From NCBI RefSeq assembly GCF_002752675.1, contig NZ_CP024608.1, positions 1,302,001-1,366,000 of the forward strand: a DNA stretch of 64,000 nt. Direction: 5' to 3'. The notes beneath the pieces are model-generated. The model had not been told where the DNA came from, did not search any database, and was given only the letters and a program-made list of their open reading frames with translations. This DNA is from Massilia violaceinigra (GTDB taxonomy: Bacteria > Pseudomonadota > Gammaproteobacteria > Burkholderiales > Burkholderiaceae_D). The position numbers and the translations under genes are program-made. Shown in pieces: positions 1-64,000 of this stretch; position 1 is the stretch's first letter, and each line of letters opens with the position of its first letter.

Positions 1-99
1 CGCCGGCAGTGCGGCCAGGAGCAGGCTGGCGGCCAGCCATCGCAGCCGGGTGCGGGTGGACCGGTGTGGCGGGGCAGTGTGTGGAGCGAGGGTCGTCAT
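1..99 (-). CDS. Partial exported or membrane-anchored protein, N-terminus only
   Basis: The first 33 codons are visible; the gene runs off the left edge. The N-terminus is a basic, His/Pro/Thr/Arg-rich segment followed by a hydrophobic stretch (LAASLLLAALPA), which reads as a signal peptide or membrane anchor. It starts at the ATG at 97-99 and is divergent to the DUF2058 gene, sharing a short promoter region of about 140 bases. The function cannot be told from this fragment. Confidence 0.55.
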   Translation of the reverse strand, partial: MTTLAPHTAPPHRSTRTRLRWLAASLLLAALPA

Positions 100-243
100 G
101 GCGGCGATTCTAACAGCGGCCGCCGGACCGGTCGATTCAGCCAATTCCCGGGCAGTAGGGGCGACATTTTTGCTATGCTATCGTTTTTCCACCGGCCGGC
201 GCGTGTGCCCGGGCTGGCGAACCTCATTTACGGAGTAGTGCAT

Positions 244-780
244 ATGGCCTCGTTGCAAGAGCAGTTTTTGAAAGCCGGCCTGGTCGACAAAAACAAGGTC
301 AAACAGGCCAATCAGGACAAGAGCAAGCAGAAGAAGGTCGAGCGCCGCACCGGCACCGAGACCGTCGACGAAGCACGCCTGGCCGCCCTCGAAACGCAGC
401 GCAAGAACGCCGAGCGGGCGCGCGAACTCAATGCCCAGCGCGACGCGGCCGCGAACGAAAAGGCGATCGGCGCGCAGATCACCCAGATGGTGCAGAAAAA
501 TCGCCAGAGCAAGGGCAATGGCGACATCGCCTACAACTTCACGCACAATAACAAGATCGAGCGTTTCTACGTGTCGGCCGCGGTCCAGGCGCACCTGGTG
601 GCCGGGCGCCTGGTGATCATTCGCCAGGGCGATTCCACCGAGCTGGTGCCGCGCGTGATTGCCGATAAAATCGCCGAGCGCGATGCCTCGATCGTGGTGC
701 GCGTGAATAAAAACAGTACCGAAGTCGATGCGGACGATCCGTACGCAGCGTTCCAGATTCCCGATGACCTGATGTGGTAA
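244..780 (+). CDS. DUF2058 family protein (YaiL-like)
   Basis: This 178-residue soluble protein begins MASLQEQFLKAGLVDK, the typical opening of DUF2058 proteins, described as nucleoprotein or polynucleotide-associated proteins of unclear role. A highly charged Lys/Arg/Glu/Gln-rich, probably coiled-coil segment spans about residues 15-95. A compact C-terminal domain follows, starting near the NFTHNNKIERFYV stretch. The ATG at 244 was chosen over longer upstream readings because a GGAG element lies about 10 bases before it and the family starts here. It appears monocistronic; the GlxA gene on the other strand converges on it with a 14-base gap. Family assignment is by recognition, and no enzymatic function is claimed. 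Confidence 0.8.
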   Translation: MASLQEQFLKAGLVDKNKVKQANQDKSKQKKVERRTGTETVDEARLAALETQRKNAERARELNAQRDAAANEKAIGAQITQMVQKNRQSKGNGDIAYNFTHNNKIERFYVSAAVQAHLVAGRLVIIRQGDSTELVPRVIADKIAERDASIVVRVNKNSTEVDADDPYAAFQIPDDLMW

Positions 781-794
781 CGCAGGTCCGCCAG

Positions 795-1799
795 TCAGGT
801 CGCGCGCGCAGGTCCCGGGCGTTCCGAAAAACGGGCGCGGTACTGCAGCGGATTGACGCCGAAATTGCGGAGAAAAACCCGGCGCAGCGTTTGTTCTTCG
901 GCGTAGCCAATCTTCGTGCAAATGGCTTTCAGGGGCAGGGTGCTCGATTCCAGCGCCCGGCAGGCCGCTTCCATGCGCATCGCCTCGACGGTCTTGGCCG
1001 GCGTGCGGCCCACCGTGGCGGTGTAGACGCGCACGAAGGTGCGCAGCGACATGTTCGCCATCGTCGCAAGGCGCGCCACGCCGAGGTCTTCGTCGATGTG
1101 GCTGGCGATCCATGAATGCAGGCTGGCGAAATTGCCGTCATCGCGCGCCTGCGTGGCCAGGGGAACGCTGAACTGGGATTGTCCGCCGGCGCGCTTGATG
1201 AACATCACCAGCTGGCGCGCGGTCTGGATGGCGATCTGGTGGCCATGGTCCGCTTCGATCAGCGCCAGGCTCATGTCGATGCCGGCGGTGACCCCGGCCG
1301 AGGTCCAGAGGGCGCCATCCTGGATGAACAGGGCATCGGCATCGACCCGCACTTCCGGGTGGCGCTGCCGGAGGCGATCGACCCAGGCCCAGTGCGTGGC
1401 CACGCGGCGAGCGTTCAACTGGCCGGCGGCGGCCAGCACGAACGCCCCGGTGCACACCGAGCACAGTCGCCGCGCGCTGGCCGCGTGCCGGCCGATCCAG
1501 GCCACCAGTTCCGGACACACGGTAAATTCCTCGCCCTTGCAGCCGCCCGCGACGATCAGCGTATCGATATCTGCTCCGTCAAGCGTGGCCACGGCGCGCG
1601 TGTCGACCGCCAGGCCGGCGCTGGACATGACGCTGCCGCCGCTGACGGAGGCAATGACGGTTTCATACAGCAGCGGCGCACCCTCGACCTGGCCCAGCCG
1701 GTTGGCTGTGGCGAAGGCCTGCAGCGGACCGGCCAGGTCGAGCAGGTTCATGTCCTCGTACGCGAGAAAGACAATGCGGCGCGTGGTCGAAGCAGGCAT
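795..1799 (-). CDS. GlxA-family AraC-type transcriptional regulator
   Basis: The 334-residue protein has an N-terminal DJ-1/PfpI (class I glutamine amidotransferase-like) domain at about residues 8-185. Its nucleophile-elbow cysteine lies in SVCTGAFVLAAAG. A C-terminal AraC-type double helix-turn-helix domain covers about residues 215-325 (MANMSLRTFVRVY and IGYAEEQTLRRVFLRNFG). GlxA-type proteins regulate catabolic or stress genes, with the DJ-1 part thought to sense a ligand. It lies 35 bases downstream of a second DJ-1 gene on the same strand and is probably co-transcribed with it. The ligand is unknown. Confidence 0.88.
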   Translation of the reverse strand: MPASTTRRIVFLAYEDMNLLDLAGPLQAFATANRLGQVEGAPLLYETVIASVSGGSVMSSAGLAVDTRAVATLDGADIDTLIVAGGCKGEEFTVCPELVAWIGRHAASARRLCSVCTGAFVLAAAGQLNARRVATHWAWVDRLRQRHPEVRVDADALFIQDGALWTSAGVTAGIDMSLALIEADHGHQIAIQTARQLVMFIKRAGGQSQFSVPLATQARDDGNFASLHSWIASHIDEDLGVARLATMANMSLRTFVRVYTATVGRTPAKTVEAMRMEAACRALESSTLPLKAICTKIGYAEEQTLRRVFLRNFGVNPLQYRARFSERPGPARAT

Positions 1800-1834
1800 G
1801 CGTGTTCCTTATGTAAGCCAATACCGAAAGCGCA

Positions 1835-2962
1835 TTATCGCCCCTGCCACGGATACTCCGCTTCCAGCACGACGAAACGGGCGGCCGCCGTGCCGTAGCG
1901 GGTGGTGATGTCGTCGAGCGCTTTGTCGAGTACCCGGGCTGAAGGCGTGGCGTCGAACTCGGGCAGCACCCAGTCGAGCGGCTTGCCCTGGCCTGCGACC
2001 ATGTCGGGAATCAGCATCAAGCCGTTGCGCGTCCTGACCGGCGCGCCGGACTGCGCGAGCGCGTGGACGCGCGTGCGCAGGGTGGCGGTGTAGGCGTCGG
2101 CGGCGAGCGAGAGCGCCATTTCGTCCACGCCGGGGGCGACGGGAATGCCGATATCCTGGCTTGGGCGCAGAAAATACGAGGTGACGGCCGTCACGCGGTC
2201 GCCGAAGGTGATGCGAAACGCGTCGCTATTGTGCACGCTGCCCCAGTCGCCGACGCCGAGCTGCGTGGCCAGGACCTGCGCGCGTTCGGTGCCGCCAATG
2301 GCTTCGACCAGTGCCAGGGCAGTCGGTATCGCCGCGCTGATGCCGGCACTCGATACGATTTTTCCATCGGCGACATAGCGCGTGTTCTTCACCCAGACCG
2401 TATCCGGATAGGCCGCCACGCGCGACTGGTGGGTGCTCCAGTGGCCGGTCGCGCGGTGGCCGCGCGTGAGGCCGGCCTTGGCCAGCACGATCGAGCCGTT
2501 GCAAATGCTGACCATCGTCGCGCCTTTGGCCGCCTGGGCGCCGACCCAGGCCAGCAGGGTCGGGTCATCGTTCTTTTTCAAGGCCGGGACGACGACGTAA
2601 TCGGCGCCGTCGGGATAGCGCTGGTCGAATTCGGCGACGGTATTGTCCGGCTGGATTTGCAGTGGGGGCAGTTGCAGCAGACCTGGCTGCGTGGCCACGC
2701 TGACGACATCGGCCAGGCCGGATCGGGCCAGCACGCCGTAGGGGAGCACGAAGTCGGACATCACCGTGCCGCTATTTTCGCCAATAACCGCGATGACTGG
2801 GCGGGTGCGCCCGAAGCGCGGCGCGTAGGTGCTGATTTTTTCGGTGGGCTCGATGCTGGCCGCGGCCGGCGCCACGACGGGCGCGCCCTCCTGGGCCGAC
2901 GTGGGACCCGTAAAGGCAAGGGAGGCAAGTGCGATAAGCACGAGGCGCGTGAATCCAGTCAT
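1835..2962 (-). CDS. Exported DJ-1/PfpI family protein
   Basis: The 375-residue protein starts with a signal peptide (about residues 1-23, cleaved near TSAQEG). A DJ-1/PfpI domain covers about residues 50-230, with the conserved Cys in VSICNGSIVLAKAG followed by the HRATGHW stretch. It resembles the sensor half of GlxA regulators but has no helix-turn-helix domain. About 130 extra residues at the C-terminus are of unknown role. The domain, signal peptide and adjacent GlxA gene suggest a periplasmic partner of a sensing pair, but that link is inference. The ATG at 2962 is preceded by a purine-rich GGAG element. Confidence 0.78.
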   Translation of the reverse strand: MTGFTRLVLIALASLAFTGPTSAQEGAPVVAPAAASIEPTEKISTYAPRFGRTRPVIAVIGENSGTVMSDFVLPYGVLARSGLADVVSVATQPGLLQLPPLQIQPDNTVAEFDQRYPDGADYVVVPALKKNDDPTLLAWVGAQAAKGATMVSICNGSIVLAKAGLTRGHRATGHWSTHQSRVAAYPDTVWVKNTRYVADGKIVSSAGISAAIPTALALVEAIGGTERAQVLATQLGVGDWGSVHNSDAFRITFGDRVTAVTSYFLRPSQDIGIPVAPGVDEMALSLAADAYTATLRTRVHALAQSGAPVRTRNGLMLIPDMVAGQGKPLDWVLPEFDATPSARVLDKALDDITTRYGTAAARFVVLEAEYPWQGR

Positions 2963-3045
2963 GATTGAAACTCCTGTCAGGCCATACGTAAAGTCGCGGG
3001 GACGTCAACGCCACCGGGTATCAGGCCATCTTACGAGCAGGTGGT

Positions 3046-3084
3046 TTTGGCGTAAATGACAAAATACAGTCAATTCACGCCAAA
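3046..3084. promoter_or_regulatory. Nested inverted repeat, candidate operator of the DJ-1/glxA operon
   Basis: TTTGGCGT at 3046-3053 is mirrored exactly by ACGCCAAA at 3077-3084. Inside these arms a second pair, TGAC and GTCA, is also symmetrical. The dyad lies about 85 bases upstream of the DJ-1 start codon, a sensible place for a regulator site. The neighbouring GlxA-type regulator is the obvious candidate to bind it; that is inference. Confidence 0.5.
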
Positions 3085-3133
3085 TCGACATGGATGCGCG
3101 GATGCGGTTAGTCCCAAATTTGCTCCGGAAACG

Positions 3134-3163
3134 AAAACGCCAACCTGCATGGGTTGGCGTTTT
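3134..3163. terminator. Bidirectional hairpin terminator
   Basis: AAAACGCCAACC, a six-base loop and GGTTGGCGTTTT form a perfect 12-bp stem with a T-run on either strand. It sits downstream of the minus-strand gene... more precisely, between the DJ-1 promoter region and the 3' end of the converging-side small secreted gene at 3219-3608, whose transcript (minus strand) it would end. Confidence 0.75.
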
Positions 3164-3218
3164 GCTTGCCGCAAAGGCGGTCAAGACCATCCCCGCCGCA
3201 GCGGGGACCGGTGGGAGA

Positions 3219-3608
3219 TTACTTGGCGGCTGGGGTCGCGGCCGGGGTCGCAGCTGCCGTGACAACCGGCGCCGGCGCTGGCGCGCTGGCGGTTTTTTCC
3301 GCTGCCTTGGTTTCTTTCGCTGCCTTGGCGCGGGCCTTGGCGGACTTCTTGTGGGTTTTCACTTCGGTCTTGGTGGTGGTGACTTCTTCCTTGGCACCGG
3401 GAGTGACCGTGGTTTCCTTGGTTTCCGTCTTGACCACGTGCGCATCCTTGGCATCGGTTTTCACGACCGTGGTTTCCTTCGATTCGGTTTTGACGACGTG
3501 CGCTTCGGTCTTCGCCGCTGGCGCAGGTGCGGCGGCAGGAGCAGGGGTTTGAGCGAAAGCAGCGGTAGCGAACAGGCCGGTGATCAGGGTAGCGATAGTT
3601 TTTTTCAT
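3219..3608 (-). CDS. Small secreted Lys/Ala/Thr-rich repeat protein
   Basis: The 129-residue protein has a clear signal peptide (MKKTIATLITGLFATAAFA, cleaved before QTPAPA). The mature part is low complexity. Three degenerate repeats of the form HVVKTE(S/T)KETTVVKTDAKD span about residues 37-75. A Lys-rich stretch (HKKSAKARAKAAKETKA) and an Ala/Pro/Val tail follow. No catalytic motif is visible. The signal peptide is nearly identical to that of the next gene upstream (3666-3869), so the two are probably paralogues in tandem. A cell-envelope or cationic periplasmic role is possible, but I do not recognise a characterised family. Confidence 0.75.
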   Translation of the reverse strand: MKKTIATLITGLFATAAFAQTPAPAAAPAPAAKTEAHVVKTESKETTVVKTDAKDAHVVKTETKETTVTPGAKEEVTTTKTEVKTHKKSAKARAKAAKETKAAEKTASAPAPAPVVTAAATPAATPAAK

Positions 3609-3665
3609 GATGCGGTTCCTTGGATTGGTATAAACGGTTTATTTTATTTGTGTGAAGCGTCTTGC

Positions 3666-3869
3666 TTACTTGCTTGCCTGCGGGGCCGGCTTGGCGGCTT
3701 CCGCGGCGGTCTTGATGTCCTGGGCTGGTGCTTTGACTTCGGCTTTGGTTTCAACCTTTACTTCAGCCTTCGCTACCGGTGCTGCTGGTGCCGGAGCCGG
3801 TGTCGGGGAGTGCGCGAATGCGGCGCTGGCGAACAATCCGACGGTCAGGGTAGCGATTACTTTTTTCAT
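3666..3869 (-). CDS. Small secreted Ala/Pro/Lys-rich protein
   Basis: This 67-residue protein has the signal peptide MKKVIATLTVGLFASAAFA, closely matching the neighbour at 3219-3608. It is followed by an Ala/Pro run and a short repetitive region with alternating Val-Lys-Ala-Glu (KAEVKVETKAEVKAPAQ). It is probably a diverged tandem duplicate. The start has an AAGGACTGACC-type ribosome-binding site just upstream. No function is recognised; the low-complexity mature part suggests an unstructured periplasmic protein. Confidence 0.7.
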   Translation of the reverse strand: MKKVIATLTVGLFASAAFAHSPTPAPAPAAPVAKAEVKVETKAEVKAPAQDIKTAAEAAKPAPQASK

Positions 3870-4116
3870 GGTCAGTCCTTTTTCTGGGTTGAGGTTCGGT
3901 GCACAGTTGCCGTGTCACTGAGCTGAAAACGCCGCCCGAAACCGATGAGTTGACCGCCTTTACACGCGCTTACAACTCGCGCTGTTTGCTTACAACTAGG
4001 CAAGCTGGCGCCGGACAGATCGTGGCAAGCGATTGTGCTGCCACCGGGGCTGTCCGGGATCAAGGGTGACGAGAAGGTAGACTCCTACTATTTGAGTCTT
4101 CAACGAAAGGAACTTC

Positions 4117-4668
4117 ATGAACATTCGCTTGATGGGGCTCATCGCCGCGCTGGCAACCGGGTTGAGTGCCGGGGCTTGCGCGCACACGAATCTGACCAGC
4201 ATGTACACCGACATCGCGGGCAAGTCCTGCAAGAAAACGGTTGCTGATAAAGTTACCGGCGCTTATACATTGAGATGCCCTGGCGTGGGCAAGTACCGCC
4301 TGCATATTCATGACGACGATGAGCGAAGTTCGATTGACATCGTGACCCCGGATGCACGGGTCTTCGCGCTCAATTACTGGGAGGTCGTCACCCACGGGTT
4401 TTCCTCGCTCGGGAAAAAGGCCGAATGGCGGGTTGCCAATGTCGGTGGAAAAACGGTTCCGGTCGCGCTGATCGTGCGCCTGAACGTGATGGATCAAAGC
4501 GACCCGGAACGCCCGAAGCGGCGTCAGGTCCTTGTGGTGGCGCACATCGGCAAGGACACGGCGTGTGTCGTGAATGTCGTCGATGCGGCCTCCACCGACG
4601 CCAACGCAGCGGCCAGGGCCGCCGCTGATCGTCCGGAGCAAACCTGTTTGAAGTCTGCTGCGCCCTGA
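4117..4668 (+). CDS. Hypothetical exported protein with cysteine-containing mature domain
   Basis: The 183-residue protein carries an N-terminal hydrophobic signal (MNIRLMGLIAALATGLSAGACAHTN). GAC near residue 20 could be a lipobox, so it is either a lipoprotein or simply secreted. The mature domain has four further Cys residues (near SCKKT, RCPG, TACVV and TCLKSAAP), consistent with disulfides. Its middle is beta-rich (YRLHIHDDDERSSIDIV). An AAAGGAA ribosome-binding site precedes the ATG. It stands alone between divergent and convergent genes, and I do not recognise the family. Confidence 0.65.
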   Translation: MNIRLMGLIAALATGLSAGACAHTNLTSMYTDIAGKSCKKTVADKVTGAYTLRCPGVGKYRLHIHDDDERSSIDIVTPDARVFALNYWEVVTHGFSSLGKKAEWRVANVGGKTVPVALIVRLNVMDQSDPERPKRRQVLVVAHIGKDTACVVNVVDAASTDANAAARAAADRPEQTCLKSAAP

Positions 4669-4770
4669 TTGACGCGCCAGTACAGGGCGTCTACGTTGCC
4701 AGCACTGGCATGACACGAGTGGAGCGCTCCAGTCCGGCCGGCCCGGGTAAGGGACCGCCCGGCACGCACA

Positions 4771-7629
4771 TCAGGACGCGTGACCGGCGTGCCGCATGAT
4801 GGCCGCTTGCCACAGCGGTTCACCCGCGAGGGGCATTCCGGCAAGCTTGAGCAGGGAGTCGATGTAATCGGCGTAGCCGGGATCGGCCAGCTCCTTGATC
4901 AGGGGCAGGTTGAGCAGGGCAAACGCGGCATGCCAGCCATCGCCTTCCTGGCCCGGCTGGCGCAGCGCCAGTGCCGGATTGAACTGGTAGCGCCCGGTCG
5001 ACAAGCGTTTGAACAGGCGCCGGTTATACGCGTAGTCGCGGCTGACCTCGTTACGCGCCAGTACGCCCGAGATAAAGGCGCGCTTGCCCCGTTCCGGCGC
5101 CACGACCGTGGGTGGCCACTTTTCGTAGGCGGCCAGCAGCATGCCGGCATCGAAGCTGCCGCGGTCGCTGGCGTCGGCCCGGCCAAAGCAGGACTTGAAC
5201 AGTACCCACATGGTTTGAAACAGCACATACTCGGATTGACGGCGGTCGATGCGCACCAGGCGATCACCGGCAATGACGTCGATGCAGGGCGGTGCCACCA
5301 ACTGGACCACGGCGCCGAAGGGACCGGCCGCGTAGGCACTGTCGCGCAGGGCGGTGGCCATGGCCCAGTGCAGCGCGTTGCGGCCCAGGTGGTCGGTGGC
5401 GGAGGTGTCGGCGCCGCGCGCCAGCAATGCCTCGATGAGGGGGACGTTGCCGGCCGCCGCCGCCGCCATCAGGGGCGTCTGGTTCATCGGCGTGCGATGC
5501 TCGACGCCATGCTTGTCGCACAGCCGCAGCACATCCTTGATGTTGCGCGCGAAATAGGGCATGAAGTGGCGCCGCCCGAGTGTTGCACCGAGCTTGCGAA
5601 AATTGTACGCCTGCGCGTAGCCGGCACAGCCTGCCAGCACGTCGGCCAGGACCGGTTCGTCGAAGCAGGCTGCATACTCGTACAGCTGGCCCTTGTGCTT
5701 GCTGCCGGGGGCATGCTCGCGGAATACCTTGGACAGGCTCTCGCGCAACCTGGCCTCGTCGAACACCGGCCAGGGCACCGGGGCGCTCTTGAGGATCAGG
5801 CGCTCGATCGCGTCGGCTTGCTCCTGCTTGCCCTGCAGGGTAAGCTTGCGCGCTTCTTTTTGCCAGTCTTCCAGGCTGGACGCGGGCGCATCGTGTTTGG
5901 GCGCCGCGCCCGCCTGCGCGATATCGAGCAGGCGCACCAGCGGATGCGCGGCGTCCGATTCGACCAGGTACACATGGCGGATCGACCGGGTCAGGGCCAC
6001 ATACAGGGCATTGATGTAGAACTTGTAGATTTCGAGCGACTTGTCGGACTTGTCCCTGGCACGGCTGTACTGCAGATCGTCACTGGCGATGTCGGCCGCG
6101 CTGATGCCCTCGGCGATCTCGCCGAAGCGGGCCCGGTTGTCGGAGATGAAGCGGAACAGCACAATGCTGTCGTACTCGAGGCCCTTGGCCTCGTGGACCG
6201 AAAAGATCAGCGGCGTGTCGAAGTGCTTTTTCGCTTCCTCCTTGTCCTCGTCGCGCAGCACCAGCACCGCAAAGCGGGTGGAACGGCGCGTTTGCGCGTT
6301 CAGGTCGCGCCGCGCGCTGTCGCTGTCGGCCAGCAGGCTGACCGTGCCCGCTTCCTGGTTGACAGCATCGACCAGGAAATTGCTCTCGCGATCGATCGAG
6401 CCGAAGCGCCGGTGCTTGATTTTCAGGAGCGTGTTGGCCACCCGCGTCACTTGCGTGCCGTTCCTGAAATTGGCGCGCAACACCTGCAACTGCTGCCGCT
6501 CGGCCAGTTCGGGATCGCGCCAGAAGAGGGATTTGACTTTGCTCCAGGAGAAAAAGTTCGGGTGCACGATCTGGTTCGAGTCGCCGCACAGCAGGAACTG
6601 GCCCGGCTTCCTGAGCGCCTGGAGCACCAGCGCCAGTTGCGCCACGGTCAGGTCCTGCACCTCGTCGACCACCACGAAGTCGTAGCGCGGCTGCACCTCG
6701 GGCCGCCAGTCATGCGCCACCAGGTTCAGGTCGAACAGCCGGGCCTGTTGTAGCCATGCGCAGTAGCGCTCGAACAAATCGTACAGGGTATCGCGTTCGG
6801 CCGCGCCGAAGATCGACTGGCGCGTGCCGAGCGCGCGGTATTGCTCGCGCGTGAGCACGCCGGCGGCGTCGGCGGCGAGCACGCCACGGATTTCCTCGAA
6901 TGCCTGGTGGGCGTCGATGCCCTTGAATTGCTGGCGCATGCGCGCGAACCAGGCGGAGAAATCGCGCCAGGTGGCCTCGCGGCCGTGCGGGACCCGGACC
7001 GATTCGAGAAACTCGCGGTAGGACAGGAAGGTGGCTTCCTGGCCGGCCTGCTCGAAACCGTCGGCGTAATACAGATCGCGCGCGGACTGCGCCAGATAGG
7101 CCGAGTGGGTCACGTACAGGACGTCGCCCTGGGCCTGCTTCATTTTCTCGAGCGTGAGCGCGGTCTTGCCGCTGCCGGCGCTGCCGACGATGATCAGGGG
7201 CGCGTTCTGCACGTAGACCGCCTGCTGCGCATCGTCGAACGACATCACCTTGTCGAGCCAGTGCACCTGGCGCCGTTGCGGATGCAGGTAGGGAACCGGT
7301 GCCGCCTGCGTGATGGCCTCGCCGGCGTCGGCCGCGGCAATGCTGTTTTCGTCGATCCGGGCTCCGCGCATGAAGCGCGATTTGTCGTAGTCGTGCTGTT
7401 CGATCACTTCCAGCAGCAGCGCATAGACTTCGCCGCGGTAGCGGATGGTGGAGAACAGCAGGCGGTCGGCGTGGTCGAGCTTGGCGCGATAGATCTTGGC
7501 GTGGGTCAGATTGGTCAATTTCTTGACATCGACCGCACGGAAGTCGTCGCGCTCGATGGCCTGCCGGACCTTGTCGTAGTGGGCTTTGTTGCGGGGCGGG
7601 CAAAAATTGCTGTACTCAAGAATTTTCAT
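4771..7629 (-). CDS. UvrD/Rep-like superfamily I helicase with toxin-like N-terminus and ankyrin repeats
   Basis: The 952-residue protein has Walker A GSAGSGKT at about 149-156, the DEVQD box (motif II) at about 322-326, GDSNQIVHP (motif III) near 349, and VALTRSIRHVYLV (motif VI) near 545. It is therefore an ATP-dependent DNA/RNA helicase of the UvrD/PcrA type. Before the motor, residues 1-90 (KLTNLTHAKIYRAKLDHADRLL, then a short beta-rich part) resemble a RelE/ParE-type fold. After it, residues near 705-775 hold ankyrin repeats (NQTPLMAAAAAGN, GRNALHWAMATA). The C-terminal 180 residues are unassigned. It is a single gene with no visible operon partner. The architecture recalls stress or defence helicases, but the role is inferred. 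Confidence 0.8.
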   Translation of the reverse strand: MKILEYSNFCPPRNKAHYDKVRQAIERDDFRAVDVKKLTNLTHAKIYRAKLDHADRLLFSTIRYRGEVYALLLEVIEQHDYDKSRFMRGARIDENSIAAADAGEAITQAAPVPYLHPQRRQVHWLDKVMSFDDAQQAVYVQNAPLIIVGSAGSGKTALTLEKMKQAQGDVLYVTHSAYLAQSARDLYYADGFEQAGQEATFLSYREFLESVRVPHGREATWRDFSAWFARMRQQFKGIDAHQAFEEIRGVLAADAAGVLTREQYRALGTRQSIFGAAERDTLYDLFERYCAWLQQARLFDLNLVAHDWRPEVQPRYDFVVVDEVQDLTVAQLALVLQALRKPGQFLLCGDSNQIVHPNFFSWSKVKSLFWRDPELAERQQLQVLRANFRNGTQVTRVANTLLKIKHRRFGSIDRESNFLVDAVNQEAGTVSLLADSDSARRDLNAQTRRSTRFAVLVLRDEDKEEAKKHFDTPLIFSVHEAKGLEYDSIVLFRFISDNRARFGEIAEGISAADIASDDLQYSRARDKSDKSLEIYKFYINALYVALTRSIRHVYLVESDAAHPLVRLLDIAQAGAAPKHDAPASSLEDWQKEARKLTLQGKQEQADAIERLILKSAPVPWPVFDEARLRESLSKVFREHAPGSKHKGQLYEYAACFDEPVLADVLAGCAGYAQAYNFRKLGATLGRRHFMPYFARNIKDVLRLCDKHGVEHRTPMNQTPLMAAAAAGNVPLIEALLARGADTSATDHLGRNALHWAMATALRDSAYAAGPFGAVVQLVAPPCIDVIAGDRLVRIDRRQSEYVLFQTMWVLFKSCFGRADASDRGSFDAGMLLAAYEKWPPTVVAPERGKRAFISGVLARNEVSRDYAYNRRLFKRLSTGRYQFNPALALRQPGQEGDGWHAAFALLNLPLIKELADPGYADYIDSLLKLAGMPLAGEPLWQAAIMRHAGHAS

Positions 7630-7849
7630 CGGGATGGTGTGATTCTGTGGATTTTCAATGGCGCTATTGTAGCCAGGGTGACCGGCTGCGCGGCGCGGAA
7701 ATGAACGCTTCGGCGCAGGGGCTCATCATCCGGGCACGGCGGCGCGCGGGTGCCGATGCCGCCTTGCGTGACGTACCGTACGGACGAGGCTGGTTTTTCA
7801 GGGCATTCTGAATGCATCAACATCACACAACATCAACAGGAGCGAGATC

Positions 7850-7927
7850 ATGGGTAAATATGTCATTGGATGGATGCTGGGCATTCCGACCGTCGTGCTG
7901 GTGGTTCTGTATTTCATCTTCAACTGA
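7850..7927 (+). CDS. 25-residue single-pass membrane microprotein
   Basis: The ATG at 7850 follows a strong AGGAG ribosome-binding site at 7838-7842. The frame encodes 25 residues, MGKYVIGWMLGIPTVVLVVL continuing YFIFN, then TGA. Almost the whole chain is one hydrophobic helix, so it would be an inner-membrane microprotein. A strong hairpin terminator follows 53 bases later, which supports an independently expressed short gene. The function is unknown. Confidence 0.65.
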   Translation: MGKYVIGWMLGIPTVVLVVLYFIFN

Positions 7928-7980
7928 GGGGACGGCCTCAGGGCTGGAAGTCGGACCGGGCGCGACGAGGCCCGGCCGCC

Positions 7981-8020
7981 GCACATGAAAGCGCCACCTT
8001 CGGGTGGCGTTTTCATGTGC
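7981..8020. terminator. Long UUCG-loop terminator hairpin
   Basis: Two 18-base arms (GCACATGAAAGCGCCACC and its complement with one G-T pair) close on a TTCG tetraloop, with a TTTT tract inside the 3' arm. The CGCCACC/GGTGGCG core is the same as in the two terminators beside the tRNA-Phe genes at 15261 and 16297. It would end transcription of the microprotein gene. Confidence 0.75.
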
Positions 8021-8215
8021 GGCCAACGCCTTCCTGACGCGCCGCATCAAGCCCTTTCTCCCGCGCCGCACCAAGGACATGTGGGTGAGAGGCGCCGAGA
8101 TGAAATATACTGTATAAACGCACAGCGTTAACGCGATCGAGCGTGCGCTCAAGCGCCGGCGATGCCCACTCGCCAATCTTAATTATCAGCACAATCAGGT
8201 ATAATGCCATCCCGA

Positions 8216-8302
8216 TTGCACTGGTTAATGTCGAACATTCATAGATTAATGATCAATATTAATTATTGTATGAATTATTTTCATTAGTATATGATCGCGG
8301 CC
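8216..8302 (+). promoter_or_regulatory. AT-rich promoter region of the restriction-modification controller gene
   Basis: About 85 bases of strikingly AT-rich sequence interrupt GC-rich surroundings. They contain TTCATA and TATGAA half-sites around nested ATTAAT repeats (about 8238-8275) and a TATGAT-like -10 near 8289. This is where a controller protein of a restriction-modification system would bind and where a foreign promoter would be expected. No exact operator can be fixed by eye. The rest of 7928-8215 shows only the terminator. Confidence 0.45.
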
Positions 8303-8605
8303 ATGACTTACGATGAATTTCGCCGACATATCGGTAAAGCCGGGCTGACCGTGCACGCGTTCGCTGATTTAGTGAAGATGAACCGCATCTCCCTCTCGAA
8401 CTACAAACAGGGGGACGTGCCGTCGCATCTGGCGGTCATTGCGTCTCTGCTGGGGGCAATGGCCGACGGGCAGACGGATTTTCGCAGCGTATTGTCCAAT
8501 ATTGATATCGCACCGAAGAAGCCGCGTGGTGCCGGCATAGGCAAGTTTGGCGGCGATAAACAGGAAGGGTTGGATTTGTTCACTCAGGGAGATAGTCATG
8601 GATGA
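8303..8605 (+). CDS. Small helix-turn-helix controller protein of the restriction-modification island
   Basis: The product is 100 residues if it starts at the ATG at 8303 (MTYDEFRRHIGKAGLTVHAF); an ATG at 8291 would add four residues. Residues 5-60 look like an XRE-type helix-turn-helix (AGLTVHAFADLVKMNRISLSNYKQG). The C-terminus is basic and flexible. Its stop codon overlaps the start of the methyltransferase gene by 8 bases, so the two are translationally coupled. Small HTH proteins in this position usually time methylase and nuclease expression; that role is inferred from context. Neither possible start has a clear ribosome-binding site, so leaderless translation is possible. Confidence 0.65.
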   Translation: MTYDEFRRHIGKAGLTVHAFADLVKMNRISLSNYKQGDVPSHLAVIASLLGAMADGQTDFRSVLSNIDIAPKKPRGAGIGKFGGDKQEGLDLFTQGDSHG

Positions 8606-9809
8606 CCTAGGCAGCGCCCCCCTCGACGGGCATGGGGACGCCGCTGGCAAGGAAGCAATTTCGGACATGAAATCTTCGAGCAGCGTACTCAACAAATCTA
8701 TGCAGCGCGTCGCCAAGTGGTCTTCGGGCCAGGCGGATACCGGTAATGCCCTGATTCATGGCGACAACCTGGCCGTGCTCAACATGTTGGCCAAAACGCA
8801 TGCCGGGCAAGTGCGGTGCGTTTACCTCGACCCGCCGTATAACAACGGCGAAAGTTATCAGCACTATTTTGACAGCATGGGCCATGAGGAATGGTTGCAA
8901 TCGGTGTCGGCCAGGCTTGAGAAAATCAAACTGCTTTTACGCACGGACGGAAGCGTCTGGATATCGATCGACGACTCCGAGCTGCACTACCTCAAGGTTG
9001 CTGCCGATGCCGTGTTTGGCAGGGGAAATTTCGTCGGCACGATCATTTGGGAACGCAGAACGACGAGAGAAAACCGGAAAGTTTTGTCGCGAAACCATGA
9101 ATATCTGCTGGTATACGCCAAGAACATTGCTACCTGGTCCAAGTCGCGGAACTCACTGCCCTTGACGGACGAGGTCAAGAGCCGTTACAAAAACCTGGAT
9201 GAAGATCCGCGTGGTCCGTGGCAGTCGGTGTCGGCGAATGTCCAGGAGGGGCACGCGACGCCGCAGCAGTATTATTCGCTGAAGGCGCCCAACGGGAAAT
9301 TGCACTCGCCGCCAAAGGGACGCTGCTGGGGATTTTCCGAACAGCGGATGATCGAGGAGATCGCCAAAAACAATGTGTGGTTCGGCCGGGATGGCAATGC
9401 GGTTCCGCGTCTGAAACAGTTCATTGCAAATCGTACCGCCGGCCTCACGCCTGAAACGCTGTGGCGAGCTGACGATGTGGGGACGACGAGTCAGGCAAAG
9501 AAACATTTGCTGGCGTTGTTTAAAGAAATTTCGCTGTTCGATACGCCCAAGCCGGAGCATTTGATTCAGCGCATCCTGCAAATCAGTACCGACCCGGGCG
9601 ACCTGATTCTCGATCCCTATCTCGGATCGGGAACCACCGCGGCAGTCGCGCACAAGATGAACAGATCGTATTTGGGAATCGAGATCGGAGAGCATATTAA
9701 GACGCATTGTACTCACCGGTTGCAGCAGGTTATTGCGGGCGAATCGGGCGGAATTTCCGGGTTGATGGACTGGAAAGGCGGTGGTGGTTTTGATTTCTAC
9801 CGCATCTAA
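8598..9809 (+). CDS. DNA methyltransferase, beta-class amino-methylase
   Basis: The 403-residue protein has the catalytic motif DPPYNNG (motif IV) near residue 78, well before the AdoMet-binding motif LDPYLGSGTT near residue 337. That order defines the beta class of N6-adenine/N4-cytosine methylases (Mod-like, site-specific). The ATG at 8598 has a GGGAGAT ribosome-binding site and overlaps the controller gene. A longer frame from 8547 runs through the controller and was not used. The 3' end overlaps the next methylase gene by 29 bases. It probably protects one strand of an asymmetric site; the base and site are unknown. Confidence 0.88.
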   Translation: MDDLGSAPLDGHGDAAGKEAISDMKSSSSVLNKSMQRVAKWSSGQADTGNALIHGDNLAVLNMLAKTHAGQVRCVYLDPPYNNGESYQHYFDSMGHEEWLQSVSARLEKIKLLLRTDGSVWISIDDSELHYLKVAADAVFGRGNFVGTIIWERRTTRENRKVLSRNHEYLLVYAKNIATWSKSRNSLPLTDEVKSRYKNLDEDPRGPWQSVSANVQEGHATPQQYYSLKAPNGKLHSPPKGRCWGFSEQRMIEEIAKNNVWFGRDGNAVPRLKQFIANRTAGLTPETLWRADDVGTTSQAKKHLLALFKEISLFDTPKPEHLIQRILQISTDPGDLILDPYLGSGTTAAVAHKMNRSYLGIEIGEHIKTHCTHRLQQVIAGESGGISGLMDWKGGGGFDFYRI

Positions 9810-11157
9810 GGTTCAGGCAAATGGGCAGCTGAACGCATTTCGTCCTATTTACTACCTCGGTTGCAAGGTAAGTCTCACATCCGCAATCCGGGCCGCTATC
9901 GACGAGGTTGATCCGAGCGGCGGGCGGATGGTCGATCTCTTCGCCGGTACGGGCGTTGTCGCCAGCGCCATGGGGGCAAGCCGCGACGTCACCACGGTCG
10001 ATGTGCAGGAGTATTCGCGCGTCATTTGTTCCGCCGTTCTGCGGCCGCCGCGCTTGTCCGCGGCGGACACGCGCAGGCTCTCCACTGACGTTGCCGAGGG
10101 GCAGTTTACGACGCGCCTTCTCTGGTGTCTTGCTCCGCTCATGGAGCACGAGCACAAGAGTTTGATTCGCGCCGTGCAGGGAGACGTTGACGGGCTGATC
10201 GAGCTACTCGAGGCGCCATCGCTTGTTCTGACTGAAGAATTCGGGTTCCTGGACGCGGATTCGCCCTTGACCGAGGCTACGTCGGAAGTGATCCGGCGGA
10301 TGCGCGCCGAGGGATTATGGAATGCACCGGAGACGACTGTTGCCAGAAATTTCGGCGGCGTGTATTTTTCCTATCAGCAGGCTGCGCTATTGGATGCTGC
10401 ACTCAATGTTGCCGCGCGTTCGGGCGACGACGTGAAGGATGCGTTGACTGCCGTGGCAATCAGTACGGCCAGTACCTTGGTGAACACGGTGGGAAAGCAA
10501 TTTGCCCAACCGATTCAGCCACGATCGAAGTCGGGCGACATTAAAGCGGGTCTGGTCAAAACCGTTCAGCGTGACAGATCAATCGATATGTCCGCCAGTT
10601 ATAAGTCGTGGCTGCAGAAGTACGCGGATCTGACCCCTGCCGCCGGAGCTGCGACCATGCTGCGCGACGATTATCTCGACGCGTTGACTGCGCACGGCAA
10701 GGATTTCTCGGTGGTGTATGCGGATCCGCCCTATACGCGCGATCATTACAGCCGCTTTTACCACGTGCTGGAAACGATGTGCCTTCGTGATAATCCGCAG
10801 ATATCGCGCGTCAAAAAGAAGGGGGAAACGACGTTCAGCCGGGGAATATACCGCGAAGAGCGCCACCAGTCCCCCTTCTGCATCAGGTCCGAAGCGCCGC
10901 GCGCCTTCGATTTGCTCTTCGGCGCCGCCCGGGCGCACGATTTGCCGCTGGTACTTTCCTACTCGCCGCATGAGGCGGGCGACGGCACCCACCCGCGCGT
11001 CGTCTCCATGGCGCAGGTCATTGATCTGGCCAATGCGCACTACAAACGGGTGGAAATAAGCGTGGTTGAAGGGATGTCGCACAACAAACTCAATCATAAC
11101 AACCTCAATCTCGCCAAGCGCGAGCACGCGGAGATTTTGCTGAAATGTTTTTGTTGA
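9781..11157 (+). CDS. DNA adenine methyltransferase, alpha-class (D12-like)
   Basis: The 458-residue protein has the AdoMet motif VDLFAGTGVVASAMG near residue 51 and the catalytic DPPYT motif (YADPPYTRDHYSRFYHV) near residue 315. This is the alpha-class order of N6-adenine methylases such as Dam and the D12 family. About 260 residues separate the motifs, more than in Dam, which leaves room for a sizeable target-recognition region. The frame opens at a GTG at 9781 inside the previous gene; the exact start is uncertain. Having two methylases of different classes in tandem fits a Type II system with an asymmetric (Type IIS-like) site. Confidence 0.82.
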   Translation: MVVLISTASKVQANGQLNAFRPIYYLGCKVSLTSAIRAAIDEVDPSGGRMVDLFAGTGVVASAMGASRDVTTVDVQEYSRVICSAVLRPPRLSAADTRRLSTDVAEGQFTTRLLWCLAPLMEHEHKSLIRAVQGDVDGLIELLEAPSLVLTEEFGFLDADSPLTEATSEVIRRMRAEGLWNAPETTVARNFGGVYFSYQQAALLDAALNVAARSGDDVKDALTAVAISTASTLVNTVGKQFAQPIQPRSKSGDIKAGLVKTVQRDRSIDMSASYKSWLQKYADLTPAAGAATMLRDDYLDALTAHGKDFSVVYADPPYTRDHYSRFYHVLETMCLRDNPQISRVKKKGETTFSRGIYREERHQSPFCIRSEAPRAFDLLFGAARAHDLPLVLSYSPHEAGDGTHPRVVSMAQVIDLANAHYKRVEISVVEGMSHNKLNHNNLNLAKREHAEILLKCFC

Positions 11158-11173
11158 GCGCCCGGTGCGTCGA

Positions 11174-12334
11174 CTAGGGTTCCGGCGTCGACGTCTCCAA
11201 CGGTAAAAGATTGTCCGGCACGCCGGGCCAGACGCTTTGCAAGTCGGTTGAGGAGACAAACGCCTCGCGCATCGGCCGGCTGCGTCCGCGCATTGGCGGA
11301 ACCGCGCCCAGGAGTTGCGCTACAGCGGTATATTCGGGGGCGGTTACCGGAACAATGGTGTAGCGAAACGACCGCAGATCGAGTTTGGTCGCGATAACAA
11401 GCATCCTGCTGTCGTCGTCGCCGAGGTCATAATTCAACCCGGCGATTTCACGAAGCTCCAGCCGGTAATTTTTGCTTTGGTTAACGAAAAGTAAAATTGG
11501 CTCTACTGGTTTTGGGAGGTTGTCCAACGATACATATTGGACAAATACTTTTTTCTCAGATCCCTCGTAGCCGAAGAAGTCGGTCAGCGCTTTTCTTCCA
11601 AGGTCGGCCTGCCCGGTCCTGTTGCGGGGAATCTCCCGCACCAGGATCTCGGGTGTACTGAATCTGATGCCATCAACCGGAGCTACCTCGATGTCGGCCG
11701 CGGCGCCGGCCGGGTGCGCAGGCGCGCGCGCACGCGGCGTCACGGCGGCAAATCTCATCCTTCCGTTTGCCATTGCGCGTTCGCGGACGCGCGCGTCATC
11801 GAGCGCACAAAGGGTTCCGGCGGCTAGCTGGCCAGTAAGCCACTCGTCGATGCCGGCCATCGCGGCAGTCGCCTCATCGCCGTGCATGGACTGAATGCTG
11901 AACGCTTCCCAATTTCCGGGCTGAGCGCCTGATGCGATCGCCGACTGCCCCAGGCCACGCATTGTCAGGTTGCCCGAGCCTGTCACCAAACGCACATTCC
12001 CGCCTTGCCGGAACCACGAAAATTTAGGATGAAACGTACTGCGGGGATGTTCGTGGAAAAAGACCTTTGCCGACAATATGCCATCATACTGCGCTACTTT
12101 TTCGCCGAGGAACAGCAACGCTTCAGCATTGGTAATTGCGTCAACGCCGACAATAAGCTGGAATTGCTGGCGCCGGTTTAGCATGCGCGCGATATTAGGC
12201 TGGGCGAAGAATGCCTCAATCCCGCCTCGTGACGCAAACGCGAAAACGCCGCCGCCAGCGCTTGCCCTGGCCGCCGCTGCATCGATCGCTTCCAGTAATT
12301 TTGTCGTGCCGGGCTGCTGAAATACAAACGTCAT
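11174..12334 (-). CDS. Phospholipase-D-fold nuclease, probable restriction endonuclease
   Basis: The 386-residue protein contains HPKFSW followed about 17 residues later by GSGNLT (about residues 104-128). This is the His-x-Lys and G-S-x-N signature of the phospholipase D superfamily, found in metal-independent restriction enzymes such as BfiI and the NgoFVII family. A second domain (about 190-386) carries no motif I recognise and may bind DNA. The gene converges on the two methylase genes with a 16-base gap, so its expression is separately controlled. Assignment as the cognate nuclease rests on the fold signature plus context. A PLD-type protein of another kind cannot be excluded. Confidence 0.72.
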   Translation of the reverse strand: MTFVFQQPGTTKLLEAIDAAAARASAGGGVFAFASRGGIEAFFAQPNIARMLNRRQQFQLIVGVDAITNAEALLFLGEKVAQYDGILSAKVFFHEHPRSTFHPKFSWFRQGGNVRLVTGSGNLTMRGLGQSAIASGAQPGNWEAFSIQSMHGDEATAAMAGIDEWLTGQLAAGTLCALDDARVRERAMANGRMRFAAVTPRARAPAHPAGAAADIEVAPVDGIRFSTPEILVREIPRNRTGQADLGRKALTDFFGYEGSEKKVFVQYVSLDNLPKPVEPILLFVNQSKNYRLELREIAGLNYDLGDDDSRMLVIATKLDLRSFRYTIVPVTAPEYTAVAQLLGAVPPMRGRSRPMREAFVSSTDLQSVWPGVPDNLLPLETSTPEP

Positions 12335-12518
12335 GGCGTGGCCTGTTGATAGGGAGCTGCAAATGATTATTGTACAGCGGAAAGAGTATGCGGCGCGCTG
12401 TCGGTATAGCTAGGACGAGGTTGCGAATGCGTGTGGACAGGGCGCGCAGAAAGGGTTTTCTGTTCGTGAGATAACAACCCCCACTGGCATGCGTGGGCGT
12501 CGGGGCGAGGCATGTTCC

Positions 12519-12594
12519 CGGTGGCCCGGGGCGGAATCGAAGCACCGGCACAAGGATGTTCAACCTTCTGCCCTACCGACTGAGCTACCAGGCC
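12519..12594 (-). pseudogene. Degenerate tRNA-Phe copy
   Basis: The 76 bases align along their whole length with the two intact tRNA-Phe genes at 15296 and 16331. Changes break the structure: an A-C mismatch in the anticodon stem, C instead of a purine at position 37 beside the GAA anticodon, a broken first pair of the T-stem, and CCG instead of CCA at the 3' end. It marks the right edge of the restriction-modification island. No terminator hairpin like those behind the intact copies follows it. Confidence 0.75.
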
Positions 12595-12803
12595 AGGCGC
12601 CGGATTATCCGGCATTTGCTGGTCCCGCTGAAACCATGGCCGCGCGCTTGGCCTTAGCGTAGAAACGTCTGGCATGAGAAATTTGCCCGTCAATTTTATT
12701 GATACTCATCAATATCCAGGCTTTATCCGGGAAACCTGGCTCAGGTTTATAGGAAAGATGCCGCCAATCCTCTCTGGCACTCCCTACTTCCAGAGGATAT
12801 CCC

Positions 12804-14918
12804 TTGCAGAATTTCAACGGTACCTATCACTCGGGCTTGGTTCTGCTCTCCGTTTTCGTCGCCATGATGGCGTCCTACACGGCGATTACCCTGACCGGCC
12901 GCGTGGCTGAAACGCGCGGCCGCGCCAGCGTGCTCTGGCTCGCCGGCGGCGCGCTGGCCATGGGCTGCGGCATCTGGTCCATGCACTTCATCGGCATGCT
13001 GGCCTTCACTCTGCCGATCCGCATGAACTACGACATTGGCGTCACGCTCCAGTCCCTTCTGGTGGCGATCGGCGTTTCCGCATTTGCCCTGTGCGTCGTC
13101 ACCCGTGCCACCGTCAGCAGGGTGCATTACCTGATCGGTGGCGTGCTGATGGGCCTGGGTATTTGCGGCATGCACTATATCGGCATGCATGCCATGTACG
13201 TGTCCCCGGCCATCGCTTACGACCTCGTGGGGGTGGCTGCGTCGGTGCTCATTGCCATCGTGGCCGCCACCGTGGCGCTGTGGCTGGCGTTCACCCTTCG
13301 CGCTGGCAATAGCTTGCTCGCCCACATCAAGAAAGTGGGTGCGGCAGTGATCATGGGGCTTGCCATCGTCCTCATGCATTACACCGGCATGGAGGCGGCA
13401 CGCTTCGATGCCGGCAGCGTCTGCACGTCCATGGGCGGGGTCAACGGCAACTGGCTGGCGGTGCTCGTCGCCGTGGCCGCGTTGTCGCTCATGACGATCG
13501 CCTTGCTGCTGTCGGTGGTCGATTCGCGGCTGGCGGCGCGCACGGCGACCCTGGTCAACTCCCTGCGCCATGCCAACCGGCAGCTGCATCATCTGGCACT
13601 GCACGACGGCCTGACCCGGCTACCCAACCGCAGCCTGCTGGAAGACCGCATTCGCCAGGCCATCCATGGCGCCGAACGCTCGGGCAAGCGCTTCGCGCTG
13701 ATGTTCCTCGATCTCGACCGCTTCAAGACCATCAACGATTCGCTCGGTCATCATTACGGCGACAAGCTGCTGCAGGCGGTGGCGGCGCGGCTGACCCAAT
13801 GCCTGCGCGTCAACGATACGGTGGCACGCCTTGGCGGCGATGAATTCGTGGTGCTGCTGAGCGAGGCCGGCTCGCCGACCGCAGTGGCCGGCGTCGCGCA
13901 GAAAATGCTCGACACCATCGCCATGCCGCTCGACGTGGACGGGCAGATCCAGAGCGTGTCGGCCAGCGTCGGTATCAGCATGTATCCCGACGACGGCACC
14001 AGCCTGCGCGAATTGATGAGCAACGCCGACAGCGCCATGTACCACGCCAAGAAGGTCGGGCGCGCCAACCACCAGTTTTTCGCGCCCGAGATGAATGCCG
14101 CGGCCGGTGCCCGGCTGGCGCTGGAGCACGCGCTGCGCCAGGCGCTGGAAAACCAGGAATTCGAGCTGCACTACCAGCCCAAGGTCGATGTCGCCAGCGG
14201 CGACGTGGTGGCGATGGAAGCGCTGCTGCGCTGGCGCTGCCCGCAGCGCGGCCTGGTGCCGCCCAACGATTTCATCGGCGTGACCGAGGAAATCGGCCTG
14301 ATCATTCCGCTCGGCGCCTGGGTACTGCGCGAGGCTTGCCGCCAGAACCGCGCCTGGCAACTGGCCGGCATGGCGCACCTGCGGATGGCCGTCAACTTGT
14401 CGGCCTGCCAGTTTCGCCAGAAAGACCTGCCGGAGTTCGTGGCCGGCGTGCTCGCTGAAACCGGCATGGAAGCGTCCTGCCTGGAGCTGGAGGTGACCGA
14501 AAGCGTGGTGATGCACAACCCCGCCGAGGCCGCGCAGATCCTCGACCGCCTGCATGCGCAAGGGATCCATATTTCGGTGGACGATTTCGGGACCGGCTAT
14601 TCGAGCCTGAGCTACCTGAAGCAGTTCCGGCTCGATACGCTCAAGATCGACCGTTCCTTTGTGCGCGACATCAGTTCCGACGCCGACGATGCCGCGATCG
14701 TGCGTTCGGTCATCGCGCTGGCCCACAGCCTGCGCCTGCAGGTCATCGCCGAAGGCGTTGAAACCGACGAGCAGCTGGACTACCTACGTGAACTCGGATG
14801 CGACCAGTACCAGGGCTACCTGCGCAGCAAGCCGCTTCCCGCGGCGCAGTTCGAGGCCATGCTGCGTGCAGGCGCCGCCGGCGCAATCGGTCCGGTTCTC
14901 AAAGTGGTGGGCCGCTAA
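12804..14918 (+). CDS. MHYT-sensor diguanylate cyclase/phosphodiesterase (GGDEF-EAL)
   Basis: The 704-residue membrane protein begins with seven predicted membrane segments (residues 1-245) carrying three MHYT-type signatures (MHFIGM, MHYIGM, MHYTGM). This fold is thought to bind copper and sense a gas or redox change. An intact GGDEF domain (RLGGDEFVVLL, near 350) and an EAL domain (MEALLRWR near 470, then DDFGTGYSSL) follow, so it could make and degrade cyclic di-GMP. The start is a TTG at 12804 with AGAGGAT upstream. The gene is monocistronic. Confidence 0.9.
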   Translation: MQNFNGTYHSGLVLLSVFVAMMASYTAITLTGRVAETRGRASVLWLAGGALAMGCGIWSMHFIGMLAFTLPIRMNYDIGVTLQSLLVAIGVSAFALCVVTRATVSRVHYLIGGVLMGLGICGMHYIGMHAMYVSPAIAYDLVGVAASVLIAIVAATVALWLAFTLRAGNSLLAHIKKVGAAVIMGLAIVLMHYTGMEAARFDAGSVCTSMGGVNGNWLAVLVAVAALSLMTIALLLSVVDSRLAARTATLVNSLRHANRQLHHLALHDGLTRLPNRSLLEDRIRQAIHGAERSGKRFALMFLDLDRFKTINDSLGHHYGDKLLQAVAARLTQCLRVNDTVARLGGDEFVVLLSEAGSPTAVAGVAQKMLDTIAMPLDVDGQIQSVSASVGISMYPDDGTSLRELMSNADSAMYHAKKVGRANHQFFAPEMNAAAGARLALEHALRQALENQEFELHYQPKVDVASGDVVAMEALLRWRCPQRGLVPPNDFIGVTEEIGLIIPLGAWVLREACRQNRAWQLAGMAHLRMAVNLSACQFRQKDLPEFVAGVLAETGMEASCLELEVTESVVMHNPAEAAQILDRLHAQGIHISVDDFGTGYSSLSYLKQFRLDTLKIDRSFVRDISSDADDAAIVRSVIALAHSLRLQVIAEGVETDEQLDYLRELGCDQYQGYLRSKPLPAAQFEAMLRAGAAGAIGPVLKVVGR

Positions 14919-15260
14919 TCGCGGCCCGGCTCGGGATCCTCGGGTTGGATAGGGATTTTCATCCTCGCCGTCTCGCCCGTATCGTACCGTGCCCAGAGTG
15001 TCGAGCGCGTGATAAGTAAAAATGCCATCCGACGCCGGCGTGCTGCTTCTTTTCTGTTTCTCACGTAGTCCGTTTCCGAAAGCTGAATAGCTCCGTAAGA
15101 AAAAATGCCCACGGCACGCAGAACAATGCGGGCAACAGCGCCAGGCCCGCGGGAACGCCCGAGCCGGCTGTCGAAAGGATGGCGCGCCGATATCGCCGGC
15201 CGTCATGGACGTCACCGGCAGCCGGAAGCGCCGCCAGGGGGCTAGGGATCCCCGGAAACA
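14919..15260. other. Intergenic stretch without a convincing gene
   Basis: About 340 bases lie between the GGDEF-EAL gene and the tRNA-Phe terminator. Several short minus-strand frames read through it, one ending in a hydrophobic stretch followed by FSFRKRTT. None has both a start with a ribosome-binding site and a recognisable product. It may hold a decayed small membrane-protein gene. Confidence 0.35.
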
Positions 15261-15286
15261 AAAACGCCACCCGAAGGTGGCGTTTT
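15261..15286. terminator. Terminator of tRNA-Phe copy 1
   Basis: AAAACGCCACC, loop CGAA and GGTGGCGTTTT form a perfect symmetrical stem with T-runs both ways, starting 9 bases beyond the CCA end of the tRNA on the minus strand. Confidence 0.85.
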
Positions 15287-15295
15287 ATATATTCT

Positions 15296-15371
15296 TGGTG
15301 GCCCGGGGCGGAATCGAACCACCGACACAAGGATTTTCAATCCTCTGCTCTACCGACTGAGCTACCAGGCC
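15296..15371 (-). tRNA. tRNA-Phe (GAA), copy 1
   Basis: The 76-base cloverleaf is complete. It has a 7-bp acceptor stem with one G-T pair, D-arm AGCTCAGTCGGTAGAGC, anticodon loop TTGAAAA (anticodon GAA), T-loop TTCGATT, and an encoded CCA. A TATTAT -10 lies about 10 bases upstream (15382-15387, minus strand). It is almost identical to the copy at 16331. Confidence 0.96.
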
Positions 15372-15465
15372 AAGGGTCGCTATAATAGCAGCCCCCGGCC
15401 GGTCTGGCTAGTGCGGCGCGTTCGGGAGCACTTTCAGGCCCGCACCGCGCTTCCGATCCTGCCGC

Positions 15466-15921
15466 TTATTTCGGCATCACGACCGTATCGATCACGTGAA
15501 GCACGCCATTGTCGGCGGCAATATCGGTTTTGATCACGTGCGCCTTGTCGAGCATGACCTTGCCGCCTGCCGCAGTCACGGTCAGGTTGCTGCCTTGAAC
15601 CGATTTAACCGCACCCGGTTTCACATCCGCCGCCATGACCTTGCCTGGCACCACGTGATAGGTCAGCACCTTGGTCAGTGCGGCCTTGTCCTTGAGCAGC
15701 GCATCAAGCTTGGCTTTCGGAATTTTTGCGAAGGCTTCGTCGGTCGGCGCGAACACCGTGAACGGGCCCGGGCCTTTCAGGGTGTCGACCAGGCCTGCCG
15801 CCTGAACCGCCGTCACCAGCGTGTTGAAGGTACCTGCCGATTTGGCGGTATCGACAATATCGGCTGCGTTCGCTGCGCCAAATGCCAGGGTAAATGCGGT
15901 TGCGATCAGTACTTTTTTCAT
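15466..15921 (-). CDS. Secreted fasciclin (FAS1) domain protein
   Basis: The 151-residue protein has a signal peptide ([19 protein letters not shown]) and a single FAS1 domain. The two family blocks are [17 protein letters not shown] (about 57-73) and the C-terminal [14 protein letters not shown]. The YHVVPGK motif sits between them. Such small bacterial FAS1 proteins are periplasmic or extracellular and are linked to adhesion or envelope stress. An AAGGAAA ribosome-binding site precedes the ATG. It appears to be a single-gene unit downstream of a tRNA gene. Confidence 0.9.
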
Positions 15922-16296
15922 AGCGATTTCCTTTAGATAAATTAACCACTGCAGGATGCGAAGGCGTCCGGCGGGAAGATATATGCAGGGCGCTCACACA
16001 GGCTGGAAGCGCCACTGCCTCTCTGTTGCACCGTTATTGAACCGGTATGTGCTTAATTGATCGTTGATATCTATTCAAGTCTATCGTGCGCGCCCGGAGA
16101 TTTGACAATAAACGGTTCAGTAGCGGTTCATTTCGCAGGGTTCGCGTGCACGTTATGCGGCCGGATGGCACTGCTTCAGCGCATGAGCGGCCACGCAGCC
16201 TGCGGACAAGAAGAGGAATGGGGGAATGCGCGCTGTTACGCCGTATCGGCGATTTTCAGGCAGGGGGGATAGGAAAAGAATGGCGAGCAGAAATGC
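15922..16296. other. Intergenic region upstream of the fasciclin gene
   Basis: About 375 bases hold the promoter of the fasciclin gene and the terminator region of the second tRNA-Phe. Short overlapping frames on both strands look like noise; no start-site, motif or codon pattern supports a gene. Confidence 0.4.
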
Positions 16297-16318
16297 AAAA
16301 CGCCACCCGAAGGTGGCG
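16297..16318 (-). terminator. Terminator of tRNA-Phe copy 2
   Basis: On the minus strand CGCCACC, TTCG and GGTGGCG are followed by TTTTGCATTT. The hairpin core is the same as behind copy 1 and at 7981. It lies 12 bases beyond the tRNA 3' end. Confidence 0.8.
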
Positions 16319-16330
16319 AAATTGAATTCT

Positions 16331-16406
16331 TGGTGGCCCGGGGCGGAATCGAACCACCGACACAAGGATTTTCAATCCTCTGCTCTACCGACTGAGCTAC
16401 CAGGCC
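16331..16406 (-). tRNA. tRNA-Phe (GAA), copy 2
   Basis: This is a full 76-base tRNA with anticodon GAA, standard D- and T-arms and encoded CCA, essentially the same as the copy 1 kb away. Its own promoter (16417-16445) and terminator show that it is transcribed alone. Confidence 0.96.
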
Positions 16407-16416
16407 AAGAGGCATG

Positions 16417-16445
16417 ATTATAGACAACCGATCCACGCTTTGCAA
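16417..16445 (-). promoter_or_regulatory. Sigma-70 promoter of tRNA-Phe copy 2
   Basis: On the minus strand TTGCAA and a perfect TATAAT are separated by exactly 17 bases. The -10 box lies 10 bases from the tRNA 5' end. Confidence 0.75.
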
Positions 16446-16523
16446 GTCCGACCGACAACTTTCTCGACAAATCATCTGATCGGGGCAAAAACTGTCTCGT
16501 TGCCAGCCGCTATAATGTTCTAT

Positions 16524-17744
16524 ATGACTAGTCCAAATTCCTCTTCCGCGCGTCATCAGAGCGCGGTGTGCATCGTTGGCAACGGCGCCATCGCCAAGAC
16601 CGCCGCCCTCGGGTTTGCCCAGGCCGGTCACAGCGTCACCGTGCTGGTCCCGCCATCCGCCTCATCCACCCCTGCGGCAATGGCCGGCGAGCAGCCCTGG
16701 GATGTGCGCGTCTACGCGCTCAACCACACCGCTCACGGACTGCTGTCCTCGCTCAAGGTCTGGGGCGCCCTCGACATGGACCGGGTGGCCGCGGTCGACA
16801 CCATGGCCGTCAATGGCGACGGTGCCCGGCCGGGCGACCTGGCGTTCGACGCCTTCGGCGCCCATGTCGGCGCGCTGGCCTGGATCGTCGAAGACCGCAA
16901 CCTGAACCAGGCGCTCGACGCCGCGCTCAGGTTCGCCGCCAACGTCACCATCGTCAAAGGCCGCGCCGTCAGCCTGGCCCTGGAGGCCGATGGCGCCACT
17001 GTGCGCCTCGACGACGGCAGCGCCATCGCCAGTGCCCTGGTGGTGGGCGCCGACGGCGGCCAGTCGTGGGTGCGCGGCCAGTGCGATATCGGCGTCGACT
17101 ATCGCGCCTACCACCAGCGCGCGGTGGTGGCCAATTTTTCCTGCGAAAAGCCGCACCACGGCGTGGCGCACCAGTGGTTCACCGGCGAAGAGGGCATCGT
17201 GGCGCTGCTGCCGCTGCCCGGCAAGCGCGTTTCGCTGGTGTGGTCCGCGCCCGATGCGCTGGCCGACACCCTGATGAACGAAAGCCTGGGCGAACTGGCC
17301 GTGCGCCTGGCCGTGCTGGCCGGAGACAAGCTGGGCGAACTCAAACCGCTGCAGCCGGAGGCGGTCAAGGACCTGCCGCTGGCATTGATCCGCCCGCACG
17401 CCATCGTCGCGCCGCGCGTGGCGCTGGTGGGCGACGCCGCCCACGTGGTCCATCCGCTGGCCGGCCACGGCATGAACCTCGGCTTTGCCGACGTCGCCGG
17501 CCTGCTCAAGACCATCGCCGCGCGCGAGCCGCAGCGCGCCATTGGCGACGAGCGCGTGCTGGCGCGCTATGCCCGCGCGCGCAAGGAAGACATCCTGCTG
17601 ATGCAGGTCGCCACGGACGGCCTGGCGCGCCTGTTCGGCACCAACCTCGAACCCGTGCGCATCGCGCGCAACCTGGGATTAAACTTGCTGGATAAGTTGC
17701 CTGTTCTCAAGCGTCGACTGATGTCGCACGCCATGGGCAAGTAG
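16524..17744 (+). CDS. FAD-dependent UbiH/UbiF/COQ6-family hydroxylase
   Basis: The 406-residue flavoprotein has a Rossmann FAD motif near the start (VCIVGNGAIAKTAALGFAQAG), the VGADGG motif near residue 175, and the GDAAHVVHPLAGHGMNLGFADV signature near residue 300. These are typical of ubiquinone-biosynthesis aromatic-ring monooxygenases. The GNGAIAK glycine box departs slightly from the usual GGGxxG. Start choice is open between ATG 16524 and ATG 16515; a TATAAT at 16511 overlaps the latter, so 16524 was used. It is followed after 25 bases by dsbC, probably in one transcript. Confidence 0.88.
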   Translation: MTSPNSSSARHQSAVCIVGNGAIAKTAALGFAQAGHSVTVLVPPSASSTPAAMAGEQPWDVRVYALNHTAHGLLSSLKVWGALDMDRVAAVDTMAVNGDGARPGDLAFDAFGAHVGALAWIVEDRNLNQALDAALRFAANVTIVKGRAVSLALEADGATVRLDDGSAIASALVVGADGGQSWVRGQCDIGVDYRAYHQRAVVANFSCEKPHHGVAHQWFTGEEGIVALLPLPGKRVSLVWSAPDALADTLMNESLGELAVRLAVLAGDKLGELKPLQPEAVKDLPLALIRPHAIVAPRVALVGDAAHVVHPLAGHGMNLGFADVAGLLKTIAAREPQRAIGDERVLARYARARKEDILLMQVATDGLARLFGTNLEPVRIARNLGLNLLDKLPVLKRRLMSHAMGK

Positions 17745-17769
17745 CGCTGTTAATGAATCGGAGATCATC

Positions 17770-18564
17770 ATGTTAAACAAAAAATTCGCGCTGCTCGTCA
17801 TGACGGGCTTGTTCGCCGGCGCCGCGGGCGCCAAGCCGACCGTGGAAGAAACCATCCGCAAGCGCGTCGAGCCCAAGCTGGGCAAGGACGTGAAAATCGA
17901 GTCGATCAAGAAGACGCCATACAGCGGCCTGTATGAAATCCGCGCGCACGGCGACATCCTCTACACCGACAAGCAGGGCAAGTACCTGTTTTTCGGTCAG
18001 GTGATCAATACCAAAACGCAGCGCAACCTGACCAAGGAACGCGTCGATCAGATCAACATGATCAAGTTTAACGACCTGCCGTTCGAACACGCGCTCAAGC
18101 TGGTCAAGGGAGATGGCAAGCGCATGATGGCCATCTTCGAAGACCCGAACTGCGGCTACTGCAAGCGCTTCCGCCAGACCACGCTCAAGGAAATCGACAA
18201 CGTGACGGTGTACACCTTCATGTACAACATCCTGTCCGAGGATTCGTCGGCCAAGTCCAAGAACATCTGGTGTTCGCCGGACCGTAACAAGGCCTGGGAT
18301 GACTGGATGCTCGATAACAAGGCCGCGCCGGCCGCCGCCGCCAATTGCGTCAATCCGAACGAGAAGGTGTTTGAACTCGGCCGCAAGCTGCGCATCGAGG
18401 GTACGCCGGCGATCTTCTTCGTCGATGGCAGCCGTATTCCAGGCGCGATCGACACCAAGGGCCTGGAAGCCAAATTCACCAGCCTGGGCATGCCGGGCAA
18501 GCCGGCCGCCAAGCCGGCGCCCGCGGTTGCGGCAGCGGCGCCCGCCGCCGTCGCGAAAAAATAA
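17770..18564 (+). CDS. dsbC: DsbC-like periplasmic thiol:disulfide interchange protein
   Basis: The 264-residue protein has a signal peptide (MLNKKFALLVMTGLFAGAAGA), an N-terminal dimerisation domain (about 24-90), and a thioredoxin fold with the active site CGYC in FEDPNCGYCKRF near residue 124. The cis-Pro loop EGTPAIFFVDG is near 212. It isomerises wrong disulfides in periplasmic proteins and would be kept reduced by DsbD. The tail after residue 240 is an Ala/Pro/Lys run not present in the E. coli protein. Placement behind a UbiH-like gene is common in betaproteobacteria. Confidence 0.9.
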   Translation: MLNKKFALLVMTGLFAGAAGAKPTVEETIRKRVEPKLGKDVKIESIKKTPYSGLYEIRAHGDILYTDKQGKYLFFGQVINTKTQRNLTKERVDQINMIKFNDLPFEHALKLVKGDGKRMMAIFEDPNCGYCKRFRQTTLKEIDNVTVYTFMYNILSEDSSAKSKNIWCSPDRNKAWDDWMLDNKAAPAAAANCVNPNEKVFELGRKLRIEGTPAIFFVDGSRIPGAIDTKGLEAKFTSLGMPGKPAAKPAPAVAAAAPAAVAKK

Positions 18565-18613
18565 AACACAAAAAAAGCAGTCCAAAGCGCAGTCCACCAA
18601 GAGGGAGTTACAG

Positions 18614-19072
18614 ATGGTCACCTTGAATATCAACGGCCGCGAGATGCAGGTCGACGCCGATCCGGCCACGCCCATCTTGTGGGCGTTGCGCGATAACCTG
18701 AACATGACGGGCACCAAATTCGGCTGCGGCGCAGCCCTGTGCGGTGCCTGCACCGTGCACCTGAACGGCGACGCGATCCGTTCGTGCATCACGCCGATTT
18801 CGGCTGCCGCCGGCCAGAAGATCACCACCATCGAAGCGATGGAGGCTGACCCGGTCGGCAAGGCCGTGCAGGATGCGTGGGTCCGCCACGACGTGCCGCA
18901 ATGCGGCTACTGCCAGAGCGGCCAGGTGATGAGCGCCACGGCCCTGCTGCGCACCAACAAGAAGCCGACCGATGCCGATATCGATGGCGCCATGAGCGGC
19001 AATATCTGCCGCTGCGGTACCTATCAACGCATCCGCGCGGCCATCAAGGACGCGGCGACCACGTTAGCCTGA
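18614..19072 (+). CDS. (2Fe-2S) subunit of a molybdenum hydroxylase, IorA-type
   Basis: The 152-residue protein has a plant-type [2Fe-2S] ferredoxin domain (CGAALCGACTVHLNG; Cys spacing CxxxxCxxC) and a second [2Fe-2S]-binding helical domain (CGYCQSGQ and NICRCGTYQRI). This is the small subunit pattern of isoquinoline 1-oxidoreductase and aldehyde oxidase families. The ATG at 18614 follows a GAGGGAG ribosome-binding site. The large subunit starts 10 bases downstream. The pair passes electrons from the molybdopterin site to an external acceptor. Confidence 0.92.
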   Translation: MVTLNINGREMQVDADPATPILWALRDNLNMTGTKFGCGAALCGACTVHLNGDAIRSCITPISAAAGQKITTIEAMEADPVGKAVQDAWVRHDVPQCGYCQSGQVMSATALLRTNKKPTDADIDGAMSGNICRCGTYQRIRAAIKDAATTLA

Positions 19073-19082
19073 GGAGAGCCGC

Positions 19083-21302
19083 ATGCGTACAGAATGGATT
19101 AACCAGGCGGCGTTGACACGCCCGCCCGAAGGCGGCATGTCGCGCCGCAGTTTCATGAAAGCCGGCGCGGTGGCCACCAGTGGCCTGGTGCTGGGCTTCT
19201 TCATGCCGGGTGTGAACAAGTTCGCGCGCGCGGCCGATGCCGCCGCCAAGCCGGTTTACGCACCCAACGCGTTCCTGCGCATCGCGCCGGATAACAGCGT
19301 CACGGTGATGGTCAACCGGCTCGAATTCGGCCAGGGCGTGCACACCGCGCTGCCGATGCTGATCGCCGAGGAACTCGACGCCGGCTGGTCGCAGATGCGC
19401 GGCGAACTCGCGCCCGCCGGCGATGCCTACAAGGACCCGGCGTTCGGGATGCAGATCACGGGCGGCTCCGGCACCATCGCGCACTCGTTCATGCAGTACC
19501 GCGAAATCGGCGCCAAGGCGCGCGCCATGCTGATCGCCGCCGCCGCGCAGCAGTGGAAGGCCGAACCCGGCCAGCTCACCACCGCCAGCGGGTTTGTCAT
19601 TCACCCGGACGGCCGCACGGCCAGCTATGGCTCGCTCGCCGATGCGGCGATGAAGCAGCCGATGCCGGCCACGGTGGTGCTCAAGGACGCCAAGGATTTC
19701 CGCTTCGTCGGCAAGCCGGTCAAGCGCCTCGATGCGCTGGCCAAGTCGAGCGGCAAGCAGCAGTTCGGCATCGACTTCACCCTGCCCGATGCCAAGGTGG
19801 CCGTGGTGGCGCGCCCGCCCGTGTTCGGGGCCAGGGTCGCCAAGCTGGATGCCGGCAAGGCGCGCGCGATCAAGGGCGTGATCGAGGTGCTGGAAATCGC
19901 GCTTGACCGCGGCGGGCGCGGCGTGGCGGTGATCGCCGACGGCTACTGGCCGGCCAGGCAGGGCCGCGAGGCGCTGGTGATCGACTGGGATACCAGCGCG
20001 GTCGAGAAAGTCACGACGCGCAAACAGATGGCGGACTTCAAGGCGCTGGCCAAAACGGCCGGCACCGTCGCCAGGCAGGCCGACGTGAGCAAGCTCGCGG
20101 GCGCGCCGAAGAAAATCTCGGCCTTCTACGAGTTCCCGTACCTGGCGCACGCGCCGATGGAGCCGCTCAACTGCGTGATCGACCTCAAGGCCGACAGCTG
20201 CACCGTGTGGGCCGGTACCCAGATGCAGACGGTCGACCATGCGGCGATTGCCGCCACGGCGGGGCTGAAGGCTGAGCAGGTAACGCTCAACACCATGATG
20301 GCGGGCGGCGGTTTTGGCCGCCGCGCCGTGCCGACGTCGGACTACCTGGTCGAAGCGGTCAACGTCGCCAAGGCCTACAAGGCCGCCGGCAAAAGCGGTC
20401 CGCTGAAAGTGATCTGGAGCCGCGAAGACGACATCAAGGGCGGCTACTACCGTCCGTCGCACGTGCACCGCGCCGATATCGGCCTGGACGCCAAGGGCAA
20501 TATCCTCGCCTGGGATCACGCCATCGTCGGCCAGTCGATCATCAGCGGCACGCCGTTCGAGCCGTTCATGATCAAGGATGGCGTGGACGCCACCATGGTC
20601 GAAGGCATGGGCGCACCGTACGACGTGGCCATGAAGCTGACCGTCCACAATGCCAAGGCCAACGTGCCGGTGCTGTGGTGGCGCTCCGTGGGCTCGACCC
20701 ACACCGCTTTTGTGATGGAGACGCTGATCGACGAAGCCGCGCACGTGGCGAAGATGGACCCGGTGGCTTACCGCAAGAAGCTCATCGGCGAGAAGCACAC
20801 GCGCCACCTGGCCGCGCTGGACCTGGCGGTCGAGAAGTCCGGCTACGGCAAGCGCAAGCTGCCCAAGGGCCGCGCCTGGGGCGTGGCGCTGCACAAGTCG
20901 TTCGGCTCCGTGGTCGCGTACGTGGTCGAAGCGTCCATCGTGAAGGGTGTACCCAAGCTGCATAAGGTCACCGCCGGCATCCACTGCAACCAGGTCGTCA
21001 ATCCATTGACGATCGAAGCGCAGGTGCAGGGCGCGGTGCTGATGGCGCTCGGTACCACCTTGCCGGGTGCGGCGATTACGCTCAAGGATGGCGTGGTCGA
21101 ACAGCAGAACTTCGGCGACTACACCGTGGCGCGCATGACCGACATGCCGCAGGTGGACGTCTATACGGTGGCGTCAAGCGATGCGCCTACCGGCATGGGC
21201 GAACCCGGCCTGCCGCCACTGGCGCCGGCGTTTGCCAATGCGCTGTTCACGCTGACGGGCAAGCGGCTGCGCAAGCTGCCGTTCGACCTGAAGGCGGCCT
21301 GA
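19083..21302 (+). CDS. Molybdopterin-binding large subunit, IorB-type oxidoreductase
   Basis: The 739-residue protein carries a twin-arginine signal (SRRSFMKAGAVATSGLVLGF, residues 19-38), so the holoenzyme is exported folded. Xanthine-dehydrogenase-family signatures include RLEFGQGVHTALPMLIAEEL near 80, GGGFGRR near 410 and WWRSVGSTHTAFV near 535. The C-terminal GEPGLPPLAPAFANAL box is where the family's catalytic Glu lies. Substrates of IorB-like enzymes are N-heterocycles or aldehydes; the substrate here is unknown. It forms an operon with the [2Fe-2S] subunit and a MobA/MocA-like protein. Confidence 0.92.
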   Translation: MRTEWINQAALTRPPEGGMSRRSFMKAGAVATSGLVLGFFMPGVNKFARAADAAAKPVYAPNAFLRIAPDNSVTVMVNRLEFGQGVHTALPMLIAEELDAGWSQMRGELAPAGDAYKDPAFGMQITGGSGTIAHSFMQYREIGAKARAMLIAAAAQQWKAEPGQLTTASGFVIHPDGRTASYGSLADAAMKQPMPATVVLKDAKDFRFVGKPVKRLDALAKSSGKQQFGIDFTLPDAKVAVVARPPVFGARVAKLDAGKARAIKGVIEVLEIALDRGGRGVAVIADGYWPARQGREALVIDWDTSAVEKVTTRKQMADFKALAKTAGTVARQADVSKLAGAPKKISAFYEFPYLAHAPMEPLNCVIDLKADSCTVWAGTQMQTVDHAAIAATAGLKAEQVTLNTMMAGGGFGRRAVPTSDYLVEAVNVAKAYKAAGKSGPLKVIWSREDDIKGGYYRPSHVHRADIGLDAKGNILAWDHAIVGQSIISGTPFEPFMIKDGVDATMVEGMGAPYDVAMKLTVHNAKANVPVLWWRSVGSTHTAFVMETLIDEAAHVAKMDPVAYRKKLIGEKHTRHLAALDLAVEKSGYGKRKLPKGRAWGVALHKSFGSVVAYVVEASIVKGVPKLHKVTAGIHCNQVVNPLTIEAQVQGAVLMALGTTLPGAAITLKDGVVEQQNFGDYTVARMTDMPQVDVYTVASSDAPTGMGEPGLPPLAPAFANALFTLTGKRLRKLPFDLKAA

Positions 21303-21316
21303 GCGCGCATGCGGCC

Positions 21317-21907
21317 ATGACCCCCGTCGGCATTTTGCTGGCCGCCGGCAGGGGGCGTCGATTCGATCCGACTGGCGCAGCGAGCAAGCTGCTCCAGCCT
21401 TTGCCTGGCGGCGAGCTGGTTGTCGCCGCCAGCGCCCGCGTTCTGCTCTCCTCAGTAGACAAAGTGATCGCCGTCGTGCGGCCCGGCGACGGCGGCGTGG
21501 GCGACTGCCTGCGCGCGCTGGGCTGCATCGTCACGGTTTGCCAGGACGCCGACAGCGGCATGGCCGCGTCGCTGGTGCACGCGCTCCGTCATTCGCTGCC
21601 CGAGGCGCCATCGTGGCTGATCGCGCTGGGCGACATGCCCCATGTGCGCGCCTCCACCATGCTGGCGCTGCGCGCCGCGCTGGAGCAGGGCGCGCCGATC
21701 GCGGTGCCGGTGCATGCCGGCCAGCGCGGCAACCCGGTCGGCTTTGGCCGCGTCCACCTCGACGCGCTGCTGGCGCTGCAGGGCGACCAGGGCGCGCGCG
21801 CCATCCTCAAGGCGCATCCGGCGAGTGTTGTTCCGGTCGACGATCCGGGCATTTTTTCGGACATCGATACCGTCGCGGACCTGTTAAAAACAAGTACACT
21901 CGCGTAA
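21317..21907 (+). CDS. MobA/MocA-like nucleotidyltransferase for molybdenum cofactor
   Basis: The 196-residue protein has the NTP-transferase signature LLAAGRGRRFDPTG near the N-terminus (compare LAAGxGxRxG), followed by a lysine in SKLLQPL. Further boxes are IALGDMPHVRAST and GNPVGFGRVHL. MocA and MobA attach CMP or GMP to molybdopterin. Its position 15 bases behind the IorB-type gene makes it the likely cofactor-maturation enzyme for that hydroxylase, probably as MCD cofactor. It is small and single-domain as expected. Confidence 0.85.
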   Translation: MTPVGILLAAGRGRRFDPTGAASKLLQPLPGGELVVAASARVLLSSVDKVIAVVRPGDGGVGDCLRALGCIVTVCQDADSGMAASLVHALRHSLPEAPSWLIALGDMPHVRASTMLALRAALEQGAPIAVPVHAGQRGNPVGFGRVHLDALLALQGDQGARAILKAHPASVVPVDDPGIFSDIDTVADLLKTSTLA

Positions 21908-21954
21908 AGGTTGACAGCCTGCGCTGGTCCATCTCCACGAACTACCCACTGATC

Positions 21955-23778
21955 ATGAAAAAACCGACACCCAAGAAGCCGGCTGCTATCAAGTACGCCA
22001 TTGTTCCCAAAGACCTGGGCGCGCACCTGTTCGACGTGACCGTCACCGTGGCTGTACCGTCGCCGGATGGCCAGGTATTCGCCCTTCCCGCATGGATCCC
22101 GGGCAGTTATATGATCCGTGAATTTTCGCGCAATATCGTCCAGATCCGCGCCGAATCGAACGGCAAGCCGGTCGCGCTGACAAAACTCGACAAGCATTGC
22201 TGGCAGGCCGCTCCGGTGGCCGGCGCACTGACCGTGCAGTACGAAGTCTACGCCTGGGACCTGTCGGTACGCGCGGCGCACCTGGACCAGACCCACGGCT
22301 TTTTCAACGGCACCAGCGTGTACCTGCGCGTGCTGGGGCAGGAACATACGGCGCACGAAGTCGACATCCAGCGTCCTCTCGACGCCGCCGCCAAGACCTG
22401 GCGCGTGGCGACCTCGCTGCCCGAACTGGGCGCGAAGCGCTACGGCTTCGGCACCTATGTCGCCGGCGACTACGATGAACTGATCGACCATCCGGTTGAA
22501 ATGGGCGATTTCGCACTGGCCACCTTCAAGGCGTACGGTATCGCGCACGACATCGTCGTCTCCGGCCGCGTGCCCAACCTCGACATGGCGCGCCTGCAGG
22601 CCGACCTGAAAGCCATCTGCGAAACCCAGATCGCATTTTTCGAGCCGCGCACCCGGCGCGCGCCGATGGACCGCTACGTCTTTCTCACGCTGGCCGTGGG
22701 CGACGGCTACGGCGGCCTGGAACACCGCGCTTCGACCGCACTCATTTGCGCGCGCGCCGACTTGCCGAGCACCGCGGCACCGCGCACGGCCGACATCGGC
22801 GAAGGCTACCTCAAATTCCTGGGCCTGTGCAGCCACGAATATTTCCATACCTGGAACGTCAAGCGCATCAAGCCGGCCGCGTTTGCGCCCTACGACCTGC
22901 AGAACGAAACCTACACGCCGCTGCTTTGGCTGTTCGAAGGCTTCACCAGCTACTACGATGACCTGATGCTGGTGCGCAGCGGCATCATCGGCGAAGCGGC
23001 TTACCTCAAGCTGCTCGGCAAAGCCGTCAGCGGCGTGCTGCGCGGCAGCGGGCGCACCAAGCAAAGCGTGGCCGATTCCAGCTTCGACGCCTGGGGCAAA
23101 TACTACCGCCAGGACGAGAATGCGCCCAACGCCATCGTCAGCTACTACGGCAAGGGCTCGCTGATCGCGCTGGCCTTCGACCTGACCATCCGCGCCAAAA
23201 CCGAGGGCAAGAAGTCGCTCGACGATGTGATGCTGGCGCTGTGGCAGCGCTATGGCCGCGATTTTTACCCGACCGCGCGGCGCGGCGTGACCGAAGCCGA
23301 AGTCGAAGCGCTGTTCGACGAGATCAGCGGCTTGAAACTCAAGCCCCTGTTCGACAAATACGTGCGTGGCACGGCCGACCTGCCGCTGGCCAAGCTGTAT
23401 GCGCCGTTCGGCGTCAAGCTGGAAGACCTGCGCAAGAACGCCAAACCGGCGTTCGATGTGGGCCTCGGCCGCGATGGCGGCGACTGCAAACTGACCCAGG
23501 TGCACGAAGGCGGCGCGGCGCATCGCGCCGGTCTGTCGGCGGGCGATATCCTGGTGGCGGTGGAGGGCTTGCGCGTGTCCGGCAGCCCCTCCAATCTGGA
23601 TGGACTGCTGTCGCGCTACAAGGTGGGCGACACGGTTGGCGTGCACGCGTTCCGGCGCGACGAGCTGATGACGTTCAGCGTGCAGCTGCAGGGCGACTGC
23701 GTGCCGGATGTGAAACTGTCGCTGGTGGACGAGCGCAAGAAAGGCGCGGGGCCGGCGCGGCCAAGCGCGCTGCGTTGA
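21955..23778 (+). CDS. M61-family peptidase with PDZ domain
   Basis: The 607-residue protein has the zinc-peptidase motif HEYFH (in LCSHEYFHTWNVKRIKP near residue 300), the downstream Glu in LFEGFTSYYDD, an N-terminal beta-sandwich domain, and a C-terminal PDZ domain (about 500-590, GLSAGDILVAVEGLRV). This is the architecture of M61 glycyl aminopeptidases. There is no clear signal peptide. The ATG at 21955 (MKKPTPKKPAA) was chosen because an upstream extension overlaps the previous gene. It lies 47 bases downstream of the MobA/MocA-like gene. Confidence 0.9.
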   Translation: MKKPTPKKPAAIKYAIVPKDLGAHLFDVTVTVAVPSPDGQVFALPAWIPGSYMIREFSRNIVQIRAESNGKPVALTKLDKHCWQAAPVAGALTVQYEVYAWDLSVRAAHLDQTHGFFNGTSVYLRVLGQEHTAHEVDIQRPLDAAAKTWRVATSLPELGAKRYGFGTYVAGDYDELIDHPVEMGDFALATFKAYGIAHDIVVSGRVPNLDMARLQADLKAICETQIAFFEPRTRRAPMDRYVFLTLAVGDGYGGLEHRASTALICARADLPSTAAPRTADIGEGYLKFLGLCSHEYFHTWNVKRIKPAAFAPYDLQNETYTPLLWLFEGFTSYYDDLMLVRSGIIGEAAYLKLLGKAVSGVLRGSGRTKQSVADSSFDAWGKYYRQDENAPNAIVSYYGKGSLIALAFDLTIRAKTEGKKSLDDVMLALWQRYGRDFYPTARRGVTEAEVEALFDEISGLKLKPLFDKYVRGTADLPLAKLYAPFGVKLEDLRKNAKPAFDVGLGRDGGDCKLTQVHEGGAAHRAGLSAGDILVAVEGLRVSGSPSNLDGLLSRYKVGDTVGVHAFRRDELMTFSVQLQGDCVPDVKLSLVDERKKGAGPARPSALR

Positions 23779-23801
23779 TGCGGCTGCGATAGACGCGTAA
23801 G

Positions 23802-23852
23802 GAAAGTGACGCCCGGTGCCGGCATGTACAGAGCCGTCGCCCGGGCGCTTTC
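23802..23852 (+). terminator. Possible terminator behind the M61 peptidase gene
   Basis: GAAAG..CGCCCGG and CCCGGGCGCTTTC can pair with a small bulge around a long loop, ending in a weak T-run. It lies between two convergent genes. Confidence 0.4.
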
Positions 23853-23883
23853 ATCGTGATGGACAGTCGATTCCCGTCACGGC

Positions 23884-24504
23884 TTATTGCGCGATGGCGT
23901 CTTCCTTGTTCAGGGTCAGTTCGGCGCGCTGCTCGGGTGTCTTCTTGAGCAGGTCCGCGATGGCGGCGGCCTTGGCGGTCTCGTTCCCCACCTTGTACTT
24001 CGCATGGAGCAGGTCCGCTTCAGGCGACTTTTCGACGAAGCGGGTTTTCGACACCCACCCCGCGAAATCCGGATTCTCCACCGAGAAGCCTGCCTTTCCG
24101 CTGGTGCGGATCGGACGCAGCTGGAATCCCATGCCGTAAATGAAGCGCGCCACGACATAGTAGCGTTTGCCCGCTTCCACGTTCGCATCCATCAGATAGT
24201 TATACGCGCCATAACCGGCCATGAAGCGGTGTGCGCCCGGCGTGACCAGATGGACCGACTTGCTGTGCGTGGGGAGCATGGACAGCAAGGTCATGTCGCT
24301 GTCGGTGACGTCGTATATGCCGACGGCGGCGAGCGGCATCATCAGATTTTTCGGCTGCAGGAAGATGATTTGCGCCTTGTCCGCCGGCGGCGCCGACAGG
24401 GTCGTTGCCGTGGCGTCGATGAACGTTGGCGGTGGCGGTGGGCCGGATGACGCGCAAGCGCTCAACGCCAGGATGGCGGCGACCATGATCAGTGTTTTTT
24501 TCAT
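23884..24504 (-). CDS. Lipoprotein of DUF2846-like type
   Basis: The 206-residue protein starts with a lipoprotein signal (MKKTLIMVAAILALSAC; lipobox LSAC). A Pro run follows, then a beta-rich domain with AQIIFLQPKN, YDVTDSDMTLLSML and HLVTPGAHRF, which resembles DUF2846 and related periplasmic domains. Residues 160-206 form a charged helix. It is the last gene on the trp side of the operon (44 bases beyond trpC) and may be co-transcribed, but it has no obvious link to tryptophan synthesis. Confidence 0.7.
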   Translation of the reverse strand: MKKTLIMVAAILALSACASSGPPPPPTFIDATATTLSAPPADKAQIIFLQPKNLMMPLAAVGIYDVTDSDMTLLSMLPTHSKSVHLVTPGAHRFMAGYGAYNYLMDANVEAGKRYYVVARFIYGMGFQLRPIRTSGKAGFSVENPDFAGWVSKTRFVEKSPEADLLHAKYKVGNETAKAAAIADLLKKTPEQRAELTLNKEDAIAQ

Positions 24505-24547
24505 TGGATTAAAGGCACGGTGTGCGGGTGTGTCAAAAGGTGGGCTT

Positions 24548-25348
24548 TCAGCTGAACAGGCGCTGCAATTCCACGCCCGGTTCCGGCGCGCGCATGAAGG
24601 CTTCGCCGACCAGGAAGGCGTGCACGTTCGCGTCGCGCATGCGCTTGACGTCGGCCGGTCCCATGATGCCCGATTCGGTCACCACCAGCTTGTCGGCCGG
24701 AATACGCGGCAGCAGGTCGATGGTCGTTTGCAGCGATGTCTCGAAGGTGCGCAGGTTGCGGTTGTTGATGCCGACCAGTTTCGTATCGAGCTTGAGCGCC
24801 GCTGTCAGTTCGTCGCCGTCGTGCACTTCGACCAGCACGTCCATGCCCAGTTCGTGCGCGCAGGCTTCCAGCTCGGCCATCAGGCCGTGATCGAGTGCCG
24901 ACACAATCAGCAGGATCGCATCGGCGCCCATCGCGCGCGCTTCATATACCTGGTACATGTCGATCATGAAGTCCTTGCGGATCACCGGAATCTCGCAGGC
25001 GGCGCGCGCCTGTTTCAGGTACTCGACCTGGCCCTGGAAGAACTCCACATCGGTCAGTACCGACAGGCATGCCGCGCCGTGGCGCGCGTAGCTCTCGGCG
25101 ATGTTCGCCGGACGGAAGTCCGCGCGCAGCACGCCTTTCGACGGCGACGCCTTTTTTACTTCGGCGATCACGCCCGCCTGGCCGGCAGCGATGTGCTTGC
25201 GCAGGCTCGCTTCGAAGCCGCGCAGGTTGCGGCGCGCTTCGGCATCGGCTTCGACTTCGCGGCGCAGGCTGGCGAGGTCGCGGTGTTTTTTTGCGGCGGC
25301 GACTTCGTCAGCCTTGACCGCCAGGATTTTATTGAGGATATCGGACAT
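24548..25348 (-). CDS. trpC: Indole-3-glycerol phosphate synthase
   Basis: The 266-residue TIM-barrel enzyme converts carboxyphenylamino-deoxyribulose phosphate to indoleglycerol phosphate. Family signatures are [17 protein letters not shown] (catalytic Lys and SPS box), [38 protein letters not shown] and [10 protein letters not shown]. It is a single-function TrpC without the TrpF domain, as usual in betaproteobacteria. It is separated from trpD by an inserted lysE-type gene, only 9 bases downstream of that gene. Confidence 0.95.
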
Positions 25349-25357
25349 GATGAAGTT

Positions 25358-25990
25358 TCAGTTGGGTTTGGAAAGCGCGAGCTTGACGCCGAGCCAGATG
25401 AACAGGCCGCCGGTCACGCGGTTAAGCCACAGCGACACGCCCGGGCTGACCTTGATGCGGGCACTGGCCTGCGCCGTGAACAGCGCGAGCGAGGTGCACC
25501 ACAGCATGCCGTTCAGGTTGAAAATGCAGCCGAGGATGACAAAGGCGAGGGCCTTGCTGGGCGCATCGTGCGCGATAAATTGCGGCACGAAGGCCAGGAA
25601 GAACACCGCCACCTTGGGGTTCAGGACATTCGTCAGGAAGCCCTGCGCGAAGATTTTTGCGTACGGCAGCGGGGGCACGGTTACCACTGCGGCCGGGTCG
25701 GTCCGCTTGCTGCGCAGCAGGCCGATCGCCATGTAGATGATATATGCCGCGCCGACGTACTTGACGACCATGAAGGCGGTCGCCGAGGTGGACAGAATGG
25801 CCGACAGGCCGAGCGCCGCGGCCAGCACGTGGATCATGGTGCCGGCGCCGATGCCGAGCGTGGCGGCCACGCCCGCACGCCAGCCTTGCGTGGCGCTGCG
25901 CGTCATGATCAGGAGCGAGTCGGGTCCGGGCATGATGTTGAGCAGCAGGCCGGAGACGATGAACAGGGGGAGGTCGTGGATGCCAAACAT
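25358..25990 (-). CDS. LysE-family amino-acid exporter
   Basis: The 210-residue inner-membrane protein has six predicted helices and the LysE/RhtB N-terminal signature (NIMPGPDSLLIMTRSATQGWRAG). RhtB-type members export homoserine, threonine or other amino acids. It sits inside the trp operon between trpD and trpC, close to trpC, so it is likely co-expressed with tryptophan genes. Export of tryptophan or a pathway intermediate would be a reasonable guess, but nothing in the sequence fixes the substrate. Confidence 0.88.
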   Translation of the reverse strand: MFGIHDLPLFIVSGLLLNIMPGPDSLLIMTRSATQGWRAGVAATLGIGAGTMIHVLAAALGLSAILSTSATAFMVVKYVGAAYIIYMAIGLLRSKRTDPAAVVTVPPLPYAKIFAQGFLTNVLNPKVAVFFLAFVPQFIAHDAPSKALAFVILGCIFNLNGMLWCTSLALFTAQASARIKVSPGVSLWLNRVTGGLFIWLGVKLALSKPN

Positions 25991-26005
25991 GGTGGAGAAA
26001 TCCTA

Positions 26006-26041
26006 GCCGTCATTGCCACGCGTTGGCGCGGCAATGACGGC
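26006..26041. repeat. Palindromic element between trpD and lysE
   Basis: GCCGTCATTGCC and GGCAATGACGGC form a perfect 12-bp inverted repeat around a 12-base GC-rich spacer. There is no T-run, so it is not a standard terminator. It looks like a dispersed REP-like palindrome inserted in the operon. Confidence 0.6.
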
Positions 26042-26087
26042 ATTAAGTTCGAAGGCATATGGCGCCTTCAAGTCGATACTTCGACGA

Positions 26088-27119
26088 TCAGACACCGAGT
26101 CGCTGGGTCACCTGGACGAACTGGTCGACCTTGGCGCGCGCGGCGCCCGATTCGATTGCGGCGCGTGCTTTTTTCAGGCCGTCTTCAATTGAGCTGGCTA
26201 CGCCGGCCGCGTACAGCGCCGTGCCGGCATTGAGCGCCACGATGTCGTAGGCCGCTCCCGGCTCGCCGTTGAGCGCTTCCATCATCTTGATCTTCGACTC
26301 GTCCGCATTCGCCACCTTGAGATTGCGGCTGGCGATCATCGGCAGGCCGAAGTCTTCCGGATGAATTTCGTATTCGCGAATTTCGCCGTTGACCAGTTCA
26401 CCGACCATGGTGGCCGCGCCGAGCGAGACTTCATCCATATTGTCGCGCCCATACACCACCACCGCATGCTGCGCGCCGAGGCGCTGCAGCACGCGCACCT
26501 GGATGCCCACCAGATCCTGGTGGAACACGCCCATCAGGATATTCGGCGCGCCGGCCGGATTGGTCAAGGGACCCAGGATGTTGAAGATGGTGCGCACGCC
26601 CAGCTCGCGCCGCACCGGCGCCGCATGCTTCATGGCGGCGTGGTGATTGGGCGCGAACATGAAGCCGATGCCGGTCTGCGCGATCGACTGCGCGATCTGC
26701 TCGGGCGAAAGGTTGATGTTGGCGCCCAGCGACTCGATCACGTCGGCGCTGCCGGACGACGACGATACGCTGCGCCCGCCATGCTTGGCCACGCGCGCAC
26801 CGGCGGCCGCGGCCACGAACATCGCCGTGGTCGAAATATTGAAGGTGTGGGCGCCGTCGCCACCGGTGCCGACGATGTCGAGCAGGTGGGTGGTGTCGGC
26901 CATCGGCACCTTGGTCGAAAATTCGCGCATCACTTGCGCGGCGGCGGCGATTTCGCCGATGGTTTCCTTCTTCACGCGCAGGCCGAGCGTGAGCGCGGCG
27001 ATCATGGTCGGCGACATTTCGCCCGACATGATCTGGCGGAACAGGTGCAGCATCTCGTCGTGAAAAATTTCGCGGTGTTCGATGCAGCGCAACAGTGCTT
27101 CTTGTGGAGTGATCGGCAT
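26088..27119 (-). CDS. trpD: Anthranilate phosphoribosyltransferase
   Basis: The 343-residue enzyme transfers phosphoribose from PRPP to anthranilate. The glycine-rich [14 protein letters not shown] loop (near 84) binds pyrophosphate. [16 protein letters not shown], the [19 protein letters not shown] stretch and the [11 protein letters not shown] box are all typical. The length is normal. It lies 37 bases behind trpG in the same transcript. Confidence 0.96.
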
Positions 27120-27155
27120 GGCAGTTCCTTGATCTGGGCAGGGCGTTACGAGGGC

Positions 27156-27719
27156 TTAGCGTTCGAGAAAATTCTTCAGCAAGGCATGGCCATGCTCGGA
27201 CAGGATCGATTCGGGGTGAAACTGCACACCCTCGATATCGAACTCCCTGTGCCGCACGCCCATGATCTCGCCGTCATCGGTCCATGCCGTCACCTCAAGG
27301 CAGGCTGGGAGCGACGAGCGCTCGATCGCCAGCGAGTGGTAGCGGATGACCGTAAACGGACTCGGAAGATTCTTGAACACGCCCACGCCGGTGTGCGCAA
27401 TCAATGAAGTTTTGCCATGCATGACCTGCTTGGCGCGAATCACCTTGCCGCCGAACGCGGCGCCGATGGCCTGATGGCCGAGGCATACGCCGAGGATCGG
27501 CAGCTTGCCCTTGAACTGCTCCAGGATGGAAACCGAGATCCCGGCTTCGGCCGGTGTCTTGGGACCGGGCGAGATGCAGATGCGGTCCGGCTGCATCGCG
27601 CTGATCTCGTCGATCGTGATTTCGTCGTTGCGGAAGGTAGCAACTTCCTCGCCCAGCTCACCGAAATACTGCACCAGGTTGTAGGTGAACGAGTCGTAGT
27701 TATCGATCATCAGCAGCAT
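27156..27719 (-). CDS. trpG: Anthranilate synthase glutaminase subunit
   Basis: The 187-residue class I glutamine amidotransferase supplies ammonia to TrpE. The nucleophile Cys is in [10 protein letters not shown] near residue 79, and the His-Glu pair is in [13 protein letters not shown] near 168. The start [14 protein letters not shown] at 27719 is one base from the trpE stop, which indicates coupled translation. It may also serve 4-amino-4-deoxychorismate synthase, as TrpG does in some bacteria. Confidence 0.95.
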
Positions 27720-27720
27720 C

Positions 27721-29217
27721 TCAGATCTCCCCATCCAGGCCGTCTTGCACTTGCTCGGCTGCGCGCAGGACCGCACGCGCCTTGTTTTCGGTTTCCTGCC
27801 ATTCCATTTCGGGGATCGAATCGGCCACGATGCCGGCGGCGGCCTGCACGTACAGCATGCCGTCCTTGATCACGCCGGTGCGGATCGCGATCGCCACGTC
27901 CATTTCGCCGCCAAAGGACAGGTAGCCGCAGGCGCCGCCGTAGATGCCGCGCTTGGTCGGTTCGAGTTCGTCGATCACTTCCATGGCGCGCACTTTGGGC
28001 GCGCCGGTCAGGGTGCCGGCCGGGAAGGTCGCGCGCAGCACGTCCAGGTTGGACATGCCGCTCTTCAAAGTACCTTCGACGTTCGAGACGATGTGCTGCA
28101 CATGCGAGTATTTTTCCACGACCATGCGCTCGGTGACCTTGACGCTGCCGGTTTCGGAGATGCGGCCCAGGTCATTGCGCGCCAGGTCGATCAGCATGAC
28201 GTGTTCTGCGATCTCTTTCGGGTCGGCCAGCAGTTCCTTCGACAGTTCGGCGTCGCGTTCCGGCGTGGCGCCACGTGGGCGGGTGCCGGCGATCGGGCGC
28301 AGCGTGACTTTTTTGGTGCCGTCGGCCGCGGTTTCGTTGCGCACTAAAATCTCTGGCGAAGCGCCGACGATCTGCATGTCGCCGAAATTATAGAAGTACA
28401 TGTACGGGGACGGATTCAGGGAGCGCAACGCGCGGTACAGGGTCAGCGGGTTGTCCACGTAGGGCTTGCGGATACGCTGGCCGATCTGCACCTGCATCAG
28501 GTCACCGGCCATCACGTATTCGTGGGCACGGGCCACCGCCTTGAGGTAATCCTCTTTGCTGAAGTCGCGCACCGCTTCGGTACGCACCGAGCTCGATGTC
28601 ACCGGCGCGTCGACGCCACGGCGCAGCATCATGCGCAGGTCCTTCAGGCGCTGGCGCGCCTTGGAATACGCTTCCGGCTGCGTGGTGTCGGCATACACGA
28701 TCAGATACAGCTTGCCCGACAGGTTGTCGATGACCGCCAGTTCCTCGGTCACCATCAGCTGGATGTCGGGCAGGCCCAGGTCGTCCTTGGGCTGGGTATC
28801 GGCCAGCTTGCGCTCGATGTGGCGCACGGTGTCGTAGCCGAAGTAGCCAGCCAGGCCGCCGCAAAAACGCGGCAGGCCCGGACGCAGCGCCACTTTAAAG
28901 CGCGCCTGGTACTGTTCGATGAAGTCGAGCGGATTGCCGTCGTGGGTTTCGATCACCTCGCCGTTCTTGACGATCTCGGTGCGCGTGCCGAAGGTGCGCA
29001 GCACCGTCGATGCGGGCAGGCCGATGAAGGAGTAGCGCCCGAAACGCTCGCCGCCGACCACCGATTCGAGCAGGAAGGTGTTCTTGCTGACGTTCTGGGT
29101 CTGGGCCAGCTTGAGGTACAGCGTGAGAGGCGTTTCGAGATCGGCGAAGGCTTCCGAGATCAATGGGATACGGTTGAAGCCTTCGTTGGCCAACGATTTG
29201 AATTCGAGTTCGGTCAT
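27721..29217 (-). CDS. trpE: Anthranilate synthase component I
   Basis: The 498-residue chorismate-binding enzyme makes anthranilate with TrpG. The N-terminal domain carries the LLES feedback-binding motif ([17 protein letters not shown] near 40). The catalytic part carries [27 protein letters not shown] and [16 protein letters not shown]. The ATG at 29217 was chosen because GGAG stands 8 bases upstream; in-frame ATGs further up have weaker sites. The upstream trpL leader and hairpin indicate attenuation control. Confidence 0.96.
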
Positions 29218-29262
29218 GCTTTTCTCCATGCCGCCATGGCGCATCCGCGGGCGGTGGGTTTC

Positions 29263-29290
29263 AAAAAACCTGCCGGCGCACAGGGGCAGC
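29263..29290 (-). terminator. trp attenuator terminator
   Basis: On the minus strand GCTGCC, a 10-base loop and GGCAGG are followed by TTTTTT. It lies 20 bases after the trpL stop and 46 bases before trpE, the expected place for the attenuator. Confidence 0.7.
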
Positions 29291-29310
29291 CGACAGCAAT
29301 CACTACAGGG

Positions 29311-29397
29311 TTACTTAGCCCAGGATTGCCAGCGTCGCCAAAGCCAGGCCTCAATCGAGCCGGTTTGGGTGACATTGTGTTTTTTGATGAAAAACAT
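29311..29397 (-). CDS. trpL: trp operon leader peptide
   Basis: The 28-residue frame starts MFFIKKHNVTQTG and ends EAWLWRRWQSWAK. It has four Trp codons in a stretch of nine codons. A terminator with a T6 run follows, then trpE. Stalling at the Trp codons when charged tRNA-Trp is scarce would favour an antiterminator fold. The frame begins 13 bases downstream of the gph stop codon. Confidence 0.85.
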   Translation of the reverse strand: MFFIKKHNVTQTGSIEAWLWRRWQSWAK

Positions 29398-29410
29398 ATG
29401 TGATGGAAGG

Positions 29411-30121
29411 TTAGTATGTGTTGTGGTTGTGGGAACGAATCAGGGTTGCCGCTTCTACAAGTGAGGTAACTATACCATCGGAATCTGTTTCGTGTATAGC
29501 CTGCCCGTGGTTATAACCATACGGTACCGTCAACACAAAGCATCCAGCTCGACGAGCGGCCTCGGCGTCGTTGGACGAGTCGCCGATCGCCACCACCTGC
29601 GACGGCGCCAGATCGAAGTCGGCGCACACCTGCAGCAGCGGCATCGGGTCCGGTTTTTTGCGTGGCAGCGAGTCGCCGCCGTACACAATTTCGAAATACT
29701 CCGCCAGGCCTTTTTGCGCCAGCAGCGGCGTAGCAAAGGCGATTGGCTTGTTGGTCACGCAGGCCAGGCGCAGGCCGTCGGCTTTCATGGCGTCGAGCCC
29801 GTCGAGCACGCCGTCGTACAGCAGGCTATGGTCGCCGTTGATCGCCAGGTAGTGCCGCTGGTAGAGCGCCATGGCCTCGTCGAAGCGCTGTTCGACACCG
29901 GTGGCGTCGTGTTCCAGCGCGAGCACGGCGCGGATCAGGTTTTCGGAGCCTTTGCCGATCATCAGCGCGATCTGCTCGTGCGCGATCGGCGCGTAGCCGA
30001 ATTGTCCGCGCATGGCGTTGATGGCGACATGGAAGTCGGGCAGGGTATCGAGCATGGTGCCATCGAGATCGATGATGGCCGCGCGAATCGGGGCGTGGAT
30101 CGACTGGATAAAATTGGTCAT
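29411..30121 (-). CDS. gph: Phosphoglycolate phosphatase (HAD family)
   Basis: The 236-residue HAD hydrolase has motif I DLDGTMLDT near residue 18, motif II CVTNKP, and motif III/IV KPDPMPLL with IGDSSNDAEAARRAG. It removes phosphate from 2-phosphoglycolate formed in DNA repair or oxygenation. In betaproteobacteria gph commonly sits just upstream of trpE, as here, and next to rpe. Here rpe is 3.3 kb away. Transcription may continue into trpL-trpE. Confidence 0.92.
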   Translation of the reverse strand: MTNFIQSIHAPIRAAIIDLDGTMLDTLPDFHVAINAMRGQFGYAPIAHEQIALMIGKGSENLIRAVLALEHDATGVEQRFDEAMALYQRHYLAINGDHSLLYDGVLDGLDAMKADGLRLACVTNKPIAFATPLLAQKGLAEYFEIVYGGDSLPRKKPDPMPLLQVCADFDLAPSQVVAIGDSSNDAEAARRAGCFVLTVPYGYNHGQAIHETDSDGIVTSLVEAATLIRSHNHNTY

Positions 30122-30222
30122 CGGGGAATAGGGACGGTCAGGATTGGAACATTTTATCGGAGCTGAGCGTAGCGGTGTCGGTCGATCTTCCTGTCATTGG
30201 AGCGGGTTGCCAATCCGGGTGA

Positions 30223-30576
30223 TTATTCGGATGCATCCGCTTCTTTCGAGATGAGCATCTTGTGCCAGTCGTCAGACCATCGCAGCAAAGGCATCATGGC
30301 TTTCAACAAGCTCGCTCCGCTCGGGCTTAAGGTGTAGCCGCCGGATTCCGCAGTGTCGAGGATGCCGGTTTCGCGAAGTTCTCGCAGGCGCAGATTGAGC
30401 ACCGTCGGCGACATATCGTCGCAGCACTCACGCAATTGACGGAACGTCAGCGGCGTATCGCGCAGCTCCCAGATGATGCGCATTACCCAGCGCCGGCCAA
30501 GCAAATCGAGCAAGGCCATGATCGGCCGCCCCGTGTGCGAGCCGCGTACCGGTCGACCCGGTTTTGGAACAGTCAT
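30223..30576 (-). CDS. HxlR-family transcriptional regulator
   Basis: The 117-residue winged-helix protein has the HxlR pattern LLGRRWVMRIIWELRDTPLTFRQLREC followed by SPTVLNLRLRELRETGIL. Regulators of this family control a divergent gene in response to aldehydes or reactive electrophiles. It is divergent to a carboxymuconolactone-decarboxylase-like gene. Between them lie two copies of a TGCTAC-N7-GTAGCA operator. The ATG at 30576 is preceded by GGAGAAG. Confidence 0.9.
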   Translation of the reverse strand: MTVPKPGRPVRGSHTGRPIMALLDLLGRRWVMRIIWELRDTPLTFRQLRECCDDMSPTVLNLRLRELRETGILDTAESGGYTLSPSGASLLKAMMPLLRWSDDWHKMLISKEADASE

Positions 30577-30592
30577 CACTTCTCCTTTTTTT

Positions 30593-30633
30593 TGCTACGT
30601 TAAACGTAGCATAGTGCTACACTATCCGTAGCA
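30593..30633. promoter_or_regulatory. Two tandem HxlR operators
   Basis: TGCTACNNNNNNNGTAGCA occurs twice, at 30593-30611 and 30615-30633, centre to centre 22 bases. That spacing puts both on one face of the helix. They lie in the divergent promoter between the HxlR gene and the carboxymuconolactone-decarboxylase-like gene. Confidence 0.75.
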
Positions 30634-30671
30634 TTCGAGTGATTTTACCACTCGTACCCAAGGAGACCGGC

Positions 30672-31220
30672 ATGTCGACCACCAGAATTGTTCCGCTTGA
30701 AGCCCCGTATGAAGATGCGGTTGCCGAGACATTCAAGCGATTCCTGCCACCGGGCATGGAACCGCTGAAATTATTCAGAACGCAGGCGCACAACCCGCGC
30801 GTGTTACAGCGCATGTTTGCGGGAAATCTGCTCGACCAGGGATCAATCGATCTGCGTGCACGGGAACTGATTATTTTGCGTACCTGTGCGCGCTGTGGTT
30901 CCGAATATGAATGGGGTGTGCACGTCGCGTTGTTCGCGGAGCGGGCGGCATTGAGCACCACCGACGTGGCGGCAACGCTTGGCAGCGATCCTGAACATAG
31001 TGCCTTGCCCGCGCACGAGGGATTGCTTTTAAAGGCGGTGGACGAACTGCACGACTCGTCCACCATCTCCGACGGGCTATGGGATGAATTGGCGCGGCAT
31101 TATTCGTCAGCGCAGATCCTTGAAATCATCGCGCTGACCGGAAATTACCATGCGATCTCGTTCGTGACGAATGCCGCCAGGGTGGAACTGGAAACGTTTG
31201 CGCCGCGTTTCAGCCGTTGA
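30672..31220 (+). CDS. Carboxymuconolactone-decarboxylase/AhpD-like protein
   Basis: The 182-residue helical protein has the family's RARELIILRTCARCGSEYEWGVHVALF segment, including CxxC and the distal His in EWGVH. The CMD fold covers both decarboxylases and AhpD-type peroxidase partners; the CxxC-H arrangement favours a redox (AhpD-like) role. AAGGAGA precedes the ATG at 30672. It is divergent to the HxlR gene and is its likely target. Confidence 0.85.
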   Translation: MSTTRIVPLEAPYEDAVAETFKRFLPPGMEPLKLFRTQAHNPRVLQRMFAGNLLDQGSIDLRARELIILRTCARCGSEYEWGVHVALFAERAALSTTDVAATLGSDPEHSALPAHEGLLLKAVDELHDSSTISDGLWDELARHYSSAQILEIIALTGNYHAISFVTNAARVELETFAPRFSR

Positions 31221-31594
31221 AGCATAGGCCGGGGAGGGCCGGGCGCTCTTCCCTGTGCCAAGCGGATGATGAGGCGCCGGAGTGGACGCCGTCAGCATGA
31301 TTTCCTGGTTGACCTGTGACGTCGCCCGCGTCCATGCGGCCAAATACGGAGGGAACGTGTCGGCAAGCCGATCGGCTTTGTAAATCGCCTGCCTGATTAT
31401 CTTCTGCTCCCGTTTATCGAGCTGGTGCCTTCCCAGGTCGTAGTCCGCGCAGCCGTGCCACACATACCCGTTCGATTGTCTTGATCGTTAACGGTTCAAC
31501 ACCGCCGTTGATCGGCGCATCGGTGCATCAGCGCCGATGCGGTGTGCACTTGAGTGCACGACCTGGCGTCGCTTCAGGCAGCGACGGTGCGCGC
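31221..31594. other. Intergenic stretch with hairpins and a possible gene remnant
   Basis: On the minus strand a frame about 31290-31463 reads like protein (LDKREQKIIRQAIYKADRLADTFPPYLAA) but runs on into the 3' end of the neighbour gene and has no good start. It may be a decayed gene. At 31511-31538 (ATCGGCGC / GCGCCGAT) and 31544-31559 (GTGCAC / GTGCAC) there are two hairpins without T-runs. Confidence 0.3.
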
Positions 31595-32074
31595 TTACTC
31601 ATCCGCTTGTGTCTCGGACTCGGTCGCTGGTGTTTCGGGTTCAGCCGGTTCGGCTGGTTGACCGGATCGGCCCGGTGCCTGATTGGTGCGCAGGATTGTC
31701 ATGAGCGTCGATCCGCCGGCTTTTTCGCAATCGGGTGCAGCACCGGTCCACTTGATCGCCTCGCCGCGAGCGACGGGGCGTACGACACGCCATGGGAAGA
31801 AGCCAAACCGTTGCGAACCGTTATAGTTAATGATGGCGTCCCCACCTCTCGCTTTGGCGCGTTCGGACAGTTCCTCGACCAGCTCCGAGACGCTGCCATA
31901 CGTGCCCTTGGCCGCTTTGACTTTCCTGATTACCTTGTACGGAAACTCCGCAGGCGGCACGCTGGCGAAAAAGCAGAAATTGCTCGGGTCGGATGTTGGT
32001 GCCACATCTTCCGCCGCTGAGGCTGTGTTCAAAAAGGCAAGCGCCAGAATGCAGCAGAGCGAGATTTTATTCAT
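31595..32074 (-). CDS. Hypothetical secreted protein
   Basis: The 159-residue protein has a signal peptide (MNKISLCCILALAFLNTASA). The domain after it includes FPYKVIRKVKAAKGTYGSV and RGGDAIINYNGSQRFGFFPWRVVRPVARGEA, which resembles a YbjQ-like heavy-metal-binding or related periplasmic fold. An Ala/Pro/Glu/Thr tail follows. The resemblance is weak. The gene stands alone in the accessory region between rpe and gph. Several rare-in-neighbour AT codons at the start suggest separate ancestry. Confidence 0.6.
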   Translation of the reverse strand: MNKISLCCILALAFLNTASAAEDVAPTSDPSNFCFFASVPPAEFPYKVIRKVKAAKGTYGSVSELVEELSERAKARGGDAIINYNGSQRFGFFPWRVVRPVARGEAIKWTGAAPDCEKAGGSTLMTILRTNQAPGRSGQPAEPAEPETPATESETQADE

Positions 32075-32470
32075 TTTAAAGCGATCCCTTCGTCAATTTT
32101 TATTGCAAATATGCAAGAATATAAATACAGGCAGCGAGTATGAGCTGAAACAGGCAATTCATCAATTGGCGTGTGCTATTGGCCTGTGCGACGTTGTAAA
32201 TTCGCCAATTTGACCGGAAAGCTGCGCTGTCGCACCGATCAAGCTGATGGATTCATACGATTGATCAGGCAGCGGGGTTGCTCATACTGAAAACGAAAGC
32301 CAGTAGAACCGGTCCTTTTCGGCGTATTTCTCGTCTACGATGTGCGCGCGCGATAATCGATCCGTTTTCTCTGATCCAGAAACGTCGGGGCAGTGGATTT
32401 CAATTGGCGGAGGTGACAGCGTCAAGGTAGTTTCCCTGCGTCGACCGGTGCCGTGATGGCCAGCGGCGAA
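32075..32470. other. Intergenic region with lower GC content
   Basis: About 400 bases lie between two minus-strand genes. They are more AT-rich than the surroundings and hold no frame with a start signal. I see no RNA gene or repeat in it. Confidence 0.35.
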
Positions 32471-33412
32471 TCAGGAAATATCGTTACTGAATCGATCGGA
32501 TTGAAACGGATAGGTTTTCATGATGTGGACCAGTTCCGCAGCCGCCTTGGCCCCTTCCAGAACTGTCAGTGGATATGCTTTCCTGAAAGCGCTGACCAGC
32601 GCGAGCCTTGTCCCCTTTTGAGCAAGGGAGATCAATTCGGGGGACGAAACGACAACGTCGCCAAGCACCATGGGATGACCCGTGTAAGAGATTGGCGCAC
32701 GCTTGATGGTCTTGATCGCCGACGGGTCAACACCGTGACCAATCAGCGCATCGGCATCGGTGCTTTGCACTATCCAATGGACGGCTCGGCTTCGTTTCAG
32801 GAGCAGATCCATAGGGAGGATCTGCGCCAGACCCCTGCGAGGGCCCTCGAAGCCCGATAAATCGACGATCAAGTTGCAGTGATCGGACAGGGCGCCTACC
32901 CGCGTTTCGATGTCGTTCGCGTCGTTTCGATGCGCCCGCGGCGCAAGGCGAAGGCGCAGGGGAACTTCGTCGTACAAGGTCACGGGCGACTGCAAGTCGA
33001 GGTAGCTGCGGATGATCTCGAGCTGTTCCTCGGCGACTCCGCCGCAGCGCTCGGGAGGGAAGCAGTCGAATACAGCACGGAGCATCGCGTGCGCTGCGCT
33101 GCCTGGATCGGGACTCCACAGCGAAAAATGCCGCGGCTGAACGCCGGTCGAAGCGAATGTACCCCCAATGCGCATGCCATCGCAGCCAGATTCGCTCCAC
33201 CGGTCATCCCAATCTGCCAGCATGGCCGAACAACAAGCATGAATGGCCGCCATGACGCGCGCGTCCACCGGCAGCGTGAAGACCAAGCCCGGAAGAAGTC
33301 CTGTGGGATGGGCTTCGAATGTGGCAATGCCGGTAACGTCGCCCTCGACCCGAATAGAACCGCCCCGATGGAACGACGGCCCAAATCCGAGGCGAAGGTC
33401 GAAATACGGCAT
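32471..33412 (-). CDS. Hypothetical protein downstream of rpe
   Basis: The 313-residue protein has no signal peptide or membrane segment. It begins MPYFDLRLGFGPSFHRGG and contains a Cys-rich HACCSAMLADWDDRW segment. I see no known catalytic motif. It starts 10 bases after the rpe stop and may be co-transcribed with it. It could be a partner of rpe or simply part of the accessory insertion that separates rpe from gph. I do not recognise the family. Confidence 0.6.
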   Translation of the reverse strand: MPYFDLRLGFGPSFHRGGSIRVEGDVTGIATFEAHPTGLLPGLVFTLPVDARVMAAIHACCSAMLADWDDRWSESGCDGMRIGGTFASTGVQPRHFSLWSPDPGSAAHAMLRAVFDCFPPERCGGVAEEQLEIIRSYLDLQSPVTLYDEVPLRLRLAPRAHRNDANDIETRVGALSDHCNLIVDLSGFEGPRRGLAQILPMDLLLKRSRAVHWIVQSTDADALIGHGVDPSAIKTIKRAPISYTGHPMVLGDVVVSSPELISLAQKGTRLALVSAFRKAYPLTVLEGAKAAAELVHIMKTYPFQSDRFSNDIS

Positions 33413-33421
33413 CGCGGCGCT

Positions 33422-34105
33422 TTACGCGCGGCCCTGTGGACCGACCTTGGCCAGCTCCACGCGCATGGCGTCGATGACGGCCTTGTAGTCCGGCTGGCCG
33501 AAAATCGCCGAACCGGCCACGAAGGTATCCGCGCCGGCAGCCGCGGCGGCGGCGATATTGTCGATCTTGATGCCGCCGTCGACTTCGAGCAGGATGTCGC
33601 GGCCGGAGTCGTCGATCATGCGGCGCGCCAGCGCGATTTTCTTCAGCGCTTCCGGAATGAAGGACTGGCCGCCGAAGCCCGGATTGACCGACATGATCAG
33701 GATCATGTCGATCTTGTCCATCACATGGTCGAGGAAGTGCAGCGGTGTGCCGGGATTGAATACCAGGCCGGCCTTGCAGCCGTTATCGCGAATCAGCTGG
33801 AGCGAACGGTCGATATGCTCGGACGCTTCCGGGTGAAAGGTGATGATGTTCGCGCCAGCCTTGGCGAAGTCCGGGATCAGGCGGTCGACCGGCTTGACCA
33901 TCAGGTGCACGTCGATCGGCACCTGCACGTGCGGGCGGATCGCCTGGCACACCAGCGGGCCGATGGTCAGGTTGGGAACATAATGGTTGTCCATGACGTC
34001 GAAGTGAATGATGTCGGCGCCCGAGGCGACAACATTGCGGACTTCCTCGCCCAGGCGGGCGAAATCGGCGGACAAAATGCTGGGAGCGATGCGGAAAGTG
34101 GTCAT
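33422..34105 (-). CDS. rpe: Ribulose-phosphate 3-epimerase
   Basis: The 227-residue TIM barrel interconverts ribulose-5-phosphate and xylulose-5-phosphate. Signatures are [33 protein letters not shown] (metal-binding His and Asp), [18 protein letters not shown] and [11 protein letters not shown]. The start MTTFRIAPS at 34105 is the family start; an ATG at 34117 would only add four residues. It is divergent to apaG, the standard betaproteobacterial arrangement. Confidence 0.96.
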
Positions 34106-34282
34106 GGCGGCTGGCAAGGAGCTTGCGGTGAATGAAGATGCGCTATTTTACGCTGTCCCACGGAGCGCCCTTGCAGCGAGGCCGATTTTGCGGTGCAATG
34201 TATGATGCCCCGCCGGCCCTCGTCGGGCCGGCGCCTGAAAATTCACTCGGGCAACTTTTACAGTCTCAATCAAGGAATCAAG

Positions 34283-34657
34283 ATGGCCGCTTACGAATTT
34301 ACTGTTACTGTCAGGACCCAGTACCTGCCGGAGCAGTCCGATCCGAGCCGAAGCAATTACGTGTTCACGTATTCGATCACGATCAAAAACACCGGCACCG
34401 TCGGCGCGCAGCTCATTTCGCGGCACTGGGTGATCACCGATGCGAACAACCACGTTGATGAAGTGCGCGGCCTGGGCGTGGTCGGTCACCAGCCGTTGCT
34501 GCAGCCGGGCGAACAGTTTGAATACACCAGCGGCACCCAGCTCGCCACCGCGCAAGGCTCGATGACCGGCGAATACTTCTGCGTGGCCGAAGATGGCCAT
34601 CAGTTCGAGACCAAGATTCCCGAATTCGTGCTGTCGCTGCCACGCACCCTGCACTGA
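34283..34657 (+). CDS. apaG: ApaG protein
   Basis: The 124-residue protein has the single FN3-like ApaG domain. Typical parts are YVFTYSITIKNTG, AQLISRHWVITDANNHVDEVRGLGVVG and QPGEQFEYTSGTQL. Its biochemical role is unsettled; it is linked to cobalt/magnesium resistance and to the apaH region. Length equals that of the E. coli protein. CAAGGAATCAAG precedes the ATG at 34283; a longer reading upstream was rejected. Confidence 0.96.
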   Translation: MAAYEFTVTVRTQYLPEQSDPSRSNYVFTYSITIKNTGTVGAQLISRHWVITDANNHVDEVRGLGVVGHQPLLQPGEQFEYTSGTQLATAQGSMTGEYFCVAEDGHQFETKIPEFVLSLPRTLH

Positions 34658-34666
34658 TATCCGCGA

Positions 34667-34822
34667 TCAGTGGGCGGTGTCGTCGGGCAGTTCCTTTTTC
34701 TTCTCCGGCGCGTTCAGCTCCTGACTGTTATTGGTCGGCTTCTGTCCCGAATACATCGTCCACCACACGATAAACACCAGCAGGAACAGCGCCACGCCTG
34801 CTTCTAGCATTAATACCCACAT
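34667..34822 (-). CDS. Small single-pass membrane protein
   Basis: The 51-residue protein begins MWVLMLEAGVALFLLVFIVW, one membrane helix, and then has a short charged cytoplasmic or periplasmic tail (PEKKKELPDDTAH). GGGAG stands 6 bases upstream of the start at 34822. It lies between apaG and the start of mltA, on the opposite strand, and its start is only 10 bases from the mltA start. I know of no function. Confidence 0.7.
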   Translation of the reverse strand: MWVLMLEAGVALFLLVFIVWWTMYSGQKPTNNSQELNAPEKKKELPDDTAH

Positions 34823-34832
34823 ATCGACTCCC

Positions 34833-36047
34833 ATGTCTTCAACACGTAGCAGTTTACTCGTTTCGGCCGGCGCCGTCGCGCTGGCCCTCGCGGCATGCAC
34901 CACGCCTGAACCGCGGCCGGCGCCGCCGCCGGTCGTCATGCCGCCGCCGGTGATGCAGATACCGCCGCCGGCCGAGCCACCGGTGGCGCCACCCGTGAAG
35001 GCCGAACCGGTGCCGCTGATGACGCCATCGACCTTTGGCGCGCTGCCCGGCTGGGAGCGCGACGACTTGCGCCAGGCGTGGCCGGCCTTCATGACCTCGT
35101 GCGGGGTGTTGGTGCGCAAGGCCGAATGGAAAACCGCGTGCGGCGCCGCGCGCACGGTCGATGCCAAGGATGGCGCGGCCATTCGCGGTTATTTTGAAAC
35201 GCACTTCGTGCCGAACCAGGTGCGCGCGGCGGACGGCGCCGACACGGGCCTGATCACCGGCTACTACGAGCCCCTGCTGCGCGGCGCCCGCAAACGCGGC
35301 GGCGCCTTCCAGACGCCCCTGTACCGGGTCCCGGACGACCTGCTGACGATTGACCTGGCCAGCGTCTACCCGGAGCTGAAAAACAAACGTGTGCGCGGGC
35401 GGCTGGTCGGCAAGAAGGTGGTCCCGTACGGCAGCCGGGCCGAGATCGAACGGGCCGACGTTAGCGGCAAGGAGCTGCTGTGGGTGGACGATCCGGTCGA
35501 AGCGTTCTTCCTGGAGGTGCAGGGTTCGGGCCGGGTCAAGCTGGCCGACAGCGGCGAAACCGTGCGCGTGGCCTACGCCGACCAGAACGGCCATCCATAC
35601 AAGGCGATCGGGCGCTGGCTGATCGAACAGGGCGAACTGACATCGGCGGAAGCTACCGCGCAGGGCATCAAGGCATGGATCGCCGCCCACCCCGAGCGGC
35701 GCCAGGAACTGTTCAACGCCAACCCGAGCTTCATTTTCTTCCGCGAAGAGCGCCTGCCCGATCCGTCGGTCGGGCCAAAGGGCGCGCTGGGCGTGGCATT
35801 GACGCCGGCGCGTTCGGTCGCGATCGACCCCACGTTGTTACCGCTCGGCGCGCCGATTTACCTGGCCACGACCGAATCGGGCAGCGACGTGCCGATGCAG
35901 CGCCTGGTGATGGGGCAGGATACCGGCGGCGCCATTCGCGGCGCGGTGCGGGCCGACTTTTTTTTCGGCTTCGGCTACGAGGCGATGGAAAATGCCGGCC
36001 GCATGAAGCAGCGCGGCCAGCTCTGGGTGCTGCTGCCCAAACCCTGA
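34833..36047 (+). CDS. mltA: Membrane-bound lytic murein transglycosylase A
   Basis: The 404-residue lipoprotein (MSSTRSSLLVSAGAVALALAAC; lipobox LAAC) has a Pro/Val-rich linker, the MltA domain (VRAADGADTGLITGYYEPLLRG near 135, EVQGSGRVKLADSG near 230) and the C-terminal 3D domain with its Asp residues (VAIDPTLLPLGAPIYL, QDTGGAIRGAVRADFFFGFG). It cleaves peptidoglycan with formation of 1,6-anhydro ends. The start at 34833 overlaps no other coding start and gives the lipobox in frame. Confidence 0.95.
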   Translation: MSSTRSSLLVSAGAVALALAACTTPEPRPAPPPVVMPPPVMQIPPPAEPPVAPPVKAEPVPLMTPSTFGALPGWERDDLRQAWPAFMTSCGVLVRKAEWKTACGAARTVDAKDGAAIRGYFETHFVPNQVRAADGADTGLITGYYEPLLRGARKRGGAFQTPLYRVPDDLLTIDLASVYPELKNKRVRGRLVGKKVVPYGSRAEIERADVSGKELLWVDDPVEAFFLEVQGSGRVKLADSGETVRVAYADQNGHPYKAIGRWLIEQGELTSAEATAQGIKAWIAAHPERRQELFNANPSFIFFREERLPDPSVGPKGALGVALTPARSVAIDPTLLPLGAPIYLATTESGSDVPMQRLVMGQDTGGAIRGAVRADFFFGFGYEAMENAGRMKQRGQLWVLLPKP

Positions 36048-36106
36048 CGCAGCCAAGGATTGGCTACAATCGCACATTACCCCACGCTTTTTTTAATGAG
36101 GATTCC

Positions 36107-36883
36107 ATGAACTATGCAGACCTGCTGATCGCGACCCACGGCAAAGTAGCCGTGATTCGCCTGAACCGTCCCAAGGCGCTCAACGCGCTGAACGACAACA
36201 TGATGGACGAACTGGGCGACGCGCTGTACAAGTTCGACGCCGACAGCAGTATCGGCTGCATCATCCTGACCGGCAGCGAAAAAGCCTTTGCCGCCGGCGC
36301 CGACATTGCGGCGATGGTCGACTACGACTACGGCGACACCTACGGCGGCAACTACATCGGCCGCAACTGGGAACACATCCTCAATGTGCGCAAACCCGTC
36401 ATCGGCGTGGTGCAGGGCTTTTGCCTGGGCGGCGGCTGCGAGCTGGCCATGATGTGCGATTTCCTGATCGCGGCGGACACCGCCAAATTCGGCCAGCCTG
36501 AAATCAAGGTCGGCGTCACCCCGGGCGCCGGCGGCACGCAGCGCCTGCCGCGCACCATCGGCAAGGCCAAGGCCATGGACATGCTGCTGACGGCGCGCAT
36601 GATCGATGCGGCCGAAGCGGAGCGCACCGGTTTGGTGTCGCGCGTGGTTGCGGCGGACAAGGTGATGGAAGAAGCGCTGGCCGCGGCCACCACGATCGCC
36701 TCGATGTCGGTAACGGTGGCGATGGCGATCAAGGACAGCGTCAACCGCGCGTTCGAGACCACGCTGACCGAAGGCGTGCGCTACGAGCGCCGCTACTTCC
36801 ACGCGGCTTTCGGCACGCCGGCGCAGAAGGAAGGCATGCAGGCGTTCCTGGCCAAGCGTCCGGCCAACTTCGACGGCCTGTAA
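36107..36883 (+). CDS. Enoyl-CoA hydratase
   Basis: The 258-residue crotonase-fold enzyme has the oxyanion-hole segments (AFAAGADIAAM near 65 and GFCLGGGCELAMMCDFLIA near 105) and two catalytic Glu positions (CELAMM and PEIKVGVTPGAGGTQRL). It hydrates trans-2-enoyl-CoA in beta-oxidation. ATGAGGATTCC leads into the ATG at 36107. It is convergent with the carotenoid oxygenase gene, a gap of one base. Confidence 0.94.
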   Translation: MNYADLLIATHGKVAVIRLNRPKALNALNDNMMDELGDALYKFDADSSIGCIILTGSEKAFAAGADIAAMVDYDYGDTYGGNYIGRNWEHILNVRKPVIGVVQGFCLGGGCELAMMCDFLIAADTAKFGQPEIKVGVTPGAGGTQRLPRTIGKAKAMDMLLTARMIDAAEAERTGLVSRVVAADKVMEEALAAATTIASMSVTVAMAIKDSVNRAFETTLTEGVRYERRYFHAAFGTPAQKEGMQAFLAKRPANFDGL

Positions 36884-36884
36884 A

Positions 36885-38294
36885 TCAGTCTCTGGCGCGC
36901 CAGCTGCCGTGAAAGCCGAACGGTATCCGGTACGGCAGGCATACCGTTGCGACGGGGCCGGCCGCCACGTCCGTGGCGTCGATCACCAGCAGGTCGCTGC
37001 GGCCTTCCTGTGCGCGCCACGCGACCGCCAGCAGCCAGCCGTCGCCTTCGGGCGACTGCGCCGAGCGCGCGACGAATACCGGTTCGGAGATGACATCGCC
37101 GGCCGGCAGTGTGTATAGCTGGCGCGTGCCCGACGCAAAGTCGAAGCAGGCCAGCGAGTCGTACAGCACACTTTCGGCCCCATTCCTGACGCGTTGCTCG
37201 CTGTGGCAGCAGTAAAAACCGACGCGGTTGCGGCGCCCGGTGTAGCGCTCGTCGATGCGCGGAAATTCCGCCGCCAGGTCGTCGAGGATGGTGCGCTCGA
37301 AGCCGTCGCCATCGCTCTCCAGATCGAACGTCCAGCGGCAAAGACGCGCTGCCATCCCGGCCGGGTTGCCCCGGGAGCCGTCGGCGTTGGGCATGCCCGG
37401 TGCGGTATCCGACTCCATCACGTAGGCCACGATGCGGCCGCCATCGTCCCAGGCGTTCATCACATGGAATACGTGGCAGGCATCGCTGGCGAACCAGCGC
37501 AGCGTGTCCATCGGCTGCCCGCGCATGCCGATGCCGACGTAGCTGCGCTTGTCCGCTTCCCACGCAAACAGGGGCAGTCCTTTCATGGCGCGTTCCACGC
37601 TGATGGTCAGTGGCGTGACCGGAAACAGCACGTGGCGTTCGGTCAGCATGAAGTCGTGCATCATGCTCGCGTAAGGCGCGCGGAAGGGTTCGAGCGTGCT
37701 TACCTTGCAGCGGGCATCAAGGACGCCGTACAGCATGTTGGGTTCATCCGGGCTGTCGGGCAGGTAGGCGAAGAAGTGCAGCTCGCCCGTGGCCGGATCG
37801 GCCTTGGGATGCGCGGTAAAGCGCTTGTCCACGGCGCCGCCGAAATCCTGGTGTCCCTTTGACGCCAGCGTGTGCGGATCGATTTCAAACGGCTGGTGCG
37901 ACTCTTCCAGCGCAAACAGGCGCCCGCCGTGCCACACCATGCTGGTATTGGCGGTGCCGCTGTTTTTGCCGTGGACCGACGGGTCGCTGGTGGCCGGGTT
38001 GCCGAAGGTGCCGAACAGGGCGCGGCCGGCATTGTCTTCGAGCTGCCATTTCGGCGTACGCGCCCAGCGGTTGGCATAGGCGACCTTGCCATCGCCGATG
38101 AAGAAGGCGTGCACCATGCCGTCGCCGGAGAACCAGTGATAGCGGTCGTCGCGCGGCGCGAACCGGGGGTTCGGTCCGACGCGGTAGAGCGCACCGCGCA
38201 GTTGCGGCGGCAGCGCGCCATGGACCGGCAGGGCGTCGATGTCGCATTCGGTGTCCAGGGGAGCGTAGTTCCCGCTAAAGAAATGGCCTGACAT
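36885..38294 (-). CDS. Carotenoid/stilbene cleavage oxygenase family protein
   Basis: The 469-residue protein has the four His ligands of the family's non-heme iron at positions of the type TAHPK, MMHDF, VFHVM and FHGSW. The N-terminal APLDTECDIDALPVHGALPPQLRGALYRVGPNPRF is typical of carotenoid cleavage dioxygenases and lignostilbene dioxygenases. It would cut a double bond in a carotenoid or stilbene-like substrate. It lies 18 bases from the stop of a MerR regulator gene upstream. Confidence 0.93.
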   Translation of the reverse strand: MSGHFFSGNYAPLDTECDIDALPVHGALPPQLRGALYRVGPNPRFAPRDDRYHWFSGDGMVHAFFIGDGKVAYANRWARTPKWQLEDNAGRALFGTFGNPATSDPSVHGKNSGTANTSMVWHGGRLFALEESHQPFEIDPHTLASKGHQDFGGAVDKRFTAHPKADPATGELHFFAYLPDSPDEPNMLYGVLDARCKVSTLEPFRAPYASMMHDFMLTERHVLFPVTPLTISVERAMKGLPLFAWEADKRSYVGIGMRGQPMDTLRWFASDACHVFHVMNAWDDGGRIVAYVMESDTAPGMPNADGSRGNPAGMAARLCRWTFDLESDGDGFERTILDDLAAEFPRIDERYTGRRNRVGFYCCHSEQRVRNGAESVLYDSLACFDFASGTRQLYTLPAGDVISEPVFVARSAQSPEGDGWLLAVAWRAQEGRSDLLVIDATDVAAGPVATVCLPYRIPFGFHGSWRARD

Positions 38295-38312
38295 GGTGAT
38301 TCCTTGGTGAGT

Positions 38313-39323
38313 TCAGAGACTTTGCACGGCAGCGCGGACATAAGCGATCAGCGGCGCATCGATGCCGGAACCGATGCGCAGTTCGGACTCCTGCTCGAAG
38401 GCGTGACGCAGTTTGGCCTGGAGCGCGGGGTCGCCCGCCGCCTTGGCCAGCGACAGCGCCTGCCACTGGCGTGCCAGCGCTTGCACGTCGGCGCTGTCGG
38501 GCGGCGTGTCTTGTGCCAGGTGCTCGCGCACGGCGCAGATGAGAATGGGCCAGGCGTCGGTTTGCTTGACGTAGTGCTGGCGCAGCAGAACCATTTCGGC
38601 TTCGCTGCAGTAGGCGGCGTAGATGGCCAGGCGCCGGTGCGCCATGGCGTGCGAGATGAACTGCATCGCCGTGCGGTCGACGCCACTGAGCATATGCAGG
38701 GTGGGTTCGTTCCAGTTCATGGCGTAGAGCTTCATCAGCATGGCCTCGTCGCCGCCCACGTCGTCGAGCAGGGCGGCGATCCAGCATTGCGCGAGCGCGC
38801 CCGCTTCAAGACTGTCCGGTTTAACACCCCGGCCCATGAGATCGTGCAGCGTGGAGGTCAAGTGCGCGTTGCCGCCGTTGCGTTGCTGGCGCCGCGTTGT
38901 CAGTGTGTGCAGTTCGGCGTCGGTGAAATAGCGCGCGCTGGCGGCCATGCGTTCGAGGGCGGCCAGCCAGTTGTCCATCGATGGTTCATGACGTTCGGCG
39001 AGCTGCGCCTGCAAGTCGCGCAAATGGCCGTGCAGGGCCGATGCTTGTGCGATCTGGCGTTCGAGCGACGCGATCTGCTGCTCCACCACTTGGGGCAGGC
39101 TGGCGCCGCCATCGGCCAGCATGGCCTGGATTTGCGTCAGCGACAGGTCGAGACGGCGCAGCGCCTGGATGCGATACAGGCGGGCGACGTCCGCACTATC
39201 GTACAGGCGGTAGCCGTTGTCGGACCGGGCCGACGGTGTCAGCAAGGCGATATCGTCGTAATGGCGCAGGGCGCGCACGCTCAAGCCGCTGCGCCGTGCC
39301 AGTTGTCCTATTTTCAGTAGCAT
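38313..39323 (-). CDS. MerR-family transcriptional regulator
   Basis: The 336-residue protein begins MLLKIGQLARRSGLSVRALRHYDDIALLTP, a MerR winged helix-turn-helix, followed by a coiled dimerisation helix (IASLERQIAQASALHGHLRDLQ). A further domain of about 200 helical residues probably binds an effector. The start at 39323 fits the family; a longer frame to 39359 adds residues not found in MerR proteins. It lies directly upstream of the carotenoid oxygenase gene and probably controls it. Confidence 0.88.
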   Translation of the reverse strand: MLLKIGQLARRSGLSVRALRHYDDIALLTPSARSDNGYRLYDSADVARLYRIQALRRLDLSLTQIQAMLADGGASLPQVVEQQIASLERQIAQASALHGHLRDLQAQLAERHEPSMDNWLAALERMAASARYFTDAELHTLTTRRQQRNGGNAHLTSTLHDLMGRGVKPDSLEAGALAQCWIAALLDDVGGDEAMLMKLYAMNWNEPTLHMLSGVDRTAMQFISHAMAHRRLAIYAAYCSEAEMVLLRQHYVKQTDAWPILICAVREHLAQDTPPDSADVQALARQWQALSLAKAAGDPALQAKLRHAFEQESELRIGSGIDAPLIAYVRAAVQSL

Positions 39324-39402
39324 GCCGGTTTCTCCATTTTCAAGATGGTAAACCGTCACGTAGCGAGAGGGTCAAGCACTTGTGGATGGAGATACTTGCA
39401 AA

Positions 39403-39430
39403 AAAACCGGGGCACCTGAGCCCCGGTTTT
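39403..39430. terminator. Bidirectional terminator downstream of the papain-like protease gene
   Basis: AAAACCGGGGC, loop ACCTGA, GCCCCGGTTTT is a perfect 11-bp hairpin with T-runs. It ends the minus-strand gene 15 bases away. Confidence 0.88.
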
Positions 39431-39444
39431 GCAATGCAGACCGG

Positions 39445-40038
39445 TTAGATCGGCCCGTTGATGCTCATGCGCTGGGTATGCGTCCAGCGGTGATCGGATG
39501 CCGATACGGCGGAGTTGTAGGTGCGGTAGGTCTGCCCTTCACCCGGCCACGGGTCCATGATGTACACGTAGTTCACGCCATTGGTCGTCGCGTAGCCGCG
39601 CCCCACCATGATGTGGCCGCCGCCGTTGCTCCAACCGTAGCGGATCACGAATGGGCGGTTGGCGTTGATGTCATACACCACGCTGCTCCACGACGACGCC
39701 ACGCTGTACGCGCCGTTTGCCACGCCCCATGCTTTCAGGATGTTTTGCACGCTACCGTTGGAGCCGTACATATTGTTCGGCTGGTTGGCGTAGCTGTTCC
39801 AGTTGAAGTAGGTGTTCCCGCAGGCGTAGTTCAACCCGAACGCCCAGTTCACGATCTGGCACTGGCTCGGTGTCTTCTTGTAGAAGTTCAGGATCGCCTT
39901 GCTCGAGGCGGACCAGCACCACTGGCTGTGTTCCTGGGTCGTCAGCGGAACGGCGAGCGTGCGCCATTGTGCCATGGCTGCTGGCAGCGCCAGTAAAAGC
40001 GAAGCACCGACGACGAGCTTTTTGATATTTGTATTCAT
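39445..40038 (-). CDS. Secreted papain-like cysteine protease (C70/AvrRpt2-like)
   Basis: The 197-residue protein has a signal peptide (MNTNIKKLVVGASLLLALPAAMA). The papain-like catalytic Cys is in EHSQWCWSASSKAIL near residue 41, the His in GGGHIMVGRGY near 147, and the Asp in YIMDPWPG. The family (Papain_like_cys_pept, C70) includes AvrRpt2 and small secreted bacterial proteases. It lies 45 bases beyond a second secreted gene, probably co-transcribed. A role in processing its neighbour or external proteins is possible. Confidence 0.88.
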   Translation of the reverse strand: MNTNIKKLVVGASLLLALPAAMAQWRTLAVPLTTQEHSQWCWSASSKAILNFYKKTPSQCQIVNWAFGLNYACGNTYFNWNSYANQPNNMYGSNGSVQNILKAWGVANGAYSVASSWSSVVYDINANRPFVIRYGWSNGGGHIMVGRGYATTNGVNYVYIMDPWPGEGQTYRTYNSAVSASDHRWTHTQRMSINGPI

Positions 40039-40083
40039 GTTATCTCCTGATTCGTTCTAAGGATGGTGTAGCCGATGCCGGGC

Positions 40084-40830
40084 TTACTTCGAGGCGTCCA
40101 TGGTTTGCTTGACCACGCTGCGCAGCGGCTGCAGGATGTCTGCCTCTTCCATCAGCGCTTCGCTGGCCTTGCCTTCCTTGACGGAACGCTGCTGCATCAG
40201 CAGCGATTCGCGCGCCGAATGCAGTGGCGCGTAGCGGGTGCGGCCATCTTCGCGGCCAACCACTTCGAGCAGGTCCGAGCGCGCCTGGTAGATGCGCACG
40301 AAGCGCACATTGCTGCGCTCCGCGTCGCCGTAGTAGCCCATCGAGGCATCCACATCCTTGGCCAGCACGGCGGCGCCATAGGCGACCGTTTCGTAGTTTC
40401 CGTTGTTGAGCTCTACCGTCGCCATGCCGATCGGACGCTGGTTCAGCAGAATCACGAAGCGCCACTGGCCGGTGGCCTTGGCCATCTGCTTCATGCTGCC
40501 GCGCCCTGCCAGCAGTTCTTTCGGATCGATCGTGTAAACCGGGAAGCCGTAGCCGATTTTCGCGTCCTTCAGATCATGCATGTCGTTGATTTCAAGCGGG
40601 AAGTCGACCGGCGTGCCGCTGGTGCCACGCGTCTGCAGCTGGCCTGTGACGAACTGGGCGAAGTCGCGTTGGGCCGCAGCTTGCGCCGCCGCGGCGGCGC
40701 GCTTTGGCACCGCTTTAAAGGTGCTGGTTCCATCCGACTGGGCCATTGCTGGCGCGCCGGCCAGGGCCAGGCTGGCGCCGCACAGCAGGGCGGCGAGCAT
40801 GGTGCGGGCTGAGAGCATTTTTGTTTGCAT
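40084..40830 (-). CDS. Hypothetical secreted protein, partner of the papain-like protease
   Basis: The 248-residue protein has a signal peptide (MQTKMLSARTMLAALLCGASLALAGAPAMA; a GAPAMAQ cut site). A basic, Ala-rich helical part (VPKRAAAAAQAAAQRDFAQF) follows. A beta-rich domain then contains KIGYGFPVYTIDP, WRFVILLNQRPIGMATVEL and NVRFVRIYQARSDLLEV. I see no catalytic motif. Operon position upstream of the protease and shared export suggest a cognate inhibitor, chaperone or substrate, by inference only. GGAGAAG precedes the start at 40830. Confidence 0.65.
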   Translation of the reverse strand: MQTKMLSARTMLAALLCGASLALAGAPAMAQSDGTSTFKAVPKRAAAAAQAAAQRDFAQFVTGQLQTRGTSGTPVDFPLEINDMHDLKDAKIGYGFPVYTIDPKELLAGRGSMKQMAKATGQWRFVILLNQRPIGMATVELNNGNYETVAYGAAVLAKDVDASMGYYGDAERSNVRFVRIYQARSDLLEVVGREDGRTRYAPLHSARESLLMQQRSVKEGKASEALMEEADILQPLRSVVKQTMDASK

Positions 40831-40943
40831 TATTGACTTCTCCTCACATAGATTGATACAAGAACCCCGCCTGTCCAAACGGGGTGAGTGCTGCAACAAC
40901 AAGGGCATTCACGCATGCCGGACACCAGTGTCAACGCACGTCG

Positions 40944-42176
40944 TCAGTGCGTTGGAAAATCGAGGGAACGGTGCATCAGGTCGCCGATCATGTCGGCGGT
41001 GACGGCCGACAGGGTCCAGCCCAGATGCCCGTGCCCAGTGTTGTAGAAGACGCAGGGCGATTTGCCGCGGCCGACGCGCGGCAGCATGGTCGGCATCATT
41101 GGCCGCAAGCCGGCCCACGGAATCACGCTGCGCGTGTTCACGCCCGGGAAGCATTCGTGCACCCAGTCGATCAGAGGGCGAATCCGGTCGTCGCGGATGT
41201 CGCGGTTAAAGCCGTTGAATTCGGCCGTGCCGGCCACGCGGAAGCGATCCGTCCCCAGGCGGCTGGTCACCAGCTTGGTGGCGTCGTCGAGCAGGCTGAC
41301 GGTGGGCGCCGCGGCCTGGCTGGCGGCATCGGGCAGGTTGACCGTGATCGAGTAGCCTTTCACCGGGTAGATGTTGACCCGGTCGCCCAGGCTCGCGGCC
41401 AGGGCGCGGCTGGCGGTGCCGGCGCAGATGACGACGCCGTCGTAGGTCTCGGTCTGGGTGCGCTCGCCGTCGCCCAGAGTGACGTGGGCGTGGCGGCCGT
41501 CGGTGCGCACGGCGCCGATCTGCATGCCATAGCGGCAGTCCACGCCGTTGCGGCGGGCGGCGGCGGCAAGACCGGTGGTGAATTTGTGGATGTCGCCGGT
41601 GGCGTCGCTGTCGGTGAAAAAGCCGCCGTAGTAGTCGCCCGCCAGGGTTGGTTCGATGCCGCGCATTTCGCTTGGGGTCACCGCGCGGCGCGCGAGGCCG
41701 CCGGCGGCCAGCATCTTGCTGACCGTGGCGGCGTGCTCGAAGCCGGCCTTGTCGCGGTAGATGTGCAGGATGCCTTCGCGCTTGACGTCGAAGTCGATGT
41801 TCTCCGCCTCGGCCCACGCAAACAGGTGCTCGCGCGCGGCAATCGCCAGGCGCGCCGTTTCGACCGTGTTGCGGCGGTAGTGGGGAATGGCGGCGGCAAA
41901 TTCGGCGAACCACGACAGCTTGTGCCAGCTCGGTTTGGGGTTGACCAGCAGCGGCGCGTCGCGCCGGAACATCCACTTCAGGCCCTTGAGCATGGTGGAG
42001 CGGTGGTTCCACACTTCCGCGTTGGAGGCCGACAGCTGGCCGCCGTTGGCAAACGAGGTTTCCATCGCCGCGTAGCGATGTTTTTCCAGCAGCGTCGTGG
42101 CAAAGCCACGTTTCGCCAGGGCGTAAGCGGTCGTGACGCCGGTGATGCCGCCGCCAATTACTGCAATGGTTTTCAT
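40944..42176 (-). CDS. D-amino-acid dehydrogenase-like flavoprotein (DadA family)
   Basis: The 410-residue enzyme begins MKTIAVIGGGITGVTTAYAL (FAD Rossmann GxGxxG). It carries SFANGGQLSASNAEVWN, the VKGYSITVNLP stretch and the C-terminal GLRPMMPTMLPRVGR and GHGHLGWTLS. These are DadA signatures. DadA oxidises D-alanine and other D-amino acids. Control by a glycine riboswitch, however, points to glycine or sarcosine-like metabolism. The start at 42176 has the riboswitch directly upstream. Confidence 0.92.
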   Translation of the reverse strand: MKTIAVIGGGITGVTTAYALAKRGFATTLLEKHRYAAMETSFANGGQLSASNAEVWNHRSTMLKGLKWMFRRDAPLLVNPKPSWHKLSWFAEFAAAIPHYRRNTVETARLAIAAREHLFAWAEAENIDFDVKREGILHIYRDKAGFEHAATVSKMLAAGGLARRAVTPSEMRGIEPTLAGDYYGGFFTDSDATGDIHKFTTGLAAAARRNGVDCRYGMQIGAVRTDGRHAHVTLGDGERTQTETYDGVVICAGTASRALAASLGDRVNIYPVKGYSITVNLPDAASQAAAPTVSLLDDATKLVTSRLGTDRFRVAGTAEFNGFNRDIRDDRIRPLIDWVHECFPGVNTRSVIPWAGLRPMMPTMLPRVGRGKSPCVFYNTGHGHLGWTLSAVTADMIGDLMHRSLDFPTH

Positions 42177-42236
42177 GTGTCGTCCGGGTTCCAGAAACGT
42201 CAGATAGGGAGTCCGCGCGCTGGTGCGCGTCGGTTA

Positions 42237-42446
42237 CCCCCTCTGTGCTGGACCTGAGAGATTCACCGGCAACGCGCGATGCGTGGCCGGTTTGCTCCTT
42301 CGGTGCACCGGATGACGACTTCCGGTGGCTCTTCAGAGTTCAAATGGGTTATCGGTCCTTTTGCCTGAGAGATTCCGGGGCGGTTGCTCCTTCGGCGCCG
42401 TCGGCATACAAGACCAGCTTGTAACCGACAGACTCTCCCGATAACG
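42237..42446 (-). promoter_or_regulatory. Tandem glycine riboswitch
   Basis: On the minus strand, aptamer 1 (42348-42446) is closed by GTTATCGG/CCGATAAC and contains GGGAGAG, CCGAAGGAGCAA and AATCTCTCAGGCAAAAGGACC. Aptamer 2 (42237-42340) repeats the pattern with CCGAAGGAGCAAAC and AATCTCTCAGGTCC. Two aptamers in series are the cooperative form of the gcvT motif. The riboswitch lies 61 bases upstream of the DadA-like gene. Turning on the gene in glycine is likely but not proven by sequence. Confidence 0.92.
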
Positions 42447-42569
42447 CCTTAGCATTGCGCTAAATATGCCATAAGCATATGTATGCAGAATACCGCAGAA
42501 AATGACGTCAATACAACCATTTTTAGTGATAGGTGTTGTTTCCTCGACAATACCGACAGAGCGCTCGCT

Positions 42570-44180
42570 TTACGATTTGCCGCAAACCTGGTCCCATTCG
42601 AGCGCAAAGCGCGCCAGGAATTTCTTCAGGCGGTCGGCATCGTTCGGTTTGCTTTTGGCGCTGCGCGAGACGGCAAACAGCTTGCGCCCCGCGTCCGACA
42701 AGGTGACCGAATGGCGGCATACCTTGACCACGGCGGCCAGTTGCATGGCGTCGAACAGGTCGAGGCCGGCGGCGGCCTCGTCACCCATCAGTTCTGCCAG
42801 GTTGACCTCGGCCGCGCTTGGGGCGCGCGTGTAGTGGTGCCACAGTTTTTGCAATCTGGCCACTTCGGCGCTGACGATGCTGTCCGAAATGCCGCCGGCT
42901 TCGGCCAGCGTGGCCATCCTTGTCACCGAGGCCGACAGGTCACGGAAGTTGCCGGCCCAGACCGCCTCGGGCGACATCGCGAAGCGCATGTAGCGCTCGC
43001 GCGCTTCCTTGTTGAAGCGCACCATCTGGCCGTACTCCTGGCTGAACTGGTTCAACTGGTAGACCAGGTTGGGTTCGATGTCTTCGGGCCGGTCGACCAG
43101 GCCGGGCAGGGCGTAAGTCCACAAATTGATGCGGGCGTACAAGTCTTCGCGGAAGCTCCCGGCCACCACTTCGCTGGCGAGATCGCGGTTGGTGCCGGCG
43201 ATGAGCTGGAAGTCGCTTTGCACTTCGCTGTCGCTGCCGACCGGATGAAAGCGCTTTTCTTCGATGGCCTTGAGCAGCATTGCCTGTTCATCGGGCCCCA
43301 GTTCGCCGATTTCGTCGAGGAACAGCAAGCCCTTGTGCGCGCTGCGCAGCAAGCCCGGGCGGTCGGCGGCGGCGCCCGTGAAGGAACCTTTGACGTGGCC
43401 GAACAGGGTCGACGCGGCGCCGTCGCCGTGAAGGGTGGCGCAGTTGAGCTCGATGAATTTGCCGTCGAGCTGGTGCCGTGTTTTCTTCAGTTCGTACACG
43501 CGGCGCGCGAGGAACGATTTGCCTGCCCCGGTCGGGCCCATCAGCAGCATGGGTGCGCGCGACTTGATGGCGACGCGCTCGATCTCGTCGATCATGGTGT
43601 TGAAACGGGCGTTGCGGGTGGCGATGCCGGACTTGAGGAAAGCCACGCCTTCGGCTTGCTCGCGCGAAAAGCGCTGGGCGATCTGGTCGTAGCGCGACAG
43701 GTCGAGGTCGATCAGCGCGTAGCTGCCCGGCTCCTTGCTGGACTGGCGCCGCGGCGGCGAGCTTTGCAGCAGGCGGCCGGGGAAGAAGCGCGCTTCGGTC
43801 ATCAGGAACATGCAGATCTGCACGACGTGGGTGCCGGTGGTGATGTGGACCCAGTAATCCTCGTTATCCGGATCGAAGGGGTAGGTCTTGGCGAAGTCGA
43901 ACAGGGCGCCGTAGACCTCGCCGAAATCCCAGGCGTCGCTGATCGGAATGTGGTGCGGCACGACTGTGGTTTCGGGCGAGACGGCGGCGATGTCGGCCGT
44001 GACCGCGTCCACCAGCGGGCCGAATTTGCCGCTGAAGAGCATCTCGAAGCGGTCGACGATGTATTCCTCGTGCTGGGTGATGGCGATGCTGGGACGCCAC
44101 TTTTCCCAGCGGGCCGGGCCTTGGCCGCTGTCGAGCTGGGTGCCGACGAAACCGATGACTACGATGCGTTTCTGTTTCAT
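42570..44180 (-). CDS. rtcR: Sigma-54-dependent activator of RNA-repair genes, RtcR
   Basis: The 536-residue regulator matches RtcR throughout. Its N-terminal CARF-like sensor domain has IVVIGFVGTQLDSG and VHITTGTHVVQI. A linker carries LLQSSPPRRQ. The AAA+ domain has Walker A GPTGAGKSF near 205, GAFTGA-type loop GSFTGA, Walker B LLFLDEIGELG, and NFRDLSASVTRM near the end. Start MKQKRIVVIGFVG was chosen by comparison with RtcR length; the frame to 44387 is longer. It activates the divergent rsr-rtcBA promoter in response to damaged RNA ends or a cyclic ligand. Confidence 0.95.
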   Translation of the reverse strand: MKQKRIVVIGFVGTQLDSGQGPARWEKWRPSIAITQHEEYIVDRFEMLFSGKFGPLVDAVTADIAAVSPETTVVPHHIPISDAWDFGEVYGALFDFAKTYPFDPDNEDYWVHITTGTHVVQICMFLMTEARFFPGRLLQSSPPRRQSSKEPGSYALIDLDLSRYDQIAQRFSREQAEGVAFLKSGIATRNARFNTMIDEIERVAIKSRAPMLLMGPTGAGKSFLARRVYELKKTRHQLDGKFIELNCATLHGDGAASTLFGHVKGSFTGAAADRPGLLRSAHKGLLFLDEIGELGPDEQAMLLKAIEEKRFHPVGSDSEVQSDFQLIAGTNRDLASEVVAGSFREDLYARINLWTYALPGLVDRPEDIEPNLVYQLNQFSQEYGQMVRFNKEARERYMRFAMSPEAVWAGNFRDLSASVTRMATLAEAGGISDSIVSAEVARLQKLWHHYTRAPSAAEVNLAELMGDEAAAGLDLFDAMQLAAVVKVCRHSVTLSDAGRKLFAVSRSAKSKPNDADRLKKFLARFALEWDQVCGKS

Positions 44181-44194
44181 ATTCGTATAAAGTT

Positions 44195-44210
44195 TTATCT
44201 GATCGGATAA
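44195..44210. promoter_or_regulatory. Dyad in the rtcR leader
   Basis: TTATC-N6-GATAA, a 5-bp inverted repeat, stands 15 bases upstream of the rtcR start codon. It may be part of the rtcR promoter or a site for autoregulation. Confidence 0.35.
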
Positions 44211-44261
44211 TTTATCACGGCGTTGCCTGCTTGTCCATTTCTTGGTGTTCTTGTTTGGTGA

Positions 44262-44285
44262 ATTGATAATCTTTTTTAAATCAAT
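44262..44285. promoter_or_regulatory. Candidate upstream activating sequence for RtcR
   Basis: ATTGAT-N12-ATCAAT lies about 45 bases upstream of the sigma-54 promoter, in the window where an enhancer-bound RtcR hexamer would sit. It is symmetrical and A/T-rich. Confidence 0.45.
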
Positions 44286-44320
44286 GACTTGCGCTGGTGT
44301 GGCTGGGCTGGCAGCAGACC

Positions 44321-44336
44321 TGGCACAGCATTTGCA
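44321..44336 (+). promoter_or_regulatory. Sigma-54 promoter of the rsr-rtcBA operon
   Basis: TGGCACAGCATTTGCA matches the -24/-12 consensus TGGCAC-N5-TTGCA exactly. It is 39 bases upstream of the rsr start codon and divergent to the activator gene rtcR. Confidence 0.92.
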
Positions 44337-44374
44337 ATAGAGGAGATACAAACGAGATAAGTGAGGAAGTAAAA

Positions 44375-45928
44375 ATGGCAAACGCACAGTTGTTCCAGAC
44401 CTTGAAGGGAATCTTTGTCCCTCGTGCCAACGGTCTTAATTCGGAAGGCGCTCCGGCTTACACCATGACGCCGAGGCACCAGCTGGCGCAGTATGCGGCC
44501 ACCGGTTGCCTCAATTCGACGTACTACGTCAATGCGCAATCGCAGCTGGCGACGGTGATGGAGCTGTGCGAAAAGGTCGATACCAGATTCATCGCGCAAA
44601 CGGCGATTTACTGCCGCGAACGTGGTTATATGAAGGATATGCCGGCGCTGCTGACGGCCGTGCTGGCCGCCAAGGGCGCGCCGGAATTGACGCCGGTGTT
44701 TCGCCGGGTCGTCAATAACGGCAAGATGCTGCGCAATGTGGTGCAGATCATCCGCTCCGGCGCGGCCGGCCGTAAATCGCTGGGCACCCGGCCGAAAAAG
44801 CTGGTGCAGCAATGGTTGAACCGCGCTTCGGAAAAAGAGCTGCTGGCGGCGTCGATCGGGAATGCGCCTTCGCTGGGCGATGTGGTGAAGATGGTGCATC
44901 CGAAGCCGTCGCAAGCCTGGCGTGAAGCGTTTTTCGCCTGGTTGATCGGCAAGCCGTTCAATGCGCAGGAGCTGCCGGATGCGCTCAAGGCTTTCGAGGC
45001 TTATAAGGCAGACCAGTCGCAGCCGGTGCCGGAAGTGCCGTTTCAGATGCTGACGTCGCTGACATTGTCGGCGCAGGCGTGGGCGCAGATTGCGCGTCAG
45101 GGCGGCTGGCACATGGTGCGCATGAATCTGAATACGTTCGGACGCAATGGCGTGTACCAGTTGCCCGGCATGATAGAAGTCATCGCCGACAAACTGCGCG
45201 ATCCGGAGGCGATTGCCCGGGCGGGCGTGTTTCCTTATCAGTTGATGTCGGCGTATACGGCGGCATCAAGCGACGTGCCGCGGGCCATCAGCGATGCCTT
45301 GCAGGATGCGCTGGAGCTGTCGCTCGCCAATGTGCCCAAGGTCGAGGGCAAAGTGGTGATCTGCCCGGATGTGTCGGGATCGATGCAGTCGCCGGTGTCG
45401 GGTTTCCGTGGAACGGCTACCTCGACGGTGCGCTGTATCGATGTGGCGGGGCTGATTGCCGCGGCCATGCTGCGCAAGAATCCGGATGCGCTGGTGCTGC
45501 CGTTCGAGAATTATGTGCGGGTGTGCGACTTGAATGCCCGCGATACGGTCATGACCAATGCGCAGAAGCTGGCGGCGATAGGCGGTGGCGGTACCAATTG
45601 CAGTGCGCCTCTGGCGCAGATGAACAAGCAGAAGGTGATGGCCGACCTGGTGGTATACGTGTCCGACAATGAATCGTGGATCGACCAGCGTGCGGGTGCC
45701 ACCGCGACGATGGCGCAATGGGCGGTGTTCAAGGAGCGCAATCCGGCGGCGCGGCTGGTGTGCATCGACTGCACGCCGAACAGTACCAGCCAGGCGGCGG
45801 AGCGTGTCGATGTATTGAATGTGGGTGGTTTTTCGGACGACGTATTCAAGATCATCGCGGCGTTTTCAGCCGGCCAGCTGGGCGCCGGGCACTGGGTGGG
45901 CGAGATCGAATCGATCGCGCTGGAGTAA
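44375..45928 (+). CDS. rsr: Ro60/TROVE-domain RNA-binding protein Rsr
   Basis: The 517-residue protein is the bacterial orthologue of Ro60. The TROVE HEAT-repeat ring covers about residues 15-320. The C-terminal von Willebrand A domain has the MIDAS motif DVSGS (332-336), the Thr in GGGTNCSAPL and the Asp in VSDNESW. Such proteins bind Y RNAs on the ring's outer face and misfolded or single-stranded RNA ends in its hole, and work with exonucleases. The ATG at 44375 has GAGGAAG upstream. It is the first gene of the RtcR-driven operon. Confidence 0.95.
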   Translation: MANAQLFQTLKGIFVPRANGLNSEGAPAYTMTPRHQLAQYAATGCLNSTYYVNAQSQLATVMELCEKVDTRFIAQTAIYCRERGYMKDMPALLTAVLAAKGAPELTPVFRRVVNNGKMLRNVVQIIRSGAAGRKSLGTRPKKLVQQWLNRASEKELLAASIGNAPSLGDVVKMVHPKPSQAWREAFFAWLIGKPFNAQELPDALKAFEAYKADQSQPVPEVPFQMLTSLTLSAQAWAQIARQGGWHMVRMNLNTFGRNGVYQLPGMIEVIADKLRDPEAIARAGVFPYQLMSAYTAASSDVPRAISDALQDALELSLANVPKVEGKVVICPDVSGSMQSPVSGFRGTATSTVRCIDVAGLIAAAMLRKNPDALVLPFENYVRVCDLNARDTVMTNAQKLAAIGGGGTNCSAPLAQMNKQKVMADLVVYVSDNESWIDQRAGATATMAQWAVFKERNPAARLVCIDCTPNSTSQAAERVDVLNVGGFSDDVFKIIAAFSAGQLGAGHWVGEIESIALE

Positions 45929-45948
45929 GGAAAGTTGAAGTACGGGTT

Positions 45949-46028
45949 TTGAGTGCAGCGCGAATGCTGATGCGAATACATTTTCCCATGTTCCATTTCG
46001 CATCGACTCCTTGTCGCGCTGTGCTCAA
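45949..46028 (+). ncRNA. Y-RNA-like hairpin unit A
   Basis: The outer helix has 15 bp (TTGAGTGCAGCGCGA with TCGCGCTGTGCTCAA, two G-U pairs). An internal loop of GAATGC-side and CTCCTTGTC-side bases follows. The inner helix is 8 bp (GATGCGAA/TTCGCATC), then TACAT and a short loop. The asymmetric loop resembles the Ro-binding element of Y RNAs. This unit is 20 bases past the rsr stop. Confidence 0.7.
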
Positions 46029-46037
46029 TCGTTTTAC

Positions 46038-46118
46038 CCCGAATGCAGGCAGGACTACATTCCAGGGTTGCCAGGGCTTCGCGTCCGACAACCAGAAGTC
46101 TTGCCGCTCCTTGTCGGG
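46038..46118 (+). ncRNA. Y-RNA-like hairpin unit A-prime
   Basis: The outer helix is CCCGA/TCGGG, again enclosing ATGC opposite CTCCTTG. The inner helix is 9 bp (GGCAGGACT/AGTCTTGCC, one G-U), followed by ACAT and a 35-base loop with GGTTG/CAACC. It has the same modules as unit A but a shorter outer stem and a bigger loop. Confidence 0.7.
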
Positions 46119-46135
46119 AATTTGTTGTACAGGTT

Positions 46136-46216
46136 TTGAGTGCAGTGCGAATGCTTGATGCGAATACATCTTCCAAAATTTACTTCGCATCGGATTTTTT
46201 GTCGCATTGTGCTCAA
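46136..46216 (+). ncRNA. Y-RNA-like hairpin unit B
   Basis: This is a near-copy of unit A, 187 bases downstream. In the 15-bp outer helix a C-G pair of unit A has become U-A (both strands changed), and a G-C pair has become G-U. The inner helix GATGCGAA/TTCGCATC is the same. The compensated change supports a real RNA structure. Confidence 0.75.
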
Positions 46217-46225
46217 TCGTTTTAC

Positions 46226-46304
46226 CCCGAATGCGGGCAAGGACTACATCGATGTTGTGCTTTGGCGTTATGCCGGCAACAAGTGTCCTGCCGATCTTGT
46301 CGGG
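46226..46304 (+). ncRNA. Y-RNA-like hairpin unit B-prime
   Basis: This is the second copy of unit A-prime, 188 bases downstream. CCCGA/TCGGG encloses ATGC opposite GATCTTG, then GGCA(A)GGAC/GTCCTGCC with one bulged A, then TACAT and a loop with an inner GGC/GCC hairpin. Confidence 0.7.
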
Positions 46305-46315
46305 AATTATTTTAG

Positions 46316-46422
46316 GGCGAATGCTGTCCGGATTACATTGTGTCCCCGGTTCGAGTCCGGGCGGTTGCGCGAGTGGCTGTAGCTCAGTTGGTTAGAGTAA
46401 ATGTCCGGGCGATATTGTCGCC
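46316..46422 (+). ncRNA. Y-RNA-like unit C with tRNA-like module
   Basis: GGCGA/TCGCC encloses ATGC opposite GATATTG. The inner helix is GTCCGGA/TCCGGGC, then TTACAT. The large loop holds a tRNA-like T-arm (CCCGG, TTCGAGT, CCGGG; 46345-46361) and a D-arm-like GCTC/GAGT (46382-46398). T-arm before D-arm is the reverse of tRNA order. Such modules in bacterial Y RNAs (YrlA) mimic tRNA. Confidence 0.7.
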
Positions 46423-46433
46423 ACCCTTGTTTC

Positions 46434-46544
46434 GATGAATGCAGATGAAATTACATTGGAAGAGCGCTGAAGCGTGCTTCAGCTAAACCCGGTTCGACTC
46501 CGGTCGGTCTTGTGCCTGGCTCACATTTCATCACCTTTGTCATC
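46434..46544 (+). ncRNA. Y-RNA-like unit D with T-arm
   Basis: GATGA/TCATC encloses ATGC opposite ACCTTTG. The inner helix GATGAAAT/ATTTCATC has 8 perfect bp, then TACATT. The loop contains a 7-bp hairpin (GCTGAAG/CTTCAGC) and a T-arm-like CCGG TTCGACT CCGG (46489-46503). A TTTTT follows at 46547, 20 bases before rtcB, and may serve as terminator. Confidence 0.7.
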
Positions 46545-46566
46545 ACTTTTTATACTGAGAAAAATT

Positions 46567-47802
46567 ATGAAAAACGAAAATTACGATGTCCTGAACGTGG
46601 AAGATGGCCGCCATGTCAAAATGTGGACCAAAGGCGTGCCGGTGGAAGAAGTGGCCAAGAAGCAGCTGACCAATACCGCCAAGATGCCCTTCATTTACAA
46701 GCATATTGCGGTCATGCCGGACGTGCACTTAGGTAAAGGTTCGACCATCGGTAGCGTGATCCCGACGCTCGGGGCGGTGATCCCGGCGGCGGTTGGCGTG
46801 GATATCGGTTGCGGAATGATGGCGGCCAAGACCACCCTGACGGCGAACGACCTGCCGGATAACCTGTCCGCGCTGCGTAGCGCCATCGAGCGCGCGATTC
46901 CGCACGGTATGTCGCCGAAAACGCGCGGCTTCCGTGGCCGCGATGAAGGCTCGTGGAATACGCCGCCAGCGGCTGTGGATGTCGCCTGGGGCCAGTTGAA
47001 GGATGAATTCGACGCTATCTGCCTGAAAACGCCGAAGCTGAAAACCACGAATAACTACCGTCACCTCGGTACCCTGGGTAGCGGTAACCACTTCGTTGAA
47101 GTGTGTCTGGACGAGGTAGGTTTCGTATGGTTCATGCTGCATTCGGGTTCGCGCGGCGTGGGAAATGCCATCGGTACCCACTTCATCGAGCTGGCCAAGA
47201 AGGATATGCGCACCCACTTCATCAACCTGCCCGATCAGGACCTGGCGTATCTGGCCGAAGGTACGCAGCACTATAACGACTATATCCAGGCGGTCAGCTG
47301 GGCGCAGAAGTTTGCGCGCACCAATCGCGATGTGATGATGCAGAACCTGATCGCGGCGGTACGTACGGTGATCACCAAGCCGTTCGAGACGCACGTGGAA
47401 GCGGTGAACTGCCACCATAATTATGTGCAGAAGGAGCATCACTTCGGTAAAGATGTGCTGATTACCCGTAAGGGCGCCGTGTCGGCCCGTCCGGGCGAGC
47501 TGGGAATCATCCCGGGGTCGATGGGGGCGAAGAGCTTCATCGTGCGCGGAAAAGGTAATCCGGACAGCTTCAACAGCTGCAGCCACGGTGCCGGCCGCAC
47601 CATGAGCCGTACGGAGGCGAAGCGCCGCTATACGCTCGATGACCAGATCAAGGCCACCGAGGGCGTGGAATGCCGCAAGGATGCCAATGTGATTGACGAG
47701 ATTCCGATGGCGTACAAGGATATCGACGCGGTCATGCATGCCCAGCGTGACTTGGTGGAGGTTGTCCATATCCTCAAGCAGGTGGTGTGCGTCAAAGGTT
47801 GA
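46567..47802 (+). CDS. rtcB: RNA 3'-phosphate ligase RtcB
   Basis: The 411-residue ligase joins 2',3'-cyclic phosphate or 3'-phosphate RNA ends to 5'-OH ends using GTP and Mn2+. The metal-binding Cys is in VGVDIGCGMMA (Cys82), preceded by PDVHLGKGST. NHFVE, HHNYVQKEHHFG and the GMP-accepting His in SCSHGAGRTMSR are all present. It matches E. coli RtcB closely in length and sequence. The ATG at 46567 was preferred to a start at 46474, which lies in the RNA region. Confidence 0.97.
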   Translation: MKNENYDVLNVEDGRHVKMWTKGVPVEEVAKKQLTNTAKMPFIYKHIAVMPDVHLGKGSTIGSVIPTLGAVIPAAVGVDIGCGMMAAKTTLTANDLPDNLSALRSAIERAIPHGMSPKTRGFRGRDEGSWNTPPAAVDVAWGQLKDEFDAICLKTPKLKTTNNYRHLGTLGSGNHFVEVCLDEVGFVWFMLHSGSRGVGNAIGTHFIELAKKDMRTHFINLPDQDLAYLAEGTQHYNDYIQAVSWAQKFARTNRDVMMQNLIAAVRTVITKPFETHVEAVNCHHNYVQKEHHFGKDVLITRKGAVSARPGELGIIPGSMGAKSFIVRGKGNPDSFNSCSHGAGRTMSRTEAKRRYTLDDQIKATEGVECRKDANVIDEIPMAYKDIDAVMHAQRDLVEVVHILKQVVCVKG

Positions 47803-47855
47803 TGCCGCTGCTGGTTACTCGCTGGTTACTATATATATAAGAAGAAGAGTTGAAG

Positions 47856-48878
47856 ATGATTGAATTAGATGGCGCCGTCGGCGAAGGCGGCGGACAAATC
47901 CTGCGCAGCGCGCTGACCTTGTCCATGATTACCGGGCAGGCGTTTTGCATCAAGAATATCCGGGCCGGGCGCAAGAAGCCCGGGTTGCTGCGCCAGCATC
48001 TGGTCGCGGTGCAGGCGGCCACGCAGATCAGCGGCGCAACCGTCACCGGGGCGGAACTGGGTTCGCAGACGCTGGTCTTCGCGCCCAAGGCGATCAAGGG
48101 CGGCGATTATCAGTTCGCGATCGGTTCGGCCGGTAGCTGCACGCTGGTGTTGCAGACGGTGATGCTGGCATTGCTGCATGCGGACGGCCCGTCGACGGTG
48201 CGTATCAGCGGCGGCACCCATAATCCGATGGCGCCGCCGGCGCAGTTCCTGCAACGCGCTTATATTCCTTTGCTGCGCAAGATGGGCGCCGATATCGATA
48301 TCGAGCTGCTGCGCTCGGGTTTTTATCCGGCCGGCGGCGGCTGCATTGTGGCGACAATCGCACCGTGCCCCCAATTGCAGCAGTTGACGCTGATGGAGCG
48401 CGGCGAGCGCGTCGAGGGGTATGCCGAAGGGATCGTGGCAGGCTTGCCCGCGTCGATTGCATTGCGCGAACTGGAATGCGTCGGCCTGGGAATGAACTGG
48501 ACCGGCGATCAGCTGCGCATGCGTGGATTGCCGGGCGAGCAGGGGCCGGGGAATGCTTTGCTGATCACCCTTGAATACGAGCATGCGACCGAGGTGTTTT
48601 GCGCTTTTGGTGAAAAAATGGTTCGGGCCGAAACCGTCGCCAAGGACGCCATGCACGAAGCGCGCCGCTACATAGCCTCCCAGGCGGCAGTGGGCGAGCA
48701 CCTGGCGGACCAGCTGATGCTGCCGATGGCGCTGGCTGGAGGCGGCAGTTTCACGGCGGACGTGCTCTCGCAGCATGCCATCACCAATGCGGAAATCATC
48801 GGCCGTTTTCTGCCTGTGGCGATCACGCTGGAAGAGGGCGAACAGCGCAGTACCTGTACCGTTCGTGCGACGGCGTGA
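47856..48878 (+). CDS. rtcA: RNA 3'-terminal phosphate cyclase RtcA
   Basis: The 340-residue enzyme converts 3'-phosphate RNA ends to 2',3'-cyclic phosphate through an AMP-His intermediate. Signatures are EGGGQILRSALTLSMITGQAF, KPGLLRQHL and GSAGSCTLVLQTV. The adenylated His is in SQHAITN (near residue 307). It lies 53 bases downstream of rtcB and completes the RtcR regulon. The ATG at 47856 has a GAAGAAGAG site upstream. Confidence 0.96.
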   Translation: MIELDGAVGEGGGQILRSALTLSMITGQAFCIKNIRAGRKKPGLLRQHLVAVQAATQISGATVTGAELGSQTLVFAPKAIKGGDYQFAIGSAGSCTLVLQTVMLALLHADGPSTVRISGGTHNPMAPPAQFLQRAYIPLLRKMGADIDIELLRSGFYPAGGGCIVATIAPCPQLQQLTLMERGERVEGYAEGIVAGLPASIALRELECVGLGMNWTGDQLRMRGLPGEQGPGNALLITLEYEHATEVFCAFGEKMVRAETVAKDAMHEARRYIASQAAVGEHLADQLMLPMALAGGGSFTADVLSQHAITNAEIIGRFLPVAITLEEGEQRSTCTVRATA

Positions 48879-48970
48879 AAAGAGTCCTTGTCAGTTTGCA
48901 GCAGGCTTTGCTATAGTTCGCCTCCCCGCTGAAAGGGTTAACGAAATCAAGTAGTTAGCAGACAGTTGGG

Positions 48971-48988
48971 GCGCCTCGAAAGAGGCGC
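48971..48988. other. Hairpin between rtcA and the rrn promoter
   Basis: GCGCCTC, loop GAAA, GAGGCGC. It has no T-run, so termination of rtcA here is uncertain. The surrounding 48879-49004 has no gene. Confidence 0.45.
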
Positions 48989-49004
48989 GGTAGCAAAGAA
49001 GGGG

Positions 49005-49033
49005 TTGACGAGAAACGCGAAACGCTGCATAAT
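49005..49033 (+). promoter_or_regulatory. rRNA operon promoter
   Basis: TTGACG and CATAAT are separated by 17 bases, about 245 bases upstream of 16S. Between promoter and 16S a boxA-like TTCTTTAACAA (about 49096) marks the antitermination leader. A second boxA-like copy stands in the 16S-23S spacer near 51150. Confidence 0.8.
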
Positions 49034-49278
49034 CTCACCTCTCTGCTGCAACGAACACAACGCTTCGTAGCAAACGGCAGAAGTAGTACAGAATAAGTTC
49101 TTTAACAATTAACAGTCGATAAGTGTGGGCGTTTGATGAAGGTGCCAACGAAGCGTAAGCGACGTTGAATACTTAAATTATCAAATGTTCACAAAAAAGA
49201 AATATAGGCGCTTCGCAAGAAGTGGCCTGTCAGTATTTTGAGTGAGCGATCTGTCCGCAAGGACATTAAACAGAGATT

Positions 49279-50812
<1,534 letters not shown>

Positions 50813-50899
50813 GAGTTGCACTGGCTATAGAGCCAATTCATTGAGCGTCCACTCTTATCGACTGTTGAAATTAGAAGAAACAGTAGCAGTGTCCAAGTC

Positions 50900-50976
50900 G
50901 GGGCTGTAGCTCAGCTGGTTAGAGCACCGTGTTGATAACGCGGGGGTCGTTGGTTCGAGTCCAACCAGCCCTACCA
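50900..50976 (+). tRNA. tRNA-Ile (GAT)
   Basis: The 77-base cloverleaf has acceptor GGGGCTG, anticodon loop TTGATAA (GAT), T-loop TTCGAGT and encoded CCA. It lies in the 16S-23S spacer as usual. Confidence 0.96.
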
Positions 50977-50998
50977 GTTATGTCTTTAGATATACCTT

Positions 50999-51074
50999 GG
51001 GGGATTAGCTCAGCTGGGAGAGCACCTGCTTTGCAAGCAGGGGGTCGTCGGTTCGATCCCGTCATCCTCCACCA
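50999..51074 (+). tRNA. tRNA-Ala (TGC)
   Basis: The 76-base cloverleaf has acceptor GGGGGAT, anticodon loop TTTGCAA (TGC), T-loop TTCGATC and encoded CCA. It is 22 bases after tRNA-Ile. Confidence 0.96.
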
Positions 51075-51303
51075 CTCTACAAACTTCTGAAAGTACAAAC
51101 GTAAGCCACTGGGTTTAGGTTTGGTCTTTTAGAGATTAAAGCTGTTTCGTTCTTTAACAATCTGGAAGAAGTAAAGTTTTAATCGAATCGCCGACAGGCG
51201 GTTCGATGGGTAGTGATTGTATGTATCAAAACAAAGCAACAACGCTGTACTTTCTTATCTCTGTAACGCTCTTTGTTCTCCGGAACAGAGGCTAACGTTA
51301 TAG

Positions 51304-54178
<2,875 letters not shown>

Positions 54179-54324
54179 ATAACCTTAGCAGGTACAGAGA
54201 TAAGAAATGCGCGTTGTGTTTTGTGCGATACGCACAGTCACTACCCAAGTAATACAATAAAACGATACTTCTTCCAGATTCAAGCTAGTGCTGCCCGATC
54301 GGGAGCACCAAGCTGTACAAGTTA

Positions 54325-54441
54325 TGCCTGATGACCATAGTAAATCGGTACCACCCCTTCCCATCTCGAACAGGACCGTGAAACGATTTTACGCCGATGA
54401 TAGTGCTGCAACCAGTGTGAAAGTAGGTTATCGTCAGGCTA
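54325..54441 (+). rRNA. 5S rRNA
   Basis: It starts TGCCTGATGACC and ends GTCAGGCTA, with CCACCCCTTCCCATCTCGAAC near the middle. The length is about 117 bases. It lies 146 bases after 23S, with no tRNA between. Confidence 0.92.
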
Positions 54442-54456
54442 GTTATAAGAGAAAGA

Positions 54457-54489
54457 CCCGTGTGAGCGAAAGCCATGCGGGTTTTTTTT
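54457..54489 (+). terminator. rrn operon terminator
   Basis: CCCGTGTG, loop AGCGAAAGC, CATGCGGG (8 bp with G-U pairs) followed by an eight-base T-run, 15 bases after 5S. Confidence 0.88.
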
Positions 54490-54725
54490 CGTTTTGAGTT
54501 AATTTTCGACGGCGCTGCCCGATTCCGGAAAACGCCAGCAAAATCAGTTCAGGCGCTTCTTCATGACGTACTCAGCCGCTGGCTGGACGTACATGGCCCA
54601 CGCGTGATCTGCTAACCCGTATGGCCGCCCGGTTTTTGAAACCGGCCGTTATTGCGGAGCTCCCGAGTTCGACAGTTAATTGCGTAAGTAGTTGATTTGT
54701 AAGGCAGCGCCTAGCAAACGCTCCA

Positions 54726-56420
54726 TTACAAAAGGGTTAATTGCGTTTTTAGCGTCGGTTTCTTGATGGCCAAAGCGGCCAGAATCTCGGTATGCTCCTT
54801 GCTGATGTTCGATAGCCCTGCAACGGGCTGGGCGCCGTTTACGGCGACAGTATGGTGCTGAATGCGGCGCAGTTTGGCCAGCGCGCGCTCGGGCGACATG
54901 CCCGCTGCGCTGGCGTACAAGCGCGTGCGCATGACGCGGTACAGGATCAGGGCGATGAAACAGATCGTGGCGTGTGCGCGTATGCGATCAGGCAGTCGAT
55001 GGTAGATCGGCCCGATCTCGATCTCGGACTTGAGAATGCGGAAACCGCGCTCGATATCAGCCAACGACTTGTAGCGTCGCACAACCTCGGCCGGCGCCAG
55101 GTCCTTCGTGTTTGTCACGAGCAGCAATTTCCCGTCCATCATGCGCGCGTGCGTGAGCGAGCGCTCGTTGATGGTGTAGGTGAACAGCTCGCTCTTGAGG
55201 TCGACCTGAATGATGCGTGTCAGGTGTTCGTCGCACACTTCCCGGTAGAAGCGGGCGCGGGCGCCGCCGTCCGACAGTTTGCGGCCGCGCTTGCGCTTGC
55301 CGCCATCCTGGCCGTCGAGGGTGCTGGTCCACTGCGCCGCTTTTTTCTCAAGCTCCTCGATGAGGTTGTCCCGCTTGGCGGACGTTTGCGCGGCCACATC
55401 GGGATCGTGGGCGACGATCAGGCGCAGATTGCCCCACGCCACTTCGCCGATCAGCTCATTGTTCACGTCGGCGCAATGCTCGGCATGGAAGGGGGCCAGC
55501 AGGTCAACGAAGTCCGCGTAGCGCCGACCTGGCACGGCCAGAATGAACTCAAGCGCCCCGCCGCCGGGCAATTGAATTGCCTGTAGTTCTGCCAGATTGT
55601 CGGTCGACAGCAAGCCGCGGTCGGCCACCGCGATAACGCGCTTTACGGGAAAGCGCGCAATGATCTTTTCAATCGTCGGCTTGAGCGTCGTCACCTCGGC
55701 GGTGTTGCCGTCAAATACTTCGTGATAGAGGGGCAAGCCCTCGGCTGTTTGCACCACCCCGAGCATCACCTGGCGTGCGATCACGCCCTCCTTGGACATG
55801 CCCAATTTGCGCACATCGTCGCTCTGCTGCGACAGACCGGCTGCGCGGATCGTCGTCATATCGTAGAACACGACGGCCAGATCTTGATCGACCAGCGGGC
55901 GCAGCAGGCCCGCGAGAACCTGATCGACTTCGTCCTTGTGGTCGACCATCGCATCCATCGCCCGCAGCAAGTGCTGGTGCTCGATCGTCTCGGCCATCAC
56001 GCCGGGCAAGGCAATGGTCTCGACCCAGCGCAGTACGCCGACCTTCGAATCCGGATCGCACAGGCGATTCAATACCATCACGCGTATGAGCGCCTCGACA
56101 TCGATGTTGTGGCGCGTGCGCTTGAAAATCTGGCGCAGGCGGTCGAAGCCGAGCGTATTCCACAGCTCAGTCAGCGCCCATACGTCGCCGTAGTCCCGTG
56201 CCGGCTCGAACGCAAGAGAAGGTGTCGGCAAGGCCTCTGGCATGGTCTTGCCGGTGACGCGCAGCAGCCCAGAAATGACCGATTCGAGATCGGTATTGAG
56301 TTGATCGAGGCGGCCGAGCGTGGCAACTGTACGTTGCTTCGGGCGCCCCTCAGCGTCGCGATATGCCTCGACGAGTTGGACGTAGCGCCTGGGGCCGGAT
56401 GTCGTAACCTTGATAAACAT
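54726..56420 (-). mobile_element. IS1634-type insertion sequence transposase
   Basis: The 564-residue DDE transposase (MFIKVTTSGPRRYVQLVEAY) has its acidic residues in VFYDMTTIRAAG, VIAVADRGLLS and the Y/R/E/K block YKSLADIERGFRILKSEIE. It resembles IS1634 (IS4-like) elements. Terminal repeats are not clear by eye; TTGTAAGGCA near 54697 and its mirrored TTGTAATGGCA near 56477-56487 are a possible imperfect pair. It stands between the rrn terminator and the retron. Confidence 0.85.
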
Positions 56421-56448
56421 GCCGCTACTCTAAAACCATAGCGTAAGG

Positions 56449-56634
56449 ATGTCAACCGGCATAAAATTTAATAAAACGTGCCATTACAAGAACTTTTCGA
56501 CTGATCGGCCGAAACCCGCATGGATGCTGGCTCCCGCGATCAAAAAATGGGAAAACCTGATCAAAGTGTCGAACTCGGGGGAGCTGGAACCGGTAGCGCC
56601 AGCGCCGCCGGTGGTGCTGCGCAAACGCGGCTGA
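56449..56634 (+). pseudogene. Possible 3' gene remnant beside the insertion sequence
   Basis: A 61-residue frame ends WMLAPAIKKWENLIKV...PVVLRKRG. It has no good ribosome-binding site and begins right beside the transposase start. It could be the tail of a gene cut by the insertion, or chance. It converges on the reverse transcriptase gene with a one-base gap. Confidence 0.3.
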
Positions 56635-56635
56635 C

Positions 56636-58564
56636 CTACCACTTCAGGGTAACCGCGCTCCAGATCAGGATAATAAAGAGGAACCAGCCCCAGCGCGGCT
56701 TGCGCAACATGGCCGATTGCAGCACGATCACGGCCATGCAGGCGGACGGCAGCACGCGCTGCGTGGCCAGCGCGAAAGCGCAAATCAGCGCAACCTGCAC
56801 TGCAATCGCCACCTGAAAATTGTTATCGCCATCCGGCTTGGCGCCAGGAGCCGGATTGGCCGTGGCATCGCTTGCCGGCGGCGCATGAACCGCCGCGGCA
56901 GGAGTCGCAACAGGAGTCTGTGCAGCCGCCGGTTTTTTCATGTTGACGGGCGCTGGTGGCACCGTCGGCGCCTCGGCCGCCTTGCGCTCCTTCTTCTCCA
57001 CCGCCAGTTGCGCGGCGGTTTTTTCCAGCACCGGCGCCGATGCCAGCGTGGCCTGCCACCATCCGTCCCAAGGCGCCTTGCCCTGGGCCGACAGCGCCCG
57101 GAACGCGCTGCTGCGTTTCGACTGCATCAGCTTCATGTCGATGCCGGCCGCCCCCCATCGTGCACGCGCGGCGCGCACGCGCACCAGTAGCGGCAAGCCC
57201 TTGACCGGATCGACCATGCGGATGAACTGCGCATAGCCTTCCAGCGCATCGATGACATTGGTATTGCCGTTCCACTGCTTGCCCTCCGGCCCATCCTTTT
57301 CGAGCTGGAACAGCGTGGCGCGAAAACGCCGCAGGGTCTCGCGTTCGAGCGAGGGCTTTTGATTGACCACGATCCCGGTTACCATCTGGCGCTGCGCGTC
57401 GCGCATCACATGCTGTTTGTCGGGATGCGGCGTGAAACCCTCGTCGATGACGATCTGCTTGGCGCGCCACAGCAGCTTGCCGGCCAGCTTGCGCGCATCG
57501 GCATCGCCCGAAAACGTCAGGTCGTCCGCATAGCGCGTGTACTTGAAACCCAGCTTGGCCGCGCATGCCTGCAGACGCGCATCGAGCCGCCGGCACAAAA
57601 TATTCGTCAACGCCGGGCTGCTCGGCGCGCCCTGCGGCAGCGCGCGCGATCCGTGCGCGACAAAAAATCTCTCGCCATCGATGCGCACTTTGTCGGTCGG
57701 CGCTTCGGTGCACAGCAGCGCCAGGACGGTTGCCAGCTGCTCGCTGTAGCCCAGCTGTGCGAACACGCCTTTAATGCGCGGCATGCCGATCGACGGGAAA
57801 AAATCCTTGAGGTCCAGATTGATGACCACCGCCTGCCCGACATGGGGCGCCGCGTTGCTGACGATCGAGCGGCCCGGCACGAAGCCGTGCGCCGCCTGAT
57901 GCAGCGGCGCGCGCGCCAGCACGTTGTCGAGCACCCAGTACTGGGCGCGTTTCAGGCGCGGCATCGGCGCCGAAATAATCCGTTCGCCGCCGGTTTTCTT
58001 GGGCATTGCGAAGCGCCGGTAATGGCTGATGCGCGAGACGCGCCGTTCGAACGCCAGGAAGCGCAGCTCCGACAGCGTGATGCCCATCGCCTGCGCCAGG
58101 TCGTCCGCCTTGTGCAGCACCGGCATGGCCAGCCCCGCCAGTTTTCCGGCGTCGCTGTCGGCGCGACTAAGCCCCCCCGAAACGCCCGCGCCCAGGTACA
58201 GCACTTCGTGTTCGCGCCGCTGGCGCCACGCTTGCGCCTTCTCGAAGCGCACCAATGCGCGTTTCTGGCGCGTTTCCTCGCGCCGCGCTTTGGCCTTGGC
58301 CATGCGCTCCTTGCGCAGCATGCGCAGCGCCGCCTCGGGATTTTGCAGGTGATGCAGCTCGCTGCCCAGCCTCTGCAAGGCTTGCGTCAGCTCCGCTTCG
58401 CGCCGGATCAGTGCCGATTCAACCGACGGCTTACCGCTGTCGGCCGGCCAGAAGCCCAGGCGCTGCATCTCGGTCAGCACGACTTCTTCTTTGGAGCTGG
58501 CGCGTATGCGCTCGTACAACTGCGCGCGCGTCAGTTCGGAGGGAGAGGGAGTAGGGGAAGTCAT
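56636..58564 (-). CDS. Retron-type reverse transcriptase with extended N-terminus and hydrophobic C-terminus
   Basis: The 642-residue protein has the RT palm motifs: NLDLKDFF near 250, QGAPSSPALTN near 312 and YADD at about 345-348. It also has two motifs typical of retrons: NAAPH (NAxxH) at 237-241 and VTG at 395-397. About 185 residues precede the RT domain and are charged and helical (ALRMLRKERMAKAKARREE). The last 70 residues hold two hydrophobic segments that could anchor it in the membrane. It starts at the ATG at 58564 (AGGA upstream), 58 bases beyond a retron-type RNA. It reverse-transcribes that RNA into msDNA. Confidence 0.85.
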   Translation of the reverse strand: MTSPTPSPSELTRAQLYERIRASSKEEVVLTEMQRLGFWPADSGKPSVESALIRREAELTQALQRLGSELHHLQNPEAALRMLRKERMAKAKARREETRQKRALVRFEKAQAWRQRREHEVLYLGAGVSGGLSRADSDAGKLAGLAMPVLHKADDLAQAMGITLSELRFLAFERRVSRISHYRRFAMPKKTGGERIISAPMPRLKRAQYWVLDNVLARAPLHQAAHGFVPGRSIVSNAAPHVGQAVVINLDLKDFFPSIGMPRIKGVFAQLGYSEQLATVLALLCTEAPTDKVRIDGERFFVAHGSRALPQGAPSSPALTNILCRRLDARLQACAAKLGFKYTRYADDLTFSGDADARKLAGKLLWRAKQIVIDEGFTPHPDKQHVMRDAQRQMVTGIVVNQKPSLERETLRRFRATLFQLEKDGPEGKQWNGNTNVIDALEGYAQFIRMVDPVKGLPLLVRVRAARARWGAAGIDMKLMQSKRSSAFRALSAQGKAPWDGWWQATLASAPVLEKTAAQLAVEKKERKAAEAPTVPPAPVNMKKPAAAQTPVATPAAAVHAPPASDATANPAPGAKPDGDNNFQVAIAVQVALICAFALATQRVLPSACMAVIVLQSAMLRKPRWGWFLFIILIWSAVTLKW

Positions 58565-58622
58565 CGTGTCCTGGTCTCGCAAGGAGCGCCACGGAAAACA
58601 CTGTCGGGAAAACGCAAACTAC

Positions 58623-58846
58623 ACAAGCACGGCAGGATAATCATCGAAGGGCCTGCAGGACTGGAGCGCTCCACTCGACGCCGTACCGCACCAGTAGCGC
58701 TGATCGGCTTCAGGGAAGCCAAACCGTGTCGCGCTACTGGTGCAGGTACGGCACAGTGAAGAGCGTGCCAGTGACGCGTGGGAAGAGCTGACAACGTGGA
58801 CGGCGATCCGCCGTCCGGTTTGCAAGAGCCATCCCGCCGTGCTTGT
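58623..58846 (-). ncRNA. Retron msr-msd RNA
   Basis: The 224-base RNA is bounded by a1 (ACAAGCACGGCGGGAT, 58831-58846) and a2 (complement, 58623-58638), which pair over 16 bases with one G-U. Inside, a GGACGGCG/CGCCGTCC hairpin (58798-58816) fits msr. A long hairpin of 20 bp with one bulge (58681-58700 with 58731-58751), capped by GGCTTC/GAAGCC (58706-58720), fits msd. Promoter and reverse transcriptase flank it in the right order. The branching G is not identified. Confidence 0.88.
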
Positions 58847-58853
58847 TGATGCG

Positions 58854-58883
58854 AGTATAACAGGTGAATTCCGGGCTCCTCAA
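58854..58883 (-). promoter_or_regulatory. Promoter of the retron RNA
   Basis: On the minus strand TTGAGG and TATACT are separated by 18 bases, and the -10 box ends 7 bases before a1. Transcription would start at or close to the a1 repeat. Confidence 0.7.
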
Positions 58884-58928
58884 GCATTGGTTGGAATACG
58901 TGGTTGAGTGAAGGTGCGACGCCGCGCA

Positions 58929-60584
58929 TTACACGCCAGGCGCGGCGTCGCGCCTGGCCTGGTCCATGCGCAGCGCGAGCATGTGCACGCACGGCCCCTT
59001 GTGCATGCGGTTCTGGGTGAAGTGATTGCACTCGCAACTGCCGTCGACGATGCGCCGGTCGGCATCGAGGCGCAGCATGACCTGGTACGGCCGGCCATTC
59101 TCCTTGCTGCGCGCGCGCAGGCGCAGGCCGCCATCGGGTTGCGCTTCGCTCGCCTGTTCGCTCAGGCTTTGCACGGCCAGCAGGGTCGCCGCCTTTTCTT
59201 CGATCGCGCTGGCAAAGCGCAGCACGTCCAGCGGCAACGGCTCGCGCGACAGCTCGCGCAGGCGGTACACACCCTGCGTCAGGTCGTAGATCACACGTCC
59301 GGCCTGGGTGTACAAGGTGAGCGCGCTTTCGACGATGGCGCGCGTCAGGCCGGTGTCGGCCGCCAGCTGGTCGGCGGTGGCGAACCAGCGCTGTCCCAGC
59401 GCGGCAAAAACGCGCGTCTTGCTGTCGTCGTCGACGGCGCCGCGCGGCGCCAGCAGGTCGAACTGGCCGGCGCGCGCCCAGTCGTTGGCGGTCCAGCCGG
59501 ACAGGCCGAGCGTGAGCTGCATGTCCGGCAGGTTGGCAATCCAGAAGCTCGGCATGCCGCTGCCCATCAGGTGCACGGTAAAGCTGTGCGCCACCGGGAT
59601 CAGGCGTTCGAGCAGCATCAGGCGGCGCCGCCCCCAGATGCGGATTTCTTCAGCCGCATTGCCCTGGTAGATCGAGCGGCGGCATACCAGTTCATCGTTC
59701 CACGGCTCGAACAGCGCGCGGATCGGTTCACCCGGCGTGAGCACGAAGCGGATCGACCGCGGGCCGACGCGTTCCTTCTTGCGGCGCAGGAGATGGCAGA
59801 AATTATGCACATCCATCGGATGCAGATCGAGCCTGCGCGCCGGCAGGTTCATTGCGCTGCTCACCTGCAGAAAGCCGCGCACCCAGGTTTCCGGCACGTC
59901 GATCTTCTCTTCCTTGAACGATGGATCGCCAGCGGTGGCGACCTGGAAGCCGCTCGGATCGATCGCCAGACGGGTCGTCTTATAGTCGCGGATCTTCTGG
60001 AATTCGCCGTACAGCCCTTCGGAGTAGTCGACATTGGTGGTGCCGCAGGCGAAGTCGCCCACGCGGTCGAACACATTATGGCTGCAGCTGAGCGAGGCGT
60101 AGCTCAATTCGTCGCGGCTGAAGCACTCGAAGAACACGCGGTCGGGATGGACCGTGATCACCGGGTCGAGCACCACCCAGGCGTCGAAATTGGCCTTGTA
60201 TATATAGTCGAAGTATTTGGCCTGGGCTGCGGCGAAGGGCTTGAGGATGATGCTCTTTTGCGCCCGCAGTGCCTTCAGTTCCTCGCTCAGCGGCGCCATG
60301 CGCGCGCGCAGGTCCGCATTGCGGTCGATCAGTTCGGCCAGCGCCGGGTCTTCGTTCTGCGCGCGCCATGCCAGATAGGCGGTCTTGTCGGGCGGCTGGT
60401 AGCGCTGGTCGGCCACCACCACGTCGTGCAGCGCGGAGATGGCTTCCCGGAAGGGAATGTGCTTGTTCAACTGGGCGACAAAATGGGTCGGCGCTCGCAA
60501 GGTGTCGGGCGCGAAGCGCATCTCGGTGCTTGAAGCGCTGTTGCTGACGGTGCTGGCGCCGTAGTAGCGGTATTCGAATTTCAT
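58929..60584 (-). CDS. Winged-helix and SWIM zinc-finger protein of the retron locus
   Basis: The 551-residue protein ends with a SWIM zinc finger, CECNHFTQNRMHKGPCVHM (CxC and CxH, about residues 515-535), preceded by a winged helix (RWFATADQLAADTGLTRAIV, about 395-445). SWIM domains bind nucleic acid or protein. The N-terminal 380 residues are unassigned and rich in aromatic residues. The stop of the upstream gene overlaps its start (ATGA). It lies directly before the retron RNA. WH-SWIM proteins are predicted accessory proteins of one class of retrons. Confidence 0.8.
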   Translation of the reverse strand: MKFEYRYYGASTVSNSASSTEMRFAPDTLRAPTHFVAQLNKHIPFREAISALHDVVVADQRYQPPDKTAYLAWRAQNEDPALAELIDRNADLRARMAPLSEELKALRAQKSIILKPFAAAQAKYFDYIYKANFDAWVVLDPVITVHPDRVFFECFSRDELSYASLSCSHNVFDRVGDFACGTTNVDYSEGLYGEFQKIRDYKTTRLAIDPSGFQVATAGDPSFKEEKIDVPETWVRGFLQVSSAMNLPARRLDLHPMDVHNFCHLLRRKKERVGPRSIRFVLTPGEPIRALFEPWNDELVCRRSIYQGNAAEEIRIWGRRRLMLLERLIPVAHSFTVHLMGSGMPSFWIANLPDMQLTLGLSGWTANDWARAGQFDLLAPRGAVDDDSKTRVFAALGQRWFATADQLAADTGLTRAIVESALTLYTQAGRVIYDLTQGVYRLRELSREPLPLDVLRFASAIEEKAATLLAVQSLSEQASEAQPDGGLRLRARSKENGRPYQVMLRLDADRRIVDGSCECNHFTQNRMHKGPCVHMLALRMDQARRDAAPGV

Positions 60585-63500
60585 TGTGGTCCCCGCTGGG
60601 CCGCATGCGCGCGCGGCGGCTCGATCGTCATCACCGCCGGCAGTGCCGGAAAGCGTTCCTGGATCGCGCGCAGTCCTTCGATGTACTGCGCCTTGTCGGC
60701 GATGGCGACGGTGAGCACCTGGCGCGCGAACAGGCGCGCAACAAAAGCGGCGATCGCCTCCGATATCTGCGCCTGCGCGCGCAGGAAGTCGAGCACGCGG
60801 TTCTTGACCACCCGGCCGCGGTTGACCTGCGAGAGCACGTTCAAAAAGTACGGTTCGAGGCGTTCCAGCTTCGACAGATCGCCGGCGCTTGCGCTGGCAA
60901 GCCAGCCGCTGACGAACAGCTGCATGTTGGCGGACGGATGCTGGCTAAGTTTGAGCATGTATTCGGTGACGTCGGCGACGTCGAAATGGGTCGTGAGCAT
61001 GGTGCGCCCGAAGCGCTGCACTTCTGGATCGAGATGGTCGCACAGGCTGACCAGCAAGGACGGATTCCAGTCTTCGGTGGCGCATTGCTTGCTGAAGAAC
61101 TCGCGCGCGAACGCGCGGGTGTCTTCCCAGGTGCTGTCGAGCAGGCGCAGCGCCGCTTCCATCTGGGTGCGCACCAGGGCTGCGTGTTCGGTAAAGGCCG
61201 CACAGGCCCAGCGCCGCACGCTGGCGTTTTCGTTGCGGCCGAACTGCGCCCATTCGGTCACGCTGAACTGCGTGTTGACGAAGCGCGGCAGCATCTGCGC
61301 GCCAAGCAGTTGCGCGCCCTTGCTGCGCGCGGCCAACAGACGCACCAGCAGCGCGCGGTCAAGGTGGTCGGCGCCCGAATTGAGCGGTCCCAGGATCCAT
61401 GCGATCAGGTCCGCGTGGACGCCCTCGGCCGGTTCGCTGTGGAACAGGGTGTCGAGCAGCAGCGGCAGCAAGGTGGCGCGAAACGTGGCGTCGCTTGGGG
61501 CGATGCGCTGCAAGGCGCCGTCGATGGCGCGCCGCACGTCCGCGTCCGGGTGCGTGCAGAACACGGCGAACAGCAAGGCTTGACTTGCCAGCATGTGCTC
61601 CGGCAGTGCGCTGAACAGTTTGATGCCGACCGCGCGCACCCCCGCATCCGCTTCCTGCAGCAGCGCCGCCAGGGTGGCCGGCGGAATCGCGCCCGCCGGC
61701 TCGGCATGGCGCAGCAACCATTCGCCGGCGGCGATGCGCACGCTGGCCAGCCGGTGCGCGAGCAGGGCAAGCAGGCGCGCGTAGGGCGCTTGGGCCGCGG
61801 CTGCGCGCAGGGGGCGGTCGAGCAGCCATATCAGGTCGGCGGCGATGGCCGGGACCACCAGTTCGGCCTGATCGAGGTCACCGCAGTTGTCCAGCCAGTC
61901 GAGCAGCAGCAGGACGATGACGTCTGCCTGGCCGGGCAGGGCCAGCGCGCACTGGCACAGCATGCGGCCATGGCGGCGCACCGCTTCATCGGGCGAACAG
62001 GCCAGGGTTGCGACCAGCAGCGCGTCGGCGCAGTAATCATCGGGCGCGCGGCTGATGCATTCGAGCGCGAAGGTGCGCGCTTCCGGAAGGCTCGATTGCA
62101 GCAGCAACAGCAGCCAGCGCGTATCGGGCACGCCGTCGGCAAAGCGCTGGCGGCACAGCTGGAAGGCGAAGCTGGCGGTCTCGCTGTAAGGGCTGCGCAA
62201 AAGCGCGCCCAGGTCGTCGAGCGCGATGCGGTCGCAAAAGGCAGTGTTGTCGATCAGGGCGCGCGCGGCAAAGGCGTGCACGCCCTCGCAGCGGCTGCGC
62301 TGCATCAGCCAGAGCAGAGCGGCGGGACGCGCATCCCACAGCGCGGGAAAAGCTTCTTCGCGTCCGTTGGCGGGCACGATCGGGCCGACCTGGAACCAGC
62401 TGCTGCCGCTGCGGTTGCCGGTCCAGGCGCCATGGCTGCGCAGCAGGCGGTTGAACACGGTCCAGTGGCTGTAGATGTCGTAGCTGCGGTTGGCGCGCAT
62501 GAAATAGCGGCCCTCGCGCGTGTAGGGCTGGCCGGAGTCGGCGTCATCCATCGCCATCAGCGCGCCGAGCGCCATCGTGACAAAGGCCGGGTCGTCGTCC
62601 TGGCCGAGACGGCGCAGCGTGCGCCAGCCGCGCAGGCGCAGGTAGGCGCGCGTGCGCGTGCTGTACGCGACAGTGCTGTCGGGACGGGCCGCCATTTCCG
62701 CGTACGGCACCCATTTGCGGTCGATGCGTACATATGTGCTGGAGGTCTGGGCAGTGGTGGTATCGAAGCGCTGCTGCAGCAGTCCAAACAGCTCGCCGTC
62801 GTCGCGCATTTCGGCGGCCTTGTACAGATGCCGCACGGCGCGGAACGTGCCCGCGCGCAGGGGCAGCTGGCGCAGCTGCGTCAGCAGGATGCTGCGCGCC
62901 AGCGGGTCGGCCAGCGCCACCTGGTCGAGCTGTTCCAGCCAGTCCGACAGCGACAGCGTGGTCCATTGATCGGGGCGCGCGCACAACTGTGCAATCGCTT
63001 CCTCGTCGCGCGCGGCCCAGGCTTGGCGCAGCTGCGCCGGCCAGTCGCCGGTGAGTTGCGCGGCGTGTTGGACTAGCGCTGCCTCCCCGGCCAGTTGCAG
63101 CCACGCCTGTCTGGCGATGCGGCGCACCGCATCGCTGCTGCCGCGCGCGTGCAGTTCGAGCATCGCCTGGGTGGCGCCAGTGTCGCCACAGCGGCCGATG
63201 GCCCAGGCCAGGCAGTAATCGAGTGCGGAGGTACCGCGCCCGATCAGGCCGACCATCAGCGGCACCGCGGCGGCCAGCCGGCGTTCGCCGATGCGCCATG
63301 CGGTGCGGGTGCGCTGCTGGTCTTTCAGGCGCCGCCAGACGCCGGCGTCCAGCCGTCCAAGCAGCACAGCGTCGGCGGAGCGCCGTTCGGCAGTTGCCGG
63401 TGCTTTTGGTGCGGTGTCGTCGAGGCGCGCGGGCGGCAGGGCTGCCGCGTCGGTGAAGCCCTGCGCCTGGCGTTCGGCCAGCAGTAGGTCAAACAGGCGT

Positions 63501-63718
63501 TCCGCCGTGGGTTGGCCGACCGGCTGCGGCGTGCGCGTGGTCTCGCGCCACTCGTCGCCGCGGCGGCCCTGGCGCATGTTGACGAGGTAGCGGTCATCGC
63601 CATCAGGCAGTTCGCACAGGTCGATTTCGCACTCGACCACACTGTGTTTTTGCCTGCGTACCAGGCGGGTTGTACGAATCAGTCTCACCGCGTCTGCCCA
63701 TGATTGAATAGAGGTCAA
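60581..63718 (-). CDS. WGR-domain and HEAT-repeat protein of the retron locus
   Basis: The 1045-residue protein starts with a WGR-like domain (YLVNMRQGRRGDEWRETT, about residues 44-62), the nucleic-acid-sensing module found in PARPs and defence proteins. The rest is a long array of HEAT/ARM-type helical repeats (examples AVRRIARQAWLQLAGEAA and DADVRRAIDGALQRIAP). No enzymatic motif is evident. It starts at a TTG at 63718 and overlaps the WH-SWIM gene by 4 bases. It may form a scaffold or sensor with that protein. Confidence 0.75.
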   Translation of the reverse strand: MTSIQSWADAVRLIRTTRLVRRQKHSVVECEIDLCELPDGDDRYLVNMRQGRRGDEWRETTRTPQPVGQPTAERLFDLLLAERQAQGFTDAAALPPARLDDTAPKAPATAERRSADAVLLGRLDAGVWRRLKDQQRTRTAWRIGERRLAAAVPLMVGLIGRGTSALDYCLAWAIGRCGDTGATQAMLELHARGSSDAVRRIARQAWLQLAGEAALVQHAAQLTGDWPAQLRQAWAARDEEAIAQLCARPDQWTTLSLSDWLEQLDQVALADPLARSILLTQLRQLPLRAGTFRAVRHLYKAAEMRDDGELFGLLQQRFDTTTAQTSSTYVRIDRKWVPYAEMAARPDSTVAYSTRTRAYLRLRGWRTLRRLGQDDDPAFVTMALGALMAMDDADSGQPYTREGRYFMRANRSYDIYSHWTVFNRLLRSHGAWTGNRSGSSWFQVGPIVPANGREEAFPALWDARPAALLWLMQRSRCEGVHAFAARALIDNTAFCDRIALDDLGALLRSPYSETASFAFQLCRQRFADGVPDTRWLLLLLQSSLPEARTFALECISRAPDDYCADALLVATLACSPDEAVRRHGRMLCQCALALPGQADVIVLLLLDWLDNCGDLDQAELVVPAIAADLIWLLDRPLRAAAAQAPYARLLALLAHRLASVRIAAGEWLLRHAEPAGAIPPATLAALLQEADAGVRAVGIKLFSALPEHMLASQALLFAVFCTHPDADVRRAIDGALQRIAPSDATFRATLLPLLLDTLFHSEPAEGVHADLIAWILGPLNSGADHLDRALLVRLLAARSKGAQLLGAQMLPRFVNTQFSVTEWAQFGRNENASVRRWACAAFTEHAALVRTQMEAALRLLDSTWEDTRAFAREFFSKQCATEDWNPSLLVSLCDHLDPEVQRFGRTMLTTHFDVADVTEYMLKLSQHPSANMQLFVSGWLASASAGDLSKLERLEPYFLNVLSQVNRGRVVKNRVLDFLRAQAQISEAIAAFVARLFARQVLTVAIADKAQYIEGLRAIQERFPALPAVMTIEPPRAHAAQRGPQ

Positions 63719-63762
63719 TAGTAACCCGCGGCAGAACTGCTTGTAAATCAGGCAATGAAAAT

Positions 63763-64000
63763 CTAGGCGGCGCCGCGCTGTAGCGTGAGCACGAAGGCGA
63801 CGCCGTCATCGAGGTTTTTGGCGACGATGGTGCCGCCCATTTTGGCCATGTAGGTCCTGGCCACGAACAGGCCCTGGCCGCGGTTGCCGTGCGCGCCCGC
63901 TTCTTCCTGGTCCGACACGCCGTACTCGAAAATGGTGCCGATGACATCGTCGGCGATGGTCGGTCCGCGGTTGGCGATGGTAACGCCGGCACTCGTTTCG
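63763..64000 (-). CDS. Sensor histidine kinase, C-terminal ATPase part
   Basis: The last 78 codons of a gene that begins outside the window. FEYGVSDQEE, then GNRGQGLFVARTYMAKMGG, match the G1/G2 region of histidine-kinase HATPase domains, where N and G boxes hold ATP. It lies 44 bases upstream of the WGR gene on the same strand, so read-through into the retron locus is possible. What it senses cannot be seen. Confidence 0.8.
   Translation of the reverse strand, partial: ETSAGVTIANRGPTIADDVIGTIFEYGVSDQEEAGAHGNRGQGLFVARTYMAKMGGTIVAKNLDDGVAFVLTLQRGAA

Follow-up and report, generated by a model that had tools for sequence, protein, structure and literature searches.

The gap between rsr and rtcB in the analysed window (the whole 64-kb stretch of DNA) holds six consecutive Y-RNA-like units, which combine a constant handle motif with divergent heads. 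As read from the sequences, the heads recur in a similar order across related loci and include two circular permutations of tRNA. The units are not of one kind: their heads differ, and unit 6 is assigned to a class (class D) that lies outside the known YrlA fold. The interpretation that we prefer, with a probability of about 0.55, is that the array would supply six Y RNAs with a constant handle, excised within U-rich linkers and held by Rsr, whose heads may be offered to RNA-processing partners.

Organization of the rsr-rtcBA region

The gene order in the window (Table 1) was found to be rtcR on the minus strand, a sigma54 site, rsr, the six hairpins, rtcB and rtcA. The rsr stop codon occupies 45926-45928 and rtcB starts at 46567. 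The rsr product scored 20.1 bits with TROVE, below the cut-off of 23; it matched the Rsr structure 2nvo (E 2e-28) and displayed 97% identity to the Rsr of Massilia frigida. The Ro60 (rsr) gene is adjacent to the six units, as expected of bacterial Y RNA. The motif TGGCACNNNNNTTGCW had a single exact match in the 64-kb window, and at least one match was obtained in 8 of 100 shuffles. A looser sigma54 pattern was present near rsr in 79 of the 91 relatives with sufficient upstream sequence (raw count). On the 3' side of rtcA, a 16S rRNA gene starts near 49283 (by eye), followed by tRNA-Ile and tRNA-Ala.

Table 1. Features of the rsr-rtcBA region, in window coordinates
Feature	Position	Strand	Basis
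rtcR, CARF-domain sigma54 activator	42570..44198	-	Pfam RtcR PF06956, 270 bits, and Sigma54_activat; start codon taken at 44198
Sigma54-type promoter TGGCACAGCATTTGCA, 5' of rsr	44321..44336	+	Motif match, predicted
rsr, bacterial Ro60 protein	44375..45928	+	vWA_Ro60 PF25045, 66 bits; start taken at ATG 44375
Y unit 1, class B, long outer stem, plain head	45949..46028	+	Rfam YrlB 38.2 bits (cut-off 97); z -5.68
Y unit 2, class C, CCCCGA handle, bent non-tRNA head	46038..46118	+	Handle kept in 15/15 class C units
Y unit 3, class B, copy of unit 1	46136..46216	+	Rfam YrlB 41.9 bits (cut-off 97); z -3.88
Y unit 4, class C, copy of unit 2	46226..46304	+	Alignment A7; z -1.72
Y unit 5, YrlA type (T arm, acceptor hairpin, D arm)	46316..46422	+	Rfam YrlA 57.3 bits
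Y unit 6, class D, predicted tRNA opened in the D loop	46434..46544	+	R1 91.1 bits (training member)
rtcB, RNA ligase	46567..47802	+	Pfam RtcB 441 bits
rtcA, RNA 3'-phosphate cyclase	47856..48878	+	Pfam RTC 260 bits

Motif and folds of the six units

Six copies of GAATGC occur in the rsr-rtcB gap, and each forms a handle by pairing with a TTGTC further downstream. Counting both motifs, the stretch from GAATGC through TTGTC is 54, 75, 55, 73, 101 and 105 bases long in units 1 to 6, respectively. The unit scanner detected six units; 1000 dinucleotide shuffles gave 0.031 units on average and never more than one. This bears out the earlier note, which had described six hairpins between rsr and rtcB sharing a GAATGC/TTGTC internal loop, a loop present in all of them. 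In the rest of the 64-kb window one further plus-strand unit was found (3816-3911), and the minus strand contained none. Two other origins of the pattern were considered: chance or a repeat artefact was ruled out by the shuffles, and gap-crossing reading frames look unlikely because gap lengths differ among close relatives.

All six units contain an outer stem, the GAAUGC/UUGUC internal loop and an inner stem. Unit limits were taken from the scanner, which requires outer-stem pairing, and outer-stem statistics, being selected, were not used as evidence. The TACAT reported to follow the inner stem was present in 6/6 units. The stem itself, put earlier at 7-9 bp, came close to that range (longest uninterrupted stems of 9, 9, 10, 5, 9 and 8 pairs in units 1 to 6), and the C noted before GAA was kept in five units and replaced by T in unit 6.

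When each unit was folded alone, z values of -5.68, -2.11, -3.88, -1.72, -2.17 and -1.06 were obtained for units 1 to 6. Units 1 and 3 were far stabler than shuffles, and units 2, 4 and 5 modestly so; unit 6 was hardly better than its shuffles, 27 of 200 of which did as well. As their lone folds are not sufficient to establish units 4 and 6, the case for these two rests on their relatives. The array can be written (B C)(B C) A D, in which a module of 187-188 bases is duplicated, so that unit 3 corresponds to unit 1 and unit 4 to unit 2; repeats D2, D3 and D5, spaced 187-188 bases apart, identify unit 3 as the copy of unit 1.

None of the six units reached any Rfam cut-off. Unit 5 matched YrlA over its full length (E 1.5e-11; cut-off 69), unit 6 scored 20.3 bits with the same model (E 0.78), and units 2 and 4 had no Rfam match. 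Besides unit 5, the YrlA model matched four times with lower scores (32-33 bits), in two further places of the 7.53 Mb genome to which the window belongs, and matches below the cut-off were found in 7 of 14 control genomes. The sub-threshold YrlA and YrlB matches, the rsr-rtcBA-rtcR setting and the covarying stems in relatives together support the Y-RNA-like identity that had been proposed for the array.

Census of related loci

In order to place the array among its relatives, the rsr-rtcB gap was surveyed. The rsr search matched 48 of 294 genomes of the family, and loci were obtained from 47, the remaining genome (G106) being left out with a 38-residue rsr match containing a stop. Both rsr and rtcB were present in 46 of these family loci, the window's own genome included. 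GAATGC was found 2 to 14 times per gap (two copies in 13 loci, three in 12, four in 8, five in 3, six in 4, seven in 1, nine in 2, ten in 2 and fourteen in 1), counts that include a few stray copies, for instance within reading frames of L098 and L102. At least six copies were present in 10/46 loci, and the scanner, which gave 0 to 13 units, likewise found at least six in 10/46. In a second set of 59 named loci, 57 of which have rtcB, the GAATGC count ranged from 1 to 8. Six units in a row had been called unusual; the number does lie above the middle of the family, and it is no record.

The arrays of the closest Massilia genomes contain four (L013), five (L008 and L009), six (the window, L006 and L067) or seven units (L007), so that six GAATGC copies are ordinary for this clade. 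Apparently, either the two-unit module or unit 6 was gained or lost where these arrays differ. The largest count belongs to L100 (genome G001), whose 1661-base gap has 14 GAATGC copies. Small plain hairpins there largely alternate with large units, several of which carry T arms that differ in sequence.

Constant handles and variable heads

For comparison of heads, 107 loci were reduced to 95 non-duplicate ones (11 duplicates and one locus lacking a gap were dropped, 12 in all). L028 and L038, both among the 95, lack rtcB and were scanned over up to 2700 bases. The scanner found 276 units in total.

Within seven genomes of the window's clade, handle motif identity was 1.00 among the 15 units of class C and the 14 of class B, as measured over the first ten and last nine columns in class C and over GAATGC plus TTGTC in class B. 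Mean head identity was 0.53 in class C, the class of unit 2, and head identity was 0.48 in class B. RNAalifold recovered the outer and inner stems of both classes, with two double-change pairs each in this close clade.

The classifier assigned 135 of the 276 heads as plain or other, 48 as T arm only, 73 as T then D arm (the YrlA type) and 20 as class D, defined by a D strand before the T arm; the last figure is an under-count, as model R1 (see below) finds more. Many loci show the same succession of heads (plain, T-only, YrlA-type, class D), with exceptions that include L100, L028 and L061. Some arrays of two or three units have no T arm according to the classifier (e.g. L079, L087 and L084), and tRNA-like heads are therefore not universal. 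At the T-only position, an alignment of 12 chosen units showed a T arm adjoining a 7-bp acceptor-like hairpin, with 96.0% of cells paired and double changes in 10 of 25 pairs; the L094 row fitted poorly. In the window, neither unit 2 nor unit 4 has a T arm or tRNA-like head, in contrast to the matching position in other genera.

Class D and the two tRNA permutations

Class D comprises 33 distinct aligned rows. A first alignment (A1) was made of 16 rows selected by the pattern GAGC, T loop, GCTC from 17 distinct sequences (L083, a near copy of L082, was left out); because the pattern demands them, the D stem and the T loop of A1 are in part a product of the selection. The 5' half runs through outer stem, inner stem, the 3' strand of the D stem (mostly GGTAGAGC) and an anticodon-like arm, and the 3' half through the T arm, an acceptor mini-hairpin, the 5' strand of the D stem (mostly TAGCTCAG) and the inner and outer stems. 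In A1, 93.7% of cells were paired, and 18 of 34 pairs showed double changes, compared with 8.8 in shuffles.

Model R1, built from A1, was searched against 94 sources (duplicates and L067 were left out) and matched 34 units with at least 88 bits, 15 of them training members. A second alignment (A2) of 18 rows combined L074 with 17 new rows from the 19 non-training units, L076 and L083 being omitted as near copies. It reached 98.2% paired cells and double changes in 20 of 34 pairs, values that lean towards R1 since R1 selected the rows. The RNAalifold prediction on A2 was unprompted and returned the same six helices. The covariation score was 0.398, against 0.188 for shuffled rows and a best value of 0.122 when the structure was slid. 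In L017 and L026 the D stem changes from GAGC/GCUC to GCGC/GCGC. Covariation across related genomes, which the earlier note had expected of genuine Y RNAs, was thus found, strong in class D and slight in classes B and C.

A GG precedes the D-stem strand in 33/33 distinct class D rows, which we take to be positions 18 and 19 of the tRNA D loop. In tRNA these two bases make the elbow contact. Because the GG stands ahead of the strand in every row, the opening is placed just before it, and class D is predicted to be a circularly permuted tRNA with the break in the D loop and an equivalent for each of the four arms. By eye, the anticodon-like arm mostly has a short loop in place of the seven-base anticodon loop, and the acceptor is capped by a short loop as well.

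Window unit 6 gave no tRNA-like shape when folded alone. It was found at E 1.5e-6 by the A2 profile, which holds no row of its clade, and is best described as a drifted member of class D. When 250 genomes of the order were searched with R1, matches occurred in 133 and exceeded 60 bits in only three: the window's own genome, G324 (82.1) and G460 (66.9).

Two further models were built from nine real tRNAs, rotated either at the D loop (R2) or at the anticodon (R3), some of which come from searched sources (the window and L017). R2 matched 33 of the 34 class D units, 32 of them at 31.7-50.8 bits and window unit 6 at 16.8 bits (E 0.13); off the class, R2 gave up to 44 bits on YrlA heads and up to 70 bits on neighbouring real tRNA genes. 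The class D unit of L006 was matched by neither model at E up to 1, and that of the close relative L067 scored 14.7 bits with R2. R3 reached at most 34.2 bits on class D units and stayed below R2 in all 33 that R2 matched. Unit 5 showed the opposite preference (R3 49.5 bits, R2 42.0 bits), as did the other YrlA-type units compared (for example, 58.3 and 40.1 bits in L100, 57.9 and 40.4 bits in L025). This double dissociation of the models indicates that class D and YrlA-type heads are two permutations of tRNA. The head order of unit 5 (T arm, acceptor hairpin, D arm) was recovered by the YrlA alignment and the A9 consensus structure as well as by R3, and the unit is predicted to be a YrlA-type tRNA opened at the anticodon stem.

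The possibility that unit 6 is a degenerate YrlA was considered and, for class D, ruled out by arm order, A1 and A2, RNAalifold, and R2 and R3. Unit 6 does not follow the head order of YrlA, the order in its class differs, and R2 exceeded R3 in 33/34 units. Of 14 class D units scanned with the Rfam 15 YrlA model, nine scored 20.3-33.5 bits and five gave no match at the thresholds used. ARAGORN recognized 0/17 class D heads unrotated and 2/17 rotated; it is a poor test of such heads because it expects a normal anticodon loop. The class D head of L017 passed the Rfam tRNA cut-off (31.7 vs 29 bits).

Class II heads were found in seven loci, namely L054-L057 (alphaproteobacterial), L037 (Methylibium), and L041 and L046 (proteobacterial MAGs). 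They run through GGTAGACGC, an anticodon-like arm, a variable arm, the T arm, the acceptor hairpin and TGGCG, and appear to be opened at the same site as class D. Their D-arm sequence is, in our estimation, like that of tRNA-Leu, and ARAGORN calls the L037 head tRNA-Leu. With the Rfam YrlA model, the L054 class II unit scored 35.0 bits and class I relatives up to 33.5. ARAGORN calls inside Y units were located at L050:2058-2191 (tRNA-Gly) and L037:6075-6212 (tRNA-Leu); such heads may therefore carry tRNA-gene annotation in databases.

Other observations near rsr loci

Genes for tRNA were also called close to several arrays. According to ARAGORN, they lie between the Y array and rtcB, in operon direction, in L054:6316-7016 (seven), L055:6272-6707 (five), L056:6272-6435 (two) and L057:6393-6993 (seven). 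They comprise Gln, Arg, Leu, His, Asn, Pro and Tyr, as if spare tRNAs were kept in the repair operon. Arrays of tRNA genes 5' of rsr, in the same direction, were found in L017:293-1501 (8), L026:509-1499 (10) and L046:4-1560 (14). At least two tRNA genes near rsr were found in these seven of the 59 named loci. Elsewhere in the window, on the minus strand (12520-16406), three tRNA-Phe(GAA) calls fall within 4 kb, of which the one read letter by letter, 12520-12594, looks irregular.

A Y unit that carries AACGGTCCTAAG close to its start and GGCCGT close to its end was observed in the related genomes L098, L102, L103 and L109 (gap offsets of about 1071, 1068, 1074 and 1262). We take these to be both strands of 23S helix 69, their order exchanged. 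Exact matching of this unit to rRNA extended over at most 16 bases, in L103, a length reached in 1 of 200 shuffles; a permuted head that mimics rRNA is possible. The matches listed from a BLAST of rsr-rtcB gaps against the window rRNA were mostly noise. Among the Y units in the gaps of L075, L098, L103 and L109 there is also a conserved ORF of 124-125 aa. It contains two CxxC pairs and, by eye, resembles a zinc ribbon; L102 has a similar one.

Proposed mechanism and alternative explanations

In the mechanism that we favor, the RtcR/sigma54 promoter would produce one operon RNA upon tRNA damage, and a single-strand-specific endonuclease such as RNase E would cut it in the U-rich linkers. The GAATGC/TTGTC handle is, by analogy, the likely Rsr-binding site, and the excised Y RNAs would be protected by Rsr. 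The heads could then act as exchangeable tethers, two of them tRNA-like (units 5 and 6). As the side on which the tRNA body is attached to the handle is not the same in these two, the face that Rsr presents would differ between them. Different tRNA-recognizing enzymes (PNPase, RtcB, tRNA-modifying enzymes) might in this way be tethered to one type of ring, conceivably during repair or decay of broken tRNAs. More broadly, and with slightly less than even confidence, such arrays may be adaptor libraries of 2-14 heads, graded from plain through half tRNA (T arm and acceptor) to whole tRNA, with the D-loop-opened class in both build types.

The best-placed alternative, in our view unlikely, is that the six joined hairpins form one long RNA, a multi-site scaffold gathering several Rsr rings. 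The units lie close together (median linker 12 bases over 164 linkers) and in a single direction. Three promoter-like sites were found on both strands of the scanned region (1.4 expected); the sole plus-strand site, at 46537-46565, lies at the array end, with none before it. Terminator-like sites are at chance level (three, 3.1 expected), two of them within units. The lone folds of units 1-5 recur in the fold of the whole region, that of unit 6 being absent there. Against a scaffold, TTT occurs within 8 bases 5' of the stem in 55% of the 276 units, versus 9% of 8-mers drawn at random from these gaps, as expected of cleavage sites. Copy number also ranges from 2 to 14, and YrlA is described in the literature found as a 90-150 base RNA (PMC8394870). 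The linkers contain 38% T versus 23% overall, and such U-rich linkers would favor separate RNAs over one long RNA.

A somewhat more doubtful possibility is that the heads are tRNA decoys, competing for tRNA-attacking nucleases or toxins while RtcBA carries out repair, their diversity reflecting an arms race. Fast head divergence over a constant handle motif and the copy numbers of 4 to 7 among close relatives would fit such a race. In addition, the Salmonella operon is described as induced by tRNA fragments, and the tRNA-like domain of YrlA has been suggested as a competitive nuclease inhibitor (PMC7790460). However, 135/276 heads have no T arm according to the classifier. The anticodon-like and acceptor loops of class D are, by eye, short, which would leave anticodon nucleases and CCA-dependent enzymes without their usual target and makes a role as substrate decoy for anticodon nucleases less likely.

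It is improbable that the array reflects neutral tandem duplication, with one or two functional units (unit 5) and the rest drifting copies. Units 1-4 are indeed a duplicated module, and the tRNA likeness of unit 6 is partly lost in the window's clade. Yet GAATGC and TTGTC stayed constant in the 29 class B and C copies of seven genomes despite head divergence, class D and T-only heads retain their pairing through double changes, and the order of head types recurs. Least probable of all is a cis-acting element of the rsr-rtcBA messenger setting RtcB output or stability through Rsr binding: the position between rsr and rtcB, the gap that the census covered, would make the hairpins part of the messenger, and plus-strand promoter-like sites are missing ahead of the array end, but such an element has no need of detailed tRNA-like heads with covarying arms and sits poorly with the wide variation in unit number and order.

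Comparison with known systems

The layout of the window operon is that of the Salmonella RNA-repair operon, for which activation of RtcR by tRNA fragments and the presence of rsr and yrlBA inside the operon are described (PMC7790460). Units 1 and 3 share with YrlB (RF02565) a long outer stem, an internal loop and a plain head; they differ from it in scoring far below its cut-off and in being duplicated. Unit 5 has in common with YrlA (RF02553) the handle, inner stem, T arm, acceptor-like hairpin, D arm and rsr-rtcB position, and differs in falling below the cut-off (57.3 vs 69 bits). YrlA is reported to resemble the D, T and acceptor arms of tRNA (PMC8394870). Class D differs from it in arm order and in having an anticodon-like arm, which YrlA lacks. 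Compared with tRNA (RF00005), class D heads share the D, anticodon-like, T and acceptor-like arms; they are opened in the D loop, with a short acceptor loop, no CCA end and, mostly, no normal anticodon loop.

The titles and abstract openings found name no anticodon-bearing or D-loop-opened Y RNA head and no large array, and multi-copy arrays may have been mentioned earlier; within this literature the class of unit 6 is an unreported Y RNA class. The handles of YrlA and of the Deinococcus Y RNA are described as binding Rsr (PMC8394870, PMC4726728). With the Deinococcus RYPER, formed by Y RNA, Rsr and PNPase, the window operon shares an Rsr homologue, a Y RNA stem that would hold Rsr, and the proposed tether model. 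The difference is that RYPER uses a single tether RNA and the window has several units with unlike heads (PMC8394870, PMC4726728). Natural Y RNA sets that join one handle to different heads offer a direct experiment on which enzyme each head brings. If the proposed mechanism is true, one Rsr ring could dock tRNA enzymes from two faces, holding the class D body from another side than YrlA, and the D-loop-opened mimic, compared with the anticodon-opened one, would tell which tRNA faces need to stay free.
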